This document shows, in pieces, positions 1-35,116 of a DNA stretch of 35,116 bases. The translations under genes were made by a program, and so were the position numbers. Where the stretch lies: positions 1 to 35,116 of the IMG/VR virus record IMGVR_UViG_3300035698_005325. The stretch is one strand, 5' to 3'. The stretch is from a virus. Under the pieces are notes generated by a model. The model had not been told where the DNA came from. It saw nothing but the letters and a program-made list of their open reading frames with translations, and searched no databases. Position 1 is the first letter of the stretch, and each line of letters starts with the position of its first letter.

Positions 1-2
1 AG

Positions 3-1196
3 CTTAACGATCCAAACATTGATGATTTTTATTTAAGAAATACGGGAGTATCTATATCATTTATGGATAAATTCTATGCTAATCAAGATCTTAGGATGGA
101 TGATCCAAATGCAATGATTCATAGTCCTGAAAAAAGAAAACCGCTATCTCAATTTATTAATACTGGTAACCCTTATGTTCAGATTAATAGTATTGGTAAA
201 GATTCAGCTGAAATAGGTACAATGCTTAAAACAGAGTTTAATGATCAAATGGAACGGATTAACAAACAACGTGAAAGATTAGAAACTGATGAATATGTAC
301 CAGAAAAAGATAAAGCTATTATTAAAAAAGCATTAGATCATTATGAAAATAAGAATAGGGTAATGTATCAATTATCCAGAATAAATAACCTAGATGAAGC
401 TTCCAAAACTCTATTGATGGAAGAAGCATATTCCAGAGCTGGAACTACAGTTAATTTAGCATTAAGCAGAAGTGAGGACGTTAAAGTAATAACTGGTGAT
501 GATGGTAAAAAAAATAGAATCCAAAGTGCTGATAAAAAAATAGAAGACTTTATTTCTAATGATCCAACAAATCATACCATCATTCAAGGTAATCAGAGAA
601 TTAGTACTGATTCACCAAACTATCCTGTAGCTGGTTCAATGAAAATGGTATCAGTAGATGTAACTGGTAAGGCTGGAGAAGTAACATTAACAATGCGAGG
701 TACACCTAGAGGCGGAATGTTTGATAGGCTTAATAAAATCAAACGTGATGATGAAACATATTATGTTAGAGCTGATGGTGTAAAAGCGCAAGAATGGAAA
801 GATGCTAAAGCATTTGAATTGTACCACAAATATAAAAAAGACCCTCAGAGTCAACAAGGTGTTACTTCTTATAAGAATGCTCTACTGTTTAAGTTTCCAG
901 AGATAGGGGAAAATGTGAACAAAGTAGACGCTCTTAAACCAACTGATAGAACTACATTTACAATGCAATCTGGTTTTGGTGGTGGTACATTATTGGTTGA
1001 GGTAGAGAGATTACCTGGAACAAATGAACAATATGATATAACTTACTCAGAAGGTAATGAATCCACTACACATTCCTATTCTTCAATTCCTGCTGTTGGA
1101 GATGCTTTATTAATGATTAGAACTGATTCTGAAAAAGAACGGTTAGATGAAATATTTAGAGTTAATCACAAAGAACTTGAACCCTTTAGAAAATGA
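3..1196 (+). CDS. Unknown large protein, C-terminal part (5' end beyond window)
   Basis: No stop codon lies between the window edge (base 3 in this frame) and the ATG at 63, and the codons before that ATG read like normal protein, so I treat this as the tail of a longer gene. The visible part is about 397 residues, hydrophilic and highly charged. A helical first half rich in Lys, Glu, Arg and Asn is followed by a beta-rich second half with Gly-rich turns. I recognise no catalytic motif. Its TGA stop overlaps the ATG of the next gene (ATGA at 1193-1196), which points to translational coupling with the giant RNA polymerase gene. By position it is probably a virion or capsid-cargo protein of the kind found beside the RNA polymerase in crAss-like phages; that role is inferred from context only. 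Confidence 0.75.
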   Translation, partial: LNDPNIDDFYLRNTGVSISFMDKFYANQDLRMDDPNAMIHSPEKRKPLSQFINTGNPYVQINSIGKDSAEIGTMLKTEFNDQMERINKQRERLETDEYVPEKDKAIIKKALDHYENKNRVMYQLSRINNLDEASKTLLMEEAYSRAGTTVNLALSRSEDVKVITGDDGKKNRIQSADKKIEDFISNDPTNHTIIQGNQRISTDSPNYPVAGSMKMVSVDVTGKAGEVTLTMRGTPRGGMFDRLNKIKRDDETYYVRADGVKAQEWKDAKAFELYHKYKKDPQSQQGVTSYKNALLFKFPEIGENVNKVDALKPTDRTTFTMQSGFGGGTLLVEVERLPGTNEQYDITYSEGNESTTHSYSSIPAVGDALLMIRTDSEKERLDEIFRVNHKELEPFRK

Positions 1197-4100
1197 GCAA
1201 ACAATTAGATCCAGTAACAGGATTAACTGAAGAAAATAAACCTTCTGTTATAGGTAGGATAAATAAAATTATGACCGCTAGAGAAAGCTCTGACGGTCCC
1301 AGTATTAATATTGGAACTCCATTTAGAAGTAATAAGAACCTTCCTTATGAGGACTTTTTGCAAACATTGGGGCAAGATGAATTTAAATTACAACGTGGTG
1401 AGGATGAACTGTACAGGGATTATGCCAATGTAGTAGCCAAACAATATTACAATGAGGCTGTACAAAAAGCTAGGGGCCAGGGATTTTTTAGTGAAGCATC
1501 AAATGCCCACACACAAGCTACAGCAGGTGAGATTCTTGGTGGCGGTATTGAGAATATAGGATATTTAATTGATCCCTTTGGGGATTTAAGCCCTGAATAC
1601 TTTTCAGGTGAACATACTTTAGGTAGTTGGATTGCAAAACTTGGCTCAGATATAAAAGCCGAAGTTAGAGATCGTTTCCCTATCTATACTGAGCCTGAAG
1701 CTAGTTCGTTCAATCCCCTAAGCCATGAATGGTGGATGAGTAATATCCCCTCAATAGCCTCCTTCGCATCAATAGCCATACCTGTAGCTGGAGAAGCTAA
1801 AGCCCTATCCTTGCTTGGTAAAGGAGCTTCAATGTTAGCTAAGGGAAGCAAGATTAAAAAAATAGTTAGTGCTTCTCAAAAGGTTGATGCTATATGGAAT
1901 GGTTTAGGTGGCACTGGTAAGCTTGTAGTTAATTCTGTACATAAAGGTGTTGTTTCCAGACATCTTGAATCTATGATGGAGGCTAGGGGTGCTTATAACC
2001 AAGAATATGAAACATTAAAAGCTGAAGGGTTTACAGAAGAAGAAGCTAAAGAAGGTGGTGCTAGAGCGGCCTCATTTACTTATAGATGGAACTGGCCAGC
2101 AATGCTTACTGATATTGGTCAGTATATGGTATTGGGTAGGGCAGCTAAATTTAATCAAAGTATTACGAGTAGATCAGTTGCCAGAGCAGCAGGGATAAAT
2201 CCCAACAAAGCCACTAAAAATTATTTAAAAGGGGTTTTTACTCAGTTTGGATCAGAAGGTATTGAAGAAGTATATCAGCACATGGTCATGGAAGAAGGTC
2301 TAAGAGCTGGTGATATGATGGTTGGTATAACTGATAATACTTCTTTAACAGAACGGGTTGGGGAGTATCTTCTGGATGGTGAATTATATACTGCTGGTTG
2401 GTTTGGTGGATTGGGTGGTGCTGGTTTTCACATGGTATTCAATTCTAACAGATTAAACAAAATTGTAAGAAACAATAAAATTACTGGTAAGCTTGGTGAA
2501 AAAATATTAGGTAAATACCAATTTAGTAATGAAAACAGAATTGAAGAGATGAAAACCAGAATGGGTAGAATCTCTAAGAATTTTACTGCTTTAAAAGTTG
2601 CTCATAATTCTGATGATGAAGCAGCAATTAGGCAAGCCGAATCTAATATGGCTTTTGATATTGGAGTAACGGCTGCTGTCAATGGTAATCTTGATATGGC
2701 ATTAGGTGATATTGAGAATATTAAAAACATGTCTGAAAAAGAGGCTGCTCAATTTGGGATGGATGAGAACTTTAAGGTTAAGTATGACAAGTTACAAAAA
2801 GATATTACCAAAGCTGCCACTTATTATGATAAAGCAAAAAATAAATATGGCAATCTCTTGGCGGAACCTATTGCTAGAAGAATGTTCTTAATTGACCAAT
2901 TAGGTTTAGATGCTGTCACTTTAATTAAAGAACTTAATTCTCAATTCGAAGAACTAAATAATTTAGAATCATTTAAAGATTTAACTCCCGCAGGTAAAGA
3001 ATTACTTAAAGAGTATGTGAATAACATATCCGAAACAATTATATTGGAGTATCAAGAAGATTTGATCAGATTACCAGGTACATCCAATAAATTAAAAAGA
3101 GAAGCTAGAAATCATATAAAAAACAACAAGGCACGTATAAATAGTGAGCGATCTAAATTCAGTTCTATAATTGACCAAAAAACTAGACTAGATGAATTAG
3201 TTAATATAAGAGACAAGGAAAATAATATAAGAACTGGTAAGGTTGTGGACTTTGGTGAGGGTAGTGTTACTATTGAATTTCAAGATAATAAAGAGCGTAT
3301 TACTACTGATCCTAAATTTATTATTGACTATATAGATTCTGCCTCTAGTGAAGATAGGGAATCAATTTATTATATGGGGATAATGGGATTATTGGATGAT
3401 GTTTCATCAGTTAATACATCATTAGTTTCAATTAATAATCAACTAGATTATATAAAAAGTGAACTCAAAGACCTAACTTCTACCGAGGGAGTCAAAGTAG
3501 CAATTCGAGACATGGCTGAAGAGGCTGTAAGAATTAGTAAGTTACAAAAAAAACAAGCTGACGATGCAATAGCTATACAACAAGCTCAAGACTTAGAAGA
3601 TAAAAAGAATAAGCGTACAAATGACCCAATTGGTGAAGAGAAAGTTAAAACTCCAATTACCAATACTGATCCAGTTAACGAAGAAGATCCTGTTGAGGAA
3701 ACAGAGAGTGAAATAACTGTTGCTGACTTAGACAAAAAGATCAAAGATGGTGATATTAAATATGAAGAGTTACCATTAGAAGTACAACAAAAGATTGATC
3801 AGTATAGAGAAGCTGAAGTTGAAGAAGAAGAAATTCTAAACAGTATTGCAGTAAATGATGCTATTGTTTATGACAACCTGGAACCACCAGAGAATTCCGA
3901 ACTGGAATCTGATTACAGACTTAACGCTGATGATGTAACATTAGATGAAAGAAATCCATTAAGCACCACTAATGCATTAGCTTGGAAGACAGCTTTTGAT
4001 GACAGTTCAATTATACCAGAATCTAAAACTCCTGAGAATATAGTATTATCTAAGTGGTTAGAAAGAGAACCATTATCCTCATTAGAAGGAGTAGAACTAT

Positions 4101-7100
4101 TATTTGAGATTGATTTTGATTTAATAGACAAAAAGATTGATGAGGGTGATCCTCTCTATAAGCATATTAAGTCAGCTTTAGAATCTGGTACAATACCAAC
4201 TGATTTTACTTATCGTGATAAAACTGTTAAGAATGGTTTAGGTAAAGTACCAGTAAAAGGAGTACTTTACAAAAATGGTAATAAGATTGTAGTGGATGAT
4301 GTCGAAGTAGCATTGTATATCCATGACAGTGACTTTACCAACTTCTCCGAAAAGGTTAAAGATCATGCTATTACAACTTTACTTGAACACAAGAAAGCTG
4401 TTATTGAAGCACACTTTAATGGTAGAGTATTGAAATCTGGATCATTGAATAGATCAGGTGGTCAGTTGAATATTGCATTCAATGATGATGGTTCATTTAA
4501 AGAAAACAAACTAAGTGATGTTATAGATAAGTATGATAAAATATCATTCATGTATGGTAGTGGGGTTAAGGATAGTAACCTTGCTTCTTATATGGATATT
4601 GATGGAGAGATGGCTGCTGATGTAATGGGTAATGGTTTTAGTGCTACCAGTGGTGCTATTTATGCTAGAGTTAGAAATGTTAATAACCAAGTATTCCCAT
4701 TAAGACTGCATGTTGATAATTTAAATGCTAAAGAAGCAGAAATTATCTATGACATATACTTAGATCTTTTAAAGAATGATACGGTCTGGAAAGCTCCTTT
4801 ATCAGATTCTATTAAAGCTAAGTTTGGTAATTTAGTTGGTGCTGACAACTATTTTGGTAAAGAGTTTAATAAACTTACTTATGAACATTTGTTAAATCAT
4901 TTAGTTTATAATGGTAAAAACGAAACAGAAGACAAGTTTAAATCCAGGTTATATAAAACTAAAGCTGGGTTTCATAAAACTGGTGGTGAAAGAAAAGCCA
5001 AGGTCATATTCGGTGATCAACAATTTGAATTAGCAAAGTTTGAAACTGAAGAGGTTAAAGATGCATTTGTAAAACATCTTACTACATTAAGAAGAAGACA
5101 AATCGATGTAAAGAGATTAAGTAGTAAGAAATATGTGAGACATCTTGTAACAAGAAAAGCATTAACTACTAACGCTGAAGTACCAAAAGGTAAAGCATTA
5201 GGAGAAGTGTTTATTCAGCCCACAGTCACCATGTCATCCACTTTAGTTGATCATACCAGTGAGGTACTGAGTAGAAACGAAGATCTCTCTAAGGGCATTA
5301 CAGATGCCATTGCTGAAGGAAGCGGTTTTACATTAGATGAAAACAAAAATGTTTATGTCGATTCAAATGGTGTAGAGTACAAAAGAGTATCCGATTTCGT
5401 AAATCCTAGAGAAAAACAAGATAGTAAGAATATATATCAGCTTACTGCTGAAAACATTAAATCTTTCGTTAGTAATCTATTTAAAAGTAAGAGTGTAGAA
5501 GCATTTGATAATAATGTTTATGGTAAATTACAAACTGAGATACAAAAAATAGTAGACAAACAATTAGGTAAAGGTGCTACTATTATAACAGATAAAGTTA
5601 TTGTTTTTGATAAGGTCAATAAAATTGCTGGAGAAATTCCAATTCTGGTTAAGACTAGAGACGGTAAATTGAATCTTATCTCTATTAGATCTTCTAAATC
5701 AGGTTTTGATTTTTACTCTTCTACTAAATATGGTAAGAGTCAGTTACAAACTGATAGTGAAACTATGAATATTTATGCTGATATGTTACTCAAGACTTAT
5801 GGGTTAAGAGTATCAAGCTTATCAGTAATAGGGATTAGAACTACATACAATAATGATAAATTAGAATCAGCAGAGTTTGTTAAGGTTAAGTCTTTGACTA
5901 GAAAAGATTCAGTTATTGTAAAAGAAATATTACCTACTGAAACAATAGCTGAACCAATTGAATCTGTTCCTGTAACTGAACCTGTTATTAATGAAAAACA
6001 AGCTGTTGATATAATTAATAACAATGAGTCGTATTCATTGACTCCAATAGAGGTTGCAATGAAAACTTCTATGTTAGCAATGAAGATGCAACAAGGTGGT
6101 AAGTTATCTCCATCAGAAGAAGTGTTCTATAAGAAACACAAGGTTGATATTGATACTCTTTTGAATGAATATGGAGGACAACCTGATACTCAAACTTATG
6201 ATGATATACCCGATACCCAAGACTTCGATATTGAAACCGAAGCTTTAAACAATCCCAAAGAAGAACCTAAACAAAAAGAACCCAAGGAAGAAGTTGAAGA
6301 CATAGAATTACCAGATACTTTAGATGAGGATATTGATTTAGATGGTTATCAACCACCATTTAAGATTGTTCCTATTCCAGATCCTATATCTGGAGACAAA
6401 GTATCTCAACAAGAATTGGATACTCTTAAATCCATTATACCTTATGGTGTAAAAGTTAACTTAACTGATAGTTTCTTAACGGTATTAGCAGGTGGTAAAG
6501 TCGGTGTTGGTAGATTCTTAAATGGTATAATTGATCTTCATAAGAACGCTCCAGAAGGTACTGGTTACCATGAAGGTTTCCACGCTGTATTTAGAACAGC
6601 TTTAACTTCTGAAGAAAAAGCTAACATTCAAAAGGAAGCTAGAGAGTTCTTTGGTAAAGTAGATGAAGATACTGTATCTGAAATGATTAAAGATTTTGGA
6701 TTAAGTAGAGAACAAGCTGAAGATCTTTATTATGAGGAATTGTTAGCTGATGAATTTGCTAGATATATGCTCAATCCAGAAAGATTTAACTTTACTGGTG
6801 AATATTCTAAAGGCATAACCGGACTATTTCAAAAGTTATGGGCTTGGTTAAAGACACTATTTGGTAAAACTGGTAACCTGGATAAGTTGTTTAATAGTAT
6901 TAGAAGAGGTGAACTTAGAGATAAAGTATCTAACGAAGATGGTACTCCATCTTACGCATTAGTTTATAAAGATTATACAGCTAAGCAAGTATATGAGATT
7001 ACTCAACAACTTGCAGCTTTTGCTATTAATACGGATATACAAACAAAAGAAGATTTAACAAAGATAGACTTTGATAATATAAAGAAAGGGTTAGCTTATC

Positions 7101-10100
7101 ACTATAGACAATACCGAGCCAATCCTGAGACTAAAGAATATAGTATTAGAATTAAGAAGCTTTACGACAATGATTTACCATATTTTGAAAATAAAGTAAG
7201 AGATTATCTTTACGGATTTGGTTTAAAAGAAAACCTAGATGAAGAAACAGACGAAGATGGTGTATTAATTCATAAAGCATCTTGGGAATTATCAGACAAA
7301 TCTTCTGCTACTACTAATACTAAACTTCTTATTGCCCTTAACTACCAGGTTGAGTCCTTTGGGGTAATGGATAAAGATGGTAGAAGAAATAAGAGAATGG
7401 CTACTAAGGATTCTTTCCTTGGTTTATCTAAGCTTGTAAACTTTGAAGAGATTTGGGGATTGCTCAAAATGAATCTCCAAGATATTGTAGCTACCAAAGA
7501 ACAACCGGATGCATTAATTACAATGAAAGAGAAAATACTCTTTCTGAGTAAATTTCATCCAAGTCTTATATCGGTTTATGATAAACTTAATTCGGTAACT
7601 GATAGTGTAGCTGGACAATTTCATTATTCATTCTCTTCTACTAGAGGTGATTATGTAGATCACTTAAAGTCTGGTGTTCATGGGATGATGTTATCTAAAT
7701 TTGCCGATAGTGAAACATCCAACAAAGCTAATGCAATAAGAGAAGATTGGGCTACTAACTTTAGAACAAAGGTTGGAGTGATATTAGGTAATGCTTATTA
7801 TTACAATACCGATGCTATAAATGAAATTGTTGGGCCTAATGGTAAATTTAAAACCTTTGAATTTAGGTTATCAACTGGTGCTAGTGAAGAAGCGATTAGG
7901 GATGCTTTTAAAGGGGTCTTAGAGGCTCTTGGTGTAACGATGCCTGATGAAGCAATAGACAAGTACATTGAAGATAATCGTCAAGAAGAAAACACTAAAA
8001 TAGTATTTAGAAGAATCTATAAGAGTTTAAGTGAAGCATTGTTTAGTGGACCTAAACCTTTAGCTTCCAGAACTGGTGTAATCACTCCCGGTAACAATCA
8101 TATAATGGACGAGTCCACCTTCTTTAAGAATGGATTAGCTAAGGTTGCTTCTGAGTTTATTAGTACCAGAGGAGAAAACACTGTTGCTGGCGCAGAGGGT
8201 AAAAAGAAATACATCTTCCAAGACCATAGCTATATGAGTCAGGTTATTGCCCAAATGCAAGCTGGTGATCTTTCCCATATTGAAATGTTAGCTGGTGCTG
8301 TTGAGAATCAAAACTCATTATGGTTAAATTGGTTATTGGATGAGACTGATGGTGAAAGGAATAGAAAAGCATTTGCTACTCAGATTTATAACCTTTACAA
8401 ATTTGAGAATCAAGGAGATAAAGGAGCAGACTTTAAGAGCCTTAAATATCCTGATAAACTTGATGATATTATAAACAAGTATCTTGCACCTAATCCTATA
8501 TTTGCAGGTTTAGCTGAATCAGATAAGACCCAACAGTTTTATTTTAAAGGTCCGAACTTAGAACCATCTCATGCCACAATAGGACCAGATGGTAATATAG
8601 GATCTACAAGTAAAACTCCTAACTTTTTAAATATTTTAAGTGGTTATTTAATTGATGATATTAATCGTATAGCTCTTGTTTGGGAACAATTATATGGTGA
8701 AAATAAACTTGCTCTTAATGAACAGGTTATGTATTTACATTATGGAGAGGAACCAGGTGACAATAAAGCTAATGGTTTAAAATCCTATGTCTTTCCGTCA
8801 TTAGACTTAACTGCTGTTGGAATTACAAATAAAACTGGTAAGCCGTTACTTAATATTGTAGATAATGTTAGAAACAATAAAGATGTAATTAATCATATTG
8901 CTCAACAGTTCTCTAATGCCATTAGAGCAGATTTAGAATTGTTAGATAAAAATGGTGTTATAAGCAAGGATGGTAATTCCTATACTAACAATAGTATCTC
9001 TATAGAAGCAATGACCCGATATAATAATAATGTAGCTAGTGCTGTTGCAGACTTTACATTTAACTCTATCATTGCCACAATTGAATCTTCTAAAATATTT
9101 AATGGTTCGCCTGCTTATTACAAGAATAAGGGTGGATTGTTTGAGGACTTTAAAAAACGTGCTGCTGCACCTACTGCTGCTGGTAAGTTACAGAGAATGT
9201 ACAGCGATAAAAATGGTAATGTAGTAGTTAGAGCAGAATTCTCTTCTGCTACAATAGCTAATGTTGAGAATCATTCAGACTATTATAGTAATGAAGCTAA
9301 TAGAGAACTTATAGCATCTGTTTTAAGTAACGATACTGAAACCATAACAGCTAAAGATGTTGGAGAATTCTTAAATGGTTACAATAATATTGACAAGACT
9401 GATGCTATGGCTTGGATCTCCTTTGAATTGTGGAAAGAGAGAAAGTTGGCGTTTGGTCAATTTGGAGAAAGAGAAGAGTTAGCTTATGAAAAAGTTAAAA
9501 CTAATGTCCCGCTGGAAAAAGACGATTTAAAGGTACTAGCACAGCCCCTTAAGACCGTTCACTTTGAATTGAGAGAGTATAAGGGTTTGGTCATTCCAGT
9601 CTATCACAAGCAGTCTGAAGCTGTATTAATACCACAAATACATAAGACTAGCTTAGGTAAAGTGATAGATATAATGGAACGGGATGGTGCTGATCACTTA
9701 ATCACTGTTTCAGGTAAGAAATCTGGAGCTATTGGGGTTACTAAAATACATGATCAAGATGGTAATATTCTTGAAGATTTTAAATTGAATCCTGTACAGG
9801 TATCAAATAGATATACCGTACTTCAACAAGATTTACCTACTAAGAAAGTACATGATACTCTTGTGGGTAAGCAAGGAGTTAAGAACCTTATAGCTTTGAT
9901 TGATTTAACCAAGTCATACTTTAATGGTACGATGACAGGCCAAGAGTTATTGGATGAATATCATTCAGTAAACTCTCAGTTGTCCGATATAGGTAAAGCC
10001 AATCTTATTAAGAGATTAGATTATAATGAAGAAACCGGAACTCTTAGTAAGGATAAACTTTATACCTATTTAATTGAATCTTTTAAAGGTGAGGTAAGTG

Positions 10101-12895
10101 ATAACATATTAGATGGTTTAAGTAAGCAACTTGAATTAGATGCCTTCCCACAACTAAGAAAGAAGATTCAAAATAGAACAAATGCTCTGGTTACTAAGGA
10201 AACCGCTAAATTAAAGCAGTTAGGTGGATCATTTATCCAGATGTCTGATTTTGGATTTACTGGTGTTAGGTCAGTACTTGATGAAAAGGTTATTGATAAT
10301 GTTATTTGGTTTAACAATCCTGCTGATAAATTACAACCACCTAGATTAGAGGGAACTAAAGAAACAGTTAAGTTTAAGAAAGGCCAGGTTCTTCTTCCAC
10401 ATACTAAAGTATTAGAAGTTCTTGAAAAACATGGTGTTGATTATAGACAATTAACTCCTGCTCAAATACTTACTTATCTTGATCCAGATATTTTGCAAGG
10501 TGTTATCTATAGAATCCCTAACCAGGGTCCATCATCTAATGACGCAATAGAAATTGCTGGTATCTTACCTGCTCACATGGGAGACACTATTATTATTTAT
10601 AGTGAGATTACAGCTAAAACTGGTTCTGACTTTGATATTGATAAAGCATTTGCTATACTTCCTAATTTTAGACCTATTTTTAATAATAATGGGACATTGT
10701 TAAAGTTGAAATATGTCACTTATGATAAAGACAATCCTACTAAAGCTGGTTTACAGAATAGGAATCTTGAGATAATGACCGAGTTACTTACTTATGTAGA
10801 TAACTTTATGAAGATTGTAGCACCATTGGATAATGATTGGTTGCCTGATACTATTGATAGTCTTTACCCTAAAGAAAACAATCCAAATGATCTACATTTT
10901 TGGAAAGCTACTACCCAAGCTGAAATTAAGTCTACATTTGATAATGCTAAATCTTTGGTTGGAGCTATCGCTAACCACATGGTTCATCATAACCTGGTTG
11001 TACCAGAAAAACTTTACTGGCAAGGTAAGTATTTAGGTAATGGGATGGTACAAGAAGATGGTTATAGTTTAGTGTCTACTGAATATGATGTTGAGGGTAA
11101 CTACATTAATATTTTACTTTCTTCTTTTATGAACGCTATTGTTGATGCAGCTAAAGATCCAAGAATTACAAGAGCTAATGTTAATCACTTTACTGCTAAT
11201 GTTACATTCTCATTAACTAGAGCTGGTTTCCCAAGAGATTGGATCATAGCCTTTATTGGACAACCTATCCTGAAAGATTTAGTTGAGGAAACTGAAATAC
11301 ACGAAGCTAGAATAGCTAAACGGGAAATAATTAACAGAAAAACTAAGAGAGCTATTGATTATGTATTGGAGAAATATGGATACAAAGGATCTTCTGATCA
11401 ATTTAAAAAGCAAAAGAATCTTGGATTAATTGAAGAAGATGGTAATATTACATTGCCTTCCTCTACATTAATAGCAGAACTCAGAAAAAGTCAAAAGGGG
11501 GAAATGGTAAATGTTGAACTACAACTTAACATACTCAGACAGTTTTTAGATTTCCAAGAAACCTTTAAGGGTCTTAGTGATCTTATTACAGTTGGTAAGG
11601 CAGATGTTAATGGTGCAACCAAGAACCAAACCTCAGCATCTAATATTGCTAATTTAATGGAAGATGTTATCAGATCAGAAACTTTTGGTAATCTTAAAGG
11701 TGTAATTGATTATGAATTAGATGAAGAAGGTAATATCACTTTTGGTAATTCGAGAATGACAAGTACATTCCACAAGAACGCAATCTTGTTAACTCTTGAA
11801 ATGTTCGGTCCATTATATATTAATAGAACAAGTGGGTTTTTAAATTTCTTTGACTATATTATTAAGGCTCAAGGTATAATTAATGTTTCAGCAAGAAATG
11901 AGACATTGCCCGATAACATTAATGACGAAATGTATGCAGCTATTGCAGCAGATTTCCCACCTATTGCGGCTCAAGATTCAAATGAATTGAGAGAATTACT
12001 TTATGGTTCAGAAACTAAAGAGCCATTTCAACAACGCATAAACAAAACTAAAAAAGAGCTACCAGATAATATCTTTATTAATTCGCTGACTATGAAATCA
12101 GGTAAAGGATTGTTTCCAAATATGCCTGTTCTTAGTACCAGAGAGTTAGATCCTGATACCAAAAAAGCTTTGTCTATTGATTGGGAAGAATTGATAGAAC
12201 ATGATAAGCAATTGGGAGAAGACTTAATCAAAATAGCTTTCCACTCTTCTGGATTTAGAGGAGGGTTTAATGTTTTCTTTGAACATATACCAATGAACTG
12301 GATTATTGAAAGTGGTTACAATGAATATATTAGAAGTGTTAAGAATACTCTCAATGATGATCCAGGTTATATGTTTCAATTTGAAGATGCTATAATGAGT
12401 AATATGGTAACGGATAATACCTTAATACCAGTAATTACTGATAACTCATTTAGATATATAGAGGGAACCAATCAACAAGCTATATTCTTAGTAGAGGGTA
12501 TGAGCCAAGATTATTATGTTAAGAAAAAGAATGGGTATCCTATTTTTAAGAAATACGTAAAAAGACTATCCATCTACAAAGACGAAGTTGGACAAGAAAT
12601 AGATAGAGACTATTTACTCTATAAGTTTGCCGGTTATCAAGAGACTGATAAATCTTATAAAGCAATTTATTATAGAGTACAGCAACAAGGTAATAATAGT
12701 AGAGGTATGAATTTAAAAGAATATAACAAAGACGGACAAAGTGTGTTTCCTATCAACAACATAAACAGGGCTGTATTTGATAATATAGTTCTTCTTCAAT
12801 CAGATAATGATTTGTTTGAAGGTGACAAGTATATTGTTCCAGAAATAAATGAAGATGATTTGGCTAATGATGAACGCATTTGCGCTAATATATGA
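1193..12895 (+). CDS. Giant virion RNA polymerase fusion protein (crAss-type) with zincin-like domain
   Basis: 3900 residues, one of the longest genes expected in any phage. The signature is D3146-F-D3148-I-D3150, matching the DxDxD metal-binding loop of the second double-psi barrel of multisubunit-type RNA polymerases and of single-chain crAss-like phage polymerases. A Lys pair near 2842-2843 (SGKKSGA) could belong to the first barrel, less certainly. About the last 2000 residues fit the size of the known phi14:2 virion polymerase (about 2180). The N-terminal 1870 residues are extra. They include a hydrophobic stretch at about 183-202, a Gly-rich stretch at about 403-416, acidic linkers near 803-886 and 1663-1726, a degraded PD-(D/E)XK-like segment near 1450-1545, and a zincin motif HEGFH at 1793-1797 followed by EELLADE at 1848-1854. 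By family knowledge it is packaged in the virion and transcribes early genes after injection. ATGA overlaps couple it to both neighbours. Confidence 0.85.
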   Translation: MSKQLDPVTGLTEENKPSVIGRINKIMTARESSDGPSINIGTPFRSNKNLPYEDFLQTLGQDEFKLQRGEDELYRDYANVVAKQYYNEAVQKARGQGFFSEASNAHTQATAGEILGGGIENIGYLIDPFGDLSPEYFSGEHTLGSWIAKLGSDIKAEVRDRFPIYTEPEASSFNPLSHEWWMSNIPSIASFASIAIPVAGEAKALSLLGKGASMLAKGSKIKKIVSASQKVDAIWNGLGGTGKLVVNSVHKGVVSRHLESMMEARGAYNQEYETLKAEGFTEEEAKEGGARAASFTYRWNWPAMLTDIGQYMVLGRAAKFNQSITSRSVARAAGINPNKATKNYLKGVFTQFGSEGIEEVYQHMVMEEGLRAGDMMVGITDNTSLTERVGEYLLDGELYTAGWFGGLGGAGFHMVFNSNRLNKIVRNNKITGKLGEKILGKYQFSNENRIEEMKTRMGRISKNFTALKVAHNSDDEAAIRQAESNMAFDIGVTAAVNGNLDMALGDIENIKNMSEKEAAQFGMDENFKVKYDKLQKDITKAATYYDKAKNKYGNLLAEPIARRMFLIDQLGLDAVTLIKELNSQFEELNNLESFKDLTPAGKELLKEYVNNISETIILEYQEDLIRLPGTSNKLKREARNHIKNNKARINSERSKFSSIIDQKTRLDELVNIRDKENNIRTGKVVDFGEGSVTIEFQDNKERITTDPKFIIDYIDSASSEDRESIYYMGIMGLLDDVSSVNTSLVSINNQLDYIKSELKDLTSTEGVKVAIRDMAEEAVRISKLQKKQADDAIAIQQAQDLEDKKNKRTNDPIGEEKVKTPITNTDPVNEEDPVEETESEITVADLDKKIKDGDIKYEELPLEVQQKIDQYREAEVEEEEILNSIAVNDAIVYDNLEPPENSELESDYRLNADDVTLDERNPLSTTNALAWKTAFDDSSIIPESKTPENIVLSKWLEREPLSSLEGVELLFEIDFDLIDKKIDEGDPLYKHIKSALESGTIPTDFTYRDKTVKNGLGKVPVKGVLYKNGNKIVVDDVEVALYIHDSDFTNFSEKVKDHAITTLLEHKKAVIEAHFNGRVLKSGSLNRSGGQLNIAFNDDGSFKENKLSDVIDKYDKISFMYGSGVKDSNLASYMDIDGEMAADVMGNGFSATSGAIYARVRNVNNQVFPLRLHVDNLNAKEAEIIYDIYLDLLKNDTVWKAPLSDSIKAKFGNLVGADNYFGKEFNKLTYEHLLNHLVYNGKNETEDKFKSRLYKTKAGFHKTGGERKAKVIFGDQQFELAKFETEEVKDAFVKHLTTLRRRQIDVKRLSSKKYVRHLVTRKALTTNAEVPKGKALGEVFIQPTVTMSSTLVDHTSEVLSRNEDLSKGITDAIAEGSGFTLDENKNVYVDSNGVEYKRVSDFVNPREKQDSKNIYQLTAENIKSFVSNLFKSKSVEAFDNNVYGKLQTEIQKIVDKQLGKGATIITDKVIVFDKVNKIAGEIPILVKTRDGKLNLISIRSSKSGFDFYSSTKYGKSQLQTDSETMNIYADMLLKTYGLRVSSLSVIGIRTTYNNDKLESAEFVKVKSLTRKDSVIVKEILPTETIAEPIESVPVTEPVINEKQAVDIINNNESYSLTPIEVAMKTSMLAMKMQQGGKLSPSEEVFYKKHKVDIDTLLNEYGGQPDTQTYDDIPDTQDFDIETEALNNPKEEPKQKEPKEEVEDIELPDTLDEDIDLDGYQPPFKIVPIPDPISGDKVSQQELDTLKSIIPYGVKVNLTDSFLTVLAGGKVGVGRFLNGIIDLHKNAPEGTGYHEGFHAVFRTALTSEEKANIQKEAREFFGKVDEDTVSEMIKDFGLSREQAEDLYYEELLADEFARYMLNPERFNFTGEYSKGITGLFQKLWAWLKTLFGKTGNLDKLFNSIRRGELRDKVSNEDGTPSYALVYKDYTAKQVYEITQQLAAFAINTDIQTKEDLTKIDFDNIKKGLAYHYRQYRANPETKEYSIRIKKLYDNDLPYFENKVRDYLYGFGLKENLDEETDEDGVLIHKASWELSDKSSATTNTKLLIALNYQVESFGVMDKDGRRNKRMATKDSFLGLSKLVNFEEIWGLLKMNLQDIVATKEQPDALITMKEKILFLSKFHPSLISVYDKLNSVTDSVAGQFHYSFSSTRGDYVDHLKSGVHGMMLSKFADSETSNKANAIREDWATNFRTKVGVILGNAYYYNTDAINEIVGPNGKFKTFEFRLSTGASEEAIRDAFKGVLEALGVTMPDEAIDKYIEDNRQEENTKIVFRRIYKSLSEALFSGPKPLASRTGVITPGNNHIMDESTFFKNGLAKVASEFISTRGENTVAGAEGKKKYIFQDHSYMSQVIAQMQAGDLSHIEMLAGAVENQNSLWLNWLLDETDGERNRKAFATQIYNLYKFENQGDKGADFKSLKYPDKLDDIINKYLAPNPIFAGLAESDKTQQFYFKGPNLEPSHATIGPDGNIGSTSKTPNFLNILSGYLIDDINRIALVWEQLYGENKLALNEQVMYLHYGEEPGDNKANGLKSYVFPSLDLTAVGITNKTGKPLLNIVDNVRNNKDVINHIAQQFSNAIRADLELLDKNGVISKDGNSYTNNSISIEAMTRYNNNVASAVADFTFNSIIATIESSKIFNGSPAYYKNKGGLFEDFKKRAAAPTAAGKLQRMYSDKNGNVVVRAEFSSATIANVENHSDYYSNEANRELIASVLSNDTETITAKDVGEFLNGYNNIDKTDAMAWISFELWKERKLAFGQFGEREELAYEKVKTNVPLEKDDLKVLAQPLKTVHFELREYKGLVIPVYHKQSEAVLIPQIHKTSLGKVIDIMERDGADHLITVSGKKSGAIGVTKIHDQDGNILEDFKLNPVQVSNRYTVLQQDLPTKKVHDTLVGKQGVKNLIALIDLTKSYFNGTMTGQELLDEYHSVNSQLSDIGKANLIKRLDYNEETGTLSKDKLYTYLIESFKGEVSDNILDGLSKQLELDAFPQLRKKIQNRTNALVTKETAKLKQLGGSFIQMSDFGFTGVRSVLDEKVIDNVIWFNNPADKLQPPRLEGTKETVKFKKGQVLLPHTKVLEVLEKHGVDYRQLTPAQILTYLDPDILQGVIYRIPNQGPSSNDAIEIAGILPAHMGDTIIIYSEITAKTGSDFDIDKAFAILPNFRPIFNNNGTLLKLKYVTYDKDNPTKAGLQNRNLEIMTELLTYVDNFMKIVAPLDNDWLPDTIDSLYPKENNPNDLHFWKATTQAEIKSTFDNAKSLVGAIANHMVHHNLVVPEKLYWQGKYLGNGMVQEDGYSLVSTEYDVEGNYINILLSSFMNAIVDAAKDPRITRANVNHFTANVTFSLTRAGFPRDWIIAFIGQPILKDLVEETEIHEARIAKREIINRKTKRAIDYVLEKYGYKGSSDQFKKQKNLGLIEEDGNITLPSSTLIAELRKSQKGEMVNVELQLNILRQFLDFQETFKGLSDLITVGKADVNGATKNQTSASNIANLMEDVIRSETFGNLKGVIDYELDEEGNITFGNSRMTSTFHKNAILLTLEMFGPLYINRTSGFLNFFDYIIKAQGIINVSARNETLPDNINDEMYAAIAADFPPIAAQDSNELRELLYGSETKEPFQQRINKTKKELPDNIFINSLTMKSGKGLFPNMPVLSTRELDPDTKKALSIDWEELIEHDKQLGEDLIKIAFHSSGFRGGFNVFFEHIPMNWIIESGYNEYIRSVKNTLNDDPGYMFQFEDAIMSNMVTDNTLIPVITDNSFRYIEGTNQQAIFLVEGMSQDYYVKKKNGYPIFKKYVKRLSIYKDEVGQEIDRDYLLYKFAGYQETDKSYKAIYYRVQQQGNNSRGMNLKEYNKDGQSVFPINNINRAVFDNIVLLQSDNDLFEGDKYIVPEINEDDLANDERICANI

Positions 12896-15800
12896 TAAAC
12901 TGCCCTATTAACCCCGACGGAGTACATTGGCAACTATTAATTGAAGAACACAACGGGAATTCTTCTGCTGCCTATAAAACATTTAGAGAACTGGGTGGAG
13001 ATTATACTGATACAGTAAAGTCTCTAGCTGCTTCTAATACTAAAATATATACTGACGATTATAAAGCTAATCCTCATTTGCAACAAAGATTTGAGATTCT
13101 TCAAAAGACTACCGAAGCTCTTAAATTAAAGATTAGAAGTCTTGAAAAGTTTGCTGATTCCAGAGTTGATATTAAAATTTTGGTTAGTAATTTGAAGAGT
13201 ACAATGGAAAAGATGGAAAGGTATGAAGTAGATAAGGCTTTGTTAGCTTATGTTATTTCTATGGAGATAATGTCAGCTACTACTTCTAAATGGATTAGAG
13301 ACATTGAGGCTGGTGATAAATCTAAGTCAATGTTGAATCTTAAAAGAATTGCTGACTTCTATCATTCACTTGAGCCATTGAAGGACATTACTGCTGAATT
13401 CTTTAGTAAAGCAGATGCAGCTAAGATTATGCCATTGAGAGATTCCATATTAGCTAATGCAGCAACTATTAAATCTACGTATCTCAATATATCAAGAGAA
13501 ATGATAGCTGAGATGTGGTTGCCTCATTTCGGTAAGATTGAAGCTTGGGAAAAGAAAAAGGCTGGTGAAAGGTTTAATAAAGAACTAGCCAAGGATTATA
13601 AAAATGCTAAGGAAAGAAATATAGCAAAAGAGAAATATATTCAAAACCATATTGAAGCTGAGGCTTTTATGATCAAACAAAAAACAATTGAATATATAAA
13701 AAACCTATTACGTAATGCCGAAGATGTAAATGGTGTTTCTTCATTAGCAGTTAATCCAAAAGATTTAGATAATGATCTCTTATCATTGGCTATTGAAAGA
13801 CTAGACCAAGCTGATTGGAATATAATGAATGCTACGATAGATAAGTCTAAACAAGCAGAAGTTATATATAAAAACTTTGTAAAAGAATTTGGTAAATATA
13901 TTGATCCAGTTAAACAATACGCACCCTTCCTCAAACAGATTCCTAATGATGATGGTGATATGATTACAGTGATAACTGATAAACTTGATCCAAAGTATAA
14001 AGGAACTGCTACAGAAGCAATGTATGAGTTTATAACAACATTGGTAGCTGATAGAGATAAACTATTACCGGAGTTCTTTAAGTTAGGTCACAACTTGCCA
14101 AAAATTGAAAAGAAAACTATTGAGAGATTATTGTCTAAGGGAATATGGACAGTAATCAAAGAAGGATTTAAGGATATGGTTGGTCTTCGTAATAGCGATA
14201 CTGGATTTGGAGATATTGATGCAAGATTAGAAAGTCAAAAAAGGGACGGTATCATTGAAGTAATAACAAACGAGGCAGGTAAGGAAAGACAGTATGTACC
14301 AGTTCACTATAGAGGGCAAATTACTGAAGCTGAACAATCTAAAGATCTATTAACTATATTGTTAATGGATTATAAGAATGCTAAAAACTTCTCTGAAAAG
14401 AGCAAGGCTTCAATAATGATGGATGTGCTTAAAGAGGTAGTTGGAGAAGGTAATGTAATACAAAGAAGTGGAGGATTAAATCTACTAAAGATAATCAAAG
14501 GTAGTGCCAATGTACCAAGTACTAAACCAGGTAAAGAATCTAACTTGTATCGTAATCTCAACGACTTAATTGAGATGAGAGTATTTGGTATTACTACATC
14601 TGGTGATCCTATACATGCTAAAATAAGTAATAAGATTAAAGCATATACCTCCAATGTAGCTTTGGTATTCAATTATATGTCTGGTGCTGCTAACCTCGCC
14701 CAAGGACTTACAATGAGTTGGATAGAGGCTGCTGGTGGTAAAGCTGGTAATTATAATGCTGGGAACAGAGTTAATGCTAGTGCTAAGTATTGGGCGGAAA
14801 TGCTTAAGGGCTCTATAGTTAGAGACATTGGGGCAGCAGTTAAAACATCAAGAACTAATTTATTAGCTGAAAAATTTAATGCTTTTAGTGACTGGCGTTT
14901 TGATAGAAAGTTTATGGATAATAGCAAGGTTTTAAGAATGGCCAAATTCTCTACTCTGCACAGTATTAATGGTGGAGCAGAACACCTTGTTCAGTCTATC
15001 AATATGTATGCAGTATTGGATAATATCAAGGTTCTTAATGAAAAAGGGCAGTATGTTGATAAAACTGGTAAAGTAGTAGTTAATAGAAATCAAGCAGTTA
15101 GTATAGATGAAGTATTTATAATCAATAAAGATGCTACATTATCAGTACCTACCTGGGCGCATCATTCTGAGAAGACAGATAGTTTTTCAGAAGAAGGCCT
15201 ACTTGTTATTAGCAGATTGATTCAAAGAAGCAACCGTAAATTATTTGGTAACTATAGTGTTAATAACAAATCTATTGCTAAAAGACATTTTATAGGCTCG
15301 TTAATATATAATATGCGTGGTTGGTTAATACCCGGTATTCAATATCACTGGAAAGGTTTCTCTTTAAGTAAGAAGATGGTAATGAAATCTGAGGAATTAA
15401 CCTTGGAACAATTGAATTACAATAACGAAACTGGTGAGTTTGAGGAAGGATTATATACTACTGCTACAAGATTTATAATCAATATTTTCAAAGATATTAG
15501 GACTCTAAAGTTTTTAACTATTTCAAAAAATTGGAAGACTCTAAACAATAATGAGAAAGCTAATATTAAAAGAGCTTTGTTAGAATTAAGTTTTACGGCA
15601 GGTGCAATATCGTTATCTATATTCTTAAAAGGTGAAGCAGATGATAATGATGATGAAACCCTATTGTTCTTGGCTTATATGTCCAGAAGATTATATTCTG
15701 AACTAGCTACTTATTGGAATGTAAATGAAGGTATTCGAACATTTCGAACACCTGCAATTGCTTTAAGTTCTGCTGAGAATGCAACTAAATTGTTGAAGGA

Positions 15801-15945
15801 ATTAGTTACAATGAGAAGATATAAACGAGGAGACAGAGCTGGTGAATTAACTGCTAAATATAGATTAATGAAACTTATACCAATACTATCTCAAACAACT
15901 AGAACTACTGAGAATTCATTATCGTATCTCATCAACAACAATTAG
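12892..15945 (+). CDS. Large virion-associated protein of unknown function downstream of the RNA polymerase
   Basis: 1017 residues. The start overlaps the stop of the RNA polymerase gene (ATGA at 12892-12895), so the two are translationally coupled. The first 500 residues are predominantly helical and charged, with coiled-coil character. A Gly/Ala-rich hydrophobic stretch lies at about 588-615 and another at about 896-915, which could be membrane-active. I recognise no enzyme motif. In crAss-like phages the genes flanking the giant polymerase encode cargo proteins carried in the capsid and ejected with the DNA, so an ejection or cargo role is the best guess, from position only. It is the last gene of the rightward block. 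It ends with TAG and is followed 8 bases later by a strong hairpin terminator. Confidence 0.75.
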   Translation: MINCPINPDGVHWQLLIEEHNGNSSAAYKTFRELGGDYTDTVKSLAASNTKIYTDDYKANPHLQQRFEILQKTTEALKLKIRSLEKFADSRVDIKILVSNLKSTMEKMERYEVDKALLAYVISMEIMSATTSKWIRDIEAGDKSKSMLNLKRIADFYHSLEPLKDITAEFFSKADAAKIMPLRDSILANAATIKSTYLNISREMIAEMWLPHFGKIEAWEKKKAGERFNKELAKDYKNAKERNIAKEKYIQNHIEAEAFMIKQKTIEYIKNLLRNAEDVNGVSSLAVNPKDLDNDLLSLAIERLDQADWNIMNATIDKSKQAEVIYKNFVKEFGKYIDPVKQYAPFLKQIPNDDGDMITVITDKLDPKYKGTATEAMYEFITTLVADRDKLLPEFFKLGHNLPKIEKKTIERLLSKGIWTVIKEGFKDMVGLRNSDTGFGDIDARLESQKRDGIIEVITNEAGKERQYVPVHYRGQITEAEQSKDLLTILLMDYKNAKNFSEKSKASIMMDVLKEVVGEGNVIQRSGGLNLLKIIKGSANVPSTKPGKESNLYRNLNDLIEMRVFGITTSGDPIHAKISNKIKAYTSNVALVFNYMSGAANLAQGLTMSWIEAAGGKAGNYNAGNRVNASAKYWAEMLKGSIVRDIGAAVKTSRTNLLAEKFNAFSDWRFDRKFMDNSKVLRMAKFSTLHSINGGAEHLVQSINMYAVLDNIKVLNEKGQYVDKTGKVVVNRNQAVSIDEVFIINKDATLSVPTWAHHSEKTDSFSEEGLLVISRLIQRSNRKLFGNYSVNNKSIAKRHFIGSLIYNMRGWLIPGIQYHWKGFSLSKKMVMKSEELTLEQLNYNNETGEFEEGLYTTATRFIINIFKDIRTLKFLTISKNWKTLNNNEKANIKRALLELSFTAGAISLSIFLKGEADDNDDETLLFLAYMSRRLYSELATYWNVNEGIRTFRTPAIALSSAENATKLLKELVTMRRYKRGDRAGELTAKYRLMKLIPILSQTTRTTENSLSYLINNN

Positions 15946-15953
15946 AAAGTCAA

Positions 15954-15976
15954 AAAGGGGAGTTTCACTCCCCTTT
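15954..15976. terminator. Bidirectional hairpin terminator between convergent genes
   Basis: A perfect 10-bp stem (AAAGGGGAGT pairing with ACTCCCCTTT) closes a 3-base loop. It is flanked by A-rich sequence on the left and T-rich sequence on the right, so it can work on either strand. It closes the rightward virion block (stop at 15945). The TGA stop of the leftward gene (15965-15967) sits in the loop and top of the stem, so the last codons of that gene form one arm. Confidence 0.85.
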
Positions 15977-16363
15977 ATATTTAACTAACATTTCATCTCT
16001 ATGCTTAACACCTTCTGTGGACAATTTAAGCCCACCTTTAGTAACACAAGGTTCCCAATAGCTGGCTGTATCGTGTAGTATTTGCAGGTCTGTCCAAAAC
16101 TCTAAACTATGACCGTGAACTATTACTTTTAGAATCGAATCTAAATTTGGAAATTTGTATTTTACTTCTAGGTGATATTCTAAATCTTCGGCTGAACCGT
16201 CAAAGCCTCTGATTTCATCAGTAGCTTTGCTATTAAAGAATCTACCAATAGCACAACTCATCCCATCTTTTTGATAAATGCAACCATTCAATTCCTTGCT
16301 ATAACCTCTAGGATTTGATCTATAATACCTTACTGTATCATTTATAATTTCAGTTTTTGTCAT
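15965..16363 (-). CDS. Conserved phage-type hypothetical protein with CxY...CAIGR motif
   Basis: 132 residues starting MTKTEII. The central segment has Cys28-x-Tyr followed by an MSCAIGRFF stretch at about 35-43. This Cys-x-Tyr plus Cys-Ala-Ile/Val-Gly arrangement recurs in small uncharacterised proteins of many phages, as I recall, and no function is assigned. The rest is soluble and mixed alpha/beta, with several His and Trp residues in the second half (HGHSLEFW). It is the last gene of the leftward block, converging on the virion genes, and its stop codon lies inside the shared terminator hairpin. Only the 36-residue microprotein gene lies directly upstream on the same strand, ten bases away. 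Confidence 0.7.
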   Translation of the reverse strand: MTKTEIINDTVRYYRSNPRGYSKELNGCIYQKDGMSCAIGRFFNSKATDEIRGFDGSAEDLEYHLEVKYKFPNLDSILKVIVHGHSLEFWTDLQILHDTASYWEPCVTKGGLKLSTEGVKHRDEMLVKYKGE

Positions 16364-16372
16364 TGTTTCATT

Positions 16373-16483
16373 TTATTTTTTGATTCTTTCGCTAATAGTT
16401 TCAAATAATAAATAACCGAAAGCTACTATTACTACTATTATCATTATTTCTTCAGCTTTGATTTCTGCTATTTTTTCTATCAT
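16373..16483 (-). CDS. 36-residue single-span membrane microprotein
   Basis: A short open frame starts at ATG 16483 and ends with TAA at 16373. A charged helix (MIEKIAEIKAEE) is followed by a nearly pure Ile/Val/Ala/Phe/Leu segment at about residues 13-27, then a charged tail ending in Lys-Lys. Charge on both sides of one hydrophobic stretch of about 15 residues suggests a small inner-membrane protein, though the span is short. It lies between a terminator (16500-16527) and the next gene, with an A/T-rich leader and no Shine-Dalgarno sequence, as is usual in Bacteroidota. Phage membrane microproteins often act in lysis, superinfection exclusion or host inhibition; nothing here tells which. 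Confidence 0.5.
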   Translation of the reverse strand: MIEKIAEIKAEEIMIIVVIVAFGYLLFETISERIKK

Positions 16484-16499
16484 AGTTTTAAATTAAAAA

Positions 16500-16527
16500 A
16501 AGAAAACTAGATTTCTCCAGTTTTCTT
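16500..16527 (-). terminator. Intrinsic terminator with GAAA tetraloop
   Basis: Read on the minus strand this is a 12-bp stem, AAGAAAACT plus an inner G-T, G-C and A-T, capped by a GAAA tetraloop and followed by an unbroken T tract. It closes the long leftward operon after the ribonucleotide reductase and the 71-residue gene. Its apex (CTGGAGAAATCTAG) is almost the same as that of the terminator at 33007-33036. Confidence 0.8.
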
Positions 16528-16593
16528 ATGATATTCATTTATTGTTTTAGAAAATGCACTAAACAGTTTAATAGATTCGTCAAGTAATTTGAT
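16507..16593 (-). pseudogene. Possible remnant of a small gene (no start codon)
   Basis: A 28-codon open stretch reads like a helical C-terminus, with a core of KLLDESIKLFSAFSKT and a tail ending KKTGEI before TAG at 16507. Directly upstream in the same frame is a stop (TAA), and no ATG, GTG or TTG start is available. Another frame just before it (DKLQIV, stop, DLNQIT, stop) also looks residually coding. The stretch overlaps the terminator stem. It is either a decayed small gene or chance; I favour decay only weakly. Confidence 0.25.
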
Positions 16594-16628
16594 TTAAATC
16601 CTAAACTATTTGAAGTTTATCATTATTA

Positions 16629-16844
16629 TTATTTTCCTCCACCATCGACTTTTAATTTTATATAATTATTTAATATATGTTCCAAATCAGTTCTAGCAGC
16701 ACTAAACGCTTTATGGCTTCCAAGACGGAACCAGGTTCCGTTTTTAAAATGTAGCTTTAAATTCGTTTGGGCTTGTTCAGAGAACCATTTAATAGAGTTT
16801 TGAATACTATCCAATAAGAAATCTATTTCATCTTGTTTAGTCAT
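16629..16844 (-). CDS. Hypothetical protein, 71 residues
   Basis: Starts MTKQDEIDFLLDS. The ATG overlaps the TGA stop of the ribonucleotide reductase gene (ATGA at 16841-16844), so it is translationally coupled to that enzyme. It is predicted to be two amphipathic helices separated by a short aromatic, basic hairpin (LHFKNGTWFRLGSHKAF), ending with a Gly-rich tail (DGGGK). I recognise no family. Coupling to NrdJ could mean a related role, such as an accessory or reductant-handling factor, but it has no cysteine, so it is not a glutaredoxin-like donor. Confidence 0.65.
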   Translation of the reverse strand: MTKQDEIDFLLDSIQNSIKWFSEQAQTNLKLHFKNGTWFRLGSHKAFSAARTDLEHILNNYIKLKVDGGGK

Positions 16845-18709
16845 AATATTTCACATTGTCCACCAGCGCAAGCAGCTTCTTGATTAAACGCAGTGTTGTC
16901 ATCAAGTTCTTCTACTTGTAATAAATCTATATCTTTAATAAAGGTTAATAACCTATTGTATTCGGTTTCATTAATCTCTTCAAATGGTGTTTGATCATAA
17001 ACACCTCCATCATAAGGCATAATACTTAAACCATTATAATCATAACGATTTTCCCACATATACTCTCTGAGATAATCCCACTCATTATTCTTAACTGATA
17101 CTGTTGCGGAAACATTATTGTGATTTAAACCACGATTATGTCCTGGAGCAATCCATTCTTTGTTAAGTCTAATTACTCTATCTAAAAATTGCTGAATAGT
17201 TTCATCCTCTCTTAAAATAGCATCATCTGGAGCTTTCATCGGAAATGAGAATACGGCTTCGGTTTTGGAATAAACCTGATGCCATTTACCCTTCTCGTCC
17301 TTCTCATACTCAATCAAATCTTCAGCTAACTCTGGCATTAGATTCTCTAAATATTGAAATAACGCATCAGACTTACTAAATCTCATCCTACGAATATAGT
17401 ATTGAGAATGCCAGGGATGTACCCCACTACTACATTCTAATACACAACTTGTAGTGCCTGCTGGCTTAATTACTGTACATCTTGCCGACCTGTTAATCCC
17501 TAACATTTCAGAAAGCTGTTGATTCATTACATTGGCATGTAATGCGGCTTCTTTAAAATTAAGTTTTAATAAATGCTCATTAGCAATACCCGTAATACCA
17601 ACACCGATTAACCTATCTTCTTCTGTAACCTTTTTCCATTGTGGATCGATAAAATGGAAATCAGTTAATAGTGATTGATTGGTCCCAAGTATTGAAGCAT
17701 ACATTGCTCTGTTATTGAAATCTTTTTGATCTTTAATTGTTAAGCCATTGAGTTCCGTTAAATTGCAGAACTGTTTGTCTCTAAGTGCTACTTCACAACA
17801 CGGATTAGTTCCCCAATTTAAAGATCTATTAAACAACCAATGACCCTTATTCATCCATAAGAACCCAGGTTCACCAGCATTACTATCTTTAATCGCTTTG
17901 AATATCTTATTATATTTCCTCCGACTAATATTCCTCAACAGACAAACTGAATTATTGGCCATCATTCTTTGAGGATTAGTCTTAACCCAATCTCCAGATT
18001 TACAAGTCAACATCAGTTTATCATTATGGCTAAACAAGGAAATCAAAGCAGATCTTCTTATTCCAGCAGATTTAACTGCTGTTGCTATATGACAAATTAT
18101 ATCATGTACTTGTAAGGATGTTAATTTACAACCATCTTTTACATTATCGAGTAGCTCTTGAATCTTAGCAATAGTCTTTCGTAATGGTTCAGGCCCAGGT
18201 GTTTTACCACCACTAGATAACAGTTCTCCCTTAGCTCTAACATCTCTGAAATCAAATACGGGCATATAAGAACCACCCATATAACCTTTCATTAATTCAC
18301 CAATAGCTAAACCCCATCCTTCAATACTATCAATGATTAAGTACCTTTGTGAGGATGTAGCTTTTTTAATTCTTGGTAACTTCCTGACGTGTTGCTTTCT
18401 AACACTGAACCCAATACCTGTTCCCCCAAGTAATAAGAACATAATGTCCTCAAAATCTTTTATTTTAGTAATTGAGGTATATCCACAATTGTAAGCCTTA
18501 GCATTGTTCTTGTCTACTGCTTTACCTGCAAATTGTAAGAGTCTCATACTTGGGAGAATTTCTGAATTATCTAACGATTCTTTAATTTCAGGACTATCTA
18601 TACTAATAAAATCCCAATACCTATTAAGAATCTCTTCCCCTGTCTCTCTTCTATTATCGCCTTTTAAATAATTGGCATACTTACCGTGTACCGTAACTTC
18701 CTTTAACAT
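16841..18709 (-). CDS. nrdJ: Adenosylcobalamin-dependent ribonucleoside-triphosphate reductase (class II)
   Basis: 622 residues. Reduces ribonucleotides to deoxyribonucleotides for phage DNA synthesis, using coenzyme B12 to generate the thiyl radical. The catalytic pattern is complete: Cys75 (AYNCGYTSI) and Cys315 as the redox pair, Cys304 as the radical site and Glu306 as the general base. The 304/306/315 spacing equals C408/E410/C419 of the Lactobacillus leichmannii monomeric enzyme. The C-terminal swinging pair Cys614/Cys619 (CAGGQC) matches that enzyme's C731/C736. GGTGIGF near 95-101 and PAGTTS are also typical. There is no NrdB or glycyl-radical partner, which fits class II. It is shorter than the 739-residue reference, so parts of the usual insertions are reduced. 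It lies downstream of uracil-DNA glycosylase and a small unknown in the replication operon. Confidence 0.9.
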   Translation of the reverse strand: MLKEVTVHGKYANYLKGDNRRETGEEILNRYWDFISIDSPEIKESLDNSEILPSMRLLQFAGKAVDKNNAKAYNCGYTSITKIKDFEDIMFLLLGGTGIGFSVRKQHVRKLPRIKKATSSQRYLIIDSIEGWGLAIGELMKGYMGGSYMPVFDFRDVRAKGELLSSGGKTPGPEPLRKTIAKIQELLDNVKDGCKLTSLQVHDIICHIATAVKSAGIRRSALISLFSHNDKLMLTCKSGDWVKTNPQRMMANNSVCLLRNISRRKYNKIFKAIKDSNAGEPGFLWMNKGHWLFNRSLNWGTNPCCEVALRDKQFCNLTELNGLTIKDQKDFNNRAMYASILGTNQSLLTDFHFIDPQWKKVTEEDRLIGVGITGIANEHLLKLNFKEAALHANVMNQQLSEMLGINRSARCTVIKPAGTTSCVLECSSGVHPWHSQYYIRRMRFSKSDALFQYLENLMPELAEDLIEYEKDEKGKWHQVYSKTEAVFSFPMKAPDDAILREDETIQQFLDRVIRLNKEWIAPGHNRGLNHNNVSATVSVKNNEWDYLREYMWENRYDYNGLSIMPYDGGVYDQTPFEEINETEYNRLLTFIKDIDLLQVEELDDNTAFNQEAACAGGQCEIL

Positions 18710-18718
18710 TTACTCTCA

Positions 18719-19051
18719 TTATGCTATTACTGGAACTTTCTTGCTTAGTTCCAGGTCTTTTATCTTTTTAGCTTTCTCGTTAAGGTAAATAACCTCTCCC
18801 GAGAAATCTATTGTAAACACAAGTTCTTTAATATCTTTAATTTCATTATAGCAATAACCTTCTAAAAGTAATGGTTTTCTAATATGAAGATATTCCATCA
18901 AATTGGATTTCATTTTTAAGAAAAAAGACTCCCTGTACTTATAATTATGCAACACAAAAGACCTAAATACATTGTACGAATCATCATCTCTACAGATATG
19001 ATCAACTATTTCTTTTTTTCTAACCAGATATGTAATTTTGTATTCTATCAT
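18719..19051 (-). CDS. Hypothetical protein, 110 residues
   Basis: Starts MIEYKITYLVRKKE. The start overlaps the 3' end of the uracil-DNA glycosylase gene by 32 bases, and the stop is nine bases before the ribonucleotide reductase gene, so it belongs to the same operon. It is a soluble, Lys/Glu/Tyr-rich alpha/beta protein with no motif I recognise. The central part is basic and aromatic (HNYKYRESFFLKMK). I propose no function. Confidence 0.65.
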   Translation of the reverse strand: MIEYKITYLVRKKEIVDHICRDDDSYNVFRSFVLHNYKYRESFFLKMKSNLMEYLHIRKPLLLEGYCYNEIKDIKELVFTIDFSGEVIYLNEKAKKIKDLELSKKVPVIA

Positions 19052-19691
19052 TTCTATATATATTTTCTATTGTTTTAAAATGACCATTACCAATAAACCC
19101 CCTAGCCATTGGTGATGGGTGAGGACTTTGTAAAATAGTATTTGTTTCATTAAGACAAGCCACAGCATAAGACTTGGCGTGGTTACCCCATAACAAGAAT
19201 GTTAAATTACCCATTTCAGCAATATCACAAATCATTGAAAATGTAAAATCTTTCCAAATCTTAACATGACTTGTTGGTCTATTGGCAACTACAGTCAATG
19301 CAGTATTCAATAATAATATACCACTATCCACCCAATCATCCAATCTGGGATTGTTTCTAATTGTTTCCAATTTTAAATTACTACTATATTCTTTAAATAT
19401 GTTTCTTAGTGACGGAGTAACTTTATTGGAACTAAAAGCTATTCCATCAGCAGTACCGTTGTAATAAGGATCTAATCCTAGTATTACAACCTTAATCTCA
19501 TTTAGAGACATCTTAAAAGCCCTAAACATAATATCGGTACTTGGATATACCTTATTGGTAGATCGTTCAATAGACAGGCTCTCAGCTACCTTTACGAGAG
19601 AGTCTATGTTTTTAGTAAACATTGGTAGCCAAGAGGAATGCACTTGACTCTTAACAATGTCTAAAACAATATCTTTCTTATTCAGTCCCAT
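19020..19691 (-). CDS. ung: Uracil-DNA glycosylase (family 1-like)
   Basis: 223 residues, close to the 229 of E. coli Ung. Removes uracil from DNA by cleaving the N-glycosidic bond. The water-activating loop is GLDPYY at 72-77 with catalytic Asp74. Phe86 (AFSS) should stack on the base, Asn129 (LLLNT) should read uracil, and His191 lies in the HPSP leucine-loop motif, followed by RGFIGNGHF. Two loop positions differ from the family's GQDPYH: Gln to Leu73 and His to Tyr77. The catalytic Asp, Asn and His are kept, so activity is likely. It sits with flap endonuclease and ribonucleotide reductase genes, consistent with genome maintenance during replication; crAss-like phages are known to carry Ung genes. 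Confidence 0.88.
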   Translation of the reverse strand: MGLNKKDIVLDIVKSQVHSSWLPMFTKNIDSLVKVAESLSIERSTNKVYPSTDIMFRAFKMSLNEIKVVILGLDPYYNGTADGIAFSSNKVTPSLRNIFKEYSSNLKLETIRNNPRLDDWVDSGILLLNTALTVVANRPTSHVKIWKDFTFSMICDIAEMGNLTFLLWGNHAKSYAVACLNETNTILQSPHPSPMARGFIGNGHFKTIENIYRNDRIQNYISG

Positions 19692-20343
19692 TGGCTATCC
19701 ATTTCTTTTCATGTTCTATGAATTCCTTGTTATTGAAAACTGACCATAATTCACTGTTGTCATCAATTTTCTCGCCAGTTAACTCTTCCAGCTTAGATTT
19801 GGCCATTGGGGTTTTATATAATGCTCCATAAATAGGAGAATTATCTGGTAAATCAAAGAACTCTTTAATTTTTAATTTGTATTCTTCTGGTAATTTAGAA
19901 TACTTACCTTCTGTTATTGTCTTATATATATCTATGTCTTTTTTATCAACTAAATCCAAAACTAATAATGTGTATTTACCAACTGCATCAAACTCGCATT
20001 TGAATTTACTACAACATATTGATTCAAAATTAATGTATTTTTCTCTAGTGCTGGGAGTGGTTAATATATAAAGCTTATTATCATCATTGTTCTCAGAGAC
20101 ATAAATGTTTATTATTTCTGGTCTAATGTCTATTTCCGCCCAGGGTAAATCCACTATGGAATCTACTACTAACGGAAACAATAAATAAGAAGCTTTATTA
20201 TTCATAAAGCATATATAAACATGTTTGTATTTGTATAAACCGTAAGATCTTTCTGTTCTTACTTCCTTAATTCTATCTTCATTAAATAATTGACCAACCC
20301 CTAAAGACGGGGTGTCATTACTTTCTTCCGTATATACAATCAC
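19678..20343 (-). CDS. Hypothetical protein, 221 residues
   Basis: Starts MIVYTEESND. The start overlaps the stop of the flap endonuclease gene (ATGA at 20340-20343), and its own 3' end overlaps the uracil-DNA glycosylase start by 14 bases, so it is tightly embedded between two DNA repair genes. The first 130 residues look beta-rich, with a Cys-Cys-x3-Cys cluster (ICCSKFKC). The last third is helical and charged. I recognise no family. A role linked to DNA repair or replication is suggested only by the neighbours. Confidence 0.65.
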   Translation of the reverse strand: MIVYTEESNDTPSLGVGQLFNEDRIKEVRTERSYGLYKYKHVYICFMNNKASYLLFPLVVDSIVDLPWAEIDIRPEIINIYVSENNDDNKLYILTTPSTREKYINFESICCSKFKCEFDAVGKYTLLVLDLVDKKDIDIYKTITEGKYSKLPEEYKLKIKEFFDLPDNSPIYGALYKTPMAKSKLEELTGEKIDDNSELWSVFNNKEFIEHEKKWIANGTE

Positions 20344-21053
20344 TCCAATATATTAAAAGGATCACTCACAGGTAGGGACAAGCCATTATCTGTGAAATCT
20401 TTATCTGTACGGTGTAAATATAATAGTCTCCAACTTTTATTAAATTCTGTTTTACCATTATCTTCACCAAAAAATCTACAGTATTCCAACAATACCGCAT
20501 CTATTAAATCTTCTTCTCCTTCACAATTCTTTAAGATTATGTCGGCTTTTTTATTACCAATTCCTTTAATACCTTTAATATTGTCTGCTACATCCCCCGT
20601 CAACATCTGTTTGTATAAGAAAGCAATACCTTCTTCTTGGGTTATATACTCGGATCTATGTTTAAGATAGTTATAAAATTCACCACCTATTTGGTCAAGA
20701 TCTTTGTCTATACGTGCTACTACAACTTCATATCCCGCTTCCCTATATTTAGTGGCCCAATATGTACATAAATCATCTGCCTCGATACTTGGATACAGTA
20801 CTGCTTTGTACCTCTTAATTAATATTTCTTTTAATTCATTAACAAACTCGGGTCTTTTCTCCGGCCTGTTAGCTTTGTATATGGAACCTGGAATATCCAT
20901 TCTCCAACTATTACCCTTACTCAAACATACTAGAAATTTATGTGGATTCACATTATTCAATATGTTTGAGCAAAAAGTAATCAGGGTCTTTTCAGACAAT
21001 TCGATTGTGTTTTTTGAACATATATAACACAAACTGTCTGCGTCAATAATCAA
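20340..21053 (-). CDS. 5'-3' exonuclease / flap endonuclease (PIN-like plus helix-hairpin-helix)
   Basis: 237 residues. The PIN-like nuclease fold has a full set of acidic metal ligands: Asp4 (MIIDAD), Glu91 with Asp93/Asp94 (SIEADDL), the D116-K-D118-L-D120 cluster, and Asp154/Asp157 in GDVADN. The last leads straight into the DNA-binding helix-three-turn-helix IKGIKGIGNKKA. This is the order seen in T5 exonuclease and the N-terminal domain of DNA polymerase I. It should remove 5' flaps and RNA primers at the replication fork, a job the family B polymerase in this window cannot do itself. It lies 14 bases downstream of the last gene of the ubiquitin-like cassette and overlaps the following unknown gene. 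Confidence 0.88.
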   Translation of the reverse strand: MIIDADSLCYICSKNTIELSEKTLITFCSNILNNVNPHKFLVCLSKGNSWRMDIPGSIYKANRPEKRPEFVNELKEILIKRYKAVLYPSIEADDLCTYWATKYREAGYEVVVARIDKDLDQIGGEFYNYLKHRSEYITQEEGIAFLYKQMLTGDVADNIKGIKGIGNKKADIILKNCEGEEDLIDAVLLEYCRFFGEDNGKTEFNKSWRLLYLHRTDKDFTDNGLSLPVSDPFNILE

Positions 21054-21067
21054 TAATTTTAGAGGTT

Positions 21068-21688
21068 TCAGTTTACTAACATTATATTTTTACTTAGTAA
21101 ATCGTAATGATTTTCCAAGTCCTCTTCTCTCTTGTTTAATTCTCTTGTAGTTGCTAGATTAATCTTATAATCTGATAGATTTAATAATACATCATCGGAA
21201 GGTCCAGCTGAAAATGAAGGGTAAGGGTATCCATTTTCAGAATCACGCCATAATATAACAGTATAGGGTAATCTTGAATATTCAACTAACCCGATACTGT
21301 TCATTTTATATCGCTTTACCTCTTGTTTTTTTATACACACTATTTTCGAAAATCTAATGCTAGTATTTTCTACTATACATTCAATCCCTCTACCTGATAT
21401 TAAACTTGGGTTAAGACCTAATTCACCGTGATGTATTGAAAAAGTACCATTAGATAATAATAACGGTATTTCTGTCAATAATAATTCACTGGATAAATAA
21501 TCCTCGACACATTTACTTAATACAGAAGGATTTGATCCATCAGAGCGCACACCAATTCTTAAATCTTTACCATTAAGAGTAAGGCGAGGTATTGCTGAAA
21601 TTGGTATTAAATCTTCCAAATTTTGTTCCCTTAGAAAACTTTCATTTAATACAGGAACTTTAAAAGAACTTACAAATATATTATTCAT
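21068..21688 (-). CDS. Unknown protein coupled to the E1-like gene (206 residues)
   Basis: I place the start at ATG 21688 (MNNIFVSSFKVP), which overlaps the end of the E1-like gene by 8 bases (ATGAATAA); a longer frame begins at 21712. It is a beta-rich protein with repeated Leu/Ile-Pro turns (DLIPISAIPRL, EIPLLLSNG) and a charged helical C-terminus. No active-site pattern is evident. Its tight translational coupling to the E1-like gene makes it a candidate part of the conjugation cassette, for example a target, adaptor or ligase-like factor. It is equally possible that it belongs functionally with the flap endonuclease that follows. Confidence 0.65.
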   Translation of the reverse strand: MNNIFVSSFKVPVLNESFLREQNLEDLIPISAIPRLTLNGKDLRIGVRSDGSNPSVLSKCVEDYLSSELLLTEIPLLLSNGTFSIHHGELGLNPSLISGRGIECIVENTSIRFSKIVCIKKQEVKRYKMNSIGLVEYSRLPYTVILWRDSENGYPYPSFSAGPSDDVLLNLSDYKINLATTRELNKREEDLENHYDLLSKNIMLVN

Positions 21689-22355
21689 AACTGTAAATAA
21701 AGTTAACACCATTTAAAACAATATGGAATGGTACAGGTCTATCATTTTCACCTGTTGCTAGATTGGTAAGAAAAGCATTTAGCATGTGAACCATCATACC
21801 TGCGGTAATCATACCAGTCTGGCTTGTTGATTTATAATTACACACTCCATCAGGTACTTCTTCATCAGAAAATAACCAATTTTTTTCATATTTATCAGCA
21901 TTTTCAGGAGTCACTAAAAACATTTCACTTAGTTCCGCTGCTTGCCTCCCATCAATAAAAGCTAATGGTGCTTCTTGCTCTCTCCATTTAGTAAACATGA
22001 GTCTTCTAGCAGCCATATTATCAAATGCTGAAAACATGATAGGTGTAACCATCCCATCATTATCATACCTATAATTAATTTCAAATATTGAGACAGATGA
22101 GAATTCCTTGACAATTTCACCCAGAGCTTCCACCTTAGCTTTACTCATATCTTTTTCTCTAACTAATTGGCCACCAAGATTGGTATCATCATAATTATCG
22201 AAATCATATAAAAATACTGAATGACCACATCTAGCTAGTGGTAGAGTGAGCCAGGAGCCTATGCCCCCAGCACCACCTACTACTACATCATGTTTTTGAG
22301 AGTTCCAGGGAGCTGCACTAAATCTTGTTTGTAAAGTTTCTAATGTTTCTATCAT
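21681..22355 (-). CDS. E1-like ubiquitin-activating enzyme (ThiF family)
   Basis: 224 residues. ThiF/E1 Rossmann fold: GGAGGIGSW at 27-35 binds ATP, the strand ends in Asp51 (YDFDNYDDTNLGGQ, close to the family's D-x-D...NL-x-RQ pattern), and FSAFDNMAARR at 108-118 matches the region that recognises the second nucleotide side. Cys172 (DGVCNYKSTSQTG) is the likely catalytic cysteine that takes the modifier as a thioester; a Cys followed by a Lys-Thr/Ser-rich helix start is usual in bacterial operon-type E1 proteins. It lacks the CxxC zinc pairs of MoeB/ThiF. With the modifier, E2-like and JAB genes just upstream, it forms a compact ubiquitin-like conjugation cassette like those described in bacterial and PRTRC-type operons. 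The gene ends in an 8-base overlap with an unknown gene. Confidence 0.85.
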   Translation of the reverse strand: MIETLETLQTRFSAAPWNSQKHDVVVGGAGGIGSWLTLPLARCGHSVFLYDFDNYDDTNLGGQLVREKDMSKAKVEALGEIVKEFSSVSIFEINYRYDNDGMVTPIMFSAFDNMAARRLMFTKWREQEAPLAFIDGRQAAELSEMFLVTPENADKYEKNWLFSDEEVPDGVCNYKSTSQTGMITAGMMVHMLNAFLTNLATGENDRPVPFHIVLNGVNFIYSYE

Positions 22356-22370
22356 ATTTTTTATTTTAAT

Positions 22371-23450
22371 TTATGCGATTGTATCTACTTCTATTTTTGA
22401 TAGAACTTTTCGATAAATCAATTCAAATAAGTTTTGGTATTCCTCATCTTTCCAATATTCAGAATTCATTAAGGCTTCAATAATATTAAGTACCTTAATA
22501 TAAAAAGGTTCTAATTCTGTTTTATCTAACAGATATGATATATTAAAGTTTTCCTTCAAAGTAAACATAAACTGTTGAGTATAGTTATTAGCGGATTTTG
22601 TTGATTTCTCATATGCCATAATATATTCTACAATAAATATTCTAATTCGAGGTACAGATGTGGCAAGGGTCTCTTCTAAATTAAGCTTCTCGTCTTTCTT
22701 TGCTAGTTCTTTCTTTGCTAGTTCTTTCTTTTTAGTTGTAGAATGATGAGTTTTATAATTTCCTGGCCAATTAGGTCCTGTTCCATATTGATTCGGATAT
22801 ACTACAGGGCTGGGTTTCAATTTTGTAATCCTATCTGTCATTTCTTGTATCCTATTCGTCCCAACAACTATGAGATCTACAGAAACAATTTCGATTATAG
22901 TATTATCTACCTCTTCGGTTTCTGTACTGAATAAACCCTTGAACCAAGAACCAATTTCCAATGTACCCTTAATTTCTTTCTTGACCGGATAAGATATTTT
23001 AGCTACCCAATTACCTATATCTTTTGTTGAAATCACTATACTGAGGAACCCTTTTGGGCTATTTGGGGTTGCATCGTTAATATCTGTAATATCCGTAGCA
23101 CTGTAGTAAGCTCCTCCTGAAAGGCTATAATGAGTGTGTAACATTCCAATTTTAAATCCAGCTTCTGCTCTTTCAGCAATAAACTCCAGTCCTTCTGGAG
23201 ATTGATTAGGTTTAAATTCAGTTCCGCCAGCAGTTCCAATATCCAGTAAAAGAAACTCATCCAAACGAATATCATACAACTCTGGATTATCTTCTCTAGC
23301 TTCGTATTTGTATGATACATAACCACTCCATTCTTTACCATTCTGTAATGTGTGATAAGTATGGAACTCAGTATATTGCTTATACTGTACGATGCATCTG
23401 GATTCTTTATCCAGGTTAAACTGCAATTGAGGTACTTCTGATTGTATCAT
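22371..23450 (-). CDS. JAB/MPN (JAMM) metallopeptidase, deubiquitinase-like
   Basis: 359 residues from ATG 23450; an in-frame ATG at 23477 would give 368 but overlaps the E2-like gene by 62 bases. The JAMM zinc site is complete: Glu40 (GKEWSGYV), His105-x-His107, then nine residues to Ser117-x-x-Asp120 (SATD). The peptidase domain covers about residues 20-160. A Lys-rich linker made of a 15-base tandem repeat follows, then a helical domain of about 110 residues. JAMM peptidases remove ubiquitin-like modifiers from targets or trim modifier precursors. Next to E1- and E2-like genes, that is the expected role here. The modifier has a short tail after Gly75 that could be its substrate. Confidence 0.82.
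   Translation of the reverse strand: MIQSEVPQLQFNLDKESRCIVQYKQYTEFHTYHTLQNGKEWSGYVSYKYEAREDNPELYDIRLDEFLLLDIGTAGGTEFKPNQSPEGLEFIAERAEAGFKIGMLHTHYSLSGGAYYSATDITDINDATPNSPKGFLSIVISTKDIGNWVAKISYPVKKEIKGTLEIGSWFKGLFSTETEEVDNTIIEIVSVDLIVVGTNRIQEMTDRITKLKPSPVVYPNQYGTGPNWPGNYKTHHSTTKKKELAKKELAKKDEKLNLEETLATSVPRIRIFIVEYIMAYEKSTKSANNYTQQFMFTLKENFNISYLLDKTELEPFYIKVLNIIEALMNSEYWKDEEYQNLFELIYRKVLSKIEVDTIA
22694..22731 (-). repeat. 15-bp tandem repeat, 2.5 copies, inside the JAB gene
   Basis: The unit CTTTCTTTGCTAGTT (plus strand) occurs at 22694-22708 and 22709-22723, followed by 8 bases of a third copy. In the protein it encodes a repeated Lys-Lys-Glu-Leu-Ala block in the linker between the peptidase domain and the C-terminal helical domain. 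The exact identity of the copies suggests a recent slip duplication. Confidence 0.8.
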
Positions 23451-24705
23451 TTTTTCTTTCTTTTTTCTTATTTTCATTTAATTTGTTTTGTTGTGCTAAA
23501 TGTTTTAACACTATTACATTATTTACCAAAGTGTGTATTGAGGGAATAGGATATTTTTTAATATTATCAACCTCAATATCCTCAAATATTAATTCAGGTT
23601 TAATTCTTTCCCCATTAAAATTCATACCCTTTATAGTTTGATCAAAAGATTCTTGGATCGTATCCTTATCGAATTTTTTGATTTTTCTATAATAGCTAAA
23701 CCCATCATAATAGGCTACAAAACCCAATTCTATTGTTATTTCTGATGACTGATCTCTTAAAGTTCTAATATCTAAGTTTCGATTTTTGAGTATATTGTTT
23801 AATTTAGGCATTAATCCCTTTTCATAACCATTTGGTGTTAAATATGTATCTATTATACCAGAATATATATTCTTATTAATATTCCCAAATCTTATATGTG
23901 GTCCACCATCTATACTCTCCCAACCTACTGCACTACCTAGATTACTAAGTAGTATTAACATGAGATCAGGATTAAATTCATCGTTTTTATTAATTTTTGC
24001 TGTAATTCGTTTTATATTACTGTTGCCGAAACAGAACGGTACGAACCTAGAGAATCTTGAACCCTCGATATGACTATGAGTATATCCAGCTAGAAATTCA
24101 TTAGCTTCAAACTTAGTCCTCATCGCTGAGATTTTTATATCAGAGAAGTTTAAATTCATATCCAGTAACCAGAAAAACTCATAGATAGTGTGTTCTCCAT
24201 CATATGAGTTTGTCATTTTTGTTTCTGGAAATCTTAACTTTAAACAGGTTCTATCGTTTTTATTTTTTAACTCATACTCATAATCCAAATCTACTAAAAT
24301 CTCTTTAAAGATCTTGGATTTATTCTTATTGTTTCGTAAAGTTATAAAAGTTTTTATATCTTTTTTAGCCTGAGACACAATAAGAATAGTTTGATCAATC
24401 TCCGCACTATAATCTATTAGTTCTTCAGGAAAATAAAGATTACTTAGATCATAATCTTCTTCCTTCAAACTAATATTTTTTAAAATAACAAAATTGGATA
24501 CTGGGGTACACTTCCATATTGTATTTAATACTTTGACATTTTCCCCAATTCTTTGTAAATGTATAAATTCTTCCTTGTTTTCGTTAGGATACCCTCGTAA
24601 AATACTAGCTTTAACTTTTATTTTCTCACCTTCTGGAAGTTCTATTACAACATTTATCTTTTTTAATTCCTCTTTTATTTTGCTTATATAATCTTTAGCA
24701 TTCAT
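23416..24705 (-). CDS. E2-like ubiquitin-conjugating enzyme with extra domains
   Basis: I place the start at ATG 24705 (MNAKDYISK), giving 429 residues. The ATG at 24744 lies inside the loop of a terminator hairpin and is unlikely. The key stretch runs from a strand pair (FFWLLDMNLNFSDIKIS) through LAGYTHSHIEG (His210, His212) to FVPFCFGN with Cys225. This resembles the E2 arrangement of strand, HPN-type motif, then catalytic cysteine. LGSAVGWESIDGG follows, like the helical C-terminus of the fold. An N-terminal region of about 150 residues and a C-terminal region of about 150 residues are extra and unassigned. The position between modifier and JAB/E1 genes supports the call. I am moderately sure; the HPN motif is not canonical. 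Confidence 0.6.
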   Translation of the reverse strand: MNAKDYISKIKEELKKINVVIELPEGEKIKVKASILRGYPNENKEEFIHLQRIGENVKVLNTIWKCTPVSNFVILKNISLKEEDYDLSNLYFPEELIDYSAEIDQTILIVSQAKKDIKTFITLRNNKNKSKIFKEILVDLDYEYELKNKNDRTCLKLRFPETKMTNSYDGEHTIYEFFWLLDMNLNFSDIKISAMRTKFEANEFLAGYTHSHIEGSRFSRFVPFCFGNSNIKRITAKINKNDEFNPDLMLILLSNLGSAVGWESIDGGPHIRFGNINKNIYSGIIDTYLTPNGYEKGLMPKLNNILKNRNLDIRTLRDQSSEITIELGFVAYYDGFSYYRKIKKFDKDTIQESFDQTIKGMNFNGERIKPELIFEDIEVDNIKKYPIPSIHTLVNNVIVLKHLAQQNKLNENKKKERKNDTIRSTSIAV

Positions 24706-24727
24706 ATTGTTTCTATTGTTAAAACAG

Positions 24728-24755
24728 AAGAAGGGGGTTTTCATACCCCCTTCTT
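24728..24755 (-). terminator. Strong intrinsic terminator between modifier and E2-like genes
   Basis: An 11-bp perfect stem (AAGAAGGGGGT with ACCCCCTTCTT on the minus strand) encloses a 6-base loop ATGAAA, followed by CTGTTTT. It starts about 50 bases after the modifier's stop and ends 23 bases before the E2-like start. That leaves little space for a separate promoter, so it probably acts as a partial terminator within the operon. Confidence 0.8.
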
Positions 24756-24773
24756 ATTAATCTATCATTCGTA

Positions 24774-24794
24774 ATATTACCATATAGGCAATAT
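24774..24794 (-). other. Small RNA hairpin in the 3' UTR of the modifier gene
   Basis: Read on the minus strand, AUAUUGCC pairs with GGUAAUAU (8 bp including one G-U) around a UAUAU loop. The G-U pair appears only in the minus-strand RNA. It lies between the modifier stop and the terminator, and could stabilise the modifier mRNA 3' end or be a processing site. Confidence 0.35.
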
Positions 24795-24806
24795 ATGATT
24801 CAATAC

Positions 24807-25049
24807 TTAGCATGATGGGATGGGACCCATTTTCTGCTGCACATTAGTCACCTGAAGGGTGATATTACCTCCTGGCAGTTGCATATCAGGAGTGTAAGTG
24901 CTACGCCCTACTGTATAGTTCACGTTGGTAAAGCTCTGACCATTACTATTCATTTCTACCAAGAAATCCGACAGGTTTGTAGGATCTTGAAAGAAGTAAT
25001 CTGTACTCTCACCATCAAAGGTAAGGACTTTAATTTTTCTTGTAATCAT
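24807..25049 (-). CDS. Ubiquitin-like beta-grasp modifier protein
   Basis: 80 residues. The predicted order is strand-turn-strand (RKIKVLTFDGESTDYFF), helix (NLSDFLVEMNSNG), strand (NVNYTVGR), then MQLPGG, a last strand (NITLQVTN) and a basic tail QQKMG. This is the beta-beta-alpha-beta-beta layout of ubiquitin-like proteins. It resembles bacterial operon-type modifiers, in which an LP-G-D/N turn precedes the final strand. The tail continues five residues beyond Gly75 and ends in Cys80 (GPIPSC), so trimming to Gly75 may be needed. At about 41% G+C it stands out from its roughly 30% neighbours, suggesting codons tuned for high output. The start overlaps the RusA-like gene by 20 bases, and a terminator follows. 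Confidence 0.65.
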   Translation of the reverse strand: MITRKIKVLTFDGESTDYFFQDPTNLSDFLVEMNSNGQSFTNVNYTVGRSTYTPDMQLPGGNITLQVTNVQQKMGPIPSC

Positions 25050-25623
25050 TTTCTTTTACTAATTTTAACTTAACTTCTAAACTTACATGTTCCTCGTTAT
25101 GAAACTTGATTGTATCGGAACAACCTCGATAAATGTCTGGAGCGTCACTAGATATGATCTTTAACTCCTGTAATAAATCTTCGATTATCTTTCCAATCAA
25201 CCAATGATTTCTCACATCGGGAATTATTTTTTGCTCTCTAGGATAAATGAATGTTATATGCAAAGCATAATAACTATCACCTCTACTTGGGATAGTATCC
25301 ACTGGAGACAAATTCTTAAAGAACGGGGTAAAATAAGCATGATATAAATCTACAACTTGCTTTCTCTCCCTATAATGCATTCTAGCATTGTAAAGATCCT
25401 GCCCATTGAGAACTGTATCATTTATTTTACCTTTAATTAATGGTTCATTTGTTGTGGTGTCAACAAGGAGAATCTTTCTACCTATCTTCTTCTCAATTAA
25501 TTCTAAATCCTTATACTTTTTAGGTAGTTTACCCCTGTTTTTAGCTTCCCAATATCTATGGGTTGCTTTTGTTAGTTTATATTTATTCTTAAATTCATCT
25601 ATTCTAATATTGAATACATCCAT
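25030..25623 (-). CDS. Possible RusA-like Holliday junction resolvase
   Basis: 197 residues. The C-terminal half fits the RusA pattern: a strand (YYALHITFIYP), then IIPDVRNHW at about 134-141 in place of the family's D-x-D-N, a helix KIIEDLLQEL, the SSDAP segment with Asp160 in place of the conserved DD, and a final strand (HVSLEVKLKLV). Asp136 and Asn139 are kept, but the second Asp of the first motif is Arg138, so catalysis is uncertain. The first 80 residues are basic and unassigned. It sits between the primase and modifier genes, overlapping both. A junction-resolving or branched-DNA-binding role would suit a replication operon. Confidence 0.4.
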   Translation of the reverse strand: MDVFNIRIDEFKNKYKLTKATHRYWEAKNRGKLPKKYKDLELIEKKIGRKILLVDTTTNEPLIKGKINDTVLNGQDLYNARMHYRERKQVVDLYHAYFTPFFKNLSPVDTIPSRGDSYYALHITFIYPREQKIIPDVRNHWLIGKIIEDLLQELKIISSDAPDIYRGCSDTIKFHNEEHVSLEVKLKLVKENDYKKN

Positions 25624-26558
25624 GTTCTAGCTTTTGACATACCATAAGCTTTTATAAAATCACTTATGTCTTTCTCCTCTTTTAAAAATAAGCTAGTTAG
25701 ATCATATTTTAAAGCAATTTTGGTCGAATTGTCTATTCCGGTTTGATCGTTATCATAAAATATATAAATCTTTTTAAACCGACTCTTCAATTCAAATATA
25801 ATTTTTTCAGATAACTCTAAGTTTTCAGTATGAGGGGCGACACTTGAAATACCCATCATATACAAACACATTACATCCTTTAAAGACTTGGTAATAATCA
25901 GGATTTCCCCTGTTTCATGTAATTGATTCCAACCCTGAAACCTATCCCTTCTGGTATTACCGATAAATTTAAACGCTTTATTGTAATATGGTCTATATAT
26001 CTTAATACCATAATCAAACTCATAAGCATAAGCATACTTATGACAAACAAAATGGTGTTCTCCTATTATGTAGCCACGTATAGCATGTACTTTAAATCTT
26101 TTTAAACAATCAATATCAATACCATACTTATACCAAAAAGCTAAGTCTTCCTTAGAAAATTTACACTTCTCTATATCTATTACAGACTGCTCTCTTTCTT
26201 CAAAAGGCTTAACTTTTTTTGGTATAACAAGCTTTTGAATCTTATTCCCTAGTTCAAAATCATTCCAAATTCTATTGATCGCATCAAGAAAACTCAAACT
26301 AAATAAAACCATTACATAATCTATAGCTCCTAAAATCTCGTCTTTTGTGAAATCTCTATAATAAAGATTGCCGGAACTTGATATTTTAATTATAACTGAA
26401 GGATTATTATCTGATCTTAATTCGGATTTGAACTTTTTCCCTATTACAAAAGAAGTTTCAATATACTTTCTGAAAATATCTTCTTCGTTGATTCTTTCTA
26501 GTAATTCTTCCTTAGAGTGTGAACTTTGAATTATCTGATTCCACGCCATCCTCTTCAA
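25599..26558 (-). CDS. DNA primase with TOPRIM domain
   Basis: 319 residues. The N-terminal part (about 40-100) has the strand pattern of the primase zinc-ribbon region (FKSELRSDNNPSVIIKI, then GNLYYRDF), but the zinc cysteines are missing. A TOPRIM domain follows: strand ILIITKSLKDVM at 219-230, then YDND at 268-271 with Asp269 and Asp271, and KDISDF near 296-301. The usual catalytic Glu of the first TOPRIM motif is Lys224. Similar substitutions occur in some phage primase-like proteins, so RNA primer synthesis is likely but not certain. It overlaps its upstream and downstream neighbours and sits close to helicase and polymerase genes. Confidence 0.75.
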   Translation of the reverse strand: MKRMAWNQIIQSSHSKEELLERINEEDIFRKYIETSFVIGKKFKSELRSDNNPSVIIKISSSGNLYYRDFTKDEILGAIDYVMVLFSLSFLDAINRIWNDFELGNKIQKLVIPKKVKPFEEREQSVIDIEKCKFSKEDLAFWYKYGIDIDCLKRFKVHAIRGYIIGEHHFVCHKYAYAYEFDYGIKIYRPYYNKAFKFIGNTRRDRFQGWNQLHETGEILIITKSLKDVMCLYMMGISSVAPHTENLELSEKIIFELKSRFKKIYIFYDNDQTGIDNSTKIALKYDLTSLFLKEEKDISDFIKAYGMSKARTWMYSILE

Positions 26559-27081
26559 TTAGTCTTTCTTGTACAGGATATGCTTGCAGTTCCTTACTTT
26601 GAAAAACAAGACGATGATCTACGTCTTCCTCAAATAATTGGATAAATGGGCTGTATCCAAACTTCAACCAATGTTTATCTGAGTTTTTGGCGTAGTAGTA
26701 CCCGAATTTGATCCAATATTCCTTGGTTTTCACTATTGGTAACAATGCTGTATTCAATGTCTCCCAATAAGTATCCCAAGAAGTTACTTCGGCCATCATT
26801 GCTGTAAATTCCTCTAAAGTGATCGTAGCTAATGCAATATTTTGGACAGTCTTTTGAATATTACTTTTGTTACTTTCACCATACTCGTGAGTAAGATCTG
26901 GCTCAAAGTACATTTGCTTTAGTTCAGGAGGTCCAAAATTACCCACTGCTGGTTGCAGTATTTCAATTACACCTCTGTTACCATTCTCATGCTTCTCTAA
27001 TCCAATATTAGTAATTCTACAATTACCAATGATTCCCGCATACGGGATTCCTTTTAGTCCTTCTACTTCTCCCCAACTCAT
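26512..27081 (-). CDS. Possible single-stranded DNA-binding or recombination partner
   Basis: 189 residues starting MSWGEVEGLKGIPYAG. The layout is a beta-rich N-terminus with a long aromatic segment at about 140-170 (YWIKFGYYYAKN, HWLKFGYSPFIQLF) and an acidic C-terminal tail (EEDGVESDNS). An OB-fold-like core with an acidic tail, two genes downstream of a RecA-like ATPase, is a common phage arrangement for a single-strand-binding protein. I recognise no diagnostic motif, so the call rests on layout and neighbours. The start overlaps the preceding gene by four bases and the 3' end overlaps the primase by 47. Confidence 0.4.
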   Translation of the reverse strand: MSWGEVEGLKGIPYAGIIGNCRITNIGLEKHENGNRGVIEILQPAVGNFGPPELKQMYFEPDLTHEYGESNKSNIQKTVQNIALATITLEEFTAMMAEVTSWDTYWETLNTALLPIVKTKEYWIKFGYYYAKNSDKHWLKFGYSPFIQLFEEDVDHRLVFQSKELQAYPVQERLIEEDGVESDNSKFTL

Positions 27082-27443
27082 ACGATTGCCTCCTTAATAT
27101 TTGGTTCTGCTAGTGAGAATGCCTCAGGAAACTCCATACCTGATTCACCATCAACTACATCAATTGAAGATGTAGTAGTATTTGAGACGATCTCTTCTAC
27201 TTCAGCAATAGTATCAACCAATGTGAAGGTTGGAGCTGGTGGACGCTTTGTAGTACGCTTACCCTTTAATCTTTCATCCTTAAACAAAAGAATTACCTCT
27301 TCCATTGTCAGATTATACTTTTCCCGAATAGTTCCCACCTCGGAATCATAATCCGCGCTGTTCTCATGTCTGGAATAACCATTTCCCAGATCATTAATAA
27401 TGCCTTCTACAGACATTAATCTTGTACTTGTTTCTGTACTCAT
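27078..27443 (-). CDS. Hypothetical protein, 121 residues
   Basis: I place the start at ATG 27443 (MSTETSTRLMSV), two bases after the stop of the ATPase gene; the ATG at 27467 is in frame but would overlap that gene. The first 65 residues are helical (SVEGIINDLGNG, LTMEEVILLFKDER). A basic stretch KGKRTTKRPPAPT is followed by a Ser/Thr/Glu-rich, probably disordered tail. It lies between a RecA-like ATPase and a possible single-strand-binding protein and may work with them. I know no family for it. Confidence 0.6.
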   Translation of the reverse strand: MSTETSTRLMSVEGIINDLGNGYSRHENSADYDSEVGTIREKYNLTMEEVILLFKDERLKGKRTTKRPPAPTFTLVDTIAEVEEIVSNTTTSSIDVVDGESGMEFPEAFSLAEPNIKEAIV

Positions 27444-27445
27444 TT

Positions 27446-28168
27446 TTAAATATAAATTAAACTCCAATCGGCAGGTATAATTTTTCCCGCCAACCTTTTA
27501 ATACGAGTTCCACCAGCTAACTCTGCTGACTTAAATGAAATCATAAGATCATCATTTTCATCTCTATGCATGTAACCAATAGCAGATACTCGCGCCATAA
27601 CCTTAGTGGAAAGTTTCCCAGTAAGGTCTAGTTCTTTTGCTACAATATCAACACCATCTTTAGAAACAATCTTGTCTCTAACATGACCCATATAAATTAC
27701 AGGTAAACCAAAGCTTTCAATCTTATCTAAAACAATATCCATTGCTTCTCTAGCCCACTTGTAACCATAACCTTGACCCATAGTAACCACGTTTTCCCAC
27801 TTGTGTCTAGGTAATAACACCCCTCCTTTACGGTTATATGCTGAACCTTGCGAAGATTCCATATACCGTTTTGTAGCATACCATTCTGTCCACTCTTCAA
27901 GCTTTGTAATGGTATCAATTGTTAAATACTTATAACGACCTTTATTTTCTTCTTTATTTAACTCAGCTCCCAATTCCATCAATTCATCCAGGGAGTTTAT
28001 TTCAATCTTATATGCGTCCACATATTCCGATCCTGTTTCTAAATCAGCTATTAGATTACACTCCAATTCTGTTGCAAAACTTGTTTTTCCTATTTTAGGA
28101 TGACCGTATAATAATAATGTTCTAGGATTAATTAACTTAACCCCTTCTTTCTTTTCTGGTAATATCAT
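27446..28168 (-). CDS. RecA/Sak4-like P-loop ATPase
   Basis: 240 residues. Walker A is GHPKIGKT at 22-29, placed close to the N-terminus as in Sak4-type phage single-strand annealing ATPases and the AAA_24 group. LIADLETGSEYVDA follows as the next strand, Walker B is YLTIDTI with Asp85, and a sensor-like strand is PVIYMGHVRD. The C-terminal part (LDLTGKLSTKVMARVSAIGYM) is also typical of these phage nucleotide-binding proteins. The likely role is recombination or strand annealing during replication. It lies between the DnaB-like helicase and two small genes that probably include a single-strand-binding partner. Confidence 0.75.
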   Translation of the reverse strand: MILPEKKEGVKLINPRTLLLYGHPKIGKTSFATELECNLIADLETGSEYVDAYKIEINSLDELMELGAELNKEENKGRYKYLTIDTITKLEEWTEWYATKRYMESSQGSAYNRKGGVLLPRHKWENVVTMGQGYGYKWAREAMDIVLDKIESFGLPVIYMGHVRDKIVSKDGVDIVAKELDLTGKLSTKVMARVSAIGYMHRDENDDLMISFKSAELAGGTRIKRLAGKIIPADWSLIYI

Positions 28169-28184
28169 TGTTCTAAAAAGAATC

Positions 28185-29240
28185 TTACTTAGCGAAAGTA
28201 GTAGCTCGGATATAATCCTCTTCTATCATTTCACTTCCTCTCGGCATCTCTCTAAATATACCAGTTGGACCTATAAAATTAAGACCTACTGATACTTGTG
28301 GAGAACCATCTCTTTGTGCTAGTATTTCCAAGTTTCTAAATGTATTACCTAGTCTCCCTATATCGTAACCTTTGTATTTACTTAATCCAAAATTAGATGG
28401 ATTAAACAATGCTAGCACCATGTCTGCATCACGTACCGTATATTTGGAGTCCCCAAAATCGGCAACAGTTGGCTCAAATCTTTGAGATTTATACCTGTCA
28501 TCAGATCTGTTACCAAATGTTAATTGTTGAACAACTACAATAGTAGCACCATAAAGGTTTCTCATTGCAATCAAATATTGACTTAACTTATCAATATTCT
28601 CTTTTGTATTAAATCCTCGCTCACTACCAACTAAAGCAATGTGATCAATTATTATAATCCAATGTCTTTTTTTATTGTGAGGAGTATATTTTTCAAACTT
28701 TTTATATACCTTATCTTTACCCTTAATGTCAGTATAGATAATATCACCATGTAAGGCTGCTTTATCTAGCAAATAATTATAAACTCCGGTAGGGTTCTCT
28801 ACTAGATCATGTACGGTTAATACTTCAGCTAGTTTATTGAAGTATTCCTTGTAATCTTTAACTTTATTATAAATTGGTTGGCTAATCTTGTTGTTTCCTT
28901 TACTTAATAATATTGTAGAGGGTACTATCAGATCATGGTCCTTCCATAATCTTCTACTAGCAGCTTTAACCAATTTAGCTTGTTTATTAATTTCCCAACT
29001 AAAATAATCAATGTCCAAATCAAATTCATCTGGATTATCTAACCAATGATCATAAGTTCCATACAGGAATATCTCATCAGTTAAACTTGTTTTACCCGCT
29101 TTAGCTTCAGCACCAATTAGGTAATAAGCCTTCTTTTGAATACCAGGAAAATGACCGCTTAATTTAGGAAAGTTAATTGGAATACCTTTATTTTCACCAT
29201 GAATCCCTTCAATAATAGGAGTCATTAAATCTTCATACAT
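28185..29240 (-). CDS. DnaB-like (SF4) replicative helicase
   Basis: 351 residues, core ATPase domain only. Walker A is AEAKAGKTS at 44-52, with Ala44 where Gly is usual. DYFSWEIN carries Glu82, equivalent to the catalytic Glu in the DnaB FSLEM motif. Walker B is IIIIDHIAL with Asp198. The sensor segment VVVQQL at 234-239 and the DSKYTVRDADMVLALF stretch match the end of the DnaB core. It lacks the N-terminal primase-binding domain of bacterial DnaB, which is common in phages. It probably unwinds the fork for the family B polymerase encoded upstream. A short gap separates it from the RecA-like ATPase gene. Confidence 0.82.
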   Translation of the reverse strand: MYEDLMTPIIEGIHGENKGIPINFPKLSGHFPGIQKKAYYLIGAEAKAGKTSLTDEIFLYGTYDHWLDNPDEFDLDIDYFSWEINKQAKLVKAASRRLWKDHDLIVPSTILLSKGNNKISQPIYNKVKDYKEYFNKLAEVLTVHDLVENPTGVYNYLLDKAALHGDIIYTDIKGKDKVYKKFEKYTPHNKKRHWIIIIDHIALVGSERGFNTKENIDKLSQYLIAMRNLYGATIVVVQQLTFGNRSDDRYKSQRFEPTVADFGDSKYTVRDADMVLALFNPSNFGLSKYKGYDIGRLGNTFRNLEILAQRDGSPQVSVGLNFIGPTGIFREMPRGSEMIEEDYIRATTFAK

Positions 29241-29243
29241 CTA

Positions 29244-29537
29244 CTACATATCTAATATTTCTTTCATCTCTAATCTAATTCTTTCTTGTTCATATTTTAA
29301 ATATTGACTAGACGGTAGATTATTAACTAATGTAACATTAACCATTGTTTCTAACATATACCAATTGTTAGTTAACACTACATTACGAGTTAAAAACATA
29401 GCTATCTTTTTCCTAAATTCACTTAGTACCAAAGCTTTCCCATCACCAAAAGACATTTTATATAAATCTAAACCTTCTTTCGATAATTCTCCAAGATCAC
29501 TTATTAATTTTAATAATGCTGTTTTCTTAGGATTCAT
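29244..29537 (-). CDS. Hypothetical helical protein, 97 residues
   Basis: Starts MNPKKTALLKL and overlaps the upstream gene by 11 bases; it ends three bases before the helicase start. The sequence is almost wholly helical with a basic-aromatic middle (FRKKIAMFLTRN). Its small size and place directly before the helicase gene recall helicase-loader or helicase-partner genes of other phages, but there is no motif to support this. Confidence 0.6.
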   Translation of the reverse strand: MNPKKTALLKLISDLGELSKEGLDLYKMSFGDGKALVLSEFRKKIAMFLTRNVVLTNNWYMLETMVNVTLVNNLPSSQYLKYEQERIRLEMKEILDM

Positions 29538-29976
29538 ATTTCTCTTTCAGTTTAAGATATTTATTATATTCTCTTTCTTTTTTTAATTTTAGCTTTTCTT
29601 CTTCCTTAATTAACTCAACCTTTTTCTCAATACTTTTTTGACGATCAATCTCTTCACTCTCTTTAATTCTTTTGTTTATATAATATTGCTCAATATTAGA
29701 ATGAGTAAATACATATTCCGATACCTCTAAAGACCCAGTGGAATCTGTATAATAAGCTATTTTAACAGGATACGAAATTGTAAAGATACTTCCCGAAAAG
29801 GTAACTTTTACATAATCACTATTAAGATATTGCCAAGCAGTGAGATTCTTATTAATGTTCCTACTAAGAGTAAATTTATGTTTTATTACTTCAACACCTC
29901 TCTCATTAAGTTTCTTTTGTGCTTCATTACCAAGAGTAATAGATTCTTTTAATTTATTTAGTTCTTTTGTTGTCAT
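29527..29976 (-). CDS. Hypothetical protein with C-terminal coiled coil, 149 residues
   Basis: Starts MTTKELNKLKES; the ATGA overlap with the previous gene (29973-29976) couples the two. A central beta segment (YVKVTFSGSIFTISYPVKIAYY) is flanked by a basic N-terminal helix and a long Lys/Glu helix of about 45 residues at the end, which should form a coiled coil. I recognise no family. It is probably structural or regulatory within the replication operon. Confidence 0.6.
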   Translation of the reverse strand: MTTKELNKLKESITLGNEAQKKLNERGVEVIKHKFTLSRNINKNLTAWQYLNSDYVKVTFSGSIFTISYPVKIAYYTDSTGSLEVSEYVFTHSNIEQYYINKRIKESEEIDRQKSIEKKVELIKEEEKLKLKKEREYNKYLKLKEKYES

Positions 29977-30524
29977 AATTCTACTCCGTAAGTAGGTTCT
30001 TCACCTATTTCATCATATTCATCTAGTAATGATTGTAATAGGCTATTGCCTACAGTTTGTTTAAATATAAAATAATCAGAACAAGTAGTTGCTTTAAAAC
30101 CTTCCCGATTCTTCCCATCTAAATATTGTTCGGTTACAGCAAAGATATGTTCAATATTAGTTTTTGGGTATTCACCAAAGAACTTTTTAAACTTCTCTTC
30201 CAGTGATTTAACAGACTGCCTTAATGGTCTACCCATAGATCTCACTCCAACGGGCCATAGAAGCCTCCAATCCTCAACCCATGTGATAGTATCATTTAAG
30301 GGAGATGTCTCATTAGAAGCCTTCTGTGATCCAAATAGAGCAACTGTCTTACCTGTAATGGATACTTCATCATTAACCATCCTCAAATAAGACTTGGTAA
30401 TTAAGAATTCAACAATTTGTGAAACCTCAACAGTCCAAGGGAAGTCTTTCTTGTAAAATAAACATTCCAAATAACAATAAGTTTTAGGAGTTAGTTCTGA
30501 GGTCAGTATTCTTTCTGTTATCAT
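29973..30524 (-). CDS. Hypothetical protein, 183 residues
   Basis: Starts MITERILTSEL, overlapping the preceding gene by four bases. The N-terminal 55 residues look like a winged-helix fragment (helix CYLECLFYKKDFPW, helix VEFLITKSYL, then beta VNDEVSITGK). The remainder has aromatic patches (WVEDWRLLWPVGVR) and an acidic C-terminus (DEYDEIGEEPTYG). It might bind DNA or regulate transcription, but I cannot assign a family. Confidence 0.55.
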   Translation of the reverse strand: MITERILTSELTPKTYCYLECLFYKKDFPWTVEVSQIVEFLITKSYLRMVNDEVSITGKTVALFGSQKASNETSPLNDTITWVEDWRLLWPVGVRSMGRPLRQSVKSLEEKFKKFFGEYPKTNIEHIFAVTEQYLDGKNREGFKATTCSDYFIFKQTVGNSLLQSLLDEYDEIGEEPTYGVEL

Positions 30525-30802
30525 TTTCTTACTATTCGAATTTCTTTTATTTTAGTAATTCTCACCGCAGGATGATATTGTAATGATCGAATATTTTTAT
30601 ATTCCCTAGCTATTAACCATGAACCGTTAAATTGTCTAAAATTATAAAATGCGTGAGAATAGTAAAATATCTTATTATCTACAGTTAAACCCATAATATC
30701 AGACAGGGACATTTCAATAGAGGGGTCTATTGTCTCACAATTATCATTTAATAATTTTGTAATTGTGAAAATGTTAATTAATGCGTCTTCCAATCTATTC
30801 AT
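30521..30802 (-). CDS. Hypothetical protein, 93 residues, paralogue of its neighbour
   Basis: Starts MNRLEDALINI, with a four-base overlap at its 3' end and an 8-base overlap at its start. The first 50 residues align by eye with those of the gene at 30795-31106: FTITKLL, then C-x-T-[IV]-D, L-[SD]-D-[IV], and IFY at equal spacing. The second half differs. This looks like an old tandem duplication. The family resembles small phage proteins with a helix plus beta-sheet and no known function. Confidence 0.6.
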   Translation of the reverse strand: MNRLEDALINIFTITKLLNDNCETIDPSIEMSLSDIMGLTVDNKIFYYSHAFYNFRQFNGSWLIAREYKNIRSLQYHPAVRITKIKEIRIVRK

Positions 30803-31106
30803 CTTTCATTACCAGTTTAAGAGTATTAATATTTTTAGGCCAATGATTACGAGATTTAATGAGATGCACATGAGTAGTATTGGAAGTTAGGGAATGTTTT
30901 GAGTTTAATGATTGCCAACACATACCTGCAGTAAGAGAAAGATTATGATCTTCAGTTTTGTAAAATATGTTCTCTCCGATTTGAATTATTAAAACATCAT
31001 CAAGTGCTCTTTCACTATTAAAATCTACAGTTAAACAATCTCCATCTAATAACTCCAATAACTTTGTTATAGTATATATCGCGTTTTCCTTAATTTTTTC
31101 TTCCAT
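30795..31106 (-). CDS. Hypothetical protein, 103 residues, paralogue of its neighbour
   Basis: Starts MEEKIKENAIYTITK, four bases after the DNA polymerase stop. It shares the ITKLL, C-x-T-V-D and IFY pattern with the following gene (30521-30802), suggesting tandem duplication. The C-terminal half is His/Ser/Asn-rich and not conserved between the two. Function unknown. Confidence 0.6.
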   Translation of the reverse strand: MEEKIKENAIYTITKLLELLDGDCLTVDFNSERALDDVLIIQIGENIFYKTEDHNLSLTAGMCWQSLNSKHSLTSNTTHVHLIKSRNHWPKNINTLKLVMKDE

Positions 31107-31110
31107 AATA

Positions 31111-32985
31111 TTAAAATAAGCTTAATTGTTTATTTTCAAAAGGTAAAATGAGTTTATTAATTTCTCTCAAATAGTATTGATAATTTATATCTATACCGTC
31201 TCCAGGTTCTAAATTGTTTACAACTTGTACTGTATAACCAGCACAAAGATCAATAAATGATTTATAGTCTTCCTTAAACAATTTTAAACCATTATTGGTT
31301 ACAATATATCTATTTGTTTTTTGTTGAGGAATCTTAATTAATTCCCCATCTACATAATCATAAGTATATGTTTTATAACCAGAACCTGTTTTAACAGATT
31401 TGCAGAAGTCATATATATCATTATGGTTTTTTAAGAATTCTGTTGGATCAATACCTTCAATTAAATATGCTGATACAGCTTTACTCACTACTGGCATATT
31501 AAATGCTTTCTCTAACATTGCAGTAGCAGATGAATGCTGTTGGTTATCGTGATCAAAAGTATCCGTTAAGTAATCACCTTTTTTCTTAACCTTACCACTA
31601 TCTTTAATAATAATAAGATTGTTTACATCTCTAATATAGGCTTTTTTAAATCTTTCAAACTCTATTGGGATATTTATACTATCGGCATAGTCTTGAGCTA
31701 TCTTATAAAACTCTTCTTCTTTACTACGAGGCACCTTAAAGGTTGCTCCATCTGTGTTGGCATAAAAAGCTTCTGCTCCCATCTCCTCTAATAGTTCTAT
31801 AAGTTTTAATAGCATTAATTGTCCGTTTATGGTAATCCCATACAAACAATGTAATGAATAAAGAAAGCTAGTATCTTGCCCCAACTTACCAAATGTAGCA
31901 CCATTAATAGTAATCTTTAATGTATCAGATTCGACCATCCTACCCTCTGCTTTCGCTTTAAGTCTTTGCTCCGCAATAGTTGATACTATTGTTAAATAAA
32001 CTTCCTTACCTAGTTGTGGTGGGTATAATCCCAGATTAATTGCATTTTTTGGATAAAATGATCCAAAATCTAAGTCAATTAATATATAATCTTCAGATTC
32101 CTCAATAGATAAAGTGGATTTGTTACTATGTAAACCACCTTTAGCCATTGTATAAGAACAACAATTTATGGTAATTGATCTTTCGAAATCTTTACTATCT
32201 TGTTTAACTTCTACATATTGTAAATCTGCATATAGATTCTTCAATACCTTAGAGTTATATTTTATATCTGTTATTATGTCTTTAAACTTAACAACATCTC
32301 TTGGATCAGTAAGCTCTTTTAAATCATAATAAGAAATACCTGTAGCATCTCTTATCATTTTAATAATTATCTTATCCCCAATATTGGGTCTGCTGGAGTT
32401 TAAACAATTTATTTTATATTTTTTGGATATGTTGTATCTAAGATTAACTTCTTCAATACTAGCTGCAAATAACTTATACGTTATTGCAACATCATTAATG
32501 TTATAGTCTTGTATAGTACCAATTTGATCCTGTTCGATATAACTGTCAAACGATATTGGTAAGTCTTGTATCAGGTTATGCTTTAATGTTACAGCTACTT
32601 GTTTTAAACTAATACCTTTCATGTGAAATCTATGGATCAACATTAAATCAATTGATTTAACTCCAATCTTTTCAATTATGTTACTGTAGCCCTTTTTTTC
32701 ATTTTGGTTTCTAATTATTGATCCCGATAGTTCATATAACGCAAGACAATCATAACCTTGAATCATTGCATATAGAATACGATCATCATAAGACTTGTTA
32801 TTGAATCCTACAATATATTCAACATCTTCCAAATAGCTTTCAATTTGATTAAGTGTATTAAAAAATTCAAATCTGTAAAATACTTTAAGTTCATCTTTCT
32901 TATAATCATAAAACGTAACCATAGAGAGGTTACGGTATATCTCTATGTCGTATATTACAGTTCTGTTTCTAATATTACTTCTCAT
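31111..32985 (-). CDS. Family B DNA polymerase with proofreading exonuclease
   Basis: 624 residues. The 3'-5' exonuclease ligands are present: YDIEIY with Asp13/Glu15, VGFNNKSYDD with Asp67/Asp68, and YNINDVAITYKL with Asp165. Polymerase motif A is DLDFGSFYP with catalytic Asp306. Motif B is K357ITINGATFG. Motif C is YANTDG at 408-413 with Asp412 kept but Asn410 in place of the first Asp of the usual DTD. It is compact for the family, and I see no obvious protein-priming insertions. Crassvirales carry either a family A or family B polymerase in the replication block, and this fits the latter. The start lies only some 20 bases after a strong terminator. Confidence 0.9.
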   Translation of the reverse strand: MRSNIRNRTVIYDIEIYRNLSMVTFYDYKKDELKVFYRFEFFNTLNQIESYLEDVEYIVGFNNKSYDDRILYAMIQGYDCLALYELSGSIIRNQNEKKGYSNIIEKIGVKSIDLMLIHRFHMKGISLKQVAVTLKHNLIQDLPISFDSYIEQDQIGTIQDYNINDVAITYKLFAASIEEVNLRYNISKKYKINCLNSSRPNIGDKIIIKMIRDATGISYYDLKELTDPRDVVKFKDIITDIKYNSKVLKNLYADLQYVEVKQDSKDFERSITINCCSYTMAKGGLHSNKSTLSIEESEDYILIDLDFGSFYPKNAINLGLYPPQLGKEVYLTIVSTIAEQRLKAKAEGRMVESDTLKITINGATFGKLGQDTSFLYSLHCLYGITINGQLMLLKLIELLEEMGAEAFYANTDGATFKVPRSKEEEFYKIAQDYADSINIPIEFERFKKAYIRDVNNLIIIKDSGKVKKKGDYLTDTFDHDNQQHSSATAMLEKAFNMPVVSKAVSAYLIEGIDPTEFLKNHNDIYDFCKSVKTGSGYKTYTYDYVDGELIKIPQQKTNRYIVTNNGLKLFKEDYKSFIDLCAGYTVQVVNNLEPGDGIDINYQYYLREINKLILPFENKQLSLF

Positions 32986-33006
32986 TAGGTTCTACATTTT
33001 TATAAA

Positions 33007-33036
33007 AAGAGAGACTGAATTTCTCCAGTCTCTCTT
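33007..33036 (-). terminator. Strong intrinsic terminator with GAAA tetraloop
   Basis: Read on the minus strand, AAGAGAGACTG pairs with CAGTCTCTCTT (11 bp), extended by G-U and A-U to a GAAA tetraloop and followed by TTTATA. It closes the GC-rich 108-residue gene and lies just before the DNA polymerase start, so some read-through must feed the polymerase gene unless a promoter overlaps it. The apex closely matches the terminator at 16500-16527. Confidence 0.85.
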
Positions 33037-33057
33037 ATAATATCATCCTATCAGCTC

Positions 33058-33384
33058 TTATTCAAAACGCACGTCAAACAATGCCTGAGCAGCATTCGCC
33101 AACTCACGTGCATCATTTGCAAGACGTTGATGGTTCAATACAGAAACCAGGTTGTAAGCCGGAGTCCGCATCGCAACAGCCAATTGTGCTTCTGCTTCAT
33201 CAGCAGCCAGGCCCAGTTCCATTTTTTCAACCAAAGCGTGAGATAGAGCCCTGGTTACAGCGGTTTTCAGTGCGGCTTCCCGCTTGGCCCGTTCTGTAGT
33301 TGTGGCACTAGCCATTGCTTCTTGGAAAAGATTTCCTGGTTTGGTTACCTTGTAGGTATCCACTACTTCTTTCTTAGTACTCAT
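33058..33384 (-). CDS. GC-rich, Ala-rich helical protein of unknown function, 108 residues
   Basis: I place the start at ATG 33384 (MSTKKEVVDTYK); the upstream ATG at 33432 would add 16 residues of AT-rich, non-conforming sequence. The gene is close to 49% G+C, against about 30% around it. The protein is almost all helix, rich in Ala, Leu and Glu (EAEAQLAVAM, RELANAAQALF), with no cysteine and no motif I recognise. The GC-rich codons, an 80-base intergenic region upstream and a dedicated terminator suggest a highly expressed single gene; a recent transfer from a GC-richer source is the alternative. It could be an abundant DNA-binding, scaffold-like or host-takeover protein, but nothing specific supports a choice. 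Confidence 0.7.
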   Translation of the reverse strand: MSTKKEVVDTYKVTKPGNLFQEAMASATTTERAKREAALKTAVTRALSHALVEKMELGLAADEAEAQLAVAMRTPAYNLVSVLNHQRLANDARELANAAQALFDVRFE

Positions 33385-33467
33385 TACTTCTAAATAAAAT
33401 TTGTATAAAAAAACTTTCTTAATACATACCAAGCCTGTATTAATGGCTTAAAAGAACGATCTAGTGA

Positions 33468-33791
33468 CTATACTATGTTACTGTAAGATTTGTTTTTATA
33501 ACCAAACCATACTCTGCCAAGAGTATAATGGTAACAAAACTCGTCTCCGTCCATAGTGTATATCGGATTTCTGGTATCATTCTTGATACCCTTTATAATT
33601 ATATCTTCTTCTTTAATATTGTTAATATTAAATCTTCTGTATTCAACAACTCCCAATAAGGGAATTATACTATCCGCAGCACCACAACATGCGATGCCTC
33701 CAACTTGCTCTGTAAACAAAATATATTGCTTATCACAAGCTCTTAAAAATTTCAAAATCCTGACTACTTCATCACTCTCAATATAATTCAT
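33468..33791 (-). CDS. Hypothetical protein, 107 residues
   Basis: Starts MNYIESDEVVRILKF. An N-terminal helix is followed by beta strands and a Cys-Cys-Gly-Ala segment (GIACCGAADS). The second half is beta-rich and aromatic (FCYHYTLGRVWFGYKNKSY). Its size and helix-then-beta layout recall the two paralogous genes at 30521-31106, but I see no clear alignment. It lies downstream of a structured intergenic element. Confidence 0.6.
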   Translation of the reverse strand: MNYIESDEVVRILKFLRACDKQYILFTEQVGGIACCGAADSIIPLLGVVEYRRFNINNIKEEDIIIKGIKNDTRNPIYTMDGDEFCYHYTLGRVWFGYKNKSYSNIV

Positions 33792-33815
33792 AATACACTT
33801 TTTCTTTTAGGTTAG

Positions 33816-33868
33816 AAATGGGGAACAGGTAGTGGCTCTACCTAAGAATTGTTGTTTCGTTCCCCTTT
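33816..33868 (-). other. Structured intergenic RNA element (two stacked stems)
   Basis: Between two small genes the minus strand can fold GGGGAAC with GTTCCCC (33859-33865 with 33820-33826). Inside this, a second stem of AGGTAG with CTACCT (33838-33843 with 33827-33832) has a 5-base loop, leaving a 15-base bulge (33844-33858) on the 5' side. An AAA/TTT extension is possible at the base. No T tract follows, so it is not a standard terminator. It could be a small RNA, a processing signal or a leader structure for the 107-residue gene. Confidence 0.4.
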
Positions 33869-33905
33869 ACACGCTTAATTATTAACATAAACAAAATTAA
33901 ATAAA

Positions 33906-34151
33906 TTAAACTACGTCTATTATGCTATTGAAACTTAATGTTTCATCTTTTACTTCTGGGTAAACTTTCCAGATATTTAAAACTGTTTCATCTTTTCCAA
34001 TTTGATATTGCACATAATTGTTTTCTGAAAGTTTAATGATTACAAATTCTTCATCGTATTGAATGATTGTATAATTGTTTAATCTTTTTAAATGTTCTCC
34101 CATACTATTATAATCATTATTTACACTTTCTTCCTTACTCATCTGTATCAA
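33906..34151 (-). CDS. Hypothetical protein, 81 residues
   Basis: Starts MIQMSKEESVNNDYNS. A second ATG four codons in (MSKEESV) is an alternative start. It is an acidic, mixed alpha/beta small protein with no recognisable motif. The middle has two beta strands (YTIIQYDEEFVIIKL, NNYVQYQIG). The gap to the gene upstream is 26 bases, so the two are probably co-transcribed. Function unknown. Confidence 0.55.
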   Translation of the reverse strand: MIQMSKEESVNNDYNSMGEHLKRLNNYTIIQYDEEFVIIKLSENNYVQYQIGKDETVLNIWKVYPEVKDETLSFNSIIDVV

Positions 34152-34177
34152 ATTTTTTATTATTTATCATCTTTAGA

Positions 34178-34459
34178 TCAAAAAGGTGAAATCTCGTCTT
34201 CTAAATTGGGGAATTTTTCTTTAATTATCTTGAGAATAGCTTTATTAATAAGTTCATCGGATTCAGTAATGAATCGATTTATAACACCTATTGATAAAGA
34301 CTTTAATCTTTTACCTGTATTTTTGAAAGTTCCTTGTGAATGTAAATACTCAATTACGTAATCCCCATTTACTATAGACACTTCAAAAGACTCACCTAGA
34401 AATAGTTCCCCTAATTGACCACACAAGAATTCAAATGCTTTTTGCCTATCTTTATCCAT
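34178..34459 (-). CDS. Hypothetical protein, 93 residues
   Basis: Starts MDKDRQKAFEFLCG, directly after the plug-domain gene (one base between). Helix, beta hairpin (FEVSIVNGDYVIEYL), then a basic helical C-terminus. No family recognised. Co-transcription with the plug-domain gene is likely from the spacing. Confidence 0.55.
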   Translation of the reverse strand: MDKDRQKAFEFLCGQLGELFLGESFEVSIVNGDYVIEYLHSQGTFKNTGKRLKSLSIGVINRFITESDELINKAILKIIKEKFPNLEDEISPF

Positions 34460-34460
34460 A

Positions 34461-35116
34461 TTAATTTAATTTCCACCAACCTTTATTATCAAGCTGATGC
34501 CATTTTAATTTCTTACCTCGATAGTCTTTATCTTTCCTGTTAAGAATAATAGGTTTCCACAACCAAAGAACTGTAAGATCTTTATGGCCTCTCATTTCTT
34601 TTTGAAGCTTCCACCACTGAGATTCTTTATCGGACTTATCAAACCATCCAACCATTCCAGGATTATATGTTTGAATAGCAACTACACCACCAGTAAAATC
34701 ACCATACTCAGCAGGGAATGCGCCAGTAATAAATGAAATACTTGTAATAGCTGCAAAAGGTAGCTCATCGGCAGAGCCTCTTATCTTCACTCCATCAACA
34801 TAAGGTTGGAATCCCGAACCCCTAGCTCCTCTGGAAGAGATACTACCGCTACGCTCATCTAAGACCAATCCAGGGGTGGCTAAAGCAACTTCTTGAAGTC
34901 TTCTAGCACCCATTTGAGTTAGTTGTTGTTTATCCCAAATAGTTTGTACTACTGTATTGTCTAGGTCGATAGGACTTTGACTAACAATGGTAATCTCATC
35001 AATACCAGAAGTATTAAGTTTAACATATTGGGTTTGTCCTACACCAACCTTTGTTAGAGCAATACAAATTGGTTCATTATCACTAAACACCACTACTAAA
35101 TAAGATCCAGCAGTGA
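34461..35116 (-). CDS. TonB-dependent receptor plug-domain protein without barrel (5' end beyond window)
   Basis: The frame stays open through the window edge: codons upstream of the GTG at 35093 read AGSYLVV, so the true start lies outside. The visible 218 residues hold a TonB-receptor plug: IDEITIVSQSPID, LQEVALATPGLVLDE, ISSRGARGSG, PYVDGVKIRGS, ITSISFITGAFPAEYGD, FTGGVVAIQTYNP. These follow the order of Bacteroidota SusC-like plugs. After the plug comes a Trp/Lys-rich tail of about 65 residues instead of the 22-strand barrel. The region is GC-richer than most of the window. The plug was probably taken from a host receptor. A role in blocking receptors or TonB, and so superinfection, is a guess. 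Confidence 0.82.
   Translation of the reverse strand, partial: TAGSYLVVVFSDNEPICIALTKVGVGQTQYVKLNTSGIDEITIVSQSPIDLDNTVVQTIWDKQQLTQMGARRLQEVALATPGLVLDERSGSISSRGARGSGFQPYVDGVKIRGSADELPFAAITSISFITGAFPAEYGDFTGGVVAIQTYNPGMVGWFDKSDKESQWWKLQKEMRGHKDLTVLWLWKPIILNRKDKDYRGKKLKWHQLDNKGWWKLN

Follow-up and report, generated by a model that had tools for sequence, protein, structure and literature searches.

The DNA analysed here (the window) is the 35,116-nt virus record IMGVR_UViG_3300035698_005325 of IMG/VR, which carries on its minus strand, at positions 21068-25049, a run of consecutive genes read in the original prediction as a complete ubiquitin-like conjugation cassette within a crAss-like phage replication operon. 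All five open reading frames were located on that strand at the positions claimed: a ubiquitin-like modifier (Ubl, 24807..25049), an E2-like protein (23416..24744), a JAMM/MPN metallopeptidase (22371..23477), an E1/ThiF-superfamily adenylating enzyme (21681..22355) and a coupled gene of unknown function (21068..21712, 214 aa, alternative start 21688). A terminator-like hairpin with a T-rich tail (24728..24755, minus strand, z -5.5) lies between the modifier and the enzyme genes. For the fifth gene, position and overlap with the E1 gene were confirmed; judged on these two features it occupies the same slot as gp75 of phage crAss001, but homology was not recovered, as the gp75-family profile gives no match to the window protein.

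Membership of the window in the Crassvirales was borne out by a giant transcription-module protein and by a replication block homologous to that of known members; the structural genes fall outside this 35-kb record. When the first 2602 aa of a 3900-aa open reading frame were searched, the matches were chiefly to crAss-type phage proteins, for example the RNAP-associated protein/zincin protease of Carjivirus communis. Two of the three flanking genes originally named are well supported, namely a DnaG-type (Toprim) primase upstream (25599..26558) and a flap/5'-3' exonuclease downstream (20340..21053; PF02739 3e-10, PHROG 107 6e-47), whilst for 25030..25623, which separates the primase from the modifier, a RusA-like resolvase is suggested by a weak match to PHROG 1682 (E 6e-4). 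A uracil-DNA glycosylase gene (19020..19691; NCBIfam ung models up to 3e-47) is also present; all four lie on the minus strand. The setting within a replication/recombination operon holds well beyond the window: the primase is immediately upstream of the cassette in 66/69 loci and the exonuclease downstream in 69/76, with a uracil-DNA glycosylase nearby upstream in 21/69 and downstream in 35/76.

The predicted modifier and its enzymes

The first gene encodes a predicted Ubl precursor of 80 aa, in which a conserved glycine (Gly75, codon 24825-24827) is followed by the residues PIPSC. Direct tblastn of the 80-aa protein against phages returned chance matches only, and relatives were reached by profiling the N-terminus of crAss001 gp79; a profile built without the window Ubl finds it at E 2.4e-4, and at E 3e-16 after its inclusion. 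Sequence profiles of the Ubl and E2-like families gave nothing useful against PDB, Pfam or NCBIfam. The AlphaFold2 (AF2) model of the Ubl has the order β-β-α-β-β-β, and the best 50 Foldseek matches to it are all of ubiquitin/SUMO/NEDD8/ISG15/UBX type (best E 1.6e-4 against ubiquitin/NEDD8/SUMO, TM about 0.6-0.7). Together with the conservation of Gly75 in 71/71 sequences, this supports the proposal of a beta-grasp modifier carrying a conserved C-terminal glycine. The site reads Ser-Gly in 65/70 distinct tails; the window Ubl has Met-Gly instead, plus a unique tail. Most Ubls bear long, variable tails (53-221 aa), one of which carries a ribosomal L7/L12 C-terminal domain, and about twelve phages, the window among them, have a Ubl without a tail domain. 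The conserved glycine is never the final residue, stand-alone Ubls always ending 1-5 residues beyond it, and maturation is therefore implied, presumably by the JAMM peptidase. A SAP/HeH reading of the tails was dropped for lack of Pfam support, and an apparent match between crAss001 gp79 and the RusA-like protein of the window proved spurious, gp79 being the Ubl.

The JAMM protein (368 aa; alternative start 23450) has the full zinc site expected of it, Glu49-His114-x-His116-...-Ser126-x-x-Asp129, with the H..D part at 23091-23138. Glu49, Ser126 and Asp129 are invariant (74/74) and Prok-JAB (PF14464) is found in 27/28 relatives, so that a complete, invariant site marks the protein as a candidate processing or deconjugating peptidase. 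The E1 (224 aa; PF00899, E 1.3e-13) likewise has the features originally described, with a nucleotide-binding GxGGIGS motif at 22254-22274 (GGAGGIGS in the window) and a putative catalytic cysteine, Cys172 (codon 21840-21842), that is invariant in 77/77 sequences. Its profile matches in the PDB are MccB, UBA5, UBA1, NEDD8-E1 and Cap2, the best being MccB (E 3e-12).

The E2-like protein is 442 aa long if translated from 24744; the start at 24705 (429 aa) is likelier because the ATG at 24744 falls in the loop of the strong hairpin. It contains the HSHIEG and FCFGN motifs (HSH at 223-225), and Cys238 of the longer form (codon 24031-24033; Cys225 of the 429-aa form) is invariant in 74/74 sequences, as is His225 in 73/73. 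The AF2 core, residues 170-280, has a pLDDT of about 90 and the UBC-like order α-β-β-β-Cys-α-α. The motifs, the cysteine and a UBC-like predicted element order were found, but not a significant fold or profile match: Foldseek against solved structures (PDB) returned no significant E2, HHalign of the core against PRTRC protein B was not significant (P 0.05), and Prok-E2_D (PF14460, Pfam/NCBIfam) had no match in 61 relatives. A degenerate JAMM, suggested by the shared HSH, was rejected, as the profile match is not significant and the predicted elements differ. The operon slot, the invariant cysteine and the UBC-like predicted order make it probable that this protein is an E2.

Conservation of the cassette

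The order Ubl-E2-like-JAMM-E1 on one strand recurs, as found in the window, in 80 of 87 E1-bearing sources; contig ends truncate the remaining seven. Cultured phages of the crAss001, DAC15 and Flavobacterium FpV4 types are among these sources, with the cassette labelled only 'thiamine biosynthesis ThiF' and 'metalloprotease'. Since the E1 served to gather the loci, co-occurrence holds only given an E1; when loci were anchored on the primase instead, the cassette appeared in only 3/80, one of which breaks off after the Ubl. The window E1 as a lone query against viral contigs gave no confirmed relatives. Across 71-79 distinct sequences of very low identity the catalytic residues do not vary, and their recurrence together with the gene order in about 70 divergent loci shows that the cassette is not a chance arrangement. 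In every computable gene pair dN/dS is below 1, at 0.04-0.30 for E1 and JAMM and 0.2-0.86 for the E2-like protein, the fastest-evolving of the core four. A terminator-like hairpin is present at the Ubl-E2 junction in 46/71 loci and in 0-1 at other junctions, which suggests a putative attenuator that would leave modifier in excess over enzymes.

Relationship to known systems

In prokaryotes, complete E1-E2-Ubl-JAMM pathways have been recognised in plasmid elements and in operons for defence. The PRTRC system of plasmids and ICEs encodes proteins C (Ubl), F, B (E2), A (JAMM) and ThiF (row 6d, PMC1779556), and it shares with the phage cassette the relative order Ubl-E2-JAMM-E1. The PRTRC proteins compared were drawn from plasmids, a PF14460 search of reachable genomes having given no match. 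By profile, PRTRC ThiF resembles the phage E1 (E 4.5e-17, 98.8% probability) and protein A the phage JAMM (E 9e-7, 91% probability); the phage Cys172 aligns with the PSC motif of PRTRC ThiF, and the CxxC zinc motif is absent from both (0/85 phage E1s). PRTRC blocks also adjoin partition and ssb genes. No ParB-family gene was seen among the cassette neighbours searched. The window E1 scores 21 bits against TIGR03736 (PRTRC ThiF; cut-off 144.75), Prok_Ub (PF14454, protein C) has no Pfam match in 53 relatives, and HHalign of the phage Ubl with protein C is not significant. The cassette families leave the PRTRC E and F profiles unmatched and no gene lies between Ubl and E2. The long variable Ubl tails, masked glycine, Ubl-E2 hairpin and placement in a phage replication operon are further differences, and PRTRC membership was rejected on the Ubl and E2 families.

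Bil (BilABCD) operons follow the same four-part logic of Ubl, E2, JAB and E1, but are used against phage whereas the present cassette is carried by one; with PADLOC the crAss001 E1 is weakly BilD-like (2.5e-5) and the other parts have no BilA, B or C match. Type II CBASS Cap2/Cap3 has E1-E2 and JAB chemistry in common with the cassette, and generic E1-E2 profiles touch the phage E1, but the phage has separate E1 and E2 genes and a dedicated Ubl, and no CD-NTase was recognised in the window. Lambdoid/T1 phage tail clusters also encode a Ubl (TAPI) and a JAB (TAPK), with predicted cleavage at a glycine (Iyer, Burroughs and Aravind 2006, PMC1779556); these serve tail assembly without E1 or E2, unlike the crAss-like cassette, which sits in a replication operon with both E1 and E2-like genes. 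No description of a Ubl-E2-JAMM-E1 cassette in crAss-like phages was found in the searchable open literature.

A proposed phage-encoded conjugation pathway

The reading preferred here, with a probability of roughly 0.78, is that the cassette is a phage-encoded ubiquitin-like conjugation pathway. The Ubl would be made as a precursor with its C-terminal glycine masked by extra residues (PIPSC in the window), which the JAMM would trim, perhaps later also deconjugating the modifier. The E1 would adenylate the exposed glycine carboxylate and load the Ubl onto Cys172, and the E2-like protein would accept it on Cys238 and hand it to target lysines; no E3 was recognised. By acting as a leaky terminator, the hairpin that follows the Ubl gene may hold the modifier in excess. 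Since even very divergent crAss-like phages have the block in their replication/recombination operon, the likeliest targets would be phage or host proteins acting on phage DNA.

The same chemistry could instead be aimed at host proteins, disabling defence or taking over the cell. Anti-phage defence by bacterial Ubl conjugation is known (PMC10097602), and the rapid evolution of the E2-like protein could fit an arms race; yet the replication-operon position is fixed in nearly all loci and E1 and JAMM evolve slowly, unlike mobile accessory anti-defence genes, and PADLOC gives no system match past generic E1-E2/BilD/JAB models, which leaves this alternative unlikely, though not negligible. Less likely again is that the Ubl is indeed the substrate of E1 and JAMM whilst the E2-like protein is another cysteine enzyme or a scaffold, the Ubl being modified or ligated otherwise (for example by MccB-like modification, or by attachment to a small molecule or lipid). 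The MccB match and the want of a significant fold match for the E2-like model would suit this, but MccB works on a short peptide, not a beta-grasp protein, and the invariant Cys and His, the UBC-like order and the slot between Ubl and JAMM, as for PRTRC protein B, all favour an E2.

That the JAMM merely splits the Ubl from a C-terminal partner domain, with conjugation secondary or absent, is improbable: the long tails and the L7/L12 domain are what fusion processing would predict, but it needs neither E1 nor E2-like enzyme, both of which are always kept, and a dozen or so phages, the window among them, lack a tail domain. A role in thiamine or sulfur-carrier biosynthesis (ThiF/ThiS), as public annotation has it, draws on the Pfam ThiF superfamily and the beta-grasp partner and is very improbable, given that the NCBIfam ThiF/MoeB score is 48 bits against a cut-off of 159, that the ThiF/MoeB CxxC zinc motifs are missing, that JAMM and E2-like genes are always alongside, that the attenuator-like hairpin sets the modifier gene apart, and that no ThiG-, ThiH- or ThiI-type gene was recognised in the window and the annotated regions read.

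The apparent pathway lies among the DNA-replication genes of a large virus family infecting gut and environmental Bacteroidota. A fuller proposal, put forward tentatively and at somewhat less than even odds, is that crAss001 (Steigviridae) and FpV4-type phages have a dedicated replication-operon Ubl pathway whose Ubl and E2 families are peculiar to it, in which the JAMM matures a modifier that is masked or fused to a tail and a conserved attenuator provides modifier in excess. Such a pathway would control phage DNA-transaction proteins, much as SUMO/ubiquitin controls the replisome, of which it would be the viral equivalent. The cassette offers a route to the role of Ubl conjugation in DNA replication, also hinted at by PRTRC elements, and because it is present in gut phages already in culture, crAss001 for one, a ubiquitin-like system of bacterial viruses can be tested directly in laboratory strains. 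The finding also corrects the thiamine annotation in public records, where crAss001 gp76 and gp77, the same genes as in the window, are named 'thiamine biosynthesis ThiF' and 'metalloprotease', and gp79 (Ubl) and gp78 (E2-like) are entered as hypothetical.

Genomic setting and distribution of the cassette

The five minus-strand ORFs of the original prediction are all present and closely packed: a ubiquitin-like modifier (Ubl; 24807-25049), an E2-like protein (23416-24744), a JAMM peptidase (22371-23477), an E1 (21681-22355) and a coupled gene (21068-21712). The virus record (35,116 bases) was rightly described as carrying a crAss-like replication operon, since its giant ORF matches crAss-type phages and the cassette is surrounded by genes for a polymerase, DnaB-type helicase, Sak4-like ATPase, primase, flap exonuclease, uracil-DNA glycosylase and ribonucleotide reductase. 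ORF 34461-35093, bordering the end of the record, encodes the plug domain of a TonB-dependent receptor (PF07715, E 2.9e-9).

A tblastn search with the E1 returned 78 records, including cultured crAss001, DAC15/17, PhiCrAssBcn and Flavobacterium FpV4-type phages. The annotated block of crAss001 runs primase, gp79 (Ubl), gp78 (E2-like), the metalloprotease gp77 (JAMM), the 'thiamine biosynthesis' protein gp76 (E1), gp75 (in the slot of the coupled gene) and UDG, and much the same block is annotated in cr111, cr85, cr128, FpV4 and bajarodcaudo virus 1. Profile searching of viral contigs added 80 loci with flanks. Using iterated profiles, Ubl-E2-JAMM-E1 was found complete on a single strand in 80 of 87 sources, a conservation of gene order that is conditional on E1, through which the loci were collected; the remaining seven start within the block at a contig end. 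Among the 69 loci with sufficient flank, 66 have the primase directly upstream of the Ubl (median gap 66 nt); an exonuclease is encoded downstream of E1 in 69/76, and neither gene is ever on the opposite strand. A primase-anchored scan found the cassette in 3/80 loci, so the primase family is far wider than the cassette.

Short contigs of bacterial MAGs, labelled Clostridium or Spirochaetia, carry the complete cassette (L089, L090) or E1 and the coupled gene (L088), and are probably misbinned phage. The jumbo Xanthomonas phage PhiXhv-15 encodes a related ThiF protein (E 2e-29), preceded by an 892-aa protein without known function and beside topoisomerase genes; cassette-family profiles found no Ubl, E2 or JAMM there.

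The modifier and its enzymes

The 80-aa Ubl aligns with the N-terminal domain (~90 residues) of the crAss001 gp79 family, and was recovered at E 2.4e-4 by a profile built without it. AlphaFold predicts the order strand-strand-helix-strand-strand-strand, then a loose tail (mean pLDDT 77). The best 50 solved structures matched all belong to the ubiquitin type, namely ubiquitin, NEDD8, SUMO, ISG15, UBX and designs (best E 1.6e-4, TM 0.6-0.7), in agreement with the proposed beta-grasp fold. A single domain-end Gly is invariant (71/71) and preceded by Ser in 65/70 distinct tails, and no family member ends exactly at it: short forms continue for 1-5 residues (KSGE, KSGI, KSGK, AAGH and the window protein's KMG-PIPSC; L126, L145 and L160 are further cases) and long forms for 53-221. 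Since residues always follow the Gly, the simple reading of these sequences is a masked precursor that would need a peptidase, as do the precursors of eukaryotic ubiquitin and SUMO. In cr106_1 (L069), an HNH-type homing endonuclease gene (6000-6540, assigned by eye) splits the Ubl, which ends KSGKF, from its former C-terminal tail, read from the sequence as a separate ORF. In L087 (6328-7266) the tail includes the C-terminal domain of ribosomal protein L7/L12 (PF00542, E 3e-10), reminiscent of ubiquitin-ribosomal protein fusions.

The JAMM zinc site, complete as predicted, is conserved throughout relatives (Glu49, Ser126 and Asp129, 74/74 each; His114, 74/75; His116, 72/72), with Prok-JAB found in 27/28. 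The E1 belongs to the ThiF superfamily, with MccB, UBA5, UBA1, NEDD8-E1, ThiF, MoeB and Cap2 as PDB relatives. Its candidate Cys172 proved invariant (77/77) and aligns with the PSC motif of PRTRC ThiF (profile E 4.5e-17); a CxxC zinc motif was absent from all 85 E1s, which speaks against a thiamine role.

The E2-like protein shares only 14-24% identity with its relatives overall, and Cys238, Gly240 (74/74 each) and His225 (73/73) are invariant. Its AlphaFold model has a high-confidence core ordered as helix, three long strands, HSH...Cys loop and two helices, the predicted order being that expected of a UBC domain. Foldseek, however, gave no significant solved structure, with UBE2L6, an E2, ranking only 22nd (E 2.1); BFVD matches were phage proteins only, the named ones from crAss-like or unclassified phages. 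The E2 assignment, consistent with cysteine and element order but not backed by structural matching, is thus no more than probable.

A hairpin between the Ubl and E2-like genes

At the Ubl-E2 junction the coding strand carries a hairpin of 11 pairs followed by a T-rich tail (24755-24728; fold z -5.5). Because the hairpin spans ATG 24744, that codon is unlikely to be the E2-like start; 24705 is the probable one. In a uniform scan, 46/71 distinct loci had a terminator-like element here, compared with 1/70, 0/71, 1/71 and 1/70 at the other four junctions (background 128/8149 tiles; 2/700 shuffles). A stoichiometric tag is required in excess over its enzymes, and partial termination here could provide such an excess of modifier; the hairpin would then be a new regulatory feature.

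Relatives, mechanism and putative targets

Of the systems described so far, PRTRC (Iyer et al. 2006, row 6d; PMC1779556) is the closest, its plasmid loci running E-C-F-B-A-ThiF. Cassette order, E1 and JAMM agree with it, whereas there are differences in the Ubl and E2 families, in partner genes and in setting; the cassette is therefore PRTRC-like in logic and not a PRTRC member. Phage tail clusters carry a Ubl-JAB pair without E1 or E2 (Iyer et al. 2006; PMC1779556). PADLOC gave weak generic matches only. Neither open-access crAss papers nor full-text searches of the open literature yielded any mention of the cassette, which may have been described in subscription papers.

We consider the cassette to be a conjugation pathway with a probability of about 0.78: JAMM would mature the modifier, E1 activate it and the E2-like protein transfer it, with JAMM also able to reverse the link. 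The same chemistry could be directed at host proteins, and as it is common to both readings, confidence in host targets overlaps that in our own. Against pure counter-defence stand the fixed position in the replication operon and the slow evolution of E1 and JAMM, and on these grounds phage DNA-transaction proteins are favoured as putative targets. In eight pairs of loci, dN/dS was below 1 in all computable comparisons, E1 and JAMM being most constrained (0.04-0.30) and the E2-like protein and coupled gene least. Some cassette genes are split by group I introns: the JAMM gene of three loci (L049, L061, L076), the E1 gene of L038 and the E2 gene of L068.
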